This document shows positions 1-64,000 of a stretch of 64,000 nt of DNA, piece after piece. Each line of letters begins with the position of its first letter. The stretch's first letter is position 1. The notes beneath the pieces were generated by a model that had not been told where the DNA came from, ran no database searches, and saw only the letters and a list, made by a program, of their open reading frames with translations. Both the position numbers and the translations under genes were made by a program. This stretch comes from Corynebacterium mastitidis DSM 44356 (GTDB taxonomy: Bacteria; Actinomycetota; Actinomycetes; Mycobacteriales; Mycobacteriaceae), in assembly GCF_000375365.1 (NCBI RefSeq), contig NZ_AQXB01000003.1:186001-250000 (forward strand). The letters are read 5' to 3'.

Positions 1-136
1 CGGGCTCGAGGTCCCGGCCGTCGAGCTCGGGGAAGGGGCAGCGCTGCTCCACCACGAAGGCGTCGGCGCGCAGCTTGAGCACGCGGTAAAGCGTGGCGGG
101 CTCCATCTCCTCCAACGGCGAGCGCAGCAGCCGCAC
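1..136 (-). CDS. ElaA-like GNAT N-acetyltransferase, N-terminal part (runs off window)
   Basis: A reading frame on the minus strand begins with GTG at 136, directly after the tyrA stop codon, and leaves the window at base 1. The 45 visible residues include LYRVLKLRADAFVVEQRCPF followed by PELDGRDLEP. This matches the start of ElaA-type GNAT acetyltransferases (LxxLLxLRxxVFVVEQxCPYxExDGxDL). The acetyl-CoA site lies outside the window. It would be co-transcribed with tyrA. The substrate of ElaA is not known. The family call is fairly safe; the start codon is inferred. Confidence 0.7.
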   Translation of the reverse strand, partial: MRLLRSPLEEMEPATLYRVLKLRADAFVVEQRCPFPELDGRDLEP

Positions 137-1150
137 CTAGAACACCTCGATCCGCGCGCCCAGGGACTCCGCCTGGATGAGCTGCCGCTCCCACCCGGGG
201 CCCCCGGGGTGCACGCGCAGCACCGGGCGGGCGGAGATGCGGATGGGGCTCACGGAGTCCTTCAGCGCCCCGGAGCGGGCCTCGAAGCGCACGCGGGAGC
301 GGTGCCCGGCGTCCGTGAGCTCGTGCAGCTGGGGGCTCGGGCCGGTGAGCTGGGCGCGGGCGTCGCTGAGCAGGGCCAGGGCCTCGTCCAGGGCGGTCAC
401 CAGGGCCTCCGAGTTCGTCTCGCACATCGCACGCACGAGGGAGGGGGCGGTGCCGGCCACGCGGGTGCCGTCGCGGAAGCTCCCGGCGGCCAGGGACAGC
501 GCCAGCGCGCCGCCGTTATCGCCGGTGATGGCCAGGGCCTCAGCCAGCAGGTGCGGCAGGTGGCTGACCCGGGCCACGGCGGCGTCGTGCCCGCCCACGC
601 GCGCGGGGATCGCCTCGGCGCCCACGGCGGCGATCATGCGCGCCACGTCGGTCCACAGGTCCACCCAGGCGGGGTCGGGGGCGGCGTCGCAGGCGTGATC
701 GAAGGCGTGGTCGAAGGAGATGACCCAGGCGGCGGCGTCGAAAAGTCCCCGGTGGGAGGCTCGCCAGCCGGACTGGGCGGTGCCCGCCATGGGGTGCCCG
801 CCCACGTAGCGCCCCGCCATGCCCCGGGCGCGCACCATCGCGTACACGGGGGCCTTGACGGAGGCCACGTCCGTGATGCCGCAGTGGGGGGCGTGGTCGG
901 CGATGGCGTCGAGCAGCTCCTCGAAGGAGGGCAGCGGGGTGGCGAGCACGATGAGCGCGCCGTCCGCCTCCGCGCGGCGCAGGGTGGCCAGGAGGTCGGA
1001 GCCGACGTCGAATCCCTCGCGCGCGGCGGTGCGCGCGCCGGAGGGGGAGCGGTTGTAGCCGTACACGGGGTGCCCGAGGGCGTGAAGATCGCGCAGGAGG
1101 GAGCCGCCGATGAGGCCGATGCCGAGGATGCACACGGGGCGAGAAATCAC
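137..1150 (-). CDS. tyrA: Prephenate dehydrogenase
   Basis: Predicted to convert prephenate to 4-hydroxyphenylpyruvate with NAD(P), the tyrosine branch of aromatic amino-acid synthesis. The protein opens with the dinucleotide motif GIGLIGGS, then shows a conserved GGHPMAGT segment and a helical C-terminal half with SHLPHLLAEAL, as usual in the family. At about 337 residues it has family-typical length. I chose GTG at 1150 because AGGTGA lies about nine bases upstream; GTG at 1162 and ATG at 1180 are alternatives. It is divergent from the tadA pair, the same arrangement as in mycobacteria and C. glutamicum. Confidence 0.9.
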   Translation of the reverse strand: MISRPVCILGIGLIGGSLLRDLHALGHPVYGYNRSPSGARTAAREGFDVGSDLLATLRRAEADGALIVLATPLPSFEELLDAIADHAPHCGITDVASVKAPVYAMVRARGMAGRYVGGHPMAGTAQSGWRASHRGLFDAAAWVISFDHAFDHACDAAPDPAWVDLWTDVARMIAAVGAEAIPARVGGHDAAVARVSHLPHLLAEALAITGDNGGALALSLAAGSFRDGTRVAGTAPSLVRAMCETNSEALVTALDEALALLSDARAQLTGPSPQLHELTDAGHRSRVRFEARSGALKDSVSPIRISARPVLRVHPGGPGWERQLIQAESLGARIEVF

Positions 1151-1200
1151 GGTGGAGGTCACCTGACAAGTGTGGCACATTCAGACTACCGTTACGGGGT

Positions 1201-1686
1201 ATGGAACCCGAGGACTACGGCGAGAGCTTTGCCGTGACGGTCACCCGCACGGGGGGCCAATGGCAGGTGCGCGAGTACGACGACGAGCTGGAGACCATCT
1301 CCACCGCCGTGGCCGCCGTGCGCGCTCTGCGCAGCGAGGGCCCGGCCTTCGCGCTGCTGTGCGTGGAGGACGACTACTTCGTCATCGTGCGCCCCACCCC
1401 CCAGCGCGTGCAGTTGCTCATCTCCGACGCCGTGGCCGCCGTGGACGACGACCTCGCGGCCTCCGTCCTCGACGAGCTCGACGCCGAGATCCCCTACGAC
1501 GCCGCCGAGGACGACGCCTGGGCCGACGGGGACTTCGACATCCTCGCGGACCTGGGCCTGTCCGAGCAGGTCATGGGCGTGATCGCGGACGACGACGAGG
1601 CCTGGGCCTCCGAGCAGCTCATCCGCATCGCCGAGGAGCTGGACTTCGACTCGGAGCTGCTCGACGCCACCGGGCTCGACGACTAG
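1201..1686 (+). CDS. tRNA adenosine deaminase-associated protein
   Basis: This acidic 161-residue protein is very rich in Asp and Glu, especially in its second half. It belongs to the actinobacterial family always found directly upstream of tadA. No catalytic motif is visible and its function is unknown; partnership with TadA is inferred from the conserved adjacency. Its stop codon TAG overlaps the GTG start of tadA by one base, implying translational coupling. The start at ATG 1201 follows a short divergent promoter region shared with tyrA. Confidence 0.85.
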   Translation: MEPEDYGESFAVTVTRTGGQWQVREYDDELETISTAVAAVRALRSEGPAFALLCVEDDYFVIVRPTPQRVQLLISDAVAAVDDDLAASVLDELDAEIPYDAAEDDAWADGDFDILADLGLSEQVMGVIADDDEAWASEQLIRIAEELDFDSELLDATGLDD

Positions 1687-2168
1687 TGCCCGTGCTGCCG
1701 ACGCCCGCGGGGCAGCGCCGCGCCGAGCGCGCCATGCGCCGCGCCCTGGAGGTGGCGCGCCACACCCCGCCCGGCGACGTGCCCGTGGGCGCGGTGATCC
1801 TCGGCCCCGACGGCCGCGAGCTCGCCCGCGCCACCAACCGGCGCGAGGCCGACGCCGACCCCACCGCGCACGCCGAGGTCCTGGCCATCCGGGCGGCCGC
1901 CCGCGCGCGCGGCGACGGGTGGCGGCTCACCGACTGCACCCTGGTGGTCACCCTGGAGCCCTGCACCATGTGCGCGGGCGCCCTCGTGGGGGCCCGCGTG
2001 GGGGAGCTGATCTTCGGCGCCTTCGAGCCCAAGACCGGGGCGTGCGGCTCCCTGCTCGACGCCGTGCGCGACCCCGCGCTGCTGCACCGGCCGCAGGTGC
2101 GCGGCGGCGTGCTGGAGGCGGAATGCGCGCTCCTGCTGGGTGGCTTCTTCTCGGAGCGGCGCGGTTAA
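1686..2168 (+). CDS. tadA: tRNA-specific adenosine deaminase
   Basis: Predicted to deaminate A34 to inosine in tRNA-Arg(ACG), allowing wobble decoding. The cytidine-deaminase fold is recognisable from the zinc-site motif HAE (in TAHAEVLAI, with the catalytic glutamate) and the PCTMC pair of cysteines. The overlapping GTG at 1686 gives 160 residues, the normal family size; ATG at 1734 is a later option but would cut the first helix. Coupled to the upstream partner gene. No unusual residues seen. Confidence 0.93.
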   Translation: MPVLPTPAGQRRAERAMRRALEVARHTPPGDVPVGAVILGPDGRELARATNRREADADPTAHAEVLAIRAAARARGDGWRLTDCTLVVTLEPCTMCAGALVGARVGELIFGAFEPKTGACGSLLDAVRDPALLHRPQVRGGVLEAECALLLGGFFSERRG

Positions 2169-2261
2169 CATTTTTTGGCAGAAATATCACATTGTGGGCG
2201 GGGATGGTAGCGAAGGCCCCGTCTTGCTCCTATGCTCGTGGTGGAGCGAAAGGAGAAGACT

Positions 2262-2396
2262 ATGGGTTTTCTAGACGACGCTAAGGACAAGCTGAACGAG
2301 GCCAAGGACAAGGCGGCCGATACCGCCTCCGATCTGAAGGACAAGGCCGCGGACGCGGCGTCCGAGGCCAAGGACAAGGTAGAGGAGCAGAAGTAA
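2262..2396 (+). CDS. Small Lys/Ala/Asp-rich repeat protein (44 aa)
   Basis: Short gene preceded by AAAGGAGA about six bases upstream of ATG 2262. The product is almost entirely built from AKDK / LKDKA / EAKDK-type repeats and is predicted to be a charged amphipathic helix without cysteine or membrane segment. This composition resembles LEA-like and CsbD-like stress proteins. It ends one base before the next small gene, so the two are probably one transcript. The specific function is unknown. Confidence 0.75.
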   Translation: MGFLDDAKDKLNEAKDKAADTASDLKDKAADAASEAKDKVEEQK

Positions 2397-2397
2397 C

Positions 2398-2598
2398 ATG
2401 GGCGACATTCAGGACAAGGCCGAGGGCCTGGCCGGCAAGGCCAAGGAGACCGTGGGCGACGTGACCGACAACCAGGACCTTGAGAACGAGGGCAAGGCCG
2501 ACCAGGTCAAGTCCGACATCAAGGAGAAGGTCACCGAGGCTGGCGAGGCCATCAAGGACAAGGCCAACGAGGTGCTCGGCGCCTTCAAGAAGGACTAA
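2398..2598 (+). CDS. CsbD family stress-response protein
   Basis: The 66-residue product has the CsbD arrangement: an N-terminal DKAEGLAGKAKETVGD segment followed by a second amphipathic stretch with Lys/Glu repeats. In Bacillus CsbD is under sigma-B control; the biochemical role of the family is unknown. It lies two bases after a similarly composed 44-residue gene, and a general-stress promoter upstream of 2262 would serve both. It ends 64 bases before tRNA-Ser. Confidence 0.88.
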   Translation: MGDIQDKAEGLAGKAKETVGDVTDNQDLENEGKADQVKSDIKEKVTEAGEAIKDKANEVLGAFKKD

Positions 2599-2661
2599 TT
2601 CCGGTCCCTCGCGAGCCGGGCGATTTGAACCCGAAGCACCGGCTCGGATAGCCTACTTGGC

Positions 2662-2752
2662 GGTGGCGTGTCCGAGCGGCCGAAGGTGATCGCCTCGAAA
2701 GCGATTGTTGGGTAACCCCCAACCGCGGGTTCAAATCCCGCCGCCACCGCCA
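2662..2752 (+). tRNA. serU: tRNA-Ser(CGA)
   Basis: Class II tRNA with acceptor GGTGGCG (2662-2668) pairing to CGCCACC (2742-2748), discriminator G and an encoded CCA. The anticodon loop is CTCGAAA, anticodon CGA. A long variable arm (TTGTTGGGTAACCCCCAA region) and T-loop GGTTCAAATCC are present. A serine tRNA at this place next to tadA is conserved in related actinobacteria. Confidence 0.95.
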
Positions 2753-2756
2753 GCAC

Positions 2757-2798
2757 AACCCGGTCCCCGGAGCGATACGCACGGGGGCCGGGTTTTTG
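2757..2798 (+). terminator. Intrinsic terminator after tRNA-Ser
   Basis: GC-rich inverted arms (ACCCGGTCCCCG and CGGGGGCCGGGT) are separated by a short loop and followed by TTTTTGTT. It sits five bases after the CCA end of the tRNA. Confidence 0.85.
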
Positions 2799-2898
2799 TT
2801 GTGGGTGGGTTGGGGCAGGTGGGGTTGGAGATGAGGGGGCGGGGTGCTGGGTTCTGCGTGGGGGCTTCGTGCGGTCTTGCGCGGTCCCGCGCGGGCCG

Positions 2899-3122
2899 AA
2901 GGGGTGCCATTGGAGGGGCCGGGGCGTCGATCCGCCCGGAGGTGGCACCCCTTGCGCCGCGCTGCGCCTCCCCGGAGCCGGGCTACCTTCACGCCGCGCC
3001 CGGCGTCGGCACCGACCCTCCGCGCCCGAAACCCCGGCAACCCCGCGCCGTCCGCCCCGCGCGGGCCGAAGGGGTGCCACCTAGGCCGCGCAGCGCCGCG
3101 AACCGGCCGCACTGGCACCCCT
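2899..3122. repeat. Two 51-bp GGGGTGCC...GGCACCCC intergenic elements
   Basis: The stretch between the tRNA terminator and mmpL has no gene. It holds two copies of the palindromic element: 2901-2951 and 3071-3121, each with 8-bp inverted arms and a 35-bp interior. Both are preceded by the same sequence, GCGCGGGCCGAA. The interiors are unrelated apart from a CGTCGA in the first. The second copy ends 46 bases before the chosen mmpL start, so it lies in its promoter or leader region. Confidence 0.85.
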
Positions 3123-3167
3123 CTGTACACTTGGGGAGTCTTTTAGTCGATGGAGGAGACGTCGTTC

Positions 3168-5609
3168 GTGGCTGAGCTGTTGTATTCGCTGGGGCGTTGG
3201 TCGTTCCGCAAGAAGTGGTGGGTGCTGTGCACCTGGCTGCTGGTGTTGGTGGCCATGGCGGGTGCGGCGTTGTCCTTCATGCGCCCGTTCACCAACCAGT
3301 TCTCCATCAACAATTCCCCCTCCATCGAGGCCACGAAGATGCTGGTGCGGAACTTCCCGGATCAGGGCAACCCGGTGACGGCGGCCTCGGTGAACGTGGT
3401 GTTCCAGGCCCCGGAGGGGCAGAAGCTCAGCGACCCCCATAATTCCCAGGCCATCGATTCCGTGATCGGCTCCCTGCGCTCCAGCCTGGGGGACCTCATC
3501 ACGGATACCCAGCGCTTTGGCAACCCGGTGACCAAGTCCGATGAGCTGGAGAAGCAGGTGGTAGAGACCTCCGTGGCCTCCGGTCTGCCGGAGGAGACGG
3601 CGGTGGAGGACGCCCGGAACCTGCGCCTGCTCTCGGAGGACGGCACCATCGGGTACACCACCTTCGCGCTGGACGTGGAGACGTCCATGGACGTCACGCA
3701 GGAGCAGCGCGACGCCGTGACCGCCGCGATGGAGCAGGGCCGCGCCCAGGGCCTGACGGTGGAGGCCGGCGGGGCGGGCTTTGGCGACCCCATCGCCATC
3801 AAGGCGTCCAGCGAGGTCATTGGCCTGGTGGTGGCCTTCGTGGTGCTGGTGTTTACCTTTGGTTCGCTGCTGGCCGCGGGCTGGCCGCTGATCACGGCGG
3901 TGATCGGGGTGGGCATCGGCGTGCTGGGGATCCTTATCACCACGCGCTTCGTGGAGCTCAATAACATCACCCCCACGCTGGCGGTGATGATCGGCCTGGC
4001 GGTGGGCATCGATTACGCCCTGTTTATCCTGGCGCGGTACCGGGCGGAGCGCGACCGGCTCGACCCGGAGCGGGCCGCCGGGATGGCGGTGGGCACGGCG
4101 GGCACGGCGGTGGTGTTCGCGGCGGTGACCGTGATCGTGGCGCTGGCGGCCCTGGCGGTGGCCAACATCGGCTTCCTCACGGCGATGGGCCTGCTGGCCG
4201 CGTTCACGGTGTTCGTGGCGCTTTTGGTGGCGCTCACGCTGGTGCCCGCGCTGCTGGGTATCGCGGGGGAGAGGGCCTTCGCAGGCGCCATCCCGGGGAT
4301 CGCGGGCAACCCGCGCCGGGGAGGCCGGGGCAACAAAAACCGCAAAACCAGCAAGGGCAGCCGCCATCATCTCAGGCGGTCTCGCCGCGCCGGGGCCGCC
4401 ACGATGGGGCGGCGCTGGGTGCGCCTCGTGCACCGGGTGCCGGGGCTGGTGATCGCGGTGGTGGTCCTGGGCCTGGGCGCGCTGACGTATCCCGTGAGCC
4501 ATCTGGAGATGGCGCTTCCCTCGGATTCCACCTCCAACCTGGAGACCACGCAGCGCAAGTCCGCGGACCTCATGGAGGAGGGCTTCGGAGGGGGCGTGAA
4601 CGCCCCGTTCCTGCTGGTGGTGGACGCGCACGAGGTGAACGCGCAGGCCCCCGCGCTGCGCACCTTCATGGAGGCCCAGGGCGAGGCGGCCGCCAAGGAC
4701 CCGCAGCGCGCGGCGGCCTTGAGTTCCTTTATCTATGCGGTGGACACCATCGACGGCATGGCCGGGGTGAAGAACGCGCAGCTCGTGGGCGCCAACGAGG
4801 ACTCCACGGCGGCGCAGATCATGGTCACCCCGTTCACGGGCCCGGACGATCAGCGGACGGTGGCGCTCTCGCACGCGCTGCGCGAGCGGGCGCACCAGAT
4901 CGCGGACGCCACCGGCACCACCGTGGGCCTGACGGGCCTGACGGCGGTGCAGATGGACATCACGGAGACGCTCGCGGAGGCGATGCCGCTGTACCTGGGC
5001 ATCGTGGTGGGCCTGGCGATCGTGCTGCTGCTGTTGGTGTTCCGCTCCATCATGGTGCCCGTAGTGGCGGGGCTGGGCTTCCTGCTCTCGGTGGGCGCGG
5101 CCTTCGGCGTGACGGTGCTGTTCTGGCAGGAGGGCCTGTGGGGCCTGGTGGGCACCCCGGCCCCGCTGATCTCCTTCATGCCGATCTTCCTCATCGGCGT
5201 GACCTTCGGCCTGGCCATGGACTATCAGGTCTTTCTGGTCACCCGCATGCGCGAGCACTACACGCACTCGGGCGGGCGCTCGGGCTCGGAGTACACGGCC
5301 GTGGAGGAGTCCGTGGTGGAGGGCTTCGTGCGGGGTGCGCGCGTGGTCACGGCGGCGGCGCTGATCATGATCGCGGTGTTCGTGGCCTTCATCGACCAGC
5401 CGCTTCCCTTCATCCAGATCTTCGGCTTCGCGCTGGGCATGGGGGTGCTGTTCGACGCCTTCTTCGTCCGCATGGCGCTCGTCCCGGCCACCATGTTCGT
5501 GCTAGGCCGCGCCACCTGGTGGATGCCGGGGTGGCTGGATAAGGTCCTGCCCTCCCTCGACGTGGAGGGCTCCGCCCTGGAAAAGAAGATAATAGGTGAG
5601 CATGACTGA
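3168..5609 (+). CDS. MmpL-type RND family transporter
   Basis: Large inner-membrane transporter of the MmpL family, which exports lipids or glycolipids to the envelope using proton motive force. Two halves each begin with a transmembrane segment followed by an extracytoplasmic domain and a five-helix block. The family's paired motifs GLAVGIDYALF and GLAMDYQVF are both visible, with proton-relay aspartate and tyrosine. A basic cytoplasmic loop (about residues 380-415) separates the halves. GTG 3168 is chosen because GGAGGA lies 11 bases upstream; ATG 3150 has no ribosome site. The stop overlaps the start of tgt. The exported lipid cannot be told from sequence; trehalose monomycolate is one corynebacterial possibility. 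Confidence 0.88.
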   Translation: MAELLYSLGRWSFRKKWWVLCTWLLVLVAMAGAALSFMRPFTNQFSINNSPSIEATKMLVRNFPDQGNPVTAASVNVVFQAPEGQKLSDPHNSQAIDSVIGSLRSSLGDLITDTQRFGNPVTKSDELEKQVVETSVASGLPEETAVEDARNLRLLSEDGTIGYTTFALDVETSMDVTQEQRDAVTAAMEQGRAQGLTVEAGGAGFGDPIAIKASSEVIGLVVAFVVLVFTFGSLLAAGWPLITAVIGVGIGVLGILITTRFVELNNITPTLAVMIGLAVGIDYALFILARYRAERDRLDPERAAGMAVGTAGTAVVFAAVTVIVALAALAVANIGFLTAMGLLAAFTVFVALLVALTLVPALLGIAGERAFAGAIPGIAGNPRRGGRGNKNRKTSKGSRHHLRRSRRAGAATMGRRWVRLVHRVPGLVIAVVVLGLGALTYPVSHLEMALPSDSTSNLETTQRKSADLMEEGFGGGVNAPFLLVVDAHEVNAQAPALRTFMEAQGEAAAKDPQRAAALSSFIYAVDTIDGMAGVKNAQLVGANEDSTAAQIMVTPFTGPDDQRTVALSHALRERAHQIADATGTTVGLTGLTAVQMDITETLAEAMPLYLGIVVGLAIVLLLLVFRSIMVPVVAGLGFLLSVGAAFGVTVLFWQEGLWGLVGTPAPLISFMPIFLIGVTFGLAMDYQVFLVTRMREHYTHSGGRSGSEYTAVEESVVEGFVRGARVVTAAALIMIAVFVAFIDQPLPFIQIFGFALGMGVLFDAFFVRMALVPATMFVLGRATWWMPGWLDKVLPSLDVEGSALEKKIIGEHD

Positions 5610-6852
5610 TCTTTCCTTTGACATCGGCACCCGCCTCCCCGACTCGGAGCCGGGCAGGCACGGGCGCACCGGCGTGATCCACACCCCGCACGGGGACATC
5701 GCCACCCCGGCTTTCATCCCGGTGGCCACCAAGGCCACGGTCAAGACGCTCACACCCGAGCAGATCCGGGAGACGGGCGCGCAGGCGATCCTCTCCAACG
5801 CCTATCACCTGTACCTGCAGCCGGGCCCGGAGATCGTTGACGAGGCCGGGGGCGTGGCGGCCTTCGAGAACTGGCGCGGCCCCACGTACACGGACTCCGG
5901 CGGGTTCCAGGTGATGAGCCTGGGCGTGGGCTTCAAGAAGGTGCTGGCCATGGACGTGGCGGACCTGACCCCGCAGGACGTGCGCGCGGCCAAGAAGGAG
6001 CGCCTGGCCAAGGTGGACGAGGACGGCGTGGACTTCAAGTCCGTCATCGACGGCTCCGCGCACCGCTTCACCCCCGAGGTCTCCATGCGCATCCAGCACC
6101 ACCTGGGCGCGGACATCATGTTCGCCTTCGACGAGCTGACCACGCTCGTGGACACGCGGGAGTACCAGGAGGAGTCCCTGGTGCGCACCACGCGCTGGGC
6201 GCAGCGCTGCCTCGACGAGCACGACCGCCTGACCCGCCAGCGTTCCCACCGCCCCCCGCAGTCGCTGTGGGGCGTGGTCCAGGGCGCCCAGTACGAGGAC
6301 CTACGCCGCCGCGCCGCCCGGGACCTGGTGGCGCTGTCCGACGCCGCCGAGGCCCGGGGCCGTCGCGGCTTCGGCGGGTTCGGCATCGGCGGCGCCCTGG
6401 AGAAGGGGAACCTGGGCACCATCGTGGGTTGGGTGTGCGACGAGCTGCCCGAGCACAAGCCGCGCCACCTGCTGGGCATCTCGGAGCCGGACGACCTGTT
6501 CACCGCCATCGAGGCGGGCGCGGACACCTTCGACTGCGTGGCCCCCACCCGGCTGGGCCGCCGGGGCGGGGTGTACACCCTCGACGGCCGCCTCAACCTC
6601 ACCAATGCGCGCTTTAAACGGGATTTCCGGGGCATTGACGAAGAGTTCGGGGGTTACGTTTCGCAGAATTATTCGCGCGCCTATATTCACCATTTGCTTA
6701 AGGCCAAGGAGTTCCTCGCGGGTACCCTGTGCACCATGCACAACCTGGCCTTCATGGTGGGGCTGGTGGATAATATCCGCGCGGCGATGGCGGCGGGGGA
6801 GTACGAGGCCTTCCGCGACGAGTTCCTGGGGCGCTATTACGGCCAGCATTAG
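5596..6852 (+). CDS. tgt: Divergent tRNA-guanine transglycosylase
   Basis: Base-exchange enzyme that replaces G34 in GUN-anticodon tRNAs by a 7-deazaguanine. The (beta/alpha)8 core is clear: TDSGGFQVMS (Asp100), AFDE (Asp179) and the nucleophile in FDCVAPTR (Asp313). At 418 residues it is about 40 longer than usual, mainly an insert near residues 108-145. The structural zinc site is largely lost: the three cysteines of CxCxxC are Phe351, Gly353 and Ser356, while the fourth ligand, His382, remains. The pocket motif GGLxVGE reads GGFGIGG. These changes suggest a different substrate, perhaps queuine. It overlaps mmpL; ATG 5602 is an alternative start. It lies near yhhQ and gluQRS. Confidence 0.88.
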   Translation: MSMTDLSFDIGTRLPDSEPGRHGRTGVIHTPHGDIATPAFIPVATKATVKTLTPEQIRETGAQAILSNAYHLYLQPGPEIVDEAGGVAAFENWRGPTYTDSGGFQVMSLGVGFKKVLAMDVADLTPQDVRAAKKERLAKVDEDGVDFKSVIDGSAHRFTPEVSMRIQHHLGADIMFAFDELTTLVDTREYQEESLVRTTRWAQRCLDEHDRLTRQRSHRPPQSLWGVVQGAQYEDLRRRAARDLVALSDAAEARGRRGFGGFGIGGALEKGNLGTIVGWVCDELPEHKPRHLLGISEPDDLFTAIEAGADTFDCVAPTRLGRRGGVYTLDGRLNLTNARFKRDFRGIDEEFGGYVSQNYSRAYIHHLLKAKEFLAGTLCTMHNLAFMVGLVDNIRAAMAAGEYEAFRDEFLGRYYGQH

Positions 6853-6884
6853 CACGCGCCCGCGCCGTGTGAGAAAATGCGCAG

Positions 6885-8651
6885 GTGGCTAAGCAGCAGA
6901 CGAGTACAGTCCAGCGCGGTAAGCACCGCCGCCCCGGCGCCCCGGCAGGGGCGCCCAAGAAGTGGTCCACGGCGGTGTCCACGATCTCCGCGGTGATGAT
7001 GACGCTGGACATCACCATCGTGCTCGTCGCCCTCCCGGCCATCTCGGAGGACCTTCAGCTCAGCCTCTCCGGCGGGCAGTGGGTCATTAACGCCTACTCC
7101 CTGGCGTTCGCCTCCCTCATGCTCAGCGTGGGCAGCATCTCGGACCTGATCGGGCGCCGCTCGATCTTCCTCATCGGGCACGTGCTCTTCCTCGGGGCGT
7201 CGATAGGCTGCATGTACGCGGACACGGAGACCATGCTCATCGCGGCGCGCGCCGTGCAGGGCGCGGGCGGGGCGCTGGTGTTCGGCACCTCGGTGCCGCT
7301 GCTCTCGGACGCCTTCGCGCCCGCGGAGAAGGAGCAGCGCACCAAGGCCATCGCGGTGCTCATGGGGCTCTCGGCGGCGGCGTCGGCCGTGGGGCCGCTG
7401 GTGGGCGGCGCGCTCGTGGAAAACGGGCGGTGGGAGTGGATCTTCGCCATCAACGTCCCCATCGGGCTGTTCGTGCTGGTGTCCACGCTGCTGTTCATCC
7501 CGGACCTGCACAAGCGGGCGCGCGAGGCCGGAAACACGGAGATGCCGCCCATCGACGTCCCCTCGACGATCATCGCGGCGGGCATGCTCTTTAGCCTCAA
7601 CTACGGCATCATCTCCGGCCCGGAGCGCGGCTGGACGGACTGGCTGGTGGTCCTGAGCTTTGCCGCCGCCCTGCAACTGGGCGTGATCCTGGCCTGGATC
7701 CAGACGTCCAAGGGCGATAACGCCATGATCGACATCCGCCTATTCCGCATCCCCTCCTTTTCCACGGTGGCGTTCTCCGCGTTCGCGGCCCGCCTCTTTA
7801 GCTTTGGCATGATGCCGTTCATCGTGCTGTGGCTCTCCGGGCACGTGGGGCTCTCCGCCCTGGAGGTCGGCTACGTGTCCACCACCCTGGCCGGGCCCAT
7901 CGTGGTGTTCTCCGCCGTGGGCCTGGCGCTGGGCAAAGTGATGCGCCTGAGCTTCGTGCAGGCCCTGGGCATGCTCATCGTGGCGGGCGGCCTGCTGCTG
8001 GGCCTCATGGTGCAGCCGGACTCCAGCTGGCCCGCGCTGGTGCCCTCCTACGTGGTCATCGGCATCGGCACCGGCATCATGCTGCCGCACCTCATGGACC
8101 TCGCGGTCTCCGTGGTGCCCCGGGAAAAGACGGGCACCGCCTCCGGCATCGCCAACACCTCCCTGCCTCTGGGCACCAGCTTCGGCGTGGCCCTCTACGG
8201 CGCCTACCTTGCCGACCACGTGGAGGACGGCATGGAGGGCGTGCCCGCGCAGATCGTTGAGGCCACCGAGGGCGGGCGCTTCGACCTCGTGGACCAGTTC
8301 GCCCCCCAGCTCGGGGCGCTCGCCCGCGAGGTATTCGTGGAGGGCCTGCACGGGATCTTCGTGATGGCCGCCGTGTTCGCCGTGGTCGGCGCCGCGGCCT
8401 GCGTGGCGTTCATCCGGGAGAAGGACATCCGGGCGGCCGAGCCCGAGGAGGCGTCGGCCGGAACCGGAGGCCCGGGGGGCGTTGGCAGCGTCGGCCCGCA
8501 GGGCGCAGGTTCCGTCCTGACCGATACAGCCCCGGGGGCCGAGCTGGAGGTGGCGGCGGTGGCCCCCGTCCCCGCCGTGGCGCGCCCGGTGGGCCGCGCC
8601 GAGCTTGCCGCCCGCGCCCGCCAGCGCCTTAATAGTTCTCGTGGCGCTTGA
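6885..8651 (+). CDS. MFS drug/solute exporter, DHA2 (14-TM) type
   Basis: 588-residue membrane protein with about 14 predicted helices. The N-terminal half carries [13 protein letters not shown] (motif D1) and [11 protein letters not shown] (motif A), and [11 protein letters not shown] resembles motif C; together these place it in the EmrB/QacA DHA2 group of proton-coupled exporters. The basic first 35 residues and the Ala/Gly/Pro-rich tail from about 520 are cytoplasmic. The start is GTG 6885, with only a poor ribosome site. It is 32 bases after tgt and overlaps yhhQ by 23 bases at the 3' end, so the two genes converge. The substrate is unknown; a role in queuosine metabolism is possible only by location. 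Confidence 0.88.
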
Positions 8652-9306
8652 TCCAGCCGATCGCCGCGTAGGTGACCGGCAGCAGGATCACCTCCAGGGC
8701 GGTCTTCCAGGCGAAGCCCACCAGGAGGTAATTCAGGCCGTCGCCCCAGGTGGCGATCCCGATGACGGGCGCGGCGATCAGGCAGAACAGCAGCGTATCG
8801 CCAAACTCCCCGACCACGGTGGAGCCCAGCAGGCGGGCCCACAGGCGCCCCTCCCCGGTGCGGCGCTTCAGGGCCACCAGCACGTAGGAATTGAGGAGCT
8901 GGCCCACCAGGTACCCGGCCAGGGAGGCCAGGACGATCTGCGGCACCAGGCCAAGTACGAGGGAGAACTCCTCTTGGTGTGGGTAGAAGTCCGCCGCGGG
9001 CAGGGCGATGGCCAGGTAAAAGGACGCCACCGCCAGCAGCGTGACGCCGAACCCCGTGAGGATCGCGCGCCGCGCGGCCGCGAAGCCATAGCACTCCGCC
9101 AGGACGTCCCCGAGCACGTAGGCCAGGGGAAAGAGGAAGAACGCGCCGTCCGTGATCAGCGGCCCCAGGGCCACGCCCTTGGTGGCGGTGATGTTGGAGA
9201 TGAGAAACACCGCGACGAAGAGCGTCACGATCACCGGGTAGAACGACCGCTGGATGGGAATGAATCTGGGTTCTGTGGAGTCTGTCACGGTGTCCCATGC
9301 TGCCAT
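8629..9306 (-). CDS. yhhQ: Queuosine precursor transporter (VUT family)
   Basis: 225-residue membrane protein of the YhhQ family, which imports queuosine precursors such as preQ0 and preQ1. Family signatures are visible: [13 protein letters not shown] near the start, [17 protein letters not shown], and [10 protein letters not shown] in the second half, spread over six or seven hydrophobic segments. The start codon ATG 9306 lies inside one of the 51-bp palindromic elements; a downstream GTG in the same frame (codon 7) is an alternative. Proximity to tgt and gluQRS supports the transport role and suggests salvage, since no de novo queC/D/E/F genes are in the window. Confidence 0.9.
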
Positions 9307-9449
9307 AGGGGTGCCAGCGCCGGGGGAAGGGCGGGCGCGCCGGGGGAGGCGGCACCCCTTGGGGCGCGGCGGGTGTCGGGGTGTGCGGTGGCCGTAGGGG
9401 TGCCGCCTCGGGGCTCTCGACGCCCCGCCTCCCGCCACTGGCACCCCGT
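9305..9449. repeat. Two 51-bp GGGGTGCC...GGCACCCC elements between yhhQ and gluQRS
   Basis: Copies at 9308-9358 and 9397-9447, separated by 38 bases. They fill the divergent promoter region of yhhQ and gluQRS. The first copy begins two bases upstream of the yhhQ start codon, so any yhhQ transcript leader would contain it. The interior of the second contains TCGACG, the complement of the CGTCGA seen in other copies. Confidence 0.85.
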
Positions 9450-9528
9450 GCGTCGGTGGCGCGCCGCGAGGCGCGAGCAGGTCCTGCCGATAGGGCCGCC
9501 ACCGGGGGCGCGACGTATCCTGGCGAGC

Positions 9529-10473
9529 ATGGACGCCACCATCACGCAGCCGAGCCCCCTGGAGCACAATGAGCGGGGGGCGGGGCGGTACGCGCCGTCG
9601 CCAAGCGGGGACCTGCACTTTGGCAACCTGCGCACCGCCGTGCTGGCGTGGCTCTTTGCCCGGCGCACGGGGCGGCGCTTTTACCTGCGGGTGGAGGACA
9701 TCGACACGCAGCGTTCCTCGGTGGAAAGCGCGCGGCGCCAGATCGAGGACCTTAAGGCCCTGGGCCTGGACTTCGACGGGGAGCCCACCTACCAGTCCGA
9801 CAACACCAGCGCCTACGAGGCGGCGCTGCGCGCGCTCACGGAACGCGGGCACGTGTTCGAGTGCTACTGCTCGCGCAGGGACATCCAGGAGGCCGCCCGC
9901 GCCCCGCACGCGATCCCCGGGCGCTACCCCGGCACCTGCCGCGACCTGCCCGACGGCGAGCGCGAGCGGCGGCGCATGGAACTCATGGCGCAGGGCCGGG
10001 TCCCCGCGCTGCGGCTGCGCGCGGAGGCGCGGCGGTGGCGGGTGCGCGACGGCTTCCTGGGCGACTACTCGGGGGAGGTGGACGACTTCATCCTGCGCCG
10101 CGGCGGCCAGCAGCCCGACTGGGCCTACAACCTCGCGGTGGTGGTGGACGACGCCGCCGCGGGCATCGACCAGGTGGTCCGCGGCGACGACCTCGCCTCC
10201 TCCGCGCCCCGCCAGGCCTACCTCGCGCACCTGCTCGGGTTGCCCGCCCCCGGCTACATACACGTGCCGCTCGTGCTCGGGCCCGAGGGCAGGCGGCTGG
10301 CCAAGCGCGACGGCGCCGTCACCCTGCGTCAGATGCTTGCCGACGCCCCCGTGGCCCAGGTGGTCTCGCGCCTCGCGGCCTCGGTGGGGGTGGAGGGCTG
10401 CGACTCCCTGGCGGGGCTGCTGGAGGAGTTCGATCCGGGGGCGGTGCCGAGGGAGGGGTGGGTGTGGAAGTAA
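9529..10473 (+). CDS. gluQ: Glutamyl-Q tRNA(Asp) synthetase
   Basis: Paralogue of the catalytic part of glutamyl-tRNA synthetase that attaches glutamate to the queuosine base of tRNA-Asp. It has the class I signature [10 protein letters not shown], the second motif LAKRDGA, and the family zinc ligands (CYC at about residues 111-113 and YPGTC at 132-136). At 314 residues it lacks the anticodon-binding domain of GltX, as expected. ATG 9529 follows GGCGAGC. Its presence implies that queuosine is made or salvaged in this organism, which fits with tgt and yhhQ nearby. Confidence 0.92.
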
Positions 10474-10493
10474 AGAAGGGATGCCCGGGGAGC

Positions 10494-10521
10494 CGATAGA
10501 CCCCGCGTGTGCGGGGAGCAG
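10494..10521 (+). repeat. Solitary degenerate type I-E CRISPR-like repeat upstream of cas3
   Basis: Aligned without gaps to the 28-base repeat of the array at 19.9 kb, this stretch matches at 19 positions, including the hairpin core CCCCGCG-TGTGCGGGG with one change. The stem CCCCGC/GCGGGG is perfect. No second copy and no T-run are visible nearby. It could be a relic repeat, a pseudo-repeat of a Cas-processed regulatory RNA, or simply a hairpin behind gluQRS. Confidence 0.45.
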
Positions 10522-10626
10522 TCAAACGTGAAATGACCTATGGCTCATCCCAGCTAGCCGCAGGGAGCCCCAGACTCATCTATGTCTAGCATGATCTAGT
10601 TTCGCCTGAAAGTTGAGATGGTGACC

Positions 10627-10643
10627 GCCTGCCATCGGCAGGC
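10627..10643. promoter_or_regulatory. Perfect inverted repeat in the cas leader region
   Basis: GCCTGCC-ATC-GGCAGGC, seven paired bases and a three-base loop, followed by an AT-rich stretch with TTGAAC at 10655-10660 that might be a -35 box. It is a candidate operator for the cas operon. The rest of 10474-10774 shows no convincing gene and is clearly less GC-rich than its flanks. Confidence 0.35.
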
Positions 10644-10774
10644 AAGGTAAAATATTGAACTAGGTATTTCTGTGTAGAGCGATAACGTGTATGCTGGTGG
10701 GGACAGTAGGGGGCTCTATGGCATATCTGGAGAGGAGCCTCGGTGGGTAGTTTTTATGGAAGGAAAAATCTTAC

Positions 10775-10855
10775 ATGGCAAGAATCGCGAAAGTATGCCT
10801 CCTTGCACTCTTGGTTCTGGTGGTACAGATTGCTCAGGCGCCTCCGGTATTTTAG
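10775..10855 (+). CDS. Possible 26-residue hydrophobic membrane peptide
   Basis: A short frame begins at ATG 10775 with GGAAGG ten bases upstream. It encodes a basic start (MARIAK), one continuous hydrophobic segment of about 14 residues (VCLLALLVLVVQIA) and a short PPVF tail, then TAG. It resembles a single-span membrane peptide such as small type I toxins or a leader. It lies between the degenerate repeat and cas3. There is no homology evidence that I can state; expression is unproven. Confidence 0.3.
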   Translation: MARIAKVCLLALLVLVVQIAQAPPVF

Positions 10856-10943
10856 AGAAATTAGGTAAATACTGCGATGGGGTATCGTATCATGTTGGAA
10901 GGAGGTTGAACTGGTGCAGTGTGTTAGGAGGAGCAAGATAGAT

Positions 10944-13673
10944 ATGTCTTGCGATGGCGTTGCGCCGTTGCCCCAGGTCGAGGCCCTCTGGGCCAAGTCC
11001 GGTGACGAGACCGGCTGGCTTTCCCTTCCCCAGCACATGCTGGACGCGGCCTGCGTGGCCGGGCAGGTCTGGGATGTCTGGCTGGCCGATCCAGTGCGGG
11101 CCCTCATCGCGGAGAAAACCGGGTTGAGCGAGCGGGAGGCCCGCGCCCTGGTGGCGTGGCTGGCGGGTGTTCACGATGTAGGCAAGGCAACCACGCAATT
11201 CCAGTGCCTGATCGAGCCGAGCGCTGAGCACGCCCACATCGTCGAGGGGGTCCGCGCCGCGGGCTTTTCCCTCGCGCAAAGCCTGAAGGAAAAGAAGCTG
11301 CGGCACGAGCTGGCCTCTGAGGTCATCCTGGGGGCGTGGCTGGAGGAGCGGGGAGTTGAGAGGAAAAGGGCGTCCTCGATCGCGCAGATCCCGGGGGCGC
11401 ATCACGGGGTAGCCACGGACCCTCGTCTCCTCGGGGAGGCTAAGGCTCTGGTGGCGCGGCACGCGGAGCCCTGGAGGGCGGCGCACGGCGAGCTGATCCG
11501 CCGGATCGTGGAGGCCACGGGGATCACACGGGAGGCGCTGCTCAGGGTGCACCGCCTCCATGCCCCTATCCAGCAGGTTCTCACGGGTCTGGTGGTCATG
11601 GCGGATTGGATCGCCTCGAACTCGCAGGCCTTCCCGATGGTGGTCTCCGGCAGCCAGGAGGAACGCACCCGGCGTGGGATGGACGCCGTGGCCCTCACCG
11701 CCCCGTGGCGGCCGCGATCCCCGGGTGCGCTCACCACGGATGATCTCGTTGACGCCTACTATCGAGCCTCCTTTGGCTGGCCCGAGGGGTATGAGGCGCG
11801 CCCCGTCCAGCGGGAGATGATGAGGGTGCTGGACGAGGCGGAGGGACCGGGCCTTTTCATCGTGGAGGCCCCCACGGGCGAGGGCAAGACGGAGACGGCG
11901 CTCGCCGCGGCCCAGATCCTCGCCGCGCGCACCGGCGCGCAGGGGGTGGTGTTCGCGGCCCCCACGATGGCGACCGCCAACGGGCTCTTCGAGCGCGTGC
12001 TGGAGTGGGCGCAGGGGGCGTCGCCCACGGAGGTGACCTCGATGTACCTGGGGCATTCCAAGAGCGGTCTGTCGGAGGCCTATCGCAACATCGGGGAGGA
12101 CTTCGGAGGCGAGCACGGTGCGGTGGTGGCCACCCAGTGGCTCAGGGGAAACAGGCGCGGGGTGCTCTCGAACTTCGTGGTGTGCACGGTGGATCAGGTG
12201 CTCATGCTGGCGCTTCAGGCCAAATACTCCATGCTGCGCCACGTGGGCCTGGCGGGCAAGATCATCGTCGTCGATGAGGTCCATGCCTATGACGCATACA
12301 TGAGCTCTTACCTGGGCAAGGCGCTGGAATGGCTGCGGTACTACGGGGCCTCGGTGATCCTCATGAGCGCCACCCTGCCGGTGCAGCAAAAGGCGGCGCT
12401 GGTTCGCGCCTACGGGGGAACGAGCGAGTTGCGTAGGGAAGGGGAATACCCGCTGCTCACGGTCGTCGATAATCAGGGCGTGCGGGAATACCCGGTGGCG
12501 GCCCGGCCCACGGAGATTCATGCGCAGGTGGCGCTGCTCGCAGACGAGGACCTCATCCCCCTGCTGGCTGACGGCGGGTGCGCGCTCGTGGTGTGCAATA
12601 CCATTCGCCGCGCGCAGGAGACGTACGCGGCGCTCAATGAGCGCTACCCCGGCGAGGTGGAGCTGCACCACGCGGCCTTCATGGCCTCGGATCGGGCGAA
12701 GAAGGAGGACGCTCTGCGCGCGGCACTGGGCCCGAGGGCACGCCGCGGGGAGGGGAGGCCCGAGCGGCGCATCGTGGTGGCCACGCAGGTGGTGGAACAG
12801 AGCCTGGACATCGACGCGGACGTCCTCATCACGGACATCGCGCCCATGGACCTGCTCATTCAGCGCGTGGGCCGCCTGCACCGTCACGCCCGCCCCGAGG
12901 AGGATCGCCCGCGCCGATGGCGCCAACCCCAGGTGTTTATCCGAGGAGTGGTGGAGCGGGAGCCGGTGCCGCGCTTCGAGAGGGGGACGGAGGCGATCTA
13001 CGATCCCGCCCTGCTGCTGGCCACGATGGCGGTGCTGGAACGTGGCGTGTTGAGCGAGGGCTTGCGCCGCCCCGACGACATCGCCCCGCTCGTTTACGCC
13101 ACCTACGACCCCGAGGCGGAGGCACCGAAAGCGTGGCGGGAGGCGTGGGACGCCGCGCGGGCTCAGAGCGCCGAGGCGCGGAAGCGATCCGAGCATCGCG
13201 CCGGGTTATACCAGGTGCCGGGCGTTCACGCCGCGGCGAGGTTCCACTCCCTTTTCCGGCGTTATCACAGGGGAGAGGCGCGCAAGGGGGAGGAGGCGGG
13301 CGTGGCGCAGGTGCGCGACGCCGACCCTTCCATCGAGGTCATCCCCATCATGGGCACCGAGTACGGGTACCGGCCGCTGGGGTACGAGGGAGCGGAGATC
13401 GCGGAGGGCGCTACCCCCGAAGGCCCCCTGGGTCTGCGGCTCGCGCGTAACACCCTGCGCCTGCCCGCGAGATTAACCAGGTACGAAAGGGACTTTGAGC
13501 GGGTGATCGACCAGCTCGAACGGGAAACCCCCGTGGGCTGGCGGAAAAGCCACCTCCTCAAGGGGCAGGTGGCCCTGGTGCTTGACGAGAACCGGGAGGT
13601 CGATCTGGCGGGAACGCGGCTGCGCTATTCGGAGGAGTTGGGTTTGGAACAGGTAAGAAACGAGGAGGCATGA
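10944..13673 (+). CDS. cas3: CRISPR-associated nuclease/helicase Cas3 (type I-E)
   Basis: Degrades the target DNA strand once Cascade has formed an R-loop. The N-terminal HD nuclease shows HDVGKAT and GAHHG, and the helicase follows with APTGEGKTETA (Walker A), DEVHAYD (Walker B), SATLP (motif III) and QRVGRLHRH (motif VI). The 909 residues fit a full-length Cas3 of type I-E. ATG 10944 is supported by AGGAGGA upstream; GTG 10914 is an in-frame alternative. First gene of the cas operon; its stop TGA overlaps the cas8e start (ATGA). No inactivating change seen. Confidence 0.95.
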   Translation: MSCDGVAPLPQVEALWAKSGDETGWLSLPQHMLDAACVAGQVWDVWLADPVRALIAEKTGLSEREARALVAWLAGVHDVGKATTQFQCLIEPSAEHAHIVEGVRAAGFSLAQSLKEKKLRHELASEVILGAWLEERGVERKRASSIAQIPGAHHGVATDPRLLGEAKALVARHAEPWRAAHGELIRRIVEATGITREALLRVHRLHAPIQQVLTGLVVMADWIASNSQAFPMVVSGSQEERTRRGMDAVALTAPWRPRSPGALTTDDLVDAYYRASFGWPEGYEARPVQREMMRVLDEAEGPGLFIVEAPTGEGKTETALAAAQILAARTGAQGVVFAAPTMATANGLFERVLEWAQGASPTEVTSMYLGHSKSGLSEAYRNIGEDFGGEHGAVVATQWLRGNRRGVLSNFVVCTVDQVLMLALQAKYSMLRHVGLAGKIIVVDEVHAYDAYMSSYLGKALEWLRYYGASVILMSATLPVQQKAALVRAYGGTSELRREGEYPLLTVVDNQGVREYPVAARPTEIHAQVALLADEDLIPLLADGGCALVVCNTIRRAQETYAALNERYPGEVELHHAAFMASDRAKKEDALRAALGPRARRGEGRPERRIVVATQVVEQSLDIDADVLITDIAPMDLLIQRVGRLHRHARPEEDRPRRWRQPQVFIRGVVEREPVPRFERGTEAIYDPALLLATMAVLERGVLSEGLRRPDDIAPLVYATYDPEAEAPKAWREAWDAARAQSAEARKRSEHRAGLYQVPGVHAAARFHSLFRRYHRGEARKGEEAGVAQVRDADPSIEVIPIMGTEYGYRPLGYEGAEIAEGATPEGPLGLRLARNTLRLPARLTRYERDFERVIDQLERETPVGWRKSHLLKGQVALVLDENREVDLAGTRLRYSEELGLEQVRNEEA

Positions 13674-15340
13674 GTATGACGAGGCGGACGTTCTCGCTGC
13701 TCGACGAGCCCTGGATCGCGTGCACGCTTCACGATGGCTCCGAGGCTCTGCTGAGCATGAGGCAGATCTTCGACGGCGAGCGCGCCGTGGCGGGGCTGCG
13801 TGGGGATTCCCCGGCGCAGGACTACGCGGTGTTGCGCCTGTTGTTGGCGGCGTACTGGCGGGCGCACCGGGGTGACGACGAGGTGACGCGGGGCGAGATC
13901 TACGTACACGACGAATGGTTCGAGGCCGAGTGGGACCGGGCGCGGGAGAACCGAGCCGACACCGCCGTGCTGGATTACCTGGAGCGCTACCGGGATCGCT
14001 TCGATCTGCTCCATCCGGTGCACCCCTTCATGCAGGTGGCTGACCTCCACACGGAGAAGGGAACGCGCTCGGAGGTGCGCCGCATCGTGCCGGAGGCGGA
14101 GGCGCAGTACTTCACCATGCGGGCGGGGCGGGCCCGGGAAACCCTGAGCTTCGCGGAGGCCGCCCGCTGGCTCCTGTACACCCAGGCCTACGATTACTCC
14201 GGGATCAAGTCCGGCGCGGTGGGTGATCCCCGGGTGAAGGGGGGCAAGGGGTACCCCATCGGCACGGGATGGACGGGCATGACGGGCGGCACCGTCCTCG
14301 TCGGGAGCACGCTGCGGGAGACGCTGGTGCTCAACACCACCCAGGGCTGCCTGATCGACGAGGCGAGCCGCGTGGACGAGGCGGCGTGGGAGCGCGAGCC
14401 CGACGGGGCCGCGCAGCGCGAACCCACGGCGGAGGCCGTGTATCCCAAGGGCCCCGCGGACCTTGCCACGTGGCAGTCGCGCCGGGTGCGGCTCTTTCAC
14501 GACGGGGAGAGGGTCACCGGGGTGCTGGTGAGCAACGGGGATCGGATCCCGGACGCGGGGGCCAACATTGAGAGCGATCCCATGACCCCGTACCGCTATA
14601 GTGCCAACAAGTCCAAGCGGGACCTCGACGTGTATTACCCGCGCCCCTTTGACTCGAACCGCACCATGTGGCGTTCCCTGGAGCCGCTGATAGCCCTGGA
14701 AAGCGACCCCGGATTCACGGACAAGAACAAGGCACCCCGGCGCCCCGAGACGTTGACCCAGCTGGCGGACCTCAACGAGAACATGGGCATTGCCCCGGAT
14801 TGGGCGAATATCCAGATGGTCTCCGTGGAGTACGGACCCCAGGCCTCCTCGGTGGCGGAGGTGGTGGCGAGCGGAATAGAGATCCCCGTGGCGCTGCTGC
14901 GGGAGGACGCCAGCACGCAGCGCCGCCTGGTACTGGATAACGCCAAGGCCACCCTGGACGCGGCCGTGGCCCTGGGCTCCTTCGCCGGGCAGCTCCTGGT
15001 GGCCGCCGGCGGGGAGTACGAGTTTCAGGCGCCGCCCACGGATACCCTGCTGGCCCGGTTGGAGATTCCCTTCCGGCCATGGCTGCGCGATCTCGCCGGG
15101 GCGGACATAGAGGAGCGAGCCCAGCGCTGGCAGCGCTACGTGCGCCAGCGGGTGCTCGCGGATGCCCGGGTGCTCGTTCAGGGCGCGTCCCCACAGGTGC
15201 TCGTGGGGAGGACGAGCGTGGTGACCACCGAGGGGGACACGCCGTACGTCAAGTCCGCCCATACCGCGTGGCGGGCGTTGACGAAGCGACTCGATGAGGT
15301 ACTCCCCGCTACCAAGCGGGTAAAGGAGGAGAAGCGATGA
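13670..15340 (+). CDS. casA: Type I-E Cascade large subunit Cse1 (CasA/Cas8e)
   Basis: PAM-reading large subunit of Cascade, which recruits Cas3. The 556-residue protein starts with the family hallmark FSLLDEPWI and ends with a helical bundle (from about residue 400) that would contact Cse2. It overlaps cas3 and casB by four bases each, so translation of the operon is coupled. No frameshift. Assignment rests on the N-terminal motif, size and position in a canonical I-E operon. Confidence 0.93.
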   Translation: MSMTRRTFSLLDEPWIACTLHDGSEALLSMRQIFDGERAVAGLRGDSPAQDYAVLRLLLAAYWRAHRGDDEVTRGEIYVHDEWFEAEWDRARENRADTAVLDYLERYRDRFDLLHPVHPFMQVADLHTEKGTRSEVRRIVPEAEAQYFTMRAGRARETLSFAEAARWLLYTQAYDYSGIKSGAVGDPRVKGGKGYPIGTGWTGMTGGTVLVGSTLRETLVLNTTQGCLIDEASRVDEAAWEREPDGAAQREPTAEAVYPKGPADLATWQSRRVRLFHDGERVTGVLVSNGDRIPDAGANIESDPMTPYRYSANKSKRDLDVYYPRPFDSNRTMWRSLEPLIALESDPGFTDKNKAPRRPETLTQLADLNENMGIAPDWANIQMVSVEYGPQASSVAEVVASGIEIPVALLREDASTQRRLVLDNAKATLDAAVALGSFAGQLLVAAGGEYEFQAPPTDTLLARLEIPFRPWLRDLAGADIEERAQRWQRYVRQRVLADARVLVQGASPQVLVGRTSVVTTEGDTPYVKSAHTAWRALTKRLDEVLPATKRVKEEKR

Positions 15341-15942
15341 CGGATAACCTGAGCGTGGCCGTGGGGGAGACGGCAGCGTGGCTTCAGAAAAATGTGCTGA
15401 GCGGAAGAGGGGATCGGGAGGAGGCCCGCGCCCGGGCTACGCTGGCGCAGCTGCGCCGCAACGTGGGGCGCCCGCCGGAGAGCGATCCCCTGGGTCTGTC
15501 CCGGGTGCTCATGGCGTTGCACCCCGCCCTCGACGCCGACCTCGTGGGCAGGGGGGACGCCGCCACCGCCTCGGAGCGCGCCGCCTACCACGCGATTACC
15601 TTCTTCTCCCTGCACATGCAGAGCGCGAGGGAGCCGATGCACGTCCCGGAGAAGTCCTTTGCCGCCGCCTGCGGTCAGATGTATCGGGGTAACGCCTCGG
15701 GTTCCTTCAAGCCCCGCTTCGACGCCATGGTGCTCTCGCGCAACGAGTACTCGCGCCTGCACCACATGCGCTCTCTCATCACCATGCTGCGGGGCGCGCG
15801 GATCGGCTTCGACTACGGACGCTTGGCCTTCGACCTGCGCTCGTTGGAGAACCCGGCGCGGCGCAAGAAAACGCTCATGCGCTGGGGGCGCGACTTTGCG
15901 TGGATCCCCACCGACAGCGAAGAAACCCCCGAAAACCAGTAA
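15337..15942 (+). CDS. casB: Type I-E Cascade small subunit Cse2 (CasB)
   Basis: Two copies of this subunit stabilise the R-loop along the belly of Cascade. The 201-residue, Arg-rich helical protein contains LAQLRRNVG near residue 36 and RLHHMRSLITMLR around residue 145, segments typical of Cse2. Size and place between casA and casC agree. Start ATG overlaps the casA stop. Confidence 0.92.
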   Translation: MTDNLSVAVGETAAWLQKNVLSGRGDREEARARATLAQLRRNVGRPPESDPLGLSRVLMALHPALDADLVGRGDAATASERAAYHAITFFSLHMQSAREPMHVPEKSFAAACGQMYRGNASGSFKPRFDAMVLSRNEYSRLHHMRSLITMLRGARIGFDYGRLAFDLRSLENPARRKKTLMRWGRDFAWIPTDSEETPENQ

Positions 15943-15958
15943 GAAAGGAATCAACCCC

Positions 15959-17122
15959 ATGCCCATCACCATCGACATTCACGCCCTGCACACCCTCCCG
16001 CCCAGCCTCATCAACCGGGATGACACCGGCGCGCCCAAGTCCGCGATCTTCGGCGGGGTGCCGCGCCAGCGGGTGTCCTCCCAGGCGTGGAAGCGCGCCA
16101 TCCGCAAGGACTTCGAGGAGAACTGGGACGCCTCCCGGGTGGGGTACCGCACCAAGCGGGTGGTGTCCAAGATCGTGGAGGCCATCCAGGACCGCGCGGG
16201 TGAGCAGGAGTGGCCGGAGGAGCGCGCCACCGCCGCCGTGGAGGCCGTGTTCAAGACCCTGAAGATCAAGCTCACCGAGCCCAAGATCGACCCCAAGACC
16301 GAGCCCAAGGCCGACCCGGCGGGCGCGGACGAGGAGACCCGCAAGCGCCTGGCGGAGACGGGCTACCTGCTCTTTGTCAGCCCGCGCCAGGTGGAGAGCC
16401 TCACGGAGGCGATCATCGCGGCGGAGGCCGGGGGCACCAAGATCGCCAAGAAGAACGCCCAGGCGCTGTTCAACCAGGAGCACAGCGTGGACATCGCCAT
16501 GTTCGGCCGCATGGTGGCCGACGACCCCCACTACAACGTGGACGCCGCCGTGCAGGTGGCGCACGCGCTGGGCATTCACCCCTCGGAGCCGGAGTTTGAC
16601 TTCTTCACCGCCGTGGATGACCTCGCGGAGGACGAGCAGGAGACCGGGGCGGGCATGATGGGCACGGTGCAGATGATGTCCTCCACCCTGTACCGCTTTG
16701 CCACCATCGACCTGGATTCCCTGGCCGAGAACCTGGGGGATCGGGAGGCCGCCGTGACCGGTTCCGTGCAGTTCCTCAAGAGCTTCGTGGAGTCCCTGCC
16801 CACCGGCAAGCAGAACACCTTTGCGCACAATACCCTGCCGGAGTTGGTGTACGTGGTGGTGCGCGATACCCGTTCGGTGTCCCTGGTCAACGCCTTCGAG
16901 CAGCCGGTGCTGGAGGGCACCGAGGGCCGCCGCGCGGAGGGTGCGGCCCGCCTGGCCAAGGAGGCCGAGCAGATCGAGAGCGCTTATGGCTTCAAGCCCC
17001 TGGCCGCCTACGTGACGGGCCTGGGCGATCTGCCGGGGAAGTTCGAGGGCATCGCGCGACGGGTGACCCTGCCGGAGCTTGGCGACGCCCTGCGCGCGGC
17101 GCTGACCGCCGAGGGGGCGTGA
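15959..17122 (+). CDS. casC: Type I-E Cascade backbone Cas7 (CasC/Cse4)
   Basis: Six copies form the crRNA-binding backbone. The 387-residue protein begins IDIHALHTLPPSLINRDD and has FGGVPRQRVSSQAWKRA, the strongly conserved Cas7e start, plus SVDIAMFGRM in the middle. An insert at about residues 105-120 is a Lys/Asp/Pro-rich tract (KIDPKTEPKADP). ATG 15959 follows AAGAAAGGAA, the clearest ribosome site inside the operon, fitting the high copy number of this subunit. Confidence 0.94.
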   Translation: MPITIDIHALHTLPPSLINRDDTGAPKSAIFGGVPRQRVSSQAWKRAIRKDFEENWDASRVGYRTKRVVSKIVEAIQDRAGEQEWPEERATAAVEAVFKTLKIKLTEPKIDPKTEPKADPAGADEETRKRLAETGYLLFVSPRQVESLTEAIIAAEAGGTKIAKKNAQALFNQEHSVDIAMFGRMVADDPHYNVDAAVQVAHALGIHPSEPEFDFFTAVDDLAEDEQETGAGMMGTVQMMSSTLYRFATIDLDSLAENLGDREAAVTGSVQFLKSFVESLPTGKQNTFAHNTLPELVYVVVRDTRSVSLVNAFEQPVLEGTEGRRAEGAARLAKEAEQIESAYGFKPLAAYVTGLGDLPGKFEGIARRVTLPELGDALRAALTAEGA

Positions 17123-17826
17123 TGCCCTCCACCTTGCTGCTCAAGCTGAAGGGCCCCATGCAGTCCTGGGGCGACCGCAGCCGCTACAAGATCCGAGCCA
17201 CCGGACAGGTGCCCACCAAGTCCGGGGTGATCGGGCTGCTGGCCGCCGCCCAGGGGCGCAGGCGCACCGACCCCGTCGAGGATCTCGCCCGCCTCACCTT
17301 CGCGGTGCGCGTGGACCAGCCGGGCAACCTGCTGCGCGATTACCAGACGGCCCAGCCCTGGCAGAAGAACCCCAATGCGGACGCCAGCCTGGTCACCCGC
17401 TACTACCTCAGCGACGCGCTCTTCGTCGCGGCCGTCGAGAGCCCCCGCCGGGAGGTGCTGGAGGGTCTGGAGGCCGCGCTGCGCCGCCCGCGCTTCCCGC
17501 TGTTCCTGGGGCGTCGGTCCTGCCCCGCCCCGCCGGACCTGGTGATCGGGATCGAAGACGTGGGCGCGGTGGAGGCGCTGCGCGCCCTGGAGTGGCAGGC
17601 CGACGAGCGCCACCGTAAGGAGCGTGCCAAGGAGGTGCTGCTGCCCATCTACCGCGACGGCCTGCCCACCGAGCCCGGAGTGCAGCGTCAGGACGTGCCG
17701 CTGTCCTTTTCCCAGGAGCACCGCCGCTACGGGTGGCGCACCGTGGTGGAGGAGCCCGGCGTCCCGGTGGAGAACCCGAAGGGCCGGGACACGGATTCCT
17801 ACTGGGAGGCGGTGATCTCCGCGTGA
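17122..17826 (+). CDS. casD: Type I-E Cascade subunit Cas5 (CasD)
   Basis: Binds the 5' handle of the crRNA. The 234-residue protein has the Cas5 start LLLKLKGPMQSWGDRSRY and the TKSGVIGLLAAAQGR segment, both typical of CasD. The start is ATG 17122 overlapping the casC stop; GTG 17119 would add one residue. Its TGA overlaps the cas6e start. Confidence 0.93.
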   Translation: MPSTLLLKLKGPMQSWGDRSRYKIRATGQVPTKSGVIGLLAAAQGRRRTDPVEDLARLTFAVRVDQPGNLLRDYQTAQPWQKNPNADASLVTRYYLSDALFVAAVESPRREVLEGLEAALRRPRFPLFLGRRSCPAPPDLVIGIEDVGAVEALRALEWQADERHRKERAKEVLLPIYRDGLPTEPGVQRQDVPLSFSQEHRRYGWRTVVEEPGVPVENPKGRDTDSYWEAVISA

Positions 17827-18452
17827 CCACCTTCACCAAGGTGCTGCTCAACCCGCAGCGGCGCGGCGCGCGCACCCTCCTGCTCAATCCCCAGGCCATG
17901 CACGCCGCCGTGCGCTCCGCCTTCCCCCCGGACATCTCCCAGGAGGATGCCCGCGTGCTGTGGCGGGTGGATCACCGGGGGCATGAGCACGCCCTCTACA
18001 TCGTGGGCCCGGAGAAGCCGGACGCCTCGAACATCGTGGAGCAGGCGGGCTGGGATACCCGCCCCGCACAGAGCGCGGACTACGCGCCCCTGCTCGGCTC
18101 GCTCCTGCGCGGGCAGCAGTGGCGCTTCGAGCTGGTGGCCAACCCCGTGAAGTCCTCCCGGGCGCAGGGTCAGCGCGGCAAGATCATCCCGTTGGTGGGG
18201 CAGGGGCAGGTGGAGTGGCTGGTCAAGCGCGCCCCGGAGGCGGGGTTTAGGCTTCTCGACGCCGCCACTACCGGCCAGGAGAACCTGCGTTTCCGGCGCG
18301 GCCGGGGGAGCAACCACGTGATCCTGCGCACCGCGCGCTTCAGCGGGGTCATGGAGGTCGAGGACGCGGACAGGCTGCGCGCCACGCTCACCCACGGCAT
18401 CGGCCGCGCCCGGGCCTACGGCTGCGGGCTGCTCACCCTCGCGCGGCCATGA
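17823..18452 (+). CDS. casE: crRNA endoribonuclease Cas6e (CasE)
   Basis: Cuts the pre-crRNA at the repeat hairpin and stays bound to the 3' handle. It starts at GTG 17823. The C-terminal glycine-rich loop GIGRARAYGCGLLTLA is the family hallmark, and the tandem ferredoxin-fold length (209 residues) is normal. His26 or nearby N-terminal residues would be catalytic, but I cannot assign the residue with certainty. Overlaps both neighbours by four bases. Confidence 0.92.
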   Translation: MTTFTKVLLNPQRRGARTLLLNPQAMHAAVRSAFPPDISQEDARVLWRVDHRGHEHALYIVGPEKPDASNIVEQAGWDTRPAQSADYAPLLGSLLRGQQWRFELVANPVKSSRAQGQRGKIIPLVGQGQVEWLVKRAPEAGFRLLDAATTGQENLRFRRGRGSNHVILRTARFSGVMEVEDADRLRATLTHGIGRARAYGCGLLTLARP

Positions 18453-19403
18453 CCACCCCCAGCGAGGTGCCGCTGGAGCGCCAGGAGCTCGCGCGGATGG
18501 AAAACCGCCTGTGCTTCCTCTACGTCGAGCGGGCCACCCTCCACTGCGCCGACAACGCCCTGACCATCACCGACAAGCGCGGCGTGGCGCACGTGCCCGC
18601 CACCGCGCTCGCGGCGCTCCTGCTGGGCCCCGGCACCAAGGTCACGCACAAGGCGATGGCCCTGCTTGGCGACGCCGGTTGCTCCATCCTCTGGGTAGGC
18701 GAGCGGGGCGTGCGGTACTACGCGCACGGCCGCCCGGCCGCCAAGACCGCGCGCATGGCGCAGCGGCAGGCGCGCGTGGTAACCAACCAGCGCACCCGAC
18801 TTCACTGCGCGCGGGCCATGTACGGCCTGCGCTTCCCCGGCGAGGACGTCCAGGCCCTCAGCATGGCGCAGCTGCGCGGGCGCGCGGATGAAAAGAATCT
18901 ACGCCGAGCACGCCCGGCGCACCGGGGTGGCCTGGACCAGGCGCAACTACGACCCCGCGGACTTTGACTCCGGCGACCCCATCAACCGGGCGCTCACCGC
19001 CGCCAACGCCGCCCTGTACGGCATCGCCCACGCCGTGATCGTGGGCCTGGGCTTCATCCCCGCCCTGGGCGTGGTGCACACGGGAACCGACCGTTCCTTC
19101 GTGTACGACATCGCGGACCTGTACAAGGCCGAGGTGACCATCCCCGCCGCCTTTGACGCCGTGGCCGCCGCCATCCAGGAAGGCTGCACCGAGAGCGCCC
19201 CACTCACCACCGACGTGCGACGCCGCATCCGCGACAGCGTGGTGCGGCTGCGCCTGATGGAACGCATGGTCAAGGACCTCTACGCGCTCATGGGCGTGGC
19301 CGAGGACGAGGACCTCCTCGACGTGGAACTCAAGCTCTGGAGCGAGCTCGAGGTGATCGCCGCCGGGATGAACTGGGGAGAAGACGTGGGGGAATACCCA
19401 TGA
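18449..19403 (+). pseudogene. cas1: cas1 (type I-E integrase) broken by a frameshift
   Basis: Cas1 inserts new spacers together with Cas2. The first part (18449 to about 18886) reads as a normal Cas1 up to MAQLRGR, then leaves frame and would end at 18967. The rest continues in another frame from 18888, MKRIYAEHARRTGV, through HTGTDRSFVYDIADLYK, which contains the metal-binding His and Asp. In the family the join reads LRGxEGARxK. Here eight bases appear to be missing between two GCGC tracts, taking out the Glu-Gly that includes a catalytic metal ligand. A sequencing error cannot be excluded. If real, spacer acquisition is dead. Confidence 0.85.
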
Positions 19404-19741
19404 TGGTCCTGGTAGTAACCGCCTGCCCCGCGGGTCTCCGCGGCGACCTCACCAGGTGGCTCATGGAAATATCCCCAGGCGTGTTCGTGGGGAACCCCAC
19501 CGCGCGGCTACGCGAGAGCCTATGGGACCGCACCGTGACGCTGGTCAAGGACGGGCGGGCCCTGCTGGTGTACAGCGCCCACAACGAACAGGGAATGGAG
19601 TTTAGGACGCACCGCCACGACTGGCAGCCCACCGACTACGAAGGGCTCACACTCATGCTGCGGCCCCACGCCAAGCCGCCCGAGGCCAGGCGCAGGACGG
19701 GGTGGAGCACGGCGAGGAACATGCGCCGGGCACGGAGGTGA
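19400..19741 (+). CDS. cas2: CRISPR-associated protein Cas2 (type I-E)
   Basis: Structural partner of Cas1 in spacer integration. The ferredoxin-fold start MMVLVVTACPAGLRGDLTRW and the GVFVGNPTARLRE segment are characteristic of the I-E Cas2 group. 113 residues including a basic tail. Start ATG overlaps the end of the cas1 remnant. It appears intact, but has no functional Cas1 partner in this window. Confidence 0.92.
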   Translation: MMVLVVTACPAGLRGDLTRWLMEISPGVFVGNPTARLRESLWDRTVTLVKDGRALLVYSAHNEQGMEFRTHRHDWQPTDYEGLTLMLRPHAKPPEARRRTGWSTARNMRRARR

Positions 19742-19861
19742 AGGCAGCGGTGGGGCGGTTGATTGGCGCGAACCGTTGGTGCGGCCAGGGCAGTGGAGGG
19801 GCGTGAAGGGAAGTTGTAGCTAGAATAAGGAATCGGCTCTTGTTTCTGCTGGTCAGGAAGT
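19742..19861 (+). promoter_or_regulatory. CRISPR leader
   Basis: 120 bases between cas2 and the first repeat, non-coding. The half next to the array is AT-richer (AAGTTGTAGCTAGAATAAGG and TCTTGTTTCTG), as expected for a leader carrying the array promoter and the integration site. No other gene is seen here. Confidence 0.7.
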
Positions 19862-20064
19862 GTGTTCCCCGCGTATGCGGGGGTGAGCCGCACTCCTCAC
19901 CCCAGCCGAATACACCGCCGCCGTGTTCCCCGCGTATGCGGGGGTGAGCCCTCCCGGGCCTGGTGGTGCTTCGTGACCTCGTAGTGTTCCCCGCGTATGC
20001 GGGGGTGAGCCCACCCTCCCGCACACCGCGCACCGCAACCGCGCGTGTTCCCCGCGTATGCGGG
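19862..20064 (+). CRISPR. Type I-E CRISPR array, 3 spacers, last repeat truncated
   Basis: Repeat of 28 bases, GTGTTCCCCGCGTATGCGGG followed by GGTGAGCC, at 19862-19889, 19923-19950 and 19984-20011, all identical. A fourth copy at 20045-20064 keeps only the first 20 bases. The three spacers (19890-19922, 19951-19983, 20012-20044) are each 33 bases. The hairpin CCCCGC/GCGGGG suits Cas6e. The missing 3' end of the last repeat is replaced abruptly by phage-derived sequence, so the trailer end of a longer array was probably lost. Confidence 0.97.
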
Positions 20065-20080
20065 ACCCGGTACTGCCTGA

Positions 20081-20925
20081 AACGAATTTTCTAACACTAC
20101 CTGGCCGCATGCGCTACGGTTTGTGGACCTGGGAAAGGATGCCCGGGGACTTGGGTACATCCGGGTTCCCGGCCACAGGGTGTGCACGTTCTTCCTCATG
20201 TTGGCTACCTATGGCGTGGTGTATGTCAAGGACGCGAAGAAGGCGAAGCACTCGGAGCGCGCACGGTATCATGACAACTGCATGTGTGGTGCTAGGGGGG
20301 TGTCCAGCGACGCCGACGTGCCCTGATCGTCAAAGACCTGGAGGCTAAGTGGTACGAGGTGGCTCACACCGACCGTAGACCTGTGGCAGATCAAAGGGAA
20401 GCATGGCAAGAATATGTTCAGAAGAAACACCGCGCTATGTGGCGACCAACTAGTTACATCAGCCTAGACCGCGCCACACCGGTAGGAGAACCTCGCGGAT
20501 ACCGTACACAGCAGCCCAGCCTGGCGAGCGTCCGGAAGAATACTCGTGATACTGGGCAATGGGATGAAGGATCAAGCAAGCAGCAAAAAGAGGATCGCGC
20601 CGCCGAAAAACGGGTAGCTCAATGGATACTCGAATCGGGCGCCACTACGGTTCAGCAAGTCCATGAGGTAGATCGCTCAATGCCTGATTTCCTTGTGGAT
20701 GGCAGCACCCCTGTAGAGGTGAAACGAGTCGTGTCCTCAACTAGCATCCAGAAACAAGCACGCCGTGGCTTGAAGCAATCGAGCTGCGTCGTCATGGACG
20801 CACGCGAGGCCTCTATCTCATTGGAAGAAGCACAAGAAGGCATGCGTGCAGCGATTCGGAACTATGGCGGGGATCTTGACAGGATCACTGTCATTGGGGA
20901 CGATTTCGTCTTATCATGGCCGTAG
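20081..20925 (+). pseudogene. Phage minor capsid protein fused to CdiA-CT-like nuclease toxin, truncated and frameshifted
   Basis: Two frames join into one protein. From about 20123 to 20323 the product reads YIRVPGHRVCTFFLMLATYG ... HSERARYHDNCMC, typical of the C-terminal part of VG15/MuF-like phage head proteins. A run of CCC at 20321-20323, probably CCCC originally, ends this frame at TGA 20324. The other frame continues with ALIVKDLEAKWYEV and runs to 20925. Its last 110 residues carry MPDFLVDG and PVEVKRV, then RRGLKQSSCVVMDAR and DRITVIGDDF, resembling the CdiA C-terminal PD-(D/E)xK nuclease found on such phage proteins. The 5' end is cut at the CRISPR junction. The frame from GTG 20359 (188 residues) is open and could still be expressed. 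Confidence 0.6.
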
Positions 20926-20938
20926 AAAGGAGGCCGTA

Positions 20939-21286
20939 ATGTCTGCAGAGGTATATTTGACCGCTTCGGCACCTGGCCTGACTGTCGAACAGGTACAGCA
21001 GGCCGTGCTGTCTCAATCCCAGGCGCACGCTCGCGATGGAGTGATTCATCTGGGGGAAGCCTACATGACGGTAGAAGAAGCCGATCCTGGAGAAATTTGG
21101 ATCGATCTCCTGAACCATGACGGCGACAACAGCGAAGAGGCTTTCCGAGCCTTTGACTCCGTCTACGCCTATCTAGCTCAGACAACGTCTTGGGACCTGT
21201 GGACGGGATATGACGACGTCCCCGCACTGTGCGAGCGTACTGGCGTAGCCATGAAGCACAGACCCCTTTTGGCCCGAGCCAGCTAA
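20939..21286 (+). CDS. Small acidic protein, likely immunity partner of the upstream nuclease domain
   Basis: 115 residues, rich in Asp and Glu, with no membrane segment and no motif I recognise. ATG 20939 has an excellent ribosome site (AAAGGAGG, five bases upstream) and lies 13 bases after the stop of the toxin-like frame. Position, size and acidity are what is expected of an immunity protein for a basic nuclease toxin; this is inference. GC content here is clearly lower than in the core genes, in line with foreign origin. Confidence 0.6.
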   Translation: MSAEVYLTASAPGLTVEQVQQAVLSQSQAHARDGVIHLGEAYMTVEEADPGEIWIDLLNHDGDNSEEAFRAFDSVYAYLAQTTSWDLWTGYDDVPALCERTGVAMKHRPLLARAS

Positions 21287-21310
21287 ACATCCTCACTGTC
21301 TAGTTAGGTA

Positions 21311-21341
21311 GACGCGCCAGGTTCGACTCCCGGGCGAGGCA
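21311..21341 (+). other. tRNA 3'-end-like fragment (possible attachment-site relic)
   Basis: The sequence can fold as a T-arm (CCAGG-TTCGACT-CCCGG, one mismatch) followed by an acceptor strand GCGAGGC and discriminator A. No matching 5' half (GCCTCGC) is visible upstream. Such tRNA tails are typical of phage or island attachment sites. It lies within the prophage debris. Confidence 0.4.
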
Positions 21342-21353
21342 CTACACCCCTAG

Positions 21354-21390
21354 CTAAACCCCGATCACCGTCATGGTGGCCGGGGTTTAG
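21354..21390. terminator. Strong bidirectional hairpin terminator in phage debris
   Basis: CTAAACCCCGATCACC (21354-21369) pairs with GGTGGCCGGGGTTTAG (21375-21390), 14 Watson-Crick pairs, one wobble and one mismatch, loop GTCAT. The AAA/TTT flanks make it usable in both directions. Confidence 0.7.
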
Positions 21391-21489
21391 TCATGCGCGG
21401 GTGGAAGCACCACGGCCCTACTCGCGCCAGGGGAGGGGCGGACCCCATAGCCACCCCGCCTTTGTAGTGGGGGAGAAGAAAGAGAGACC

Positions 21490-21700
21490 ATGACCACCGA
21501 AACCACCGAGGCCCCGGACACTCCCACACCGGACCAGGCCGACACGAGAGACTACCAGCCCGGCCGCCCAAGAGGATCTGGACCGCATCGTCGAGGCTCG
21601 TCTAACCCGCGAGTGCGCACGATACCGCGACTATGGCGAGTATAAGATCAACGCTGCCAGGTACGACGAAGTCCAGGAAGCCAAGCAGGCCGCAGAATAG
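21490..21700 (+). pseudogene. Remnant of a phage capsid scaffold protein
   Basis: ATG 21490 is preceded by GGGAGAAGAAAGAGAG and opens with MTTETTEAPDTPTPDQADT, the usual Thr/Pro/Glu-rich start of actinophage scaffold proteins. The frame then breaks near 21555. In a neighbouring frame the expected coiled-coil continues with AQEDLDRIVEARLTRE, then YRDYGEYK, to TAG at 21700, and the rest of the protein is missing. A frameshift plus 3' loss marks it as decayed. It supports a former prophage structural module in this region. Confidence 0.55.
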
Positions 21701-21982
21701 AAGACCGCAGCGTATTACCCCCATCGGCTGGCTGAGCAATGAGCTTCGTCAGCGCTAACCTTTCCCGCGTTCTCTACATAGAAGGGTTTGTGTTTATGCG
21801 GAAAGTTATTGGTTGTAGAGGATTCTTTCATTTTTAGTCGGGCAGTGGACATGGCGGAGAGTTAGGCAGGGAAGAAATGCCCTTGTATCGCCGCCGTCCT
21901 CCAAGTGCTCAGCCTGGCAATCCAGATCAGCGAGTGGAGACGGGGCTGCCCCAAGGGCAGGTACCGCAAGCGGTGACACAAA

Positions 21983-22026
21983 GATTCCCCGGTTTAGGAA
22001 ACCTAACCATCCTGAACCGGGGAATC
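21983..22026. repeat. Long perfect inverted repeat
   Basis: GATTCCCCGGTT (21983-21994) and AACCGGGGAATC (22015-22026) pair perfectly; the stem extends four more pairs with one G-T. The loop is 12 bases. No T-run follows on the plus strand, so it is not a standard terminator. It may be an attenuator or the end of a lost element. Confidence 0.6.
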
Positions 22027-22419
22027 ACCCCTACCCTAACCCTCGCCAGAGAGGAAACACCATGCGCACACGTTGAATAACCCCCTACCACGCCCCTTAC
22101 CGCCGTGAGCCTTGCCGCTCTCGCCAGCGCCCCCGCAGCTGGACGCTTATCTCAGAGGGGTGCCCTGGCCGTCACCGCCGCCTTTGACACTTACCGGGTT
22201 ACGGCCGATAAGGTTGGCCATCACCGAGTATTGGACAACCGTGCAGGACACCTGAACCGCCTACACCTTGTGCGGCCACGTTTCTGTCATTCTTCGGGGA
22301 AGAATCATAGGAAGAGCATAATCTTGCCGCAGCGTGCCAGCTGTAAACCAGCAGCCCCTACTGGAGACTGTCTGTGCCGCCAGAGTATCCCAAATTCGGC
22401 GCCCAAACTGTTGCATAAA
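22027..22419. other. Decayed non-coding stretch between prophage debris and entC
   Basis: No intact gene with a ribosome site is seen. A frame from GTG 22105 shows a signal-peptide-like Ala-rich start but runs into unlike sequence and into the 3' end of the minus-strand isochorismate synthase. The sequence looks like an eroded secreted or phage protein. The interval 21701-21982 likewise holds nothing recognisable; it is partly AT-rich. Confidence 0.4.
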
Positions 22420-23493
22420 TTATTCTTCCACCCCCAGCGCCTCCCACACCGGCCCGAGCTTGGTCTCGGTCTCGAGCACCTCGGCCTCGGGGTCGGAGTC
22501 GGCCACGATGCCTCCTCCGGCGTGGGCGAGCGCCGTGGAGCCGCGGACCACGGCGCCGCGGATGGATACGCGCCATTCGCCGTTGCCGTGTTCGTCCGCC
22601 CATCCCACTGCGCCCGCGTAGAAGCCGCGGTGGGGCTCGGCGTCTCTCAGTAGTTCTCGGGTCGCGGCGGTGGGGTAGCCGCAGACGGCCGGGGTGGGGT
22701 GCAGGGCTGCGACGAGTTCCAGGGCTGTGGCGGGGGCGTCGTCGCGCAGCGTGCCCCGGATGCGGGTGCCCAGGTGCCAGGTGTGCGAGGTGGCGGTGAG
22801 CGAGGGGCGCTCCGGGACGTCGAGGTCGGCGCACCAGGGTTGCAGGACGCGCCGGATCTCCCGGGTGACGTAGGAGTGCTCCTCGTTGTTCTTCGCGGAG
22901 AGCAGCAGCTCCGTGGCCTGGGCCTGGTCCTGTACCGGGTCGAGGCGTCGCGGCGCGGTCCCTGCCAGCGGGTGGGACTCGATGTAGCGCCCGCGCTTGA
23001 GCAGCAGGAGTTCCGGGCTGGAGCCCACCAGCCAGGTTCCGGCGTGGGGCGGGCCCGCGCTGGAGAGGTCCGTAAGGTGCGCGTGCCCGGTGCCGGAGCG
23101 GGCGAGGAAGCGGGAGAAGAGCCAGAGCGGGTCGATCTCCTCGCGGCAGCGGTATTCCACGGCGCGGGAGAGCACGATCTTCTCGCATGCCCCGGCCTTA
23201 ATGGCGCGCACGGCCTCGCGCACGCGCCGCGCGTGCTCCTCGGGGCCGGGGTCGTCCGTCCTCTCGACCACCGTGGGGGCCGCGCCGTCGGGCGCGGTGG
23301 GTGGCGTGGGGGAGAACCAGAACTGCCTCGGGGTCCACAGCGCGGGCGGCTCGGAGGTGTGGAAGGGGAGCGCCCCCACCACGATCGGAGAGCCGTGGCG
23401 CAGGCCGTGCAGCGCCTGATCCACGCCGTGCCACGCGGCGTCGCGCCCCGTGGCGTGGAGCGTGCCGGTGGGGCCGGTGAGCAGAAAGGTCAC
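22420..23493 (-). CDS. Isochorismate synthase
   Basis: Converts chorismate to isochorismate, the first step towards menaquinone or catecholate/salicylate siderophores. Chorismate-enzyme signatures are present: EKIVLSRAVEY, GSSPELLL, SHPLAGTAPR, LHPTPAVCGYP, RGFYAGAVGW and AHAGGGIVADSDPEAE near the end. GTG 23493 gives 357 residues; an upstream TTG at 23595 is in frame but would add a poorly conserved extension. A DtxR-type box lies about 110 bases upstream, so iron control and a siderophore role are plausible. No isochorismatase or NRPS gene is in the window, so MenF cannot be excluded. Confidence 0.85.
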   Translation of the reverse strand: MTFLLTGPTGTLHATGRDAAWHGVDQALHGLRHGSPIVVGALPFHTSEPPALWTPRQFWFSPTPPTAPDGAAPTVVERTDDPGPEEHARRVREAVRAIKAGACEKIVLSRAVEYRCREEIDPLWLFSRFLARSGTGHAHLTDLSSAGPPHAGTWLVGSSPELLLLKRGRYIESHPLAGTAPRRLDPVQDQAQATELLLSAKNNEEHSYVTREIRRVLQPWCADLDVPERPSLTATSHTWHLGTRIRGTLRDDAPATALELVAALHPTPAVCGYPTAATRELLRDAEPHRGFYAGAVGWADEHGNGEWRVSIRGAVVRGSTALAHAGGGIVADSDPEAEVLETETKLGPVWEALGVEE

Positions 23494-23600
23494 GGGAGGA
23501 TCACCCGGTTTTCGTGCCGTAACGCGGCGGGCGGGGCCGGGGGCGTCGAGGGGTGCTCGGGGAGCGGCATGGCAACCTTTCTCTACGTCGTACAAAAGTA

Positions 23601-23619
23601 TGAGGTAAGCCTAGCCTAT
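23601..23619. promoter_or_regulatory. DtxR-like iron box
   Basis: TGAGGTAAGCCTAGCCTAT matches 15 of 19 positions of the DtxR consensus TTAGGTTAGCCTAACCTAA. It sits between the divergent isochorismate synthase and MFS genes, close to both likely promoters, so iron-loaded DtxR could repress either or both. Confidence 0.7.
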
Positions 23620-23711
23620 AGTTCTCCGTGGGGAATAAAGCCCAGGTAATTAGGCGGTCGAAGTTCTTTGCGCCGTGCGCTCGGGGGGCAAAAAGGGTAA
23701 GGTTCCACGCC

Positions 23712-24971
23712 GTGCCTCGTACCCCTGATAACAATCTCACCGCACCATCCTCGCGCGCCCGGCGACGCGCCGTGCCCCGCCAGACGGACATCACGCAGAC
23801 CCGCCGCTACATCGTCATGGTGGCCATGGCCCTGGGCGGGTTCGGCATCGGCGTCACGGAGTTCGTCTCCATGGGGCTGCTCAGCGACATCGCCGCGGAC
23901 TTCCACATCTCGGAGGACACCGCCGGGCACATCATCACCGCCTACGCGATGGGCGTGGTCATCGGCGCGCCCCTCATCGCGGCCCTGACGGGGTCGGTGC
24001 CGCGGCGTCGCCTCCTGCTCATCCTCATGGCGGCCTTTACCGTGGGCAACGCCCTGACCGTGTTCGCGGGCGTGTACGCCAATTCCTACGGCGTGCTGGT
24101 GGTCTCCCGCTTCCTCGCGGCCCTGCCGCACGGGGCGTTCTTCTCGGTATCCGGGCTGGCCACGGCGTCGATGGCCCCCGAGGGGCAGCGCGGCCGCGCC
24201 CTGGCCTTCGTGGGGCTCGGCCTGCCCTTTGCCACGGTGCTGGGTGTGCCGGTGGCGCAGGCGCTGGGGCACGCCGTGGGGTGGCAGAGCGCCTACGTGG
24301 TGGTCTCCGCGATCGGGCTCGCCACGCTGGCGGCGCTGTGGTTCCTCATGCCGCACATGTCCCGGATGACGCCCACCAGCCCCATGACGGAGCTCGGCGC
24401 GCTGAGGCGCGGGCAGGTGTGGCTCTCCCTGGCCATCGGCTCGGTGGGATTCGGCGGGATGTTCGCCGTGTACACCTACATCTCCTGGACCATGACGCAC
24501 CGCGCGGGGCTCGACCCCAAGCACATGTGGCTGGTGCTGATGGTCTACGGCATCGGCATGGTGGCGGGCACCTGGGTGGGCGGCCGCCTCTCCGACTGGA
24601 ACCTGGAGCTGGGCATCCTCGTGGCCCTCGGGGCGATCTGCGCCACCCTGCTGATCTTCTACGTGGCCTCCACCAACGCCATCGCGGGGATTATCTGCTT
24701 CGGGCTGATCGGCATGTCCGGCTCCACGCTCATTCCCTCCCTGCAGATCCGCCTGATGGACGTCGCCGGGGAGGCCCAGACCTTGGCGGCGGCGCTCAAT
24801 CATTCCGCGCTCAACATCGCCAACGCCGCCGGGGCCTCCATGGGCGGCGCGGTGATCGCCGCCGGGTACAGCTACTCCGCCCCGGCGCTGGCGGGCGCGG
24901 CCCTGGCTCTCGTGGCCGTGGCCCTGTGGTACGTGGCCTTCACCCTGCGACGCCGCGGCGCGGGCAGCTAG
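23712..24971 (+). CDS. MFS transporter, DHA1 12-TM type
   Basis: About 419 residues with 12 predicted helices and the DHA1/AraJ-like start MALGGFGIGVTEFVSMGLL. It has a TGSVPRRRLLL loop between helices 2 and 3 (motif A position) and RFLAALPHGAFF. Such proteins export small molecules by proton antiport. GTG 23712 is preceded by AAGG; GTG 23628 is in frame but adds a very basic, non-conserved tail. The shared DtxR box with isochorismate synthase hints at export of a siderophore or its precursor, which is inference. Confidence 0.85.
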   Translation: MPRTPDNNLTAPSSRARRRAVPRQTDITQTRRYIVMVAMALGGFGIGVTEFVSMGLLSDIAADFHISEDTAGHIITAYAMGVVIGAPLIAALTGSVPRRRLLLILMAAFTVGNALTVFAGVYANSYGVLVVSRFLAALPHGAFFSVSGLATASMAPEGQRGRALAFVGLGLPFATVLGVPVAQALGHAVGWQSAYVVVSAIGLATLAALWFLMPHMSRMTPTSPMTELGALRRGQVWLSLAIGSVGFGGMFAVYTYISWTMTHRAGLDPKHMWLVLMVYGIGMVAGTWVGGRLSDWNLELGILVALGAICATLLIFYVASTNAIAGIICFGLIGMSGSTLIPSLQIRLMDVAGEAQTLAAALNHSALNIANAAGASMGGAVIAAGYSYSAPALAGAALALVAVALWYVAFTLRRRGAGS

Positions 24972-24984
24972 GCCGCCGCTCGAA

Positions 24985-25317
24985 GGGGTGCCATCTCCGG
25001 TCCCGCGGGCGCGGAAGCCGGTCGGTGGCACCCCTTCGTGCTTTTCGACGCCCCATCGCTCCACCGAGCGGCAGGTTGGTCCACCCGCTTCAAGGGGTGC
25101 CAGTGGGAGGGGAGGGGGCGTCGAGAAGCGGGCAATGGCACCCCTTCGCGTCGGCGCGGCGCGCCCTGCGAACCCGAAGGGGTGCCGCTAGTCGACGCCC
25201 CGTCCCCGCCGGGCGGGCACCGGCACCCCTACGGCCGCCGACGACGCCGCCCCCACCGACGCCAAAGGGGTGCCACCGGCCGTGGGCACGCAGCGAGCGG
25301 CCCCGAGGTGGCACCCC
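24985..25317. repeat. Four 51-bp GGGGTGCC...GGCACCCC elements
   Basis: The gene-free stretch between the convergent MFS gene and gatD is nearly filled by copies at 24985-25034 (50 bp, the only length variant), 25094-25144, 25179-25229 and 25267-25317. Gaps between copies are 59, 34 and 37 bases. Interiors differ; the second and third contain CGTCGA or its complement. No T-runs follow the arms. Confidence 0.87.
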
Positions 25318-25357
25318 TAAGCGCCGACACAACCGGCGCACAACCCCCAAAAAGCGC

Positions 25358-26110
25358 TCAGCCCAGGCGCTCGGCGCGGAGCTTGTCCACCACGGGGATG
25401 TCCAGGGGCTCGAGCTCGGCGGGGGCGATCCCCATCGCCCGCGCCAGGAGGAGGTCCGCGAGCTGCGGGTTGCGCGCCAGCACCGGCCCGTGCATGTAGG
25501 TGGCCACCACGGAGCCCTGGACGGCGCCCTCGGCGGCGGTCTGGGCGTCGGCGTCGGGCAGCCCCTCGGCCCCGTGACGGTCGCAGTTGCCCATCCCGCG
25601 CCGCACGGTGCCCAGGGGGGTGGCGCCGGGGCCGAGCACGGTGGCGCCCATGTGGTTTTCAAAGCCGGTCAGCGGCTCGGTGAGGTCGGCGGTCATCCCG
25701 GCCCCGGTGGGGGCGGAGGTGACCTCCCCGATGGCGCGCTTGTGCAGCGCGGTGGTGGTGGCGTCGATGAGCCCTAAGCCGTCCACCACGCGGCCCCCGG
25801 CGCGGAAGGACTCCCCGAGCACCTGGAACCCGGCGCAGATGGCCAGGATGGGGCGGCCCGCCTCGGCGGCGCGGGAGAGGCCGCCGTCTGCGAGCAGGTG
25901 CTCCGCGGCGAGGATCTGGGCGGTGTCCTCCCCGCCCCCCAGGGTGTACACGTCGAGGCCGGTGGGCACGGCCTCGCCCAGCTTGACCGGGTGGATCTCC
26001 GCGCTTAGCCCGCGCATGCGGGCGCGCTGGCGCAGCACGAGGGCGTTGCCGTCGTCGCCGTAGGTGCCCAGTACGTCGGGGAGAATGAGGCCGATGTGCA
26101 GCTCGGTCAT
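25358..26110 (-). CDS. gatD: Lipid II isoglutaminyl synthase, glutaminase subunit GatD
   Basis: Class I glutamine amidotransferase-like subunit that frees ammonia for MurT to amidate the D-glutamate of peptidoglycan stem peptides. The nucleophile motif AICAGFQVLGE, the GGGEDTAQ loop and the catalytic His in ATYMHGPVLARNP are present. 250 residues, as usual (cobQ2 in older corynebacterial annotations). Start ATG 26110 directly follows the murT stop, so the two subunits are co-translated. Confidence 0.93.
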   Translation of the reverse strand: MTELHIGLILPDVLGTYGDDGNALVLRQRARMRGLSAEIHPVKLGEAVPTGLDVYTLGGGEDTAQILAAEHLLADGGLSRAAEAGRPILAICAGFQVLGESFRAGGRVVDGLGLIDATTTALHKRAIGEVTSAPTGAGMTADLTEPLTGFENHMGATVLGPGATPLGTVRRGMGNCDRHGAEGLPDADAQTAAEGAVQGSVVATYMHGPVLARNPQLADLLLARAMGIAPAELEPLDIPVVDKLRAERLG

Positions 26111-27388
26111 TTATTTGTCTCCTTTCGTGGCGGCGCGCAGGGCCTTGTTGAGGTCGCGGAAGGCCGTGTAGTTGGCCAGCACCTCCACCCGGCCGGGCGG
26201 GCAGGCGCGGATGGCGTCGAGGGGGTCCGGCGTGAGGTCGTGGTGGATGCCCGCATAGAGCAGGCGCACGGCCAGGTCGGTGCCGCGCTCCCCGGCGGCC
26301 TTGACGGAGAGGGAGCCGAAGTCCTCGAAGCGCACGTCCCAGAGCCAGGAGAGGTCCTCCCCGTCGGCCACCTGGCCGTTGACGGCGATGACCAGGCCGT
26401 CGGCGCTGCGGTCCACCATGGACAGCGCCTCCTGCCACCCGGCGGGGTTCTTGGCTAGCAGCAGGTGCACGTCGCGTCCCTCCAGGTGCACGGTGGAGTA
26501 GCGCCCGGCCACGTTGTCCACGCCCTCGGCGGCGGCCACGGCCTCGTCCAGCGGCACCCCCATGCCCGTGGCGGCGGCGATGGCCTGGGCGGCGTTGCCA
26601 CGGTTGGCGCGCCCGGGCAGGGGCAGCGAGAGGTCGCGGCGCCCGTCGGGGGTGGTCAGCCCCTCCTCGGAGACCGCCCAGGTGGGCTCGGGGCGGCGGA
26701 AGGGGCGGCCGTCGGGGAGCGGCTTGACGGCGTACCAGTCGGCGCCGTCGTGGACGATGTGCCCGCCGGTGCGGGGGCAGGAGGTGGCGTCGCCCACCCA
26801 GCCCGCCCCGGCGGAGACCCACACGACGTTGGGGGCGTCGTAGGCCACGGAGGTTATCAGGACGTCGTCGCAGTTGGCCACCACGAGCATGTCCGGATGG
26901 GCCTCCACGCAGGAGCGCAGCGCGCGCTCGATCTTGTTGATCTCGCCCACGCGGTCGAGCTGATCGCGGGTGAGGTTGAGCAGCACCAGCACCTGGGGGT
27001 TCAGGCGGTCCGCCACGGAGGGCACGTGCAGCTCGTCCACCTCCAGCACCACGGAGGCGGCGTCCTTGCCCGCCAGGAGGGCGGAGACGATCCCGGCGTC
27101 CATGTTGTCCCCGCCGGAGTTGGTGGCCACGGTGCTGGTGCGGCGCACGGCGGCCGCGAGCATCCGCGTGGTGGTGGACTTGCCGTTGGTGCCGGTGACC
27201 AGCGCGGTGGGCCGCCCCGCGCCGAGGTTGCGCATCACGTTGGGGTCGATGGCCTGGGCCACCAGCCCGCCGATCATGCCGCCCGCGCCGCGCCCGGTGA
27301 GCCGGGAGGCGGTGGTGGCCAGCGTGGCGGCGGCGGTGGCGGCGGAGGACCGCAGCGTGCGGAGGGCCGAGGATAGATCAGGGCTCAT
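26111..27388 (-). CDS. murT: Lipid II isoglutaminyl synthase, Mur ligase-like subunit MurT
   Basis: ATP-dependent subunit that activates D-Glu of lipid II for amidation. The P-loop TGTNGKSTTTRML (about residues 65-77), the DELHVPS segment and the C-terminal LANYTAFRDL block are typical. The family usually has a four-cysteine zinc ribbon inserted in the middle domain. Here only CPRTGGH (Cys204, His210) is left and the second CxxC is missing, so zinc binding is doubtful. Length of 425 residues is normal. First gene of the murT-gatD pair. Confidence 0.92.
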   Translation of the reverse strand: MSPDLSSALRTLRSSAATAAATLATTASRLTGRGAGGMIGGLVAQAIDPNVMRNLGAGRPTALVTGTNGKSTTTRMLAAAVRRTSTVATNSGGDNMDAGIVSALLAGKDAASVVLEVDELHVPSVADRLNPQVLVLLNLTRDQLDRVGEINKIERALRSCVEAHPDMLVVANCDDVLITSVAYDAPNVVWVSAGAGWVGDATSCPRTGGHIVHDGADWYAVKPLPDGRPFRRPEPTWAVSEEGLTTPDGRRDLSLPLPGRANRGNAAQAIAAATGMGVPLDEAVAAAEGVDNVAGRYSTVHLEGRDVHLLLAKNPAGWQEALSMVDRSADGLVIAVNGQVADGEDLSWLWDVRFEDFGSLSVKAAGERGTDLAVRLLYAGIHHDLTPDPLDAIRACPPGRVEVLANYTAFRDLNKALRAATKGDK

Positions 27389-27415
27389 GGGCCCTTACCT
27401 TAATAGGCCGCCGCC

Positions 27416-28462
27416 CTATGCGGGGCCTTGGACCCGCTCCACGGCCTCCAGGAAGGCGGAGTCGCCCAGCAGGGGGATGCCCTTGCGCTGCGCGTGCATG
27501 GCCTTTCCCCGCAGCTCGCGCGTGCGGTTGCACACCACCACGGAGGTGGCCCGGGTGAGCTTTTCCGAGTAGTTGAGGCCCGCGCGCGTGAGCGCCGCGA
27601 TGAGGTCGTCCGGGTCGAGCGCGATCTCCGGGGAGATCACCACCTCCATGCCGGGCAGCAGCGCCCCGCCGGGGCGGTAGGGCCCGGGGTTCTCGTGCAC
27701 GCGCAGGGCCTGGGCGGCCTCCACGCGCACCACGGAGCGCTGCAGCCCAAAGGGGTCCGCCTTCAGGTCGCCGGGCGCGTACTGCGCCAGGGGCGCGCCC
27801 TTGCGCCGCGCGTGCCAGAACAGCGCCGCGAGCAGGGCCGTGGACTCGCGCGTGACCTCCTCTTCCGGGCGCTGCGCCCGGCGTATCGACGCCACGGGGG
27901 ACTCCGCCTCCATGCCCATCGCGGCGGCCACGGCGGCCAGGCGGGTGTCGTGGAACTCGGCCCCGGCGCGGTGGGCGGTAGCCAGGGTGTCCACGATGCG
28001 CTCCGGCTGGGGGACGTGCCCCACGCGCTGCCTGCGCCGCCCCTGGTTGCCCCGGCCGCGCCCCCGCGAGCGGGAGCGGTTGGCGCGGGCCGCGGCGCTC
28101 ATGGCGCGCTTGGCCTCGGAGACGAGGAAGCCCCAGGTAAGGGGGGCGTCGTGGACGATGAGGGTGCGCCCGTCGAGGAGCCTATCGAGCTTTTTGAGCA
28201 GGCCGCTGAAGCGCCGCCCCTGGGCGATCTCCTCCGGGGTTAGCCCGTGATAGTGCACGGGGCCGAGGTTGGTCTGCGGGCCGGGGTTGAGCACCGCGTG
28301 GAAGTCCTCCACGGGGGCGCCGTGCTCGTCGCACACCAGGGCGTCGATGGCCACCACCCGGCCGGTGGCGGGGTGGATGCCGGTGGTCTGGAGCGTCAGG
28401 ACCACGTAGGGGGCTGCGGTGGGGCCGTGCTGTTCGTGCTGTTCGCCGTTGCGGGGGGTCAT
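27416..28462 (-). CDS. DnaQ-like exonuclease-fold protein with BRCT domain, probably inactive
   Basis: Corresponds in position to the dnaQ-like gene between cobQ2 and leuA in C. glutamicum. The N-terminal 200 residues follow the DEDD exonuclease fold, but the first motif DxETTG reads TLQTTG (both acids replaced) and the second, around LIVHDAPLTWGFL, has Thr for Asp. An Arg-rich segment (RSRSRGRGRGNQGRRR) interrupts the fold. The last 80 residues, with PGMEVVISPE and a VVCNRT strand, look like a BRCT domain. I infer a binding or scaffold role rather than proofreading. It ends 27 bases before murT. Confidence 0.8.
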   Translation of the reverse strand: MTPRNGEQHEQHGPTAAPYVVLTLQTTGIHPATGRVVAIDALVCDEHGAPVEDFHAVLNPGPQTNLGPVHYHGLTPEEIAQGRRFSGLLKKLDRLLDGRTLIVHDAPLTWGFLVSEAKRAMSAAARANRSRSRGRGRGNQGRRRQRVGHVPQPERIVDTLATAHRAGAEFHDTRLAAVAAAMGMEAESPVASIRRAQRPEEEVTRESTALLAALFWHARRKGAPLAQYAPGDLKADPFGLQRSVVRVEAAQALRVHENPGPYRPGGALLPGMEVVISPEIALDPDDLIAALTRAGLNYSEKLTRATSVVVCNRTRELRGKAMHAQRKGIPLLGDSAFLEAVERVQGPA

Positions 28463-28465
28463 CGG

Positions 28466-30109
28466 CTAGTCCTGCGGCCGGAACATGAACCACAGGCTGC
28501 CCAGCACCATGAGCATTCCGCCGCCGAGCAGCATGAAGGCGGGGGCGGTGTCGAGGGAGAGATCCGGGGTGACCTTGAAGTATCCGAGCGCGGCCACCGT
28601 GATGGCCAGCGCGCCCAGGATCACGCCGATGGCGGGCAGCCACTGGATGCCCTGCTCGTCCGCGTAATCGTCCTCGTAGTCCTCGTATTCGTCCTCCGGC
28701 AGGGGCTCCTCGGCGTCCTCCTCGGGGTCTGGGACCACGGGCAGGGTGCCGGTGCTCTCGGCGTCGGCGGCCAGGGCGGTGGCCGCCGGGACCCGCTGGA
28801 TCTCCGGGAGGGAGTCCTCGACGCCCTCCACCGGCTCGGAGGTGGGCTCCGGCAGCTCCTCGTCCTCCGGCTCCTCCCGGAACTGGTCGCCCAGGCGGGC
28901 GTGGGGGTAGGGCAACGGCGGGTAGTCCTCCTCGGGGGCCGGCGCGGGGGCCGTGTCCTCCGGCGCCGCCACGGGCTCTACCGGCTCCACGGGTGCCGCC
29001 ACCGCCACGGCGGGCACGGCCTCCACCTCGGGTTGCTCGGGCTGCACCGGCTGCCCCGGCTGTTCAGTTTCCGCCTCCTCGGCGGGAGCGAAGTCGGGCA
29101 GCGGCTCGGGCTCGGGCAAGCCCGGGGCGTCAGGCACGCGCTGCACCTCGGGCAGGGAGTCCGGCGCGGAGGGCTGCCTGCGGCCCGCCTCCAGGACCTT
29201 GGTGCCGTCCGGGTTGAGCGCGAACATCGCCGGGGAGGTGATGGGCCGCAGCTCCTTGTCCGGGCGGGGGGCGAAGGCCTCCATGACCTGCTCGCCGGAG
29301 ATGGTCACGGCCCAGGCGTGCTCCATGGGGGCGTCGCTGATCACCGGGAGCTCGCCGGTGGCGGGCTGGTAGGGGTCGATGGCCGCCAGGGGGGAGACGG
29401 CGGGCTCGAGGTCCTCGTCGGTCATGTCCTGGGCGGACAGGGCGTTGAGCACCACGTAGCGCTCGCCGTCCTTGTCGTAGCAAAACACGCGGGCCACGGG
29501 GGTGAGCCCCAGCATCTCGTAGTGCTCCACCAGCAGGCGCACGTCCTGGGAGTCCTCGGGGCTGAGCACGCCCAGGACGTGATTGTCGATCACCGCCACG
29601 ATGAGGTCGTCCACGATCCCCAGGGTGGCCAGCCAGTGCGAGGGGATGTTGAGGTCCACCAGGCGCTGGGCGTCGCCCCGGGAGATGTCCACGGGGCGGG
29701 GGGTGCCCTCGGGGATCATCGCCCACTCCTCCTTGGGCGGGAAGTTGGTGGGCATCACAAAGACCGGGGCGGGGAAGTAGAGGTTGCCGCTGATGCGCCC
29801 CGATCCCTGAGCCAGGGAGATCGTGGCGTGCACCTCGGGGATGCCGCCCCGGGTGATGATGTGGTCGAGCTGCGGGTAGGTATCGCGCAGGTTGCGCGGC
29901 AGGCGCCCTAGGATGGTCTTTTCGTGGTTAACCAGAAAGCCCCCCGAGGCGCGATCCGGGAGGAGGGTAAAGGTGGTGCGGGTGTAGCCGTCCTGAGCCA
30001 CCTGGGAGCCAAGAAGCGAGAAGAGGATCGCTTGGCTGCTGCCCTCCACCGGTACGGTGGCACCACCGCCATCGGAAAAGAGTGGCAGCAGATAGGGGGT
30101 TTGGCTCAT
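28466..30109 (-). CDS. Pro/Glu-rich protein with two C-terminal membrane segments
   Basis: Not recognised by function. The first 290 residues look globular. Residues about 300-470 form a disordered linker very rich in Pro, Glu, Ala and Val, with the motif DSLPE(V/I)QRVP occurring twice about 130 residues apart. Two hydrophobic segments follow near the C-terminus (LPAIGVILGALAITVAALGY and FMLLGGGMLMVLGSLWFMF). The architecture suggests a cytoplasmic domain tethered to the membrane. The stop lies four bases before the DnaQ-like gene, so both are probably in one transcript. Confidence 0.75.
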   Translation of the reverse strand: MSQTPYLLPLFSDGGGATVPVEGSSQAILFSLLGSQVAQDGYTRTTFTLLPDRASGGFLVNHEKTILGRLPRNLRDTYPQLDHIITRGGIPEVHATISLAQGSGRISGNLYFPAPVFVMPTNFPPKEEWAMIPEGTPRPVDISRGDAQRLVDLNIPSHWLATLGIVDDLIVAVIDNHVLGVLSPEDSQDVRLLVEHYEMLGLTPVARVFCYDKDGERYVVLNALSAQDMTDEDLEPAVSPLAAIDPYQPATGELPVISDAPMEHAWAVTISGEQVMEAFAPRPDKELRPITSPAMFALNPDGTKVLEAGRRQPSAPDSLPEVQRVPDAPGLPEPEPLPDFAPAEEAETEQPGQPVQPEQPEVEAVPAVAVAAPVEPVEPVAAPEDTAPAPAPEEDYPPLPYPHARLGDQFREEPEDEELPEPTSEPVEGVEDSLPEIQRVPAATALAADAESTGTLPVVPDPEEDAEEPLPEDEYEDYEDDYADEQGIQWLPAIGVILGALAITVAALGYFKVTPDLSLDTAPAFMLLGGGMLMVLGSLWFMFRPQD

Positions 30110-30195
30110 CGACGATTCTCCTCGCGTGCGTCAGGGTCCCTACTAGTTTATTCACCCATAAGGGTATGGCAAGGGACCCGGGGCGGGGCCATCGG

Positions 30196-32073
<1,878 letters not shown>

Positions 32074-32121
32074 TCACATTTGCTTCCACCAGGCGATGCG
32101 GGACGCGGAGGGTGGTTTAGC

Positions 32122-33270
32122 ATGTGGCGCGTGACTTCCTTGCGTACCACAGGCACCATCCCCGCCCGGCTCGTGTGGCTGTACGGCCTTATCGCCTTCG
32201 CCGCGGGCGCGGCGGTCCGGGTGCTCGCCCTGGCGGTCTTTGCGCAGGTCAACGACTCCCACCTGGGCGACCTCATGACCAAGTGGGACACCGCTCACTA
32301 CGAGCGCATTGCCGAGAGCGGCTACTTCGACGGCCCCGCCATCGACTCGGTGCCCCCGCAGCAGCGCCTCCTCGCCTTCTTCCCGGCCCTGCCGCTGCTC
32401 ATGCGCGCGGGCCACGCCCTGACGGGCCTGGACTACGCGGCGGTGGGGATGGCGCTCAACGCGGTCTTTGGCGTGGTCATGGCCGCCGGGGTGGCGGCCA
32501 TCGCCGCCCGCCTGGGCGCGGGGCGGCGCGGCGCGTTTGCGTCCGCGCTCGTGGTCACCTCCGCGCCCATGGCCATCACCTTCTCCATGCCCTACACCGA
32601 GGCCCCCTTCGGGGCGCTGGCGATGTGGTCCCTGGTGGCCATGATGGACCGCCGCTGGCTGCTGGCCGGGGCGCTCATCTTCCTCTGTGGCTTCGTGCGC
32701 CTCACCGCGGTGGACCTCGCGGCCGTGTTGGCCGTGATGGTGCTGCTGCGCGCCCGCACCCAGTGGCGCGCCTGGGCGGGGCTGGCGCTAAGCCCCCTGT
32801 CCGCCCTGGGCTACGTGTGGTGGGCCTCCCGCCACACCGGCGAGGTGGGCGGGTACTTTGGCCTCCAGAAGGAGGGGTGGCACACCGGCGTGGACTTCGG
32901 CGCGGCCAGCGTCAGGTTCGCCTGGAACACCCTGCTGGGCAGCCAGGAGCTGGGGTACTTCCTCAGCGTGGCGGTGATGATCGCCGCGGTGGCGGCCCTG
33001 GCGCTCACCTGGAACAGGGCACCCATGCCGATGTGGCTGCCCGTGTGGCTCTTCGCGGCCGCCCTGAGCGCCAACATCCTGCTCTCGGACGGCATCATGC
33101 ATTCGCGGCCCCGCCTGCTGCTGCCCGCCGCGATCGCGCTGGTGCCCCTGGTGCTGGGCTGGGAGAGGCGCGCGAGCGGTCGGGCGCTGGCCTGGGGCCT
33201 GAGCGCCTGGGTGCTGGTGGGGGCGTGGTTCTCCGCCTACATGCTCGCGGTGTTCCCCTGGGCGATCTAG
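32122..33270 (+). CDS. Polytopic membrane protein, PIG-V / mannosyltransferase-like
   Basis: 382 residues with about ten hydrophobic segments. The first luminal loop carries MTKWDTAHYERIAESGYF, resembling the (W)D-x-x-xY acidic motif of lipid-dependent GT-C mannosyltransferases of the PIG-V type. It is followed by FFPALPLLMR and a later SDGIMHSRPRLLLPA segment, also typical of that family. It could glycosylate envelope lipids or proteins from polyprenol-phosphate mannose; the acceptor is unknown. Divergent from leuA, with ATG 32122 as the first reasonable start. Confidence 0.7.
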   Translation: MWRVTSLRTTGTIPARLVWLYGLIAFAAGAAVRVLALAVFAQVNDSHLGDLMTKWDTAHYERIAESGYFDGPAIDSVPPQQRLLAFFPALPLLMRAGHALTGLDYAAVGMALNAVFGVVMAAGVAAIAARLGAGRRGAFASALVVTSAPMAITFSMPYTEAPFGALAMWSLVAMMDRRWLLAGALIFLCGFVRLTAVDLAAVLAVMVLLRARTQWRAWAGLALSPLSALGYVWWASRHTGEVGGYFGLQKEGWHTGVDFGAASVRFAWNTLLGSQELGYFLSVAVMIAAVAALALTWNRAPMPMWLPVWLFAAALSANILLSDGIMHSRPRLLLPAAIALVPLVLGWERRASGRALAWGLSAWVLVGAWFSAYMLAVFPWAI

Positions 33271-33309
33271 GGGCGCGGCGCCCCTCGGGGCCGTCGGCCC
33301 CGGCCCTGC

Positions 33310-34173
33310 CTACCCCACCCCGCGCCGGGAGAGCACCACGGTGGAGGCGATCATGGCCAGCAGCGCCACCCCCATCAGGGACCAGCCCAGCGCGGTGGTC
33401 ACCTGGAAGCGCTCCCCCAGCACCGCGTAGCCCAGGCTGAAGGCCACGATGGGCTCCGTGATAGTCATGGCGGGCAGGGAGTTCTTGAGTGCCCCGGCGT
33501 TGAAGGAGTACTGCTGCACGATGGTGCCCAGCGTGGCGCCCAGGATCAGGCCGTAGGTCTCCCAGTTGGTGATAAGCCCCATGACCGACCCCTGGAGGAA
33601 CACGTCCACCACGGCCTTGGAGAGCACCGCCACGTAGCCGAAGAGCGCGCCGGTGACTACTCCGAGCAGGAGGGCCTTGTGGCGGCGGATCTGGAGCTGG
33701 GCGAGCCGCTCGATGAGCGTCAGCGCCACCGCCCCCGCGATGAGCGCGGGCACCCACCGGTCCAGCGGCGGGTGCGGGTTGCCCGCCAGCGGCCTGCCCA
33801 GGATCACGAGGATCGCCACGGCGGCGGTGAGCAGCCCCGCCCAGCTCATCTCGGTGACGGAGATGCGGCGGCCGTCGTAGCGCGCGGACAGCGGCAGCGT
33901 GAACATGAGGGAGAGCACGAGGATGGGCTGCACCACCAGCAGGGTGCCAAACCCCAGCGCCACCACCTGGAGCCCGTAGCCCAGCAGCGCGGTGCCGGTG
34001 CCCGCCCACCACAGCGGGCGCGAGATGGCGTTCCAGAAGGGGGAGCCCTTGAGGGAGCCGTCGGCGGGGGCCTCCTCGGCGATCCGGTGCCGCACCACCG
34101 TGCCCCACGCGATGGTGAGGGCGGAGGCGAGCGCGAAGAGGATGGCCAGGAGGTTGCTATGCACGGGCTGCAT
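33310..34173 (-). CDS. DMT superfamily transporter
   Basis: 287 residues with nine or ten hydrophobic helices in two related halves, the EamA-type layout of drug/metabolite transporters. Segments such as LGFGTLLVVQPILVLSLMF and LPAMTITEPIVAFSLGY are conserved in actinobacterial members of unknown substrate. Converges with the mannosyltransferase-like gene and is divergent from lysC. Confidence 0.8.
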   Translation of the reverse strand: MQPVHSNLLAILFALASALTIAWGTVVRHRIAEEAPADGSLKGSPFWNAISRPLWWAGTGTALLGYGLQVVALGFGTLLVVQPILVLSLMFTLPLSARYDGRRISVTEMSWAGLLTAAVAILVILGRPLAGNPHPPLDRWVPALIAGAVALTLIERLAQLQIRRHKALLLGVVTGALFGYVAVLSKAVVDVFLQGSVMGLITNWETYGLILGATLGTIVQQYSFNAGALKNSLPAMTITEPIVAFSLGYAVLGERFQVTTALGWSLMGVALLAMIASTVVLSRRGVG

Positions 34174-34293
34174 TGTAGTGGGCGGCGCCGTAAGGAGCGT
34201 GAATCCAAACCTTTCGGGGCGCGCCCGCAGGCAGGTACTCTGGATCAGGATCGCTAGAAGGCGTGATCAGAGCGTGAAAGGTGGACGGTCCCG

Positions 34294-36608
<2,315 letters not shown>

Positions 36609-36624
36609 CCGGCCGGTTGTTGCG

Positions 36625-36656
36625 GGGCGTCGGGCTTTGCGGCCCGGCGCCCTTTT
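36625..36656 (+). terminator. Intrinsic terminator of lysC-asd
   Basis: GGGCGTCGGGC pairs with GCCCGGCGCCC around a short loop (TTTGCG) and is followed by TTTTTG, 17 bases after the asd stop. Confidence 0.9.
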
Positions 36657-36705
36657 TGTGTCTCTGGTGGGTATCCGGGTGGTGGCGGTGGCGGCGGCGC
36701 GCTGA

Positions 36706-37121
36706 GGGGTGCCGGTAGGGAGGGGGCGGGGCGCGATCGGGCGGCAATGGCACCCCTTGCGCCGCGCAGGCTGGGGCCGAGGGGAGGCGAGGATATGGGA
36801 CGCGGGGGTTGGTGGGCGTTGGCGCGCTTGGGGGTGCCACTGGACGCGAGCGCGGCGCGCCCGCCGGGTTGCTGGCACCCCTTCGTCCGTCCGCGCCTAC
36901 CCGGCCGACTCTAAGGGGTGCCAGCGCGGGGGTCAGGAAGGGGTGCCAGCGCGGGGGTCAGGCCGCCTCGGGGCGCGGCAGTGGCACCCCTTGGGCGACG
37001 CCGCCCATCGCACGCAGCCCAGCACACCCACGACGCCGCACGCGACGACGCCCCGCCGGCCCCGGCACGAGGGGTGCCAGTGGGCGGGCGGGGCGTCGAG
37101 AAGGGGCGTAAGTGGCACCCC
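36706..37121. repeat. Four 51-bp GGGGTGCC...GGCACCCC elements plus a duplicated half
   Basis: Copies at 36706-36756, 36831-36881, 36940-36990 and 37071-37121 occupy the space between the convergent asd and ykvI genes. The third copy is preceded by an exact 25-base duplication of its left half (units 36913-36937 and 36938-36962). The last arm ends one base before the ykvI stop codon. Otherwise this stretch contains no gene. Confidence 0.87.
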
Positions 37122-38417
37122 TTAGGCGCGGGGCTGCTGCCCGGGGGCCCCTGGGCCCCCGGCGCTCTCCGCGTCCTCCGAGTCGTCGCTGAGTTCCTCG
37201 GTGACCTCCTGGGTCATGGCCTCGGTGAGCTGGTCGTCGGGGAGGTTGGAGGCGGCGGTGGCCTTGGACAGCGCGGCGGCGTCCTTGCGGCTGAAGCGCT
37301 GCGCGGGGTCGAGCTTGCGGGTGAGCAGCTCGCGGATGCGGTGGCGGCGCCGGTATTCCTTGCGGATCGTGGCGCGGCCGCGCAGCCAGGCGATGGAGAG
37401 CGTCAGGGCCAGGATGATGCCGGCGTAGCCGAGCACCGGGTAGACGTAGGCCACGAGCTCCTTGAAGGGCAGGAAGCCGAGCACGAAGCCCACGAGCACG
37501 CTGGCGATGTACACCACGCGGAAGCGCGAGGGGTTGTTGCGGGTCAGCCGCTTGGCCAGGGCGTAGAAGAGGCCCAGGGCGGTGTTGAAGATCATCATGA
37601 AGATGGTGAAGGTCATGACGATGCCGAGCGCCGGGTGGATGTCGGTGACCACGCTGAGCATGGGCATGTCGTCGTGCGCCACGTCGTCCACGCGCAGGAA
37701 GATGGTGAGGGTGGCGGCGGCGAGCAGCAGCGCGAAGCACAGTCCGCCGAGCAGCCCGCCGATGCCCGCGGCACGGCTGTCGAGGTTGTTGCCGCCGATC
37801 ACCATGGCCATGGACACGGCCACGATGAGGGAGAGGCCCACGTAGTTGAAGGCGGAGAGCCACCAGTTGGGCAGGCTGCTGGTTACCTCGGCGCTGGCCA
37901 CGGCTCCGAGGCCGGAGAGGTCGAAGTCCGCAGTGGCCAGCGTGTAGGCGGCGGTGCCCACGATCATGAGGATGATGAAGGGGGTCACGGCCCCGATCAC
38001 GGTGGAGACCTTGTCCACGTCCAGCATGCCCACGGCCATGACCAGCAGCATCATGAGGGTGGTGCCCACCCAGGGCGCCCAGCCGAATTGCTGGTTGAGG
38101 TTGGCGCCGCCGCCGGCGAACATGACGAAGCCGATGCCGAAGAGGGTGACGAGCGTGGCGACGTCCAGGAAGCGCGCCACGATGGGGTGGGTGACGCGGT
38201 CAAAGACCATGGTGTGCTCGCGGGCCTGGAGGTGGCTGCTGAGCTGCATCATGGCGATGGAGCCGATGATCATGATGATGGCGGCCAGGGCCACGCCCCA
38301 CAGCCCGTTGGTGCCAAAGGCAACGAAGTATTGCAGCATTTCTTGGCCGGAGGCAAAGCCGGCGCCCACGATCAAGCCGATCAGGGCAAGAGCGATTCCG
38401 ATGGCTCTCTTGAACAC
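37122..38417 (-). CDS. YkvI-type membrane transporter
   Basis: 431 residues with about ten helices, starting with IALALIGLIVGAGFASGQEM, the broken first helix (GAGFASGQE) typical of the YkvI family in the LeuT-fold amino acid/cation group. The last 90 residues are hydrophilic and end in a Gly/Pro/Asp-rich tail. Substrate unknown; amino-acid export or uptake is the general expectation for the fold. It stands alone, ending exactly where a palindromic element begins. Confidence 0.8.
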   Translation of the reverse strand: MFKRAIGIALALIGLIVGAGFASGQEMLQYFVAFGTNGLWGVALAAIIMIIGSIAMMQLSSHLQAREHTMVFDRVTHPIVARFLDVATLVTLFGIGFVMFAGGGANLNQQFGWAPWVGTTLMMLLVMAVGMLDVDKVSTVIGAVTPFIILMIVGTAAYTLATADFDLSGLGAVASAEVTSSLPNWWLSAFNYVGLSLIVAVSMAMVIGGNNLDSRAAGIGGLLGGLCFALLLAAATLTIFLRVDDVAHDDMPMLSVVTDIHPALGIVMTFTIFMMIFNTALGLFYALAKRLTRNNPSRFRVVYIASVLVGFVLGFLPFKELVAYVYPVLGYAGIILALTLSIAWLRGRATIRKEYRRRHRIRELLTRKLDPAQRFSRKDAAALSKATAASNLPDDQLTEAMTQEVTEELSDDSEDAESAGGPGAPGQQPRA

Positions 38418-38581
38418 GATACAGATCTCCTATGAACTCGATTCGAGTAACTATTCAACACAAGGAATCTGGCGGCCGCGCTGCGCATGGACCATTTTTC
38501 GCTTATCGACGCCCCGCTAATCGTTATATACGCAGGAAGCGACGTTTAACATTGTGGCCAAGTTGTGATCGTTTTGTGATC

Positions 38582-39151
38582 TCAGGGGACGCTTCCGGCG
38601 GGGTTCGCGCCGTCGGCGGCGGCGATGAGGTCGCGCCGGGCGCGCGCCACGCGGGAGCGGATGGTGCCCACGCGGACCCCGGCGATCTTGGCGGCCTCCT
38701 CGTAGGTGTAGCCGAGGACCTGGGTGAGCACGAGGGCTTCGCGGCGCTCGGCGGGGAGGGCGTCGATGAGCGTGCGGGTGTCGATCCAGTCGGACCAGGT
38801 GGATTCGGCGGGCTCGTGGGTGCCGGTGAGGTCCTGGTATTCGGTGTGGGAGGTGCGGGGGCGGGCCATGTCGTGGCGCACGCTGTCCACCCACACGCGC
38901 CGCGCGATGGCGAGCAGCCAGGTGCGGGCGGGGGCGGTGGCGGCGAAGCGGGGCAGCGCGCGCATGACGCGGAGGTAGGTCTCCTGGGTGAGGTCGTCCG
39001 CGTTGGTGGCGCCGCCGAGGTGGGCGAGCAGCCGCCACACGTCCGTCTGCGTGGCGCGGATGAAGTCCGTGAGCGCGGCGCGGTCGCCTCGCCCCGCGCG
39101 CAGGGCGAGGTCGGTGACGCGAGCGTCGTCGCTGTCGGAGTGGTACTTCAC
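38582..39151 (-). CDS. sigC: ECF sigma factor SigC
   Basis: 189-residue sigma-70 family factor of ECF type. Region 2 contains DDLTQETYLRVMRALPRF, and region 4 has LGYTYEEAAKIAGVRVGTIRSRVARAR, a helix-turn-helix. No anti-sigma factor is encoded nearby. In C. glutamicum SigC (next to katA) answers to defects in electron transport, and the same gene order here supports the name. GTG 39151 is the start. Confidence 0.9.
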   Translation of the reverse strand: MKYHSDSDDARVTDLALRAGRGDRAALTDFIRATQTDVWRLLAHLGGATNADDLTQETYLRVMRALPRFAATAPARTWLLAIARRVWVDSVRHDMARPRTSHTEYQDLTGTHEPAESTWSDWIDTRTLIDALPAERREALVLTQVLGYTYEEAAKIAGVRVGTIRSRVARARRDLIAAADGANPAGSVP

Positions 39152-39324
39152 GCGGAACTACGTTACCAGCAGGAATGATTATCCCTGCTCAGGGCGGGAT
39201 TTCGGCGAGTCGTACAAAAGGTTGATTTTACCCCCTTGTGGTTGCCGCCCCGCTCCGCGCGGCGATAGGCTCGGACTCTGAAGGCTATGAATTTTCTAGC
39301 CACTATTTCAGGGAGGTTATCACT

Positions 39325-40881
39325 ATGGCTATCGAGAAGTCGGCGGCCGACGAGGTCCTGGCCAAGGGCCGCGTGGACAATCACGATGGGTGCACCCGCC
39401 GCGAGAACGGCGCCCCGGTTCCCAGCGAGAACCTGTCGGTGACCGCCGGTCCGCAGGGCCCCACCGTGCTCAACGACATTCACCTCATCGAGAAGCTCTC
39501 GCACTTCAACCGCGAGCGCGTCCCGGAGCGCAACCCGCACGCCAAGGGCAACGGCGCCTTCGGCGAGCTGCACATCACCGAGGACGTGTCCCAGTACACC
39601 AAGGCCGCGCTATTCCAGAAGGGCACCGTCACCCCGATGGCGGCGCGCTTCTCCACGGTGGCGGGCGAGCAGGGTTCCCCGGACACCTGGCGCGACGTGC
39701 ACGGCTTCGCCCTGCGCTTCTACACCACCGAGGGCAACTACGACATCGTGGGTAACAACACCCCCACCTTCTTCCTGCGCGACGCGATGAAGTTCCCGGA
39801 CTTCATCCACTCCCAGAAGCGCCTGGGCGGCTCCGGCCTGCGCGACGCGGACATGCAGTGGGACTTCTGGACCCGCACGCCCGAGTCCGCGCACCAGGTC
39901 ACCTACCTCATGGGCGACCGCGGCACCCCCCGCTCCGAGCGCGAGATGAACGGCTACGGCTCCCACACCTTCCAGTGGGTCAACGAGGCCGGGGAGGCCT
40001 TCTGGGTGAAGTACCACTTCCTCTCCCGCCAGGGCGTGCATAACTTCACCGGCCCCGAGGCCGAGGAGATGGCCGGCAAGAACGCCGACTACCTGCGCGA
40101 GGATCTGTACAACGCCATCGAGCGCGGCGACTACCCGATCTGGGACGTCAAGGTGCAGATCATGCCCTTCGCGGAGGCGGAGAACTACCGCTTCAACCCC
40201 TTCGACCTCACCAAGACCTGGTCCAAGAAGGACTACCCGCGCATCGACGTCGGCTACTTCGTGCTCAACCGCAACCCGGAGAACTTCTTCGCGCAGATCG
40301 AGCAGCTCGCGCTGGATCCCTCCAACCTGGTTCCCGGCGTGGGCCTCTCCCCGGACAAGATGCTCATGGGTCGCGTGTTCGCCTACGCGGACGCCCACCG
40401 CTACCGCATCGGGCCGAACTACCGCCACCTGCCGGTGAACCAGCCGCTGGCCCCCCGCCACACCTACGAGCACGAGGGCCACATGGCGTACCTGTTCAAC
40501 GAGTCCTCGCACCCGGTGTACTCCCCGAACAAGACCGCGCTGAAGGCCGGCTACCTGGACGATGGCGAGACCTCCTCCTCCAACTTCACGTCCTACGGCC
40601 AGGCCGGAGACGTCTACGTGAACCCGGACCCGCACGGCACGGACCTCACGCGCTCCGCCTACGTGAAGCACCCCGAGGACGATGACTTCGGCCAGGCCGG
40701 CACCCTCTACCGCGACGTGTACAACGACGAGGAGAAGGAGCGTCTGGCGCAGAACATCACCGACGCGATGATGGGCGTCTCCCCCGAGACGGAGGAGCGC
40801 TGCTACTGGTACTGGTCCAACGTGGACGAGAACCTGGGCGCCCGCGTGAAGGAACTGTTCACGCAGAAGAAGAACGCCTAA
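39325..40881 (+). CDS. katA: Monofunctional haem catalase
   Basis: Removes hydrogen peroxide. The 518-residue protein shows the catalase active-site block with [20 protein letters not shown], the distal segment [15 protein letters not shown], and the proximal haem-tyrosine motif [14 protein letters not shown]. The start ATG 39325 follows GGGAGG. Divergent from sigC; the 170-base gap holds both promoters. A strong terminator follows. Confidence 0.97.
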
Positions 40882-40920
40882 TTCGGTTTCCCACCGATCG
40901 AGTTCCTCGCAGAACTCCCG

Positions 40921-40958
40921 GCTCCTGAGCTAAAGAAAGCCAGCTCAGGAGCTTTTTT
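40921..40958 (+). terminator. Intrinsic terminator after katA
   Basis: GCTCCTGAGCT pairs perfectly with AGCTCAGGAGC (loop AAAGAAAGCC) and runs into TTTTTT. Confidence 0.93.
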
Positions 40959-41048
40959 ATGCCCGCAGCCGGAAAATATGACTACCGTGGTGACAGAGCC
41001 AGTGCTGGCTCTCAGTGTCACTGAAGGTTTTCTCGAAAGGACAGTTCC

Positions 41049-41474
41049 ATGGCCGACACGATTTACACCCAGAAGGTCACCGCCACCGGCGCGGGCCGCG
41101 ACGGCCGCGTTCAGGGCGACGGCGGCATCGACTTCGACGTCCGCCCGCCCAAGCTCAACGGCGCCTCCGCCGGGGTGAACCCGGAGTCCCTCCTGGCCGC
41201 CGCCTGGTCCGCCTGCTTCAACGGCGCGCTGCAGAAGATGATGGGCGAGGCGGGCGTGGATACCGCCGCGCACGCCCCCGAGGTGGACGCCGAGGTTTCC
41301 CTCAACCGCGACCCCTCCGACGGCGGCTTCCGCCTCTCCGGGCGCATCACCGCCCGCTTTAAGGATCAGGATTCCCTGGAGGGCGCCGCCGAGCTGGTGG
41401 CCAAGGCCCACCAGTTCTGCCCCTTCTCCAAGGCCCTGGCCGGGGAGTTCGACGCCGAGGCGGTGCTGGGCTAA
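41049..41474 (+). CDS. ohr: Organic hydroperoxide resistance protein (Ohr)
   Basis: Thiol peroxidase of the OsmC/Ohr family that reduces organic hydroperoxides with lipoylated partners. Both reactive cysteines are present, WSACFNGAL (resolving partner context) and HQFCPFSKA. 141 residues, as expected. ATG 41049 follows AAAGGA. Its location after katA groups two peroxide defence genes, though a terminator separates them. An OhrR repressor is not seen in the window. Confidence 0.93.
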   Translation: MADTIYTQKVTATGAGRDGRVQGDGGIDFDVRPPKLNGASAGVNPESLLAAAWSACFNGALQKMMGEAGVDTAAHAPEVDAEVSLNRDPSDGGFRLSGRITARFKDQDSLEGAAELVAKAHQFCPFSKALAGEFDAEAVLG

Positions 41475-41500
41475 CCCGCCTCTCGATCAGGGGGCGGGGG

Positions 41501-41830
41501 CTAGGCCTCCTCCGAGCGGGCGTCCTCCCGCTCCACGGTCACGCCGTGGAGGGCACGGCCGAGGTAGAAGCTGCCCACCGAGCCGATGACCCACACCCCG
41601 GCGATGGCCAGCACGGCGCGCACCGCGTTGTGGGCGTCGAAGCCCGCGGTGGACCAGTCCCGTATGAGGTTGGCCAGGATCAGCAGGGGGATGGCGAGGC
41701 ACACGGTGGGGCCCATGAGGTTGGCCCGGGTGAGCGCGCCCGGGGCGCGCCACAGCGCCACGGTGGTGGCGAGCACCAGCAGCGCGGCGGCGATGACGAG
41801 GGCGGAGACGACGTATTCGGCGGGGGACAT
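41501..41830 (-). CDS. mrpG: Mrp Na+/H+ antiporter subunit G
   Basis: 109-residue membrane protein with three hydrophobic segments and the PhaG/MnhG pattern: LATTVALWRAPGALTRANL, followed by a conserved second helix. Last gene of the Mrp operon, four bases after mrpF. Needed for assembly of the whole complex. Confidence 0.85.
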   Translation of the reverse strand: MSPAEYVVSALVIAAALLVLATTVALWRAPGALTRANLMGPTVCLAIPLLILANLIRDWSTAGFDAHNAVRAVLAIAGVWVIGSVGSFYLGRALHGVTVEREDARSEEA

Positions 41831-41834
41831 GGTT

Positions 41835-42101
41835 TTACCTCCGTCCTCTCGAGACCATGCGGGACATGGACAGCGTGGGCAGCACCCCGCCCACCAGGGC
41901 GGCCAGCAGGGCGATCTCGTAGGCGATGGACGTCTGGTTATCCAGCGACCACACCAGGTACAGGGCGATCATGGAATAGAAGGCGAGGTCCGAGAGCACC
42001 ACGCGGGTGAGCACGTCGCGGGTGCGCAGGATCAACGCGATCCCGCCGAGCAGGCAGGCCAGGATCACGATCCCGGCGCCCCACAGTATCGCCTGAAACA
42101 T
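41835..42101 (-). CDS. mrpF: Mrp Na+/H+ antiporter subunit F
   Basis: 88 residues, three helices, with the MnhF signature LILRTRDVLTRVVLSDL after the first helix and YLVWSLDNQTSI later. Lies between mrpE and mrpG on the minus strand, with no gap to mrpE. MnhF homologues can also carry bile-salt or anion efflux, but operon context makes the antiporter role clear. Confidence 0.88.
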   Translation of the reverse strand: MFQAILWGAGIVILACLLGGIALILRTRDVLTRVVLSDLAFYSMIALYLVWSLDNQTSIAYEIALLAALVGGVLPTLSMSRMVSRGRR

Positions 42102-42473
42102 TTAGCTCACCCTCCTGAAGTAGTCGTTGGCTAGCAGCAGCTCCTGGTCGCGCACGGACGGCGCCAGGCGCCCCTCCATGTCCGCCAGGTCCTCGATCAC
42201 CTGGCGGGGGTCGGAGCCGTGCACGGCCTGAACCAGCAGGATCGTGGGGTCCCCGGGGCGCTTAGGCTCCCGCAGCCCCAGGGAGAGGGTCCCGGGGGTG
42301 ACCGTGATGGAGGTGGAGAACCAGAAGATCTGCCACTGGTCGCGCACCCGCAGCGGGTAGCTCACCACCACGGGGTCGAAGCCGGTGCGGGGCTTGAGCG
42401 CGGAGGCGGCCAGGCTCACCGCGCTCACCACGATCTCCTTGATGAGCCAGGGGACGTAGAGTAGAGCGTTCAT
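42102..42473 (-). CDS. mrpE: Mrp Na+/H+ antiporter subunit E
   Basis: 123 residues with one clear N-terminal hydrophobic segment (LLYVPWLIKEIVVSAVSLA) followed by a soluble part containing ITVTPGTLSLGL, the MnhE hallmark. Overlaps mrpD by four bases. Required for full antiport activity in characterised Mrp complexes. Confidence 0.88.
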   Translation of the reverse strand: MNALLYVPWLIKEIVVSAVSLAASALKPRTGFDPVVVSYPLRVRDQWQIFWFSTSITVTPGTLSLGLREPKRPGDPTILLVQAVHGSDPRQVIEDLADMEGRLAPSVRDQELLLANDYFRRVS

Positions 42474-43969
42474 CGGGGGACTCCTATCGCGGTGGCGCCG
42501 AGCACGGACTCCTGGTAGCTATCCACGTCCAGCAGCGCCCCGGTGGCGGTGTGCAGGGCCGCAACGAGCGGCCCGGCGGCGAAGAACATGACCACGGAGC
42601 AGGCCAGCAGCGTGGCGGCGGGGGCGATGAGCGCCCCGCGGATGCGCAGGTCCTTGGGCACGTGCTGCATGGGGCGGCCCCAGAACACGGCGCGCCACAC
42701 GCGGAACATGGCGAGCAGGGCGGCAAAGCTGGCCAGGACGATGGCTCCGATGACCAGCCAGGAGGACCAGTCGCCGCCGCGCGCCACGCTGAGCACCACC
42801 GCGACCTTGCCCCAGAGCCCGGAGAACGGGGGAAAACCCACCACGGAGAAGGCCCCGGCGGCAAAGACCGCCGCCACCCACGGCTCCCGCCGGGCCAGCC
42901 CGGAGAGCTTGGACAGCAGCCCCGTGCCGTAGGTCTCCTCGATGGCGCCTGAGGTGAGCACCAGGGAGCCCACGGTGACCATGTGGTGCAGGGCGTAGAG
43001 CAGGCCGGCCGCCAGGGCGCGCTGGGCGTCGCCCGTGGTAAAGGCAAGCATGACCAGGATGAAGGGCATGCCGTTGACCATCTGGTAGGCCAGCACGCGG
43101 CGGATGGAGTTCTCCGCCAGCCCGGCGAAGCCGCCCACCAGCATGGAGACCACCATGAGCGCCACGATGAGGCCGTTCCAGCGGTCGGAGAGGTCGAAGA
43201 TGATGACGTAGATGCGGTAGAGCATGTACACCGCCACCTTGGTGTGCAGGCCGGAGAAGAGGCCCATCACCGCCGCCGAGGTGCCGGGGTAGGTGCGCGG
43301 CAGCCAGGTGTGCAGCGGGACGATGCCCGCCTTGGCGGAGACGGCGATGAGCACCAGCGCCATGGCCACCACGGCGGGGCCGTTGCCCTCCGCCGCGCCG
43401 CGCAGGGCCGCCATGTTCACGGTGCCGGTGGTGGCGTAGACGAAGCCCACGCCCACCACCAGCAGCGTGGAGGCGGTGAGGTTGACCAGCACGAAGGTGC
43501 GGCCTGCCGCCAGGCGGGACCAGGTGCCCGTCATGGCGATCAGCCCGTAGGAGGGCAGCAGCATGACCTCAATGAACACGAAGAAGTTGAAGAGGTCCGC
43601 CGTGAGCAGCGCCCCGTTGACGCCGGTGAGCAGCACCAGGGTCAGGGCGGGGTAGTACCGGGCGCGCGTCTCGCCGGCGGCCGTGGCAAACCAGTTGGCG
43701 CACAGCGTGACCAGCGCGGTGGTGACGATCATGACGGCGCAGAAGGCGTCCGCCACGAAGGGGATGGCCACGCCCCCGGCAAACAGGCCCACGTTGTGGC
43801 CCAGGGTGCCGTGGGCGGAGGTGTAGGAGAACAGCCACGCGCCCGCCGCGAGGCTGAGCGCCGGGACCGCCAGGTGCAGCAGGTCGCGCGCCCACTTCCA
43901 GGGGGCCATCACCGCGAAGGCGGAGGAGAGGAGCGGGATCACAACAAAAAGCGGAAGCACAATATCCAT
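42470..43969 (-). CDS. mrpD: Mrp Na+/H+ antiporter subunit D
   Basis: 499-residue NuoN/NuoM-like proton channel with about 14 helices. The conserved stretch KAGIVPLHTWLPRTYPGTSAAV includes a key Lys and His, and the first half carries the conserved Glu in FFVFIEVMLLPSYGLI. Overlaps mrpC by one base and mrpE by four. Works with MrpA as the ion-translocating pair. Confidence 0.93.
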   Translation of the reverse strand: MDIVLPLFVVIPLLSSAFAVMAPWKWARDLLHLAVPALSLAAGAWLFSYTSAHGTLGHNVGLFAGGVAIPFVADAFCAVMIVTTALVTLCANWFATAAGETRARYYPALTLVLLTGVNGALLTADLFNFFVFIEVMLLPSYGLIAMTGTWSRLAAGRTFVLVNLTASTLLVVGVGFVYATTGTVNMAALRGAAEGNGPAVVAMALVLIAVSAKAGIVPLHTWLPRTYPGTSAAVMGLFSGLHTKVAVYMLYRIYVIIFDLSDRWNGLIVALMVVSMLVGGFAGLAENSIRRVLAYQMVNGMPFILVMLAFTTGDAQRALAAGLLYALHHMVTVGSLVLTSGAIEETYGTGLLSKLSGLARREPWVAAVFAAGAFSVVGFPPFSGLWGKVAVVLSVARGGDWSSWLVIGAIVLASFAALLAMFRVWRAVFWGRPMQHVPKDLRIRGALIAPAATLLACSVVMFFAAGPLVAALHTATGALLDVDSYQESVLGATAIGVPR

Positions 43970-44424
43970 TAGCGGCGCCCCTCCTTCTTATCGGCGAGCA
44001 GCGTGGCGTGGGCGCGGCGTCGGGCGCGCTCCCCGGAGCGGAACTCCTCCGGGCTCTGGGTGGCCCGGCCCAGGGTGGACACGGGGGAGGGGTGCGGCTC
44101 CTCCCCGGAGCTGACGGGGTCCACGCTCACGGTGTCGTCCGAGCGGCCCAGGGCCGCCAGCGTGAGCAGGATGGTGGTGGTGGCCATCGAGATCACGATG
44201 GCCGTGAGCACGAAGGCCTGGGGCAGGGGATCGGCCACCTCGGCGGCGTCCACGCGGTCGAGGAATACCTCGCCGCGCCAGGCGCCCACCCCGGTGGCCA
44301 GCAGCATCAGGTTGGCGGCGTGGCCGATCAGCTGCATGCCAAAGACGATGCGCACCATCCCGCGCTGCTGCGTCAGGTACACGCCGCCGGTGACCAGCAC
44401 CGCGATAGTCAGGGCCATGATCAT
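43969..44424 (-). CDS. mrpC: Mrp Na+/H+ antiporter subunit C
   Basis: 151 residues; the first 110 form the three-helix NuoK-like fold with FGMQLIGHAANLMLLATG and ALVLTAIVIS-type sequence (FVLTAIVISMATTTILL). The basic C-terminal 45 residues are an extension that many MnhC proteins lack. Overlaps mrpA and mrpD, so translation is coupled. Confidence 0.9.
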   Translation of the reverse strand: MIMALTIAVLVTGGVYLTQQRGMVRIVFGMQLIGHAANLMLLATGVGAWRGEVFLDRVDAAEVADPLPQAFVLTAIVISMATTTILLTLAALGRSDDTVSVDPVSSGEEPHPSPVSTLGRATQSPEEFRSGERARRRAHATLLADKKEGRR

Positions 44425-47399
44425 TGCTCGTGCTCCTTTGCGGTGCGGGTGCGGTGGGTGTTGCGCGCGGACACCGCGGCGCGGGCGGATTCCTCGTGGT
44501 GCTCCTGCTCGGGCAGGTGCGCCGGGACCTCCGGGGTGGCCCCCAGGGGGCCGCGCCGGGTGCGGGCGAAGGGCAGCTCCTCCCTGGTGGCGGTGCCGGG
44601 CTTCTCGTAGCCGCCCAGGTAGTTCACCGCCGCCATGAGCATGCCGAGCACCGCCAGGTAGATACCGCCGTCGAAGATCAGCGAGGTGGTCATGTGCTGG
44701 CCCAGGATCTCCCCGTGCAGGGGCGCGAGGAAGGACCCCTCGGCCAGGCCCACGAACCCCGCGCTCAAGGCCACGACGATGCCCACGCCCGTGAGCCAGT
44801 ACGGGGTGGAGGGCCGCCCCAGGATGGAGTCGCGGCCCCGGGAGAGGTAGAAGAGCATGATGCCGGTTCCGGCGATGAGGGCGGCCACGAAGCCGCCGCC
44901 GGGGTCCATGTGGCCGCGCAGGAACACGAGCGTGGAGAGCACGGCCAGCAGCGGGGCCACCAGGCGCAGCGCCGCGCGCAGGGGCAGCGAGTTGAGCTGC
45001 GACTGCCCGAAGGGCGCGGGGCGCGCACCCTTGGCGAAGGGCAGCCGGGGGAAGGAGGCCGCCACGGAGCCGATCACCACGGCCGCCATGCCGAGCACGG
45101 AGAGCTCGCCCAGGGTGTCCAGCGCGCGGAACTCCACGATGATGGTGGCCACGATGTTATCGCCGCCGGTGATCTCCGGCGCGTTGGCGATGTACCACTC
45201 CGCGAGGTCCGAGCGGCCGCGCCGCCCCATCAGGGCGAACACCCCGAGGAAGGCGGCGAGCCCGGCGAGCAGGGCGATGATCAGGGAGTGCGCCGTGCGG
45301 CGGGCGCTGCCGGAGGGGAACTCGGCGGGCTGGTAGCGCAGCACCATCATGATGATGACCACCACCAGGGCCTCCACCAGGAACTGCGTGAGGGCGACGT
45401 CGGGCGCGCCCAGCAGCAGCATCTGGAGGGTGATGCCCACGCCCACCGTGCCCACCAGCACGGCGCTGGTGAGGCGGTTGGTGGTGCGCATGAGGCCGAT
45501 CACGGAGAGCGCGATGATGAGGAACGGCCCGAGGTCGAGCCAGTTGTCCAGGCCCTCTGCGCGCGGTGCGAGCGGGACGCCGTCCACCCCGGGCCCGCCC
45601 AGCAGGGTCACGAGCATCAGCGCGATCACGCTGCACACCGGCCACACCAGGTGGCGCGAGGGGCTCTGGGAGTTGGCCACCTGGGCGAGGCCGCGTCCCA
45701 GCGCCGCGGACCCCTTGACCAGGGCGGCCAGCAGGCCGTTGCCGTTGAAGGGCAGCAGGAAGCGGGACTCCAGGGCGGGCCACAGGCGGTGGCGCCACGC
45801 CACGCCCGCCGCGCCCAGCGCGATCACCAGGACGGAGACGATCAGCGGCGCGTTGAGGCCGTGCCACAGCGCGAGGTGCGTGTGGGCCTCCGATCCCGCC
45901 CCAATGCCAGCCCCGGCGCCCACGCCGGTGGCCGCCACCACGGCGTCGATCGGGCCGTTGAGGAACATGGGGGCCAGGCCCAGGGGCAGGGAGAGCGCGC
46001 CGGGCAGGGCCGCCGGGAGCCAGAGCGCCACCGGGGCCTCGTGCACGCCCTCCATCTTCCGGGAGGGGTGATCCGTGGCGGGGTCCAGGAAGGCCCCGAA
46101 CACGAGCTTGGCGGAGTACGTGAAGGTCAGCAGCGCGCCGATCCCGGCCACGATGAGCAGCGCGGCGCCGGAGCCCTCCACGCTGTACAGCGCGCCGAGC
46201 ATGCCCTCCTTGGAGATAAAGCCGAAGGTGGGCGGGATGGCCGCCATGGACAGCGCGCCCAGCACCATGCCGGTGAAGGTAAAGGGCATGGCGCGCCACA
46301 GCACGCCCAGGCGGCGGGTATCGCGGCTGCCGGCCTCGTGGTCCACCACGCCGATGAGCATGAAGATGGAGGACTTGAACAGCGCGTGGGCCAGCGTGTG
46401 CACCAGCGCCGCCGAGAGCGCCAGGGGGGTGCCCACGCCGATGGTGGCCACGATCCACCCCAGGTGGCTCACGGTGGAGTAGGCGGTGAGCTTTTTCAGG
46501 TCCGTCTTTTGCACCGCGAAGAGCGCCGAGGCCACGGCGGTGATCAGCCCGGTGCCGATGAGCAGCCAGTTCCACGCGGGGACGTCGTGGAAGATCGCGG
46601 AGAAGCGCATGAGGAGGTACACGCCGGCCTTGACCACGGCCGCGGCGTGGAGGAAGGCGGACACGGGCGTGGCCGCCGCCATGGCCTCCGGGAGCCAGAA
46701 GTGGAAGGGAAGCTGCGCGGCCTTGGTGAACGCGGAGAGCGCCACGAGCACCGCCACCGTGGCGGTGAGCCCCGGGTTCTGCGCCCACACCGGGGAGGCC
46801 AGGATCCCCTGCAGGCTGGTGGTGCCGGTGCGCGTGGCAGCCACGGCGAGGGCGGCCAGCAGGGTGAGGCCGCCGATGAAGGTGAGCACGAGGGTGCGCT
46901 GCGCGCCCGCCTCGCCGCTGGACCCGGAGCGGGCGATGAGCAGGAAGGAGGCGATGGACACCAGCTCCCAGCCGATGAACAGCACCACGGCGTCGTTCGC
47001 CAGCACCAGCAGCAGCACGGCAAGCGTAAAGGCCGTCATGATGGTGTAAAAACTGGTGTTGCCCTGCCGCCTGGGCAGGTACGCTGCGGAGTAGAGGAAC
47101 ACCACGGCGCCGATGCACAGGGCGAGGAGGGCAAAGAACGCGCCGAGGGCGTCCGCGCGCAGCGCCAGGGAGACGTCCACCCCGAGGGCCAGGGCGTCCG
47201 GCACCCAGGGCACCGCCCACTCCACGGGGTGGCCGTCGAGGATGCGCGGAAGGTGCCGCCCCAGGAGGAACGCGGCGGTGAGAAAGACCCCGGCCAGCGG
47301 CCAGCCGGCGGCCCGGTCCATCGCGCGTACCAGCGGCGGAGCGGCGATCACGGCCCCCACCGCCAAGGCAATAACAATAGCTAACGTCACGTGCAGCAC
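44421..47399 (-). CDS. mrpA: Mrp Na+/H+ antiporter subunit A (fused MrpA-MrpB)
   Basis: Largest subunit, about 990 residues. The first 600 are NuoL-like with VSIASFLLIARSG, KAAQLPFHFWLPEAMAA and TPVSAFLHAAAVVKAGVYLL. Then come the MrpA-specific C-terminal helices (LQMLLLGAPDVALTQFLVEA) and the MrpB-like domain (IVEFRALDTLGEL and FLRGHMDPGGGFVAAL). The fusion makes a separate mrpB unnecessary. Start is GTG 47399; GTG 47390 has better spacing from GAGAGAG. First gene of mrpACDEFG. The complex exports Na+ (or K+/Ca2+) in exchange for H+. Confidence 0.94.
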   Translation of the reverse strand: MLHVTLAIVIALAVGAVIAAPPLVRAMDRAAGWPLAGVFLTAAFLLGRHLPRILDGHPVEWAVPWVPDALALGVDVSLALRADALGAFFALLALCIGAVVFLYSAAYLPRRQGNTSFYTIMTAFTLAVLLLVLANDAVVLFIGWELVSIASFLLIARSGSSGEAGAQRTLVLTFIGGLTLLAALAVAATRTGTTSLQGILASPVWAQNPGLTATVAVLVALSAFTKAAQLPFHFWLPEAMAAATPVSAFLHAAAVVKAGVYLLMRFSAIFHDVPAWNWLLIGTGLITAVASALFAVQKTDLKKLTAYSTVSHLGWIVATIGVGTPLALSAALVHTLAHALFKSSIFMLIGVVDHEAGSRDTRRLGVLWRAMPFTFTGMVLGALSMAAIPPTFGFISKEGMLGALYSVEGSGAALLIVAGIGALLTFTYSAKLVFGAFLDPATDHPSRKMEGVHEAPVALWLPAALPGALSLPLGLAPMFLNGPIDAVVAATGVGAGAGIGAGSEAHTHLALWHGLNAPLIVSVLVIALGAAGVAWRHRLWPALESRFLLPFNGNGLLAALVKGSAALGRGLAQVANSQSPSRHLVWPVCSVIALMLVTLLGGPGVDGVPLAPRAEGLDNWLDLGPFLIIALSVIGLMRTTNRLTSAVLVGTVGVGITLQMLLLGAPDVALTQFLVEALVVVIIMMVLRYQPAEFPSGSARRTAHSLIIALLAGLAAFLGVFALMGRRGRSDLAEWYIANAPEITGGDNIVATIIVEFRALDTLGELSVLGMAAVVIGSVAASFPRLPFAKGARPAPFGQSQLNSLPLRAALRLVAPLLAVLSTLVFLRGHMDPGGGFVAALIAGTGIMLFYLSRGRDSILGRPSTPYWLTGVGIVVALSAGFVGLAEGSFLAPLHGEILGQHMTTSLIFDGGIYLAVLGMLMAAVNYLGGYEKPGTATREELPFARTRRGPLGATPEVPAHLPEQEHHEESARAAVSARNTHRTRTAKEHEQ

Positions 47400-47499
47400 A
47401 CTCTCTCGTAGCTCATAAGTCCGAATCAAGGCTACCAGCAGGGTGTGACGCGGTGAGCCTGCGCGGGATCGGGAGACCGAGGGGATAAATTGGCAGGGT

Positions 47500-48912
47500 A
47501 TGAGCCCCGTGCGTTCCACCCTGCTGTTCTCCCTGGCCCTGACGCCCCTGCTTGCGGGCGCGGCCTATCTCACCATCGCTGGGCACGGCCCCGAGGAGTC
47601 GTGGTCGGCGGGCGAGGAGCCCCAGGCCGCCCCGGTGGCGGCCACCGCCCAGCTCAACGACGCCCGCCGCGCCACCATCGACGCCGGCGCCAACGCGAGC
47701 TTCCTGGCCAACGGCACGGCGCAGCTCCTCGCCGGGGTGGAGAAGTTCGAGGGCCAGGACGTGACCGGCGGCGTGGCCCAGCTCCGCGAGGGCGCCGCGC
47801 AGTTGCGCGAGGGCATGATCCAGCTTCAGGCCGCCACCGGGCAGCTCGGCCAGGGGGCCACGGAGCTTGCCGACGGCGTGGGCGGGGCCATCGACCGCGT
47901 CCTCGCCCTGGGGGCCATCCAGGGCCAGCTTGGCGAGGCCGCCACCACGCTGGACAAGGAGCTGGAGAAGTCCACCGACCCCCGCGCCCAGGATCTGCGC
48001 GGGCAGCTCGCGGACTTCAAGGCGCAGCTCGCCAACGGCGGCCTGGGCGAGGAGATGACCGCGCAGCTCACCCGCCTGCGCGACGGCTCCCGCGACCTCT
48101 CCAACCAGCTAGCCGTGCCCGGCTACGGCTTTCACGACGGCATCTACAGCGCCACCGACGGCGCCAAGCGGCTCTCCGCCGGGATGGACGAGATGAGCGG
48201 GCGCGTGGACGGGGCGCTCGAGGGCGCGGGCTCGCTGAGCGAGGGCGCCCGGAAGCTCAACGACATGGCCCAGGAGAACCGCACGCGGCTGCAGACCATC
48301 CAGCGGGCCCTGCCCGCGCCGAGCGCCGCCGGTGCGGCGGGTGCCGAGGGGACCGCCGAGGCCTCGCGGTCGGAGCTGCTGCCCACCTACGCGCTGCTCA
48401 TCTCCCTGTTCGCGGCGCTCGGCGGCCTGGGGGCGGGGCTGCTGCGCCGGGCGGCGGACCGCGCGCTGGCGGCCGTGGGCGTGGCGGCCTCGGCCGGGGT
48501 GACGCTCTGGTTGCTGGGAACCTCCCTGCCGTGGGGCACCGCCCTGGCGGGCACCGGGGTGCTCGCGCTGCTCGCGCTGGCCAGCGCGGGCTTGAGCGCC
48601 GGGGTGCGCCGCGCGGCGGGAACGCGGGGCGCCCTGATCGCGGGGCTCGTGTTCTTCCTGGCCCAGGCGGGCATCGCGGGCTGGGTGTGGAAGAGCGCCA
48701 TGACCAGCGACCTCTCCGCCTCCTGGACGGCGCTCGCGGCGCTGACCCCGGTGCATTACTCCACCGCCGCGCTGAGCGCCCTGAGCAACGGGGGCAGCGC
48801 GGCGCTCCTCGGGGCGGGGGTGGCGGTGCTGGCCGCCGTGGCGCTGCTGAGCGCGGCGGCCTCCTGGGCGGGGGGCCGAGGGCGGGAGCGGGGCGTCGTG
48901 GCGGCGCGGTAG
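47500..48912 (+). CDS. YhgE/Pip-like membrane protein
   Basis: 470 residues. An N-terminal membrane anchor (LLFSLALTPLLAGAAYLTIAG) is followed by an extracellular helical region with heptad-like repeats (LREGAAQLREGMIQLQAATG) typical of YhgE/Pip domains, and five or six helices at the C-terminus. Relatives include the phage infection protein Pip and accessory envelope transport proteins; the function in corynebacteria is not known. Divergent from the mrp operon with a short shared promoter region. Confidence 0.75.
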   Translation: MSPVRSTLLFSLALTPLLAGAAYLTIAGHGPEESWSAGEEPQAAPVAATAQLNDARRATIDAGANASFLANGTAQLLAGVEKFEGQDVTGGVAQLREGAAQLREGMIQLQAATGQLGQGATELADGVGGAIDRVLALGAIQGQLGEAATTLDKELEKSTDPRAQDLRGQLADFKAQLANGGLGEEMTAQLTRLRDGSRDLSNQLAVPGYGFHDGIYSATDGAKRLSAGMDEMSGRVDGALEGAGSLSEGARKLNDMAQENRTRLQTIQRALPAPSAAGAAGAEGTAEASRSELLPTYALLISLFAALGGLGAGLLRRAADRALAAVGVAASAGVTLWLLGTSLPWGTALAGTGVLALLALASAGLSAGVRRAAGTRGALIAGLVFFLAQAGIAGWVWKSAMTSDLSASWTALAALTPVHYSTAALSALSNGGSAALLGAGVAVLAAVALLSAAASWAGGRGRERGVVAAR

Positions 48913-48952
48913 CGCGCAAGGGGTCGGGATCGCGGGGATCGCGCACCGCTAA

Positions 48953-49003
48953 GGGGTGCCATCGGCCGCGCGCTCGTCGAGAGTCAGGCGGAGGCGGCAC
49001 CCC
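48953..49003. repeat. Single 51-bp GGGGTGCC...GGCACCCC element
   Basis: One copy lies between the YhgE-like gene and the terminator of tRNA-Pro, with CGTCGA inside. Its right flank is CTTCGCGCCGCGCCC, like the flanks of other copies (GCGCCGCG). Confidence 0.85.
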
Positions 49004-49032
49004 TTCGCGCCGCGCCCGGGGCCCAGGAATGA

Positions 49033-49071
49033 CAAAACCCGGCTGCCCGTGGGGGCAACCGGGGTGTAAAA
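49033..49071 (-). terminator. Intrinsic terminator of tRNA-Pro
   Basis: Read on the minus strand, CCCGGTTGCCC and GGGCAGCCGGG pair around CCCAC, and the stem is followed by TTTTGTC. It lies just after the CCA end of the tRNA. Confidence 0.8.
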
Positions 49072-49073
49072 AA

Positions 49074-49150
49074 TGGTCGGGATAACAGGATTTGAACCTG
49101 CGACCTCCTCGTCCCGAACGAGGCGCGCTACCAAGCTGCGCCATATCCCG
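49074..49150 (-). tRNA. proT: tRNA-Pro(CGG)
   Basis: On the minus strand acceptor CGGGATA pairs with TATCCCG. The D-arm GGCGCAGCTTGGTAGCGC, anticodon loop TTCGGGA (anticodon CGG) and T-arm AGGTTCAAATCCT are all regular. Discriminator A and CCA are encoded (plus-strand TGGT at 49074). Confidence 0.95.
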
Positions 49151-49250
49151 TGGTGCTCACAACACTCTAGTGCAGCCCGGCGAGGTTCGGCAAAACACCT
49201 GGTAAAACCGGCGGCTCGCCGCTCCGCCCCGGAGCCGTCCCAGCCCCTTC

Positions 49251-50147
49251 CTAGCCGCGCCGCTCCGTGATGCGCAGCAGCGTGGCCGAGGGGCGGCAGA
49301 ACAGCCGCACGGGCGCGTACTTGGAGGTGCCCAGCCCATTGGAGACGTGCATGGCCATGCCCTCGAACTCGTGCAGCCCGGAGGCGCGCTCCCGGTCGAT
49401 CCCGCAGTTGGTGATGATCGCCCGGCCGCCGGGCAGGCACACCTGCCCGCCGTGGGTGTGCCCGGAGAGGGCGAGCTGGTAGCCGTCGCGGGCAAAGCGG
49501 CGCAGCACGCGGGGCTCGGGGGAGTGCGCGAGCGCCAGGGCGAGGTCGGCCTCGGGGTGGGGCGCGCCGGCGATCTCCTCGTAGGAGTCGAGGTCGTGGT
49601 GGGGGTCGTCCACCCCGGCGGCGGCGATGCGCACGCCGCCCGCCTGGAACTCGTGGCGGGCCTGGTTGGCGTCCAGCCAGCCGTGCTCCAGGAAGGCCGC
49701 GCGCATGCCCCGCCAGGGCAGGTCCACGTAGGAGGGGGTGCGCTTGCCGCCCACGAGGTAGCGCAGCGGGTTCACCGGGCGGGGCGCCCAGTAGTCGTTG
49801 GTGCCGAACACGAAGAGCCCCGGGCGCTGCAGCAGCGGGCCGAGCGCGGCCAGGACGGCGGGCACGGCGCGCTGGTCGGAGAGGTTGTCCCCGGTGTTGA
49901 CCACGAGGTCGGGCCGCAGCGCGTCGAGGGCGCTGACCCAGGCGATCTTGGCCCGCTGCCCCGGGATCATGTGCAGGTCGGAGACGTGGAGCAGCCGGAA
50001 CTCCGGCCTGCCGCGCAGCGTTCCGGGGGGCAGCAGCGGCAGCTCGTGCTGGTGCAGTTGAAAGCGGGTGAGTTCGGTAAAACCCCAGGCCGCGGTGGCC
50101 AGTCCGGCGCCGCCGAGGGCGGTTGCGAGTTTGCTCATCGTGTGCAC
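49251..50147 (-). CDS. Metallophosphoesterase
   Basis: 298 residues with an N-terminal hydrophobic segment that may anchor it to the membrane. Metal-binding motifs of the calcineurin-like family: VSDLHM, NTGDNLSD, FGTNDYWAP (GxND where many members have GNHE) and SGHTHGGQ. Matches the Rv3683-type gene next to ponA in mycobacteria, which supports a role near the cell wall; the substrate is unknown. Confidence 0.88.
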   Translation of the reverse strand: MHTMSKLATALGGAGLATAAWGFTELTRFQLHQHELPLLPPGTLRGRPEFRLLHVSDLHMIPGQRAKIAWVSALDALRPDLVVNTGDNLSDQRAVPAVLAALGPLLQRPGLFVFGTNDYWAPRPVNPLRYLVGGKRTPSYVDLPWRGMRAAFLEHGWLDANQARHEFQAGGVRIAAAGVDDPHHDLDSYEEIAGAPHPEADLALALAHSPEPRVLRRFARDGYQLALSGHTHGGQVCLPGGRAIITNCGIDRERASGLHEFEGMAMHVSNGLGTSKYAPVRLFCRPSATLLRITERRG

Positions 50148-50219
50148 CCGCCTCAGCCTACCCGCCCGCCCCGGCCGGGCGTGACGCGCGCGGGTAGGTC
50201 GCGGGTAGGTTCGGAGGGT

Positions 50220-50690
50220 ATGAGCGATATGAAAAGCACCCTGCGCGGGGACCTCAAGGAAGCCATGAAGGCGAAGGACAAGAACCGAACCGGCACCATC
50301 CGCATGCTGCTGGCCGCCATCCAGGAGGAGGAGACCAAGGGCACCAAGCGCGAGCTGGGCGACGAGGAGGTGCTCAAGGTCATCGCGCGCGAGATCAAGA
50401 AGCGCCGCGAGTCCGCCGAGGTCTACGCCGCCAACGGCCGCCAGGAGCTTGCCGACGCCGAGCTGGCGGAGGTCGAGGTCCTGCGGGGTTACCAGCCCGA
50501 GCAGCTCGACGACGCCGCCCTGGCCGCGCTGGTGGCCGAGGTGATCGCGGAGATGGACCTCGCCCCCACGATGAAGCAGATGGGCCAGGTGATGAAGCAG
50601 GCCACCGCCAGGGCCGCCGGGCGGGCCGACGGCAAGCGGCTCTCCGGGGCGGTTAAGTCTGCCCTAAGCGCTCCCGCAGGCGAGAGGTAA
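50220..50690 (+). CDS. GatB/YqeY domain protein
   Basis: 156 residues, largely helical, with LRGDLKEAMKAKDKNRTGTIRM at the start, IAREIKKRRESAEVY in the middle, and the MKQMGQVMKQA segment of the YqeY family, related to the tail domain of GatB. Function not established; a tRNA-linked role is assumed from GatB. The 3' end overlaps ponA by 38 bases in opposite direction. Confidence 0.9.
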   Translation: MSDMKSTLRGDLKEAMKAKDKNRTGTIRMLLAAIQEEETKGTKRELGDEEVLKVIAREIKKRRESAEVYAANGRQELADAELAEVEVLRGYQPEQLDDAALAALVAEVIAEMDLAPTMKQMGQVMKQATARAAGRADGKRLSGAVKSALSAPAGER

Positions 50691-53073
50691 GCTCCTCGAG
50701 CTCCGAGGTGTCGATGGTCGGCAGGGCGGGCGGCTCGCTCGTCGCGCTGGGGCGCGGCGCCTCGGAGGTGGGGGTGGGTTGCCGGGTGGGGCGGGCGCCG
50801 TCGGAGACGTCCAGGGTGACCAGGCTGCCGGGCCGCAGGCCGTCGGGGCTGTCCACGCGCACGCCCATGACAGTGCCGCGCGGCGTCCCCTCGCCGGGCA
50901 CCTGCTGGGTGTTCACGGTCAGGCCGGCGTCCTCGAGCAGGGCGCGCGCCTCGTCGTCGTCCTTGCCCGTGGCCTCGTCCACGGCGGTCTGCAGGCGGCC
51001 GCGATCGAGGTCCCGGTTGTAGTCCGGGAGGTTGCCGCCCACGGCCTGGGGGACGGCGGTGGCCCACTGGAACCAGGTATCGGCGGGCTCGTTGCCGCCG
51101 AAGAGGCTGCCCTCGCCGCACTGCTGCACGGGGCCGGTGCACAGCGGCAGGTTCTGGGTGCCGTCGTTGTAGATGTACGGGGCGGCGGAGATGTTGGAGT
51201 TAAAGCCCAGGAAGGCGGAGGACATGTGGGACTCCGTGGTGCCCGTCTTGGCGGCCACGGGGGAGCCCCAGCCCACGGCCTGCGCCGCGCGCGAGGCGGT
51301 GCCGGAGACGGCGTCCTCGGAGAGCGCCTGCATGAGGGCGTTGGCGGTCTGGGGATCCAGGACGTCCTCGCACTCGGGGCGCTCCAGGGGCACCTCGTTG
51401 CCGTCCCTATCCGTGATGGAGGCGATGGGGTTGGGCTCGCACCAGCGGCCCCCGGAGGCGATGCTGGCGCCCACGTTGGACAGCTCCAGCGCGTTGACGG
51501 CGGTGGGGCCCAGGGTGAAGGAGCCGAGGTTGTGGTCCTTCATGTAGTCCGCGATGGAGGCCTCGCCGTCGAAGCTGCCCGGCGCCGCGTAGGAGCGCAG
51601 CCCCAGGTCCACGGCGAGGTCCACCACGGGGGCCACGCCCACCTGCTGAATGAGCTGCACGAACGTGGTGTTGGGGGAGTGTGCCAGGGCGTCCTTGAGC
51701 GTCATCTGGGGGGCGTAGGTGCCCGCGTTTTCCACGCAGTAGGTGGACTCCGGGCAGTTGGGCGCGCCGCCCTCGCCCATGCCCACGGCCTCGTAGCGCG
51801 TGGGCACGTCCAGCATGGTTTCCAGCCCCATGCCGTTGTGGATGGCCGCGGCGGCGGTGAACACCTTGAACACGGAGCCCGCGCCGTTGCCCACCATGGA
51901 GGTGGGCTGCGGCATGAGGGTCTCGCCGTTCTCCGGGTCCAGGCCGTAGTTGCGCGAGGTGGTCATGGCGAGGATGTCCCGGGAGTCCGCGCCGGGGCGC
52001 ACCACGTTGAGCACCTCGGCCACGCCGGGGGTGCCGGGGGAGACGTTGGCGGTCACGGTGGCGCGCGCGGCGTCCTGCACCTGCGGGTCGAGCGTGGTGC
52101 GGATGGTGTAGCCGCCCTTGGTGAGCACGTCCCTGGGCAGCCCCTTGGACTCCAGGTAGGTGAGCGCGTAGTCGCACATGAAGCCGCGATCCCCGGCGGT
52201 GATGCACCCGTTGGGCAGGGACTCGGGGTTTTCCTGCACGCCGAGGGGCTGCCGCTTGTACTCCTCGGCGCGGGCGGCGTCCAGGGCGCCGTAGGAGACC
52301 ATCGCGTCGAGCACCGTGTTGCGGCGGTCGGTCACGCCCTCCGGGTTGGTGTAGGGGTCCAGGACGGAGGAGGACTGCACGATCCCGGCGAGCATCGCGG
52401 ACTGCGGCACCGTGAGGTGCGCGGCGGGCACGCCGAAGTACGTGCGCGCGGCGGCCTCCACGCCAAAGCTGTTATTGCCAAAGGGCACGAGGTTGAGGTA
52501 GCGGGTGAGCACCTCGTCCTTGCTGAGGAGCTTGTCGAGGTCCGAGGCCATCCGCATCTCGCGCAGCTTGCGGGGCACGGAGGTCTCGATGGCGGCGCTG
52601 CGCTCGGCGTCGTCCTTGGCGTCCACGAAGAGCAGGTAGTTCTTGACGTACTGCTGGTTTAGGGTGGACGCGCCCTGGGCCACGCCGCCGGAGGTGAAGT
52701 TGGTGACCAGCGCGCGCATGGTGCCCTGCATGTCCACCCCCTCGTGCTCGTAGAAGCGGCGGTCCTCGATGGCCACGATGGCGTCCTTCATGGGCTGCGC
52801 GATCTGCTCCGAGGCCACCTCGTAGCGGCGCTGATCGTAGATCCAAGCTATGGGCTCGCCGGTGACGTCCGTGATGGTGGTGACGCCGGGGGCGTGGCCG
52901 TCGGTGAGGTCCGCGAGGTTGGACTCCATCGTCGTGTTGGTGCGCTGCACCGCTACCCCCGCGATGCCGGCGGCGGGGGAGAGGGCTATGGCGGAGACCA
53001 CCCCGATGCTTGCGGTGGCACCGACGATGGTGGTCAGCGATTTGGCGATAGACACGTGCTCAACCCTACGCAT
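50653..53073 (-). CDS. ponA: Class A penicillin-binding protein (bifunctional)
   Basis: Polymerises and cross-links peptidoglycan outside the membrane. After an N-terminal membrane segment the GT51 domain shows AIEDRRFYEHEGVD and GASTLNQQYVKN. The transpeptidase has the active Ser in GSVFKVFT (normally STFK), SPN and AKTGTTE. A PASTA-like repeat and a Pro/Thr/Ser-rich tail close the 806 residues. ATG 53073 or GTG 53055 may be the start. Ends inside the yqeY-like gene on the other strand. Matches pbp1a of C. glutamicum (cg0336) by context. Confidence 0.95.
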   Translation of the reverse strand: MRRVEHVSIAKSLTTIVGATASIGVVSAIALSPAAGIAGVAVQRTNTTMESNLADLTDGHAPGVTTITDVTGEPIAWIYDQRRYEVASEQIAQPMKDAIVAIEDRRFYEHEGVDMQGTMRALVTNFTSGGVAQGASTLNQQYVKNYLLFVDAKDDAERSAAIETSVPRKLREMRMASDLDKLLSKDEVLTRYLNLVPFGNNSFGVEAAARTYFGVPAAHLTVPQSAMLAGIVQSSSVLDPYTNPEGVTDRRNTVLDAMVSYGALDAARAEEYKRQPLGVQENPESLPNGCITAGDRGFMCDYALTYLESKGLPRDVLTKGGYTIRTTLDPQVQDAARATVTANVSPGTPGVAEVLNVVRPGADSRDILAMTTSRNYGLDPENGETLMPQPTSMVGNGAGSVFKVFTAAAAIHNGMGLETMLDVPTRYEAVGMGEGGAPNCPESTYCVENAGTYAPQMTLKDALAHSPNTTFVQLIQQVGVAPVVDLAVDLGLRSYAAPGSFDGEASIADYMKDHNLGSFTLGPTAVNALELSNVGASIASGGRWCEPNPIASITDRDGNEVPLERPECEDVLDPQTANALMQALSEDAVSGTASRAAQAVGWGSPVAAKTGTTESHMSSAFLGFNSNISAAPYIYNDGTQNLPLCTGPVQQCGEGSLFGGNEPADTWFQWATAVPQAVGGNLPDYNRDLDRGRLQTAVDEATGKDDDEARALLEDAGLTVNTQQVPGEGTPRGTVMGVRVDSPDGLRPGSLVTLDVSDGARPTRQPTPTSEAPRPSATSEPPALPTIDTSELEELTSRLRERLGQT

Positions 53074-53190
53074 TTTGTCCCCAAACGGGAACCCTCCCCG
53101 CCCCCGTTAATGTGATCCATTCGACATATGGTATGTCCTGTGAATACACTTACGGGCGAAGAAGTGCAGGAGTACCAAAGGAGAAAAGCG

Positions 53191-53514
53191 GTGACTGCCT
53201 CCCTTGTTCACGAGCCCGGCGGCCCCCTCCCCGCCACCGCGCACGAGCGCGACCAATGGATCGCGCTCGCCCAGTGCCGCGACGTCGATCCCGACGCCCT
53301 CTTTGTCACGGGGGCCGAGCAGCGCAGGGCCACGCGCATCTGCCACGGCTGCCCCGTGCTCTCCCACTGCCGCGCCGAGGCCCTAGATAATAAGGTGGAG
53401 TTCGGGATATGGGGCGGCCTGACCGAGCGGCAGCGCCGGACCCTCCTGCGCAATCACCCGGAGATCACGAGCTGGGCGGAGCACTTCGCGGCGGGCGGGG
53501 ACCTTCCCGGATAG
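53191..53514 (+). CDS. whcA: WhiB-type iron-sulphur regulator WhcA
   Basis: 107-residue redox-sensing regulator. Four cysteines, CRDVDPDALF and ICHGCPVLSHC, hold the [4Fe-4S] cluster, and FGIWGGLTERQRR is the DNA/sigma-binding turn. The ending ITSWAEHFAAGGD is very close to WhcA of C. glutamicum, which dampens oxidative-stress genes. GTG 53191 has AAAGGAG at ideal distance; an in-frame start at 53128 is less likely. Divergent from ponA. Confidence 0.93.
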   Translation: MTASLVHEPGGPLPATAHERDQWIALAQCRDVDPDALFVTGAEQRRATRICHGCPVLSHCRAEALDNKVEFGIWGGLTERQRRTLLRNHPEITSWAEHFAAGGDLPG

Positions 53515-53539
53515 CCGCGCCCCGGCTACAGTGAGGGGC

Positions 53540-53695
53540 ATGACAACTTGGGAATACGCCACCGTGCCACTGCTCACCCACGCCACCAAGCAGATCCTGG
53601 ATACCTGGGGGGAGGACGGCTGGGAGCTCGTGTCCGTGGTGCCCGGCCCCAACCCGGAGAACGTGGTGGCCTACATGAAGCGCGAGGTGAGCTAG
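53540..53695 (+). CDS. DUF4177 small protein
   Basis: 51 residues, MTTWEYATVPLLTHATKQIL then GWELVSVVPGPN, a compact beta-alpha protein found in the same place in mycobacteria (Rv3678A-like). ATG 53540 with GTGAGGGG before it. The stop directly precedes the ridA start, so both are co-translated. Function unknown. Confidence 0.85.
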   Translation: MTTWEYATVPLLTHATKQILDTWGEDGWELVSVVPGPNPENVVAYMKREVS

Positions 53696-54154
53696 ATGAT
53701 CTCCGAGCGCCTGGCCGAGCTGGGCATCGCCCTCCCCGCCGTGGCCGCGCCCGTGGCCTCCTACGTGCCTGCCGTGCGCGTGGGTAACCAGGTGTGGACC
53801 TCCGGGCAGCTTCCCTTCGTGGAGGGCACCCTGCCCGCCACCGGGCAGGTGGGCAAGGAGGTGAGCCCGGAGGAGGCGGCCGGCTACGCGCGCACCGCGG
53901 CGCTCAACGCCCTGGCGGCCATCGACGCCCTCGTGGGCATCGATAACGTGGCCCGCGTGGTCAAGGTGGTGGGGTTTGTGTCCTCCGCCCCGGACTTCCA
54001 CGGCCAGCCCCAGGTCATCAACGGTGCCTCCGAAGCGATCGGGGAGATCTTCGGCGAGGCCGGAGTGCACGCGCGCTCCGCCGTGGGCGTGGCGGAGCTG
54101 CCCCTGGACGCGCCCGTGGAGGTCGAGGTGATCGCGGAGCTGACCGCGCCGTAG
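53696..54154 (+). CDS. RidA/YjgF family protein
   Basis: 152 residues of the RidA fold, with NQVWTSGQLPF, AALNALAAIDALVG and a late ARSAVGVAELPLDAPVEVE strand. Typical members hydrolyse reactive enamine/imine intermediates from PLP enzymes; the substrate-binding Arg of RidA near position 105 is not obvious here, so it may belong to another Rid subgroup. Starts immediately after the DUF4177 gene. Confidence 0.85.
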   Translation: MISERLAELGIALPAVAAPVASYVPAVRVGNQVWTSGQLPFVEGTLPATGQVGKEVSPEEAAGYARTAALNALAAIDALVGIDNVARVVKVVGFVSSAPDFHGQPQVINGASEAIGEIFGEAGVHARSAVGVAELPLDAPVEVEVIAELTAP

Positions 54155-54201
54155 GCGCGCGGGGATGGGCAGACACGCGGGCGGGCGCTAAGCTGAAAGG
54201 C

Positions 54202-55014
54202 ATGCAGCATCCTGCCTACAGTCAGCTTCGGCCCGTCACCACATCGGCCTCTGTTGTTCTGTGCCCCAACCCCAGCTACGCGGCGTTGGAGGGCACCAAT
54301 ACCTGGGTCATCAAGGGCCCCGAGGATGAGCGCTCCCTCATCATCGATCCCGGCCCCGAGGATGAGGGCCACCTGAACGTTGTGCACTCCAAGGCGGGGG
54401 AGGTGGGGCTGATCGCCCTGACCCACCGGCACCACGATCACGCCGACGGCGCCCAGCGCTTCCGCCAGCTCACGGGTGCTCCCATCCGGGCCATGGACCC
54501 CGCCCACTGCCACGGCGCCGAGGCGCTGCGCGACGGCGAGGTGCTCGCTATTGAGGGGGTCACCCCCCACGTCGAGGTGGTGCACACCCCCGGCCACACG
54601 GGGGACTCCGCCTGCTTTTTCGTGTGGCCCGGCGTCCCCGGGGAGTCCACGCTGGAGGGCATCATCACCGGCGATACCATCGCGGGCCGCCACACCACCA
54701 TGATCTCCGAGACGGACGGCAACCTGCGCGATTACCTCTCCTCCCTGGAGCTTCTGGAGCGGCGGGGCAAGGGCGTGCCGCTGCTGCCGGGGCACGGCCC
54801 CGACGGGGAGGACACCTCCGCCTTCGCCCGCAAGTACATCGACCGCCGCCAGTACCGCCTGAACCAGATCCGCGAGATCTGGCGGGAGCGCGGCAAGGAC
54901 ATCGAGCTGCGCACCCTCATCGACCTCATGTACGACGACGTCGATCCCGTGCTGCGCGGCGCCGCCGAGCAGTCCACGCGCGTGGCGCTGCGGTACCTGG
55001 AGGAGAACGCCTAA
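54202..55014 (+). CDS. MBL-fold metallo-hydrolase
   Basis: 270 residues with the dinuclear metal motif THRHHDHADG, later HTPGHTGDS, GDTI and a C-terminal LLPGHGPDG. Resembles the Rv3677c/LACTB2-like group, some of which are RNases. The start ATG 54202 lies downstream of TGAAAGG. Ends 18 bases before a terminator. Its position next to glxR is conserved in the order Mycobacteriales. Confidence 0.9.
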   Translation: MQHPAYSQLRPVTTSASVVLCPNPSYAALEGTNTWVIKGPEDERSLIIDPGPEDEGHLNVVHSKAGEVGLIALTHRHHDHADGAQRFRQLTGAPIRAMDPAHCHGAEALRDGEVLAIEGVTPHVEVVHTPGHTGDSACFFVWPGVPGESTLEGIITGDTIAGRHTTMISETDGNLRDYLSSLELLERRGKGVPLLPGHGPDGEDTSAFARKYIDRRQYRLNQIREIWRERGKDIELRTLIDLMYDDVDPVLRGAAEQSTRVALRYLEENA

Positions 55015-55032
55015 CTGTCGGCGCGCTGCACG

Positions 55033-55055
55033 GAGGCCCCTCGGGGCCTCTTTTT
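55033..55055 (+). terminator. Intrinsic terminator after MBL-fold gene
   Basis: GAGGCCCC-TCGGGGCCTC followed by TTTTTC. Confidence 0.9.
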
Positions 55056-55098
55056 CTTTGCCCGTTCTGTGCCCGCCGTTCCCGGCGCCGCGCGCTGA

Positions 55099-55423
55099 GG
55101 GGTGCCGGTGGCTGGCATGTGGGGCCTGCGGGCCTTCAGGCGGCACCCCTTCGGTCCGTTTCTCCTGCGGCCGACGCTGCCTGCGTATCGACGCCGCCCC
55201 GGGCGGGCCCGCCGCGCTAAGGGGTGCCACTGCGGGGGTGGGGAAGCTCGTGGGGCGCGAGGTGGCACCCCTTGGCGCCGCGCCCCGGGTCGGGGCCGGG
55301 TCGGTTTCCGGCGCGCCTCGTGTTCAACTCGAACGCCTTCTCCTCGTGCCGTTCGTCCCTCGCGCGGCCTTAGGGGTGCCACTGGGGCCCGGGGCGGGCG
55401 TCGAGACCCGCCGATGGCACCCC
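55099..55423. repeat. Three 51-bp GGGGTGCC...GGCACCCC elements
   Basis: Copies at 55099-55149, 55221-55271 and 55373-55423 lie between the convergent MBL-fold gene and glxR. The gaps (71 and 101 bases) hold GC-rich sequence without a gene. A short hairpin with CCTCCCCTGGGCGCGCGGGG near 55496-55525 may end the glxR transcript from the other side. Confidence 0.86.
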
Positions 55424-55549
55424 TTGGCGCGCCGCCGGAGCGCGCCGTGGCCGAGGTCGCGGCGCGGAGAGACGGCAAAACCCGACGCGAAAAAGCCTCC
55501 CCTGGGCGCGCGGGGCGCCGGGGAGGCTCAAGGAGAAACGGGAGTGGGT

Positions 55550-56233
55550 TTAGCGAGCGCGGCGGGCCAGGTGCTCGGTGTCCACGATGAGCACGGACTT
55601 GCCCTCCAGTCGAATCCAGCCGCGGTGAGCGAAGGTGGCCAGGGCCTTGTTCACGGTCTCGCGGGAGGCGCCCACGAGCTGGGCGATCTCCTCCTGGGTG
55701 AGGTCATGGTTGACGCGCAGCGCGCCGCCCTCCTGGGTGCCAAAGCGGTTGGCGAGCTGGAGGAGGGTCTTGGCCACGCGGCCGGGCACGTCGGTGAAGA
55801 TGAGGTCGGCCAGCGAGGCGTTGGTGCGGCGCAGGCGGCGCGCGAGGACGCGGAGGAGCTGCTGAGCGATCTCGGGGTGCTCGTCCACCCACTGGCGCAG
55901 CATGGCGGCGTCCATGGTGGCGGTGTGGACCTCGGTGACGCACACGGCGGAGGAGGTGCGGGGACCGGGGTCGAAGATGGACAGCTCGCCGAACATGTCG
56001 GAGGGGCCCATGATGGTGAGGAGGTTCTCGCGGCCGTCCGGGGAGTGCCGGGAGAGCTTCACCTTGCCGGAGGTGATGATGTAGAGGCGGTCGCCGGGCT
56101 CGCCCTCGTTGAAGATGGTGGAGCCTCGGGTGAAGCGGGCCGTCTCCATCTCCTGGATGAGGTTGTTGACGGCCGTGGGGTCTACCCCCTGAAAGATTCC
56201 GGCTCGGGAAAGAATGTCTTGTACAACTTCCAC
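55550..56233 (-). CDS. glxR: CRP/FNR-family global regulator GlxR
   Basis: cAMP-responsive regulator of carbon metabolism and respiration in corynebacteria. The 227-residue product has the cyclic-nucleotide pocket ([16 protein letters not shown]) and a C-terminal winged helix with [21 protein letters not shown]. It agrees almost residue for residue with C. glutamicum GlxR over the C-terminal part. Start GTG 56233 with GGAGAAACT upstream; the longer frame to 56284 would add a non-conserved tail. Monocistronic. Confidence 0.96.
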
Positions 56234-56611
56234 AGTTTCTCCATTCAAGGTGCGGACGCAGAACTCCGGACCTTGTTCCTCCACGCCCAGGACGGTGGCC
56301 CTGGGCGGCTAGCAGGCGGAGTACGCCCGCCTGGTGTACTCGCGCTGATAGTGTTTATCCCGGATTGGATCTGCGCATTAACGTGAAATTGTGAACCAGC
56401 ACCCACTGTACAAGGGACTTGGCGTTCCTCGCACGGCGTGCGCGACTCGACGGGCTCCCGATGGTGCCGGGCTGTGACCCGCTAACTGGAGTCTATAGGA
56501 GTTCGTAAATGGTCTATAACTAACCGGGGGTGGTGGCTTGGAACCGGCAGGGCAGTGTGGGTGAGCGAGCGCAAATACGTTTAGGGGGAGGAAAATGGCA
56601 CACTGGAAAGC
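56234..56611. promoter_or_regulatory. Divergent promoter region glxR / nth
   Basis: 378 gene-free bases. It holds a hairpin-prone segment (GGCGGAGTACGCCCGCC near 56310-56330) and the sequence GTCTATA repeated at about 56490 and 56511. I find no perfect GlxR site TGTGA-N6-TCACA. An ATG at 56595 has a strong ribosome site but opens a frame that overlaps nth out of phase. Confidence 0.4.
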
Positions 56612-57265
56612 ATGTCCGATCTCGCCCTCGTGCGCCGCGCGCGCCGCATTAATCGGGAGCTGGCGCGGGCCTATCCCGACGCCCGCTGCGAGCTGGTGTA
56701 CTCCAACCCCCTGGAACTCACGGTGGCCACGGTGCTCTCGGCGCAGTGCACGGACGAGCGGGTCAACAAGGTCACCCCGGCGCTGTTTCGCCGCTGGCGC
56801 AGCGCGGAGGATTACGCCCGGGCGGACGAGTCGGAGGTCGCGGAGTACATTCGCACCACCGGCCTCTACCGCTCCAAGGCGCGCAACCTGGTGGGCATGG
56901 GGCAGGCCCTGGTGGCGCGCTTCGGCGGGGAGGTGCCCCGGGGCATGGACGACCTGGTGAGCCTGCCGGGCGTGGGCAGAAAGACCGCGCTGGTGGTGCG
57001 GGGCAACGCCTTCGGCGTGCCGGGCATCGCGGTGGACACGCACGTGGGGCGGCTGGCGCGCCGCCTGGGCCTCAGTGAGCACAAGGACCCGGTAAAGGTG
57101 GAGCGCGACCTCGCCGCCCTGATCGAGCGCCCGGAGTGGACGATGTTCTCCCACCGCATGATCTTCCACGGCCGCCAGGTGTGCAAGGCGCGCACGCCGC
57201 TGTGCGCGCAGTGCCCGGTGGCCCGTCTGTGCCCGTCTGTGCCCGTCGAGGGGGGCCGTAGATGA
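56612..57265 (+). CDS. nth: Endonuclease III
   Basis: Base-excision-repair glycosylase/lyase for oxidised pyrimidines. Helix-hairpin-helix [12 protein letters not shown] with the catalytic Lys, then [13 protein letters not shown] with the catalytic Asp, and the [4Fe-4S] cysteines [17 protein letters not shown]. 217 residues. The start at ATG 56612 is placed by homology (family starts near [12 protein letters not shown]); its ribosome site is weak. Overlaps the next gene by four bases. Confidence 0.95.
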
Positions 57266-57837
57266 ACAAGCACACGATGGGCTACCTCCTGGCCGTGGTG
57301 GCCGTGGCGGCCCTGCTGATCGCGGTGGTGCCGGGAATGCTGGGCGGGGAGAACCCCGGCGGTGAGCGCCCGGAGGAGCAAGCGCGGCAGGAACCGGTGC
57401 CGGAGCGCCCCGGCTGCGCCGCCCTGGGGGTGGCCGGGGTGGAGCTGGACTGCCTGGGCGCCGAGGCGGCGGCCGACGCCCCCCGGGAGCTCAGCGACGG
57501 CGCCGTGACGGTGGTCAACGTGTGGGCGTGGTGGTGCGCCCCCTGCCGCGAGGAGCTGCCGCTGATGCAGCGCCTCGCCGCCGAGCACCCGGAGTATCGG
57601 GTGGTGGGCGTCCATGCGGACCCGCAGGCCGCGCGCGGGGCCGCCCTGCTAGAGGACCTGGGGCTGGACCTGCCCAGCTTCCAGGATTCGGATAACGCGT
57701 TTGCCGCCGCCCTGAGCCTGCCCGGCGTGGTGCCGGTGACCCTCGTGGTGGTGGACGGGGAGGTGCGGTCGGTGCTGCCCAAGCCCTACGCGGACATGGA
57801 GGAGCTGGAGCGCGACGTCCGGGAGGCCGCCGCATGA
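57262..57837 (+). CDS. Thioredoxin-like thiol:disulphide protein (TlpA/ResA type)
   Basis: 191 residues with an uncleaved-looking N-terminal membrane anchor ([20 protein letters not shown]), placing the domain outside the cytoplasm. The active site is WCAPC in [17 protein letters not shown]. An extra Cys pair (PGCAALGV... and LDCLG) lies before the fold. Likely helps cytochrome c maturation or envelope disulphide reduction. Coupled by overlap to nth and to the nudix gene, as in Rv3673c-Rv3674c. Confidence 0.9.
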
Positions 57838-58499
57838 TCCCTCCCTGGCTGGTTCCACTGACCCGCCGGGCCCGGGAGGGCGCGGTGCCCACCCCGGGCC
57901 GCGCGGTGCGTGGCGCGCGGGGGCGTCGGGAGGCCGCCGTGCTCATGGCGCTCTCGGGAGACCCTGGGGCCGAGGCCCCGCCGCCCGACGCCGCCGTGCT
58001 GCTCACCCACCGTGCCCCCACCATGCGCTCCCACGCTGGCCAGGTGGCCTTCCCCGGCGGGCACATCGACCCGGGCGACGCCGGGCCCGTGGCGGCCGCC
58101 CTGCGCGAGGCATGGGAGGAGACCGGACTGGACAGCGCGGCGGTCACGCCCCTGGCCACGCTGCCGCCCACCAGCGTGCGCGTCAGCGGCTCGGCGGTGC
58201 ATCCGGTCCTGGCCTATCGGGATTATTCTGGGGAGGCTTATCCCGCGAGCCCGGAGGAGACGGACGACGTGTTCGACGCCCCCCTGGCGGAGCTGATCGA
58301 CCCCGCGCGGCGCCTCACCGTGGGGTGGCGGGGATGGTCGGGTCCGGCCTTCCGCAGCCACGGCTACCTGGTGTGGGGCTTTACCGGCGCGCTGTTGGCG
58401 GGCCTCATCGAGGCCGCCGGGTGGGAGCGCCCCTGGGCGCGGGACCGCGTGGTGGACCTGAGGGAGGCCCTGGCCGCGTCGCGGAATAACGAGAGATGA
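57834..58499 (+). CDS. Nudix hydrolase, CoA pyrophosphatase-like
   Basis: 221 residues with the Nudix box GGHIDPGDAGPVAAALREAW followed by EETGL, complete apart from Asp in place of the first Glu. The preceding SHAGQVAFPGGH motif is that of the NudL/CoAse subgroup, which cleaves coenzyme A. Overlaps the thioredoxin-like gene. It is followed 17 bases later by marP. Confidence 0.9.
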   Translation: MIPPWLVPLTRRAREGAVPTPGRAVRGARGRREAAVLMALSGDPGAEAPPPDAAVLLTHRAPTMRSHAGQVAFPGGHIDPGDAGPVAAALREAWEETGLDSAAVTPLATLPPTSVRVSGSAVHPVLAYRDYSGEAYPASPEETDDVFDAPLAELIDPARRLTVGWRGWSGPAFRSHGYLVWGFTGALLAGLIEAAGWERPWARDRVVDLREALAASRNNER

Positions 58500-58515
58500 A
58501 AGGTTCGTTTTTCAA

Positions 58516-59709
58516 GTGAATCCCGGTGTGATGGTGGATGTGCTGGTGGCCTTCGGCTGCCTGCTCGCGCTCTTGAGCGGCTGGCGCCAGGGCGGGGTGG
58601 CCTCTTTTCTCTCCGCCGTGGGGGTGCTCTCCGGGCTGATCGCCGGGGCGGGCGTGATGCCCCTGGTGATGCCGCTGGTGGACTCGGTGGGGCTGCGCTT
58701 TCTCCTGGCGGTGGGGGTGCTGCTGCTCCTGGTGGCCCTGGGCAACTTGGTGGGCGGCCTGATCGGTTCCGCCCTGCGTGGCGGCATGAGGAGGCGCTCC
58801 TCGGTCAAGGCGGACTCCGCCCTGGGGGCGCTCTTTCAGGTGATCGTGATGCTGGTGGTGGTGTGGCTGGTTTCCATCCCGGCGGCCACAGGCCTGGGCG
58901 GCCAGATGGCGGCGGGCATTCACGGCTCGCGCGTGCTGCGGGCGGTGGACCGCGTGATGCCGGACTCCGCCGCGGGGCTGCCCGCGCGCATCTCCGCGCT
59001 GCTGTCCGATACCGGCCTGCCGCCGCTGATCTCCCCCTTTGGCCAGGGCGCCGCGCCCGAGGTGGAGCCCCCGAAGGCGCAGGTGGAGGACGCGGCGCTG
59101 GTGGAGCGGCTGCGCCCCAGCGTGGTGCACGTGATGGGCGAGGCCCCGGGCTGCCGCCGCAGGCTCATGGGCTCCGGCTTCGTGGCCGCCCCGGACTACG
59201 TCATCACCAACGCGCACGTGGTGGCGGGCACGCAGCAGGTGCGCCTGGACACCACCCTGGGCGTGCTGGATTCCCAGGTGGTGTTCTACGACCCCGAGCT
59301 GGACATCGCGGTGCTGCACAGCCCCGGCCTGGGTATCGAGCCGCTGCGCTGGGCGGAGGGCACGGCGCAGACCGGCCAGGACGCGATGGTGATGGGCTTC
59401 CCCGAGTCCGGCCCCTTCGAGGCCGCCCCGGCCCGCGTGCGCGAGGCGCTGACCATCGCGGGGCCCGATATTTACGCCTCGGGCCGCTTCAACCGGGAGG
59501 CCTACACCCTGCGCGGCTCCGTGCGGGAGGGCAACTCCGGCGGCCCGCTGCTTGACGAGCAGGGCGCGGTCTTGGGGGTTATCTTTGGCGCCTCGGTGGA
59601 TCAGTCGGACACGGGCTACGCGCTCACCGCCCGGGAGGTGCAGGGGCGCGTCGGGGACCTCGCGGCGCTCACGCAGCCGGTGGACACGGGGGCCTGCGTG
59701 GCCCGCTAG
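58516..59709 (+). CDS. marP: Membrane serine protease MarP
   Basis: Periplasmic protease needed for acid and oxidative-stress survival in mycobacteria. Four N-terminal helices (CvpA-like, to about residue 130) precede a chymotrypsin-fold domain with catalytic His in TNAHVV, Asp in LDIAVL and Ser in EGNSGGPL. The two cysteines that lock the protease loop (Cys near 215 and the one close to the end, TGACVA) are present. 397 residues. GTG 58516 start. Confidence 0.93.
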   Translation: MNPGVMVDVLVAFGCLLALLSGWRQGGVASFLSAVGVLSGLIAGAGVMPLVMPLVDSVGLRFLLAVGVLLLLVALGNLVGGLIGSALRGGMRRRSSVKADSALGALFQVIVMLVVVWLVSIPAATGLGGQMAAGIHGSRVLRAVDRVMPDSAAGLPARISALLSDTGLPPLISPFGQGAAPEVEPPKAQVEDAALVERLRPSVVHVMGEAPGCRRRLMGSGFVAAPDYVITNAHVVAGTQQVRLDTTLGVLDSQVVFYDPELDIAVLHSPGLGIEPLRWAEGTAQTGQDAMVMGFPESGPFEAAPARVREALTIAGPDIYASGRFNREAYTLRGSVREGNSGGPLLDEQGAVLGVIFGASVDQSDTGYALTAREVQGRVGDLAALTQPVDTGACVAR

Positions 59710-59724
59710 GCGGGGTCGGGGCTT

Positions 59725-60660
59725 CTAGCCCCGGGGCGGGTCCGACTCCTCGCGCAGGAAGCCGCAGATGGCGCGCACCAGGGCCTCGGGGGCCTCCACG
59801 CTCGGTAGGTTCTTGGCTCCGGGGACGTGGGTGCGGCGGCTGCGCCGCTGGGCCTCCGGGGTGAGGCGCTGGGTGGCGCGGCGGCCCAGGTGGATCCAGA
59901 GGGGGCGGTGCGGGGTGAGCATGAGGGTGGGGGCGCTGATCTTGAGCCCCAGCCACTTTGTGGGCACGGGGGAGGTGAGCAGCCGGTTGTTGCGGCGCCG
60001 GGCGGCCAGCGTGGAGCCGATGCGGAGCGCCGTCAGTCGCAGCCCCAGGGTCTCCTCGAAGCGCGGGCTGCGGTGGAAGGCGGCGTCCGTGGAGGCGCGC
60101 AGGTGCCAGCGGAAGAAGGAGTCGCGCTGTAGCAGCAGGCGCAGCGGCAGGCGGCTGAGGCCCTTGCGCAGGAAGGTCATGGGGTGGAGCCAGGGGCGGC
60201 TGGACATGGCGCGACGCAGGTCCGTGGGGTGCGCGGCGGCCACGGCGATCAGGGCGTCAACCCGCTCGGGCGCTGCGGCGGCGGTGCACCAGGCGACGGC
60301 GCCGCCGGTGTCGGTGCCCACGAGTATCGCGGAGGAGTGCCCCAGGGCGCGGATGAGCCCGGTGACGTCGCCCACGGCGGAGCGGATGCCGTAGCCAAAG
60401 CCCGTGGGGGGCTTATCGGACATGCCGTAGCCGCGCATGTCCGCGGCGGCCACGTGGTATCCCGCCTCGGCCAGGGGGGAGAGGACGTCCTTGTAGTCGA
60501 ACCACCCGCCGAAGCTGCCGTGCAGCAGCAGCACGAGGGGGTCGTGGGGGGAGCCCGCCTGGGCTACGTGGAGGCGTATCCCCCGGGTGTAGAGGAGATC
60601 GTGGCGAAACGGCCCGTCAAGCTCTACGACGCTGGGGGAGAGGGGATCTTCCGTGGCCAT
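59725..60660 (-). CDS. Alpha/beta hydrolase, epoxide-hydrolase type (EphE-like)
   Basis: 311 residues. Oxyanion motif LHGSFGGWFDY and a nucleophile elbow VGTDTGGAV with Asp instead of Ser, which is the mark of epoxide hydrolases and haloalkane dehalogenases. The catalytic His is probably the one in RRTHVPGAKNLPS. Corresponds to ephE beside marP in mycobacteria. Convergent with marP with a 15-base gap, so both 3' ends are close. Confidence 0.87.
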   Translation of the reverse strand: MATEDPLSPSVVELDGPFRHDLLYTRGIRLHVAQAGSPHDPLVLLLHGSFGGWFDYKDVLSPLAEAGYHVAAADMRGYGMSDKPPTGFGYGIRSAVGDVTGLIRALGHSSAILVGTDTGGAVAWCTAAAAPERVDALIAVAAAHPTDLRRAMSSRPWLHPMTFLRKGLSRLPLRLLLQRDSFFRWHLRASTDAAFHRSPRFEETLGLRLTALRIGSTLAARRRNNRLLTSPVPTKWLGLKISAPTLMLTPHRPLWIHLGRRATQRLTPEAQRRSRRTHVPGAKNLPSVEAPEALVRAICGFLREESDPPRG

Positions 60661-60768
60661 GAGCCTCCTTGGATAGCGCGGGGCACGAGGGGGATATGGT
60701 CGTGGGAAACCTCCCGGCGCGCGCGGCGGCGCGTCGGGAGGCGGGGAGGAGGAGCGAAAAGCGCGTGC

Positions 60769-61272
60769 CTAGCTGTACATCCCTCGGTCTTTGGCCTCGA
60801 TCTTCTTCTGCGCGGAGCCCGGGACGAGGTTCTTCAGCTCGGAGACAGAGTCGATGGTCTTTTGCGGGGCGCCCAGGCTCTTGACCTTCTTCAGGCCCAC
60901 GAGGGCGAGCACGCCCGCGGTGAGCAGCATCACGAGGAAAACGATGAGCAGGGAGGCCCAGGCGGGCAGCCAGAGGCTCAGCAGCGCCGCCAGGAACATG
61001 AAGAAGAAGAAGGTGCTGTAGAGGGCGATGGTGCCGGCGGCGCCGAAGAGGCCGCCGCCCACGGCGCCCTTCTTGACCTCGGAGGTCAGCTCGGTCTTGG
61101 CCAGCTCCAGCTCGGAGCGGAAGAGGCTCGACATCTGCGCGGTGGCGTTGCTCACCAGCGTGCCGATGGACTGCTGCCCGTTGGAGGCGTCCACGTCGCT
61201 GAGCGGGATGGCGTTCGCCTTGGGCGTGAAGTCGCTCGTGCCGTCAGTAAAAAATCCGTCTTTGTTGCTCAC
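60769..61272 (-). CDS. Holin-X family membrane protein (phage holin superfamily III-like)
   Basis: 167 residues. A soluble start, then LFRSELELAKTELTSEVKKG, the actinobacterial Holin-X hallmark, two adjacent helices (AAGTIALYSTFFFFMFLAALL and LLIVFLVMLLTAGVLALVG), and a Lys-rich tail. GTG 61272 has AGGAAG upstream; ATG-type starts further up add an unsupported tail. Not linked to a phage; a conserved chromosomal gene (Rv3669-like) of unknown role. Confidence 0.85.
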   Translation of the reverse strand: MSNKDGFFTDGTSDFTPKANAIPLSDVDASNGQQSIGTLVSNATAQMSSLFRSELELAKTELTSEVKKGAVGGGLFGAAGTIALYSTFFFFMFLAALLSLWLPAWASLLIVFLVMLLTAGVLALVGLKKVKSLGAPQKTIDSVSELKNLVPGSAQKKIEAKDRGMYS

Positions 61273-61372
61273 TTTATCTTCCTCCCAGGAGCGTGCGTCA
61301 TTCTTCGCTTCTACAACAGTGTAGACGGTAGGGGTCGCGCCCATCCTATCGTGCCGTTATAGGCTGGTCGCT

Positions 61373-62059
61373 ATGTTTGATGGGCTTCGCCGCCTCGGTG
61401 AGATCGACCCCCTGGCCCGGCGCGCCGCCGGGGACATCGCGGCGGTGCATCACCACCCCGCGAGCCTGCGTCGCTTCGAGGTCACGGCCTCGGAGTCGGC
61501 GCTGCGCGGGGCCCGCAGCGGCGCGCTGATCGACGCCCCCGTCGATGGCCCGGTCTCCGGGGCGCGGGTCCTGGAGGGGGGAGTGGGGCCCTATGCGGTG
61601 CTCGCGCCGGGGAGCGTGGAGGCGACGGTGCGCACCTGGGCGCGGGCGCCGTTGCAGGTGCTGGCCCGCCTGGACGTGCTGGCGGGGGGAACCGGGCTGC
61701 CGGGAGAGGGGGCCTCGGGGCGCCTGCGGCTGCTCGGGGAGGCGGCGAGGGCGGGCGGGGACGACGCCCTGGTGCCGCAGGTGGTGCACGCGGAGATCGC
61801 GGCTCGGGGGCTGTTCGGGCCGCGCAGCGGGGCGGTGGCGCGGGTGGCCGCCCGGGTGGCCGCGATGGCCAGCGGGCTGGACCCGAGGGGGCTGGCGGTG
61901 CCGGAGCCGTATCTGTATCGGCATAGGGCGGGGTATCGGGCGGCGCTGGACGGTTACGCATCGGGCGCGCCGGAGGGGGTATCGGCGCTGGTAGAGCTGC
62001 TGCTGTGCGCCTGGATCGACGGCGCGCGGGAGGCCGGCGCCATCGCGGATGCCGCGTGA
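61373..62059 (+). CDS. Conserved actinobacterial protein of unknown function
   Basis: 228 residues, Ala- and Gly-rich, without cysteine, signal peptide or membrane helix. Conserved-looking pieces are FDGLRRLGEIDPLARRAAGD at the start, an Arg/Leu-rich middle, and VPEPYLYRHRAGYRAALDGY near residue 185. The last looks vaguely like a Fic-type helix but no HxFx(D/E)GN motif exists. Divergent from the holin-X gene and upstream of the 6C RNA. Confidence 0.7.
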   Translation: MFDGLRRLGEIDPLARRAAGDIAAVHHHPASLRRFEVTASESALRGARSGALIDAPVDGPVSGARVLEGGVGPYAVLAPGSVEATVRTWARAPLQVLARLDVLAGGTGLPGEGASGRLRLLGEAARAGGDDALVPQVVHAEIAARGLFGPRSGAVARVAARVAAMASGLDPRGLAVPEPYLYRHRAGYRAALDGYASGAPEGVSALVELLLCAWIDGAREAGAIADAA

Positions 62060-62131
62060 CGCGCCGGGCCTCTTGCTATTTTTTTCTCGGTATGGCATAC
62101 TCGCTTGTGCAAGGCCCCGATATACTGTGTG

Positions 62132-62210
62132 GCCTGCCCCGGTCCGCCCCCCGAGACCGGGTTACTTGACGGCCCGCGCACACCCCCCCCGAGGCGCGGG
62201 CCGTCCCTTA
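62132..62210 (+). ncRNA. 6C small RNA
   Basis: Two GC-rich hairpins, each with a run of cytosines in the loop: CCCGGTC / GACCGGG (62138-62161) around CGCCCCCCGA, and GGCCCGCGC / GCGCGGGCC (62171-62202) around eight C. This is exactly the definition of the actinobacterial 6C RNA (B11/ncRv13661 of M. tuberculosis). Its place beside ssd is the same as in mycobacteria. TATACT at 62121-62126 is a suitable -10 box. The rest of 62060-62382 contains nothing else I recognise. Confidence 0.85.
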
Positions 62211-62382
62211 TGTCCGGGGTCCGTTTTCCCGCCGTGGCCAGGTCGCGCCATTACCATGTGCGAGCGGCGCGGTGGCGGTTTATCCACAGATATGCCCGGG
62301 CGCGTCATCCGGGTAGGCAGTTATGCACAGCCTCGCGGAGGGCCGGTGGGCAGCGGTGGCGTCACCCCGCACACTGGGCGGC

Positions 62383-63438
62383 ATGAATCCTCGTGACTTT
62401 CTCATCCTGCTCGTCGTCGCCCACCCCGGGCTGCATCCGGAGGCGCTTCACATCGCCGTGGCCAGCGGCATGCGCGTGGCCGATAGCACCGATCCCGCCG
62501 AGATCGCCCGCTGCTATGCGCGTGCCACGGCCGTGATCGTGGACGACCGGGCGCGTCCGTTGCTTCCGCCGCCCCCTCCCCACGGCGGCCCGGCGGTGTA
62601 CCTCGTGGGCCAGGACCCCGGCCCCGTCCCCCATGCGGCCGTGGTGGAGTGCCGCGCCGAGCGCGGGTTCGTGATCCCGGCCCAGGCCGCGGACCTCCTG
62701 CGCGCCCTTGGGCACGCGGCGCGGGCGGGCAGCCCCGCACCGGCCGCATCCGGCAGGATCATCGGGGTGATGGGGGCCGTGGGCGGCGCGGGGGCGTCCA
62801 CGCTGGCCGTCGCGGTGGCCCGCCGGATGGCGCGGCAGGGCCGGTCGGTGCTGGTGGACGCCGTGGACGCCTCCGGCGGCCTGGACCTGCTCCTGGGGTG
62901 CGAGGACGCCCCCGGCGCCCGCTGGCCGGACGTGCGCATGGCGGAGGGGGCCGTGGACGTAGAGGATATGGTCGCGGCGCTGCCCGAGAGTGAGGGGGTA
63001 TCGGTGCTCTCCGCCGCGCGGGGAGGCGTGGACGAGGGCTACCGGCTCGGCGGGGCGGACCTGTGCGGCGCCCTGGAGGCGGTGCGGCGCGGGCGGCTGT
63101 CCGCCGTGGTGGATCTGCCCGCTGGGGGCGAGGCGGCGGAGGAGGGCGCGCGTTCCTGCGACGAGGTGGTGCTGCTGTGCCCCGCCGAGGTACGCGCAGG
63201 GGCGCGGGCCGCCACCCTTGCCGCGCGCCTGCGCGCCGGGGGCGTTCCGGCCGGGCTGGTGGTGCGGCACCGGCAGTGGTCGAGCCTGAGCGTGGAGGAC
63301 GTGCAGCGGCTGAGCGAGCTGGGCGTGGTGGCGGAGCTGCCCACCATCGCGGGGCTGGCCAAGGCCACGGAGCTGCGCGGTGTGCCCGCGCGGTTGCCCA
63401 AGGCGCTGCGCGCCGTGGCCGGAAAGATCCTGCGATGA
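62383..63438 (+). CDS. ssd: Septum-site-determining-like protein Ssd (CpaE/MinD family)
   Basis: 351 residues. The N-terminal 120 are a receiver-like domain; the rest is a MinD/ParA-type ATPase with the deviant Walker A VGGAGASTLAVAVARR and VLVDAVDASGGLDLLLG. In mycobacteria Ssd affects division; as a CpaE homologue it also belongs to tad pilus loci. The start ATG 62383 is the first after the 6C RNA. Overlaps the ATPase gene by four bases. Confidence 0.9.
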   Translation: MNPRDFLILLVVAHPGLHPEALHIAVASGMRVADSTDPAEIARCYARATAVIVDDRARPLLPPPPPHGGPAVYLVGQDPGPVPHAAVVECRAERGFVIPAQAADLLRALGHAARAGSPAPAASGRIIGVMGAVGGAGASTLAVAVARRMARQGRSVLVDAVDASGGLDLLLGCEDAPGARWPDVRMAEGAVDVEDMVAALPESEGVSVLSAARGGVDEGYRLGGADLCGALEAVRRGRLSAVVDLPAGGEAAEEGARSCDEVVLLCPAEVRAGARAATLAARLRAGGVPAGLVVRHRQWSSLSVEDVQRLSELGVVAELPTIAGLAKATELRGVPARLPKALRAVAGKILR

Positions 63439-64000
63439 CTCCGCGAGAGGAGATCATCGAGCGGGTGCAGCGGCGGGTCGTCGAACGGGGCGGGGACGTG
63501 GGCCCCTCGGAGCTGGCCGCCGTGGTGCGCGCGGAGGCGGGGGTGATCAGCGACGTGGACGTGCTGGAGGTGCTGCGGCGGCTGCGGGACGACGCCGAGG
63601 GCGTGGGCGTGCTGGAGCAGGTGGTGGCGATCCCGGGGGTCACGGACGTGGTGGTCAACGGCCCGCGCTCCGTGTGGTTTGATCGCGGGCGCGGCATGGA
63701 GCGGGCGGCCGTGCGCTTTGAGGACGACGCCGCCGTGCGCCGCCTGGCTGCCCGCCTGGCCGTGGGGGCGGGGGCTCGGCTGGATGACGCGCAGCCCTTT
63801 GCCGACGGCCGCCTGGCCCGCGCCGACGGCACCAGCATCCGCTTCCACGCGGTGCTCAGCCCGCCCGCGTGCGGGGGAACGTGTCTGAGCCTGCGGGTGC
63901 TGCGCCAGGCGCGGCTGAGCGTGGGGCAGCTGATCGAGGCCCAGACGCTGCCGCCGGAGGCGGCGGAGATCCTGCGGCTGATGGTGCGCCGCCGCTGGGC
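63435..64000 (+). CDS. TadA/CpaF-type secretion ATPase, N-terminal part (runs off window)
   Basis: 188 residues visible. IPGVTDVVVNGPRSVWFDR is the conserved N-terminal domain block of CpaF/TadA traffic ATPases, followed by RLDDAQPFADGRLADGTSIRF-like sequence and LSLRVLRQARLSV. The Walker motifs lie beyond the window end. With ssd it starts a tad-type pilus or secretion operon. Not to be confused with the tRNA deaminase tadA at 1.7 kb. Confidence 0.88.
   Translation, partial: MTPREEIIERVQRRVVERGGDVGPSELAAVVRAEAGVISDVDVLEVLRRLRDDAEGVGVLEQVVAIPGVTDVVVNGPRSVWFDRGRGMERAAVRFEDDAAVRRLAARLAVGAGARLDDAQPFADGRLARADGTSIRFHAVLSPPACGGTCLSLRVLRQARLSVGQLIEAQTLPPEAAEILRLMVRRRW

Follow-up and report, generated by a model that had tools for sequence, protein, structure and literature searches.

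An 8-base deletion divides cas1 in a type I-E CRISPR-Cas operon of Corynebacterium mastitidis, in a genus with recurrent cas1 lesions

The window analyzed here, a stretch of 64,000 nucleotides from the draft genome of Corynebacterium mastitidis DSM 44356 (contig NZ_AQXB01000003.1, positions 186,001 to 250,000), harbors an operon with the gene order cas3, cas8e, cse2, cas7, cas5e, cas6e, cas1e and cas2e, with a leader and a short array downstream of it. The features of the locus, in window coordinates and with the protein profiles matched, are as follows (in all locators below, G000 designates this genome and C5 and C10 two of its other contigs).

10944..13673, plus strand: cas3, HD nuclease and helicase (cas3_HD, cas3_core; HMM coverage 24-940 of 941)
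13670..15340, plus strand: cas8e (cse1/casA; TIGR02547; genus profile fully covered)
15337..15942, plus strand: cse2 (casB; TIGR02548; full coverage)
15956..17122, plus strand: cas7 (casC; TIGR01869; full coverage)
17119..17826, plus strand: cas5e (casD; TIGR01868; full coverage)
17823..18452, plus strand: cas6e (casE; TIGR01907; full coverage)
18449..18967, plus strand: cas1, 5' part, with the N-terminal domain in frame to about 18880 and an out-of-frame tail thereafter
18878..18884, plus strand: deletion junction, a single GGGCGCG, with 8 bases including the Glu codon absent
18888..19403, plus strand: cas1, 3' part, with the C-terminal domain in the other frame; its first ATG (18888) is the Met of ARMK
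19400..19741, plus strand: cas2 (TIGR01873), whose start overlaps the cas1 stop (ATGA at 19400)
19742..19861, plus strand: leader, the last 50 bases or so of which are, by eye, alike in C. oculi, C. lowii and a further relative, G063
19862..20064, plus strand: CRISPR array of three full 28-nt repeats and three 33-nt spacers at 61-base spacing, with a fourth repeat partial
19951..19983, plus strand: spacer 2, matching 31 of 33 bases in a tape-measure gene carried by a resident prophage (G000:C10:52345-52377, minus strand)

The eight genes in one operon and the adjoining array of 28-29 nt repeats that characterize a type I-E locus are all present here, with cas1 in two pieces. The seven cas genes besides cas1 are full length as judged by profile coverage, and each of them aligns with three relatives in one piece; a reading made from the sequence alone had described all other cas genes as intact, and profile coverage bears this out. 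The type I-E loci of C. oculi and C. lowii share with the window the gene order, protein identities of 63-89%, a leader that ends similarly and the combination of 28-nt repeats with 33-nt spacers. They possess, however, an unbroken cas1 with 14 and 22 spacers beside it, whereas the window presents a broken cas1 and three spacers.

The combined use of open reading frames and profile searches divides the type I-E cas1 gene (18449-19403) over two reading frames. The 5' frame (18449-18967) covers positions 2-136 of the Cas1e profile TIGR03638 with 157.5 bits and the 3' frame (18888-19403) covers positions 141-268 with 170.2 bits, and hence the whole profile is not spanned by any single open frame. 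Set against intact genes of the same Cas1e group, which score 331-368 bits, the two pieces reach 155 and 178 bits. In a DNA alignment with five intact Corynebacterium homologues (those of C. oculi and C. lowii and three further cas1 genes of the genus), the window cas1 shows one gap, of exactly 8 bases, located at the motif that reads LRGREGARMK in the nearest relatives. In the window, whose letters at 18872-18890 are CTGCGCGGGCGCGCGGATG, LRG and ARMK remain but the codons that join them are absent. The bases gone correspond to Arg-Glu and two thirds of a Gly codon. The residue aligned with this Glu is Glu in 75 of 75 intact Corynebacterium cas1 genes, where intactness was defined by profile coverage and the alignment column was chosen without requiring Glu. 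We take the Glu of LRGxEG to be a metal ligand, E141 of E. coli Cas1, and its codon is absent from the window gene. The letters VHTG and YDIAD, which presumably contain the metal-binding His and Asp of the Cas1 C-terminal domain, are both preserved in the second open reading frame. An alignment of C. oculi Cas1 with solved Cas1 structures runs across the LRGREGARMK motif and also takes in this same C-terminal stretch. The nearest named relatives of the C-terminal half are C. oculi (84%) and C. lowii (74%). Since the loss of 8 bases removes the conserved Glu and also shifts the frame, neither frame encodes a complete Cas1.

The sequence-only reading had attributed the inactivation of cas1 to an 8-bp deletion at its conserved Glu, and the gap against five homologues, together with the presence of Glu in all 75 intact genes, supports that attribution. 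Its coordinates and letters for the lesion agree with the window sequence. Two of its details require amendment. The deleted pair was given as Glu-Gly, of which Glu is correct, the actual loss being Arg-Glu with part of the Gly codon, and the flanks were described as GCGC tracts; a repeat does flank the site, namely the 7-bp GGGCGCG. Constraint on the two halves of the gene is not significantly relaxed, with 6 unique changes over 307 columns against 29 over 2434 in the other genes (P = 0.16), a result that would fit a recent loss of cas1 and would equally fit an intact gene. We regard inactivation of the adaptation module as probably recent.

The relative G063 reads GGGCGCGAGGGCGCG at this site, with two copies of GGGCGCG that stand 8 bases apart and encode Gly-Arg-Glu-Gly-Ala. 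The window has one copy of this 7-bp direct repeat of 8-bp period, and removing one repeat unit produces exactly the window sequence. Replication slippage is the simplest cause, because both copies stand in G063 and one in the window; slippage between the 7-bp direct repeats would have led to the loss of 8 bases in cas1. Runs of 6 or 7 consecutive matching bases at an 8-bp period were identified at this site in 4 of the 75 intact homologues. A short direct repeat of this kind, very GC-rich as judged from G063, is also a place where sequencing reads or PCR might drop a unit, and the assembly is a draft of 39 contigs. It is nevertheless improbable that the eight bases were dropped in assembly or sequencing and that cas1 is intact in the living strain: ordinary reads, as a matter of general knowledge, span so short a repeat, every other cas gene of the operon aligns without interruption with its three relatives, the lesion comprises 8 bases and is not a homopolymer slip, and the three arrays of this genome are small too. 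It might also be proposed that the split or frameshifted Cas1 fragments still work, in another role, given that both are open and match the family well. We consider this very improbable and discarded it, since neither frame retains the codon of the conserved Glu. The ATG of the 3' part is moreover common to the five aligned homologues, and no ribosome-binding site (Shine-Dalgarno) was seen by eye upstream of it, so that there is no sign of a start codon having newly evolved.

No second Cas1 was found in the 2.37-Mb draft genome, in which the two fragments are the only Cas1 matches; because the draft consists of 39 contigs, a Cas1 inside an assembly gap is conceivable, with completeness given as 99.98%. 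The genome therefore presents complete Cascade and Cas3 genes with no intact cas1 found in the draft, and at the level of sequence the prediction of an interference-only system holds, with interference genes of full length and no other Cas1 found. The overlap of the cas2 start with the cas1 stop implies that translation of cas2 may depend on translation through cas1, and early termination of cas1 may hence lower Cas2 as well.

The array had been described as a frozen array of three spacers. The count applies to 19862-20064 and does not extend to the genome, which holds three arrays with nearly the same repeats, two of them outside the window:

G000:C5:70991-71201, minus strand: C5 array of four repeats with one spacer in triplicate, adjoining a leuB-like gene (named by eye)
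G000:C10:18566-18715, minus strand: C10 array, with two spacers set between three repeats, inside the prophage

The term frozen can be retained for acquisition. It cannot cover recombination, because one repeat-spacer unit of the C5 array is present three times, and the C5 array has likely changed through recombination rather than acquisition. A lone degenerate repeat lies approximately 1.3 kb from this orphan array. The last repeat of the window array (20045-20072) stops after 20 bases, with unrelated sequence beyond, and the distal part of the array may therefore have gone by deletion.

Spacer 2 targets the tape-measure gene of the prophage at its 3' end, with mismatches at positions 4 and 31. 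The match includes a seed mismatch, and the PAM, AGC, departs from the consensus, in which AA followed by C or G is commonest. Seed mismatches combined with off-consensus PAMs are of the classical escape type. Spacer 2 thus provides the imperfect match to a resident element that a hypothesis of priming presupposes. Spacers 1 and 3 of the window have no other match in the genome at up to 3 mismatches, and the spacers of the C5 and C10 arrays were compared with 164,561 bases of it. Among public phages no protospacer was identified for spacers 1 and 2, and matches to spacer 3 were weak (E 0.03 or worse). A search of viral contigs returned no exact match for the core of spacer 1 or of spacer 3 and, for the core of spacer 2, a single contig, which is identical to C10 over 10,224 bases. 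Two stretches were compared of the 47,209-base IMG/VR viral contig, and both are identical to C10, with the mini-array and the target site included. Owing to this identity the viral contig is not an independent witness; it is probably the same prophage.

In order to assess the PAM, 4889 spacers (4763 distinct) from loci of the genus were scanned against the C10 contig, yielding 24 rows at no more than 6 mismatches in 32, versus 1 row for the same spacers reversed. The 24 rows include the self-target once and one spacer three times, leaving 21 distinct sites targeted from other species. These sites are preceded by AA (11), GA (3), AG (2) and other dinucleotides singly, and the self-target by AG and then C; among the 4889 spacers, the 33-mer begins with C 2722 times, with G 1546 times, with T 511 times and with A 110 times. 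Two of the 21 other sites have AG in front of them, so that AGC may function as a PAM.

The C10 contig encodes an integrase, an anti-repressor, a tape-measure protein, a minor tail protein and an endolysin, and its mini-array is placed between a DNA methyltransferase gene and a pair of genes for a repressor and a metallo-protease. One of the C10 spacers agrees in 31 of 33 bases with the antirepressor gene of Gordonia phage CheeseTouch, and 19 more records show weaker matches. The prophage could use the interference machinery of the host against rival phages. The portion of PMC6858448 consulted describes virus-borne mini-CRISPR arrays, with which the two-spacer array of C10 shares host-like repeats in a virus; it differs from the arrays described there in residing in a Corynebacterium prophage, beside the repressor, in a host with a broken cas1.

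Across 242 Corynebacterium genomes, a Cas1e match (E 1e-20 or better) was identified in 100 and cas8e in 88. Six of the 88 cas8e loci were excluded, leaving 82 evaluable I-E operons: G081, G024 and G086 lie at contig ends, G051 has masked bases near cas3, lesions were called in cas3, cas8e and cas2 of G232, and in G181 the stretch from cas8e to the contig end yielded neither cas1 nor cas2, which could represent a further loss. Lesions in the 82 loci number 9 in cas1 (the window included), 4 in cas3, 1 in cas2 and 1 in cse2, the last (G204) amounting to no more than a profile match that begins later. No lesion was called in cas8e, cas7, cas5 or cas6e in these loci, although the counts are anchored on cas8e, so that lesions of this gene may escape. 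With 11% of the coding length, cas1 yet accounts for 9 of 15 lesions (P = 5.7e-6), and for 9 of 19 when the doubtful loci G051 and G232 are counted in (P = 7e-5); over altered lesion counts P ranges from 3e-7 to 0.01. The nine cas1 lesions all differ in place and kind. Six are deletions, one of 8 bases, one of 2 and four of a single base, two others are in-frame stops, and the ninth is an in-frame deletion that takes away some 80 residues, the Glu region among them. The single-base deletions (G141, G096, G134, G100) could be sequencing errors, that of G134 lying in a T run and that of G100 being placed against a reference only 57% alike; dropping them gives P = 0.002 to 0.01. Related species are not independent draws, while distinct lesions represent distinct events. 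The 80-residue deletion belongs to G204 (C1:1710001-1730000), the I-E operon of which is otherwise near-intact.

A short array was considered as a mark of cas1 loss and rejected, the median number of repeats being 49 in broken loci and 52 in intact ones (corrected P = 0.17); an earlier P of 0.014 had undercounted G016, G149 and G141, and the repeat counts of intact loci are lower bounds. The survey also returned a second, divergent Cas1e group (loci L201-L211 and L230), which scores about 215-240 bits. Those of its loci in which an array was located have repeats of the CTCCGC type, and neither the cas8e nor the cse2 profile applied here for type I-E gave a match. The group may represent the I-E' arrangement that the consulted portion of PMC9944170 describes in C. 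striatum.

Self-targeting was then compared among genomes with a broken cas1. Array DNA searched against the own genome gave no credible self-match in G204 (best E 0.0076), none in G016 (best E 0.05, about 20 of 49 repeats searched) and no match outside the array in G149 (about 26 of 77 repeats searched). The array DNA of G141 produced three matches at E 1.5e-5 or better, and 7 of its 48 spacers match a single region of its own contig C11 at no more than 6 mismatches. The leader-end spacer (AGC) and spacer 29 (AAC) match perfectly, spacer 20 has one mismatch (AAC), spacer 35 has two (AAC), and the three others have 5 or 6. The C11 region encodes tail-like and endolysin-like proteins, as judged by eye from its list of open reading frames. 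Self-matches to phage-like DNA were thus observed in 2 of 5 genomes (G000 and G141), in a sample made up of cas1-broken genomes. The perfect target with AAC suggests that interference itself is blocked in G141, where an anti-CRISPR or silenced interference would be expected.

The data can be read in two ways as to why cas1 was lost. Relief from primed adaptation against a half-recognised resident prophage is the most interesting of the inferred causes, and drift or a general cost of acquisition, acting on a slip-prone motif, the plainer one. Under the former, priming through spacer 2 would feed Cas1-Cas2 with the host's own chromosome, and a broken cas1, selected for in the lysogen, would stop this while interference is kept. 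As reported in the portion of PMC6990116 consulted, partial matches can provoke primed adaptation in type I systems, and self-acquisition can follow when priming acts on integrated elements. The match of spacer 2 to the prophage at 31 of 33 bases is in line with such priming, as are AA before 11 of the 21 sites targeted from other species, where the self-target has AG then C, and the spacers of G141, also cas1-broken, that match its own phage-like region, two of them perfectly. Against it, three further cas1-broken genomes lack a credible self-match (two of them searched over part of the array), self-targeting is common anyway, in 7% and 18% of genomes according to two surveys quoted in the same portion of PMC6990116, the AG found at 2 of the 21 other sites makes AGC a potentially usable PAM, and the perfect AAC target of G141 points to blocked interference there. 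On balance we consider this cause possible though doubtful. The alternative holds that acquisition causes autoimmunity, or is of little benefit in the niche, and that weak selection or drift removes cas1 with no role for the prophage. It fits the diversity of the nine lesions across the genus and the 3 of 5 tested broken genomes that have no credible self-target. Isolates of C. striatum with lesions in interference genes, reported in PMC9944170 (portion consulted), also favor drift. Pure drift, however, should follow gene length, and cas8e, cas7, cas5 and cas6e are free of lesions in the 82 loci, which suggests that interference is retained as adaptation goes. We give general cost or drift an even chance. 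The broader proposal that corynebacteria repeatedly and selectively break cas1 and keep interference, because priming on partly escaped prophages amounts to autoimmunity, with prophages able to add mini-arrays, appears unlikely.

The locus as a whole is very probably, on sequence grounds, a type I-E operon with an inactivated adaptation module, which would leave an interference-only system with a fixed memory. With Cas1 incomplete, no spacers would be integrated, and cas2, overlapping the end of cas1, would probably be translated less. Cascade and Cas3 would still be made and would use the existing spacers of the three arrays, providing the cell with an immunity of fixed memory in which arrays would change only by recombination between repeats, as the triplicate spacer of C5 suggests.

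Decayed CRISPR loci are common, and the locus is of a known kind, a type I-E system whose adaptation gene is dead; what it adds is that cas1 loss recurs in the genus and that a resident prophage is half recognised. Among the literature matches listed, which were consulted in part and cover subscription journals thinly, there is no report of cas1 lesions combined with intact interference in Corynebacterium. The portion of PMC9944170 consulted reports C. striatum isolates with damaged cas3, cse1, cas7 and cas2 in their I-E systems and no damaged cas1, unlike the window, where cas1 alone is broken; this weakens the claim that cas1 is singled out. Cas operons damaged under self-targeting, as presented in the consulted portion of PMC6990116, resemble the window in the loss of a cas function, which serves there as a way out of autoimmunity, and differ in that the targeting or the whole cas operon was given up, whereas the window keeps its interference genes.

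Within one genus, then, the gene that writes memories is hit beyond its share of length and the genes that attack are mostly kept, which raises a testable question: does the cost of CRISPR lie in acquiring memories rather than in using them? This strain offers a compact test case: its spacers are few, one of them half-matches a resident prophage, the cas1 lesion is defined, and cas1 is intact in close relatives. If the reading based on priming is true, the cas1 lesion would represent a settlement between host memory and lysogeny.
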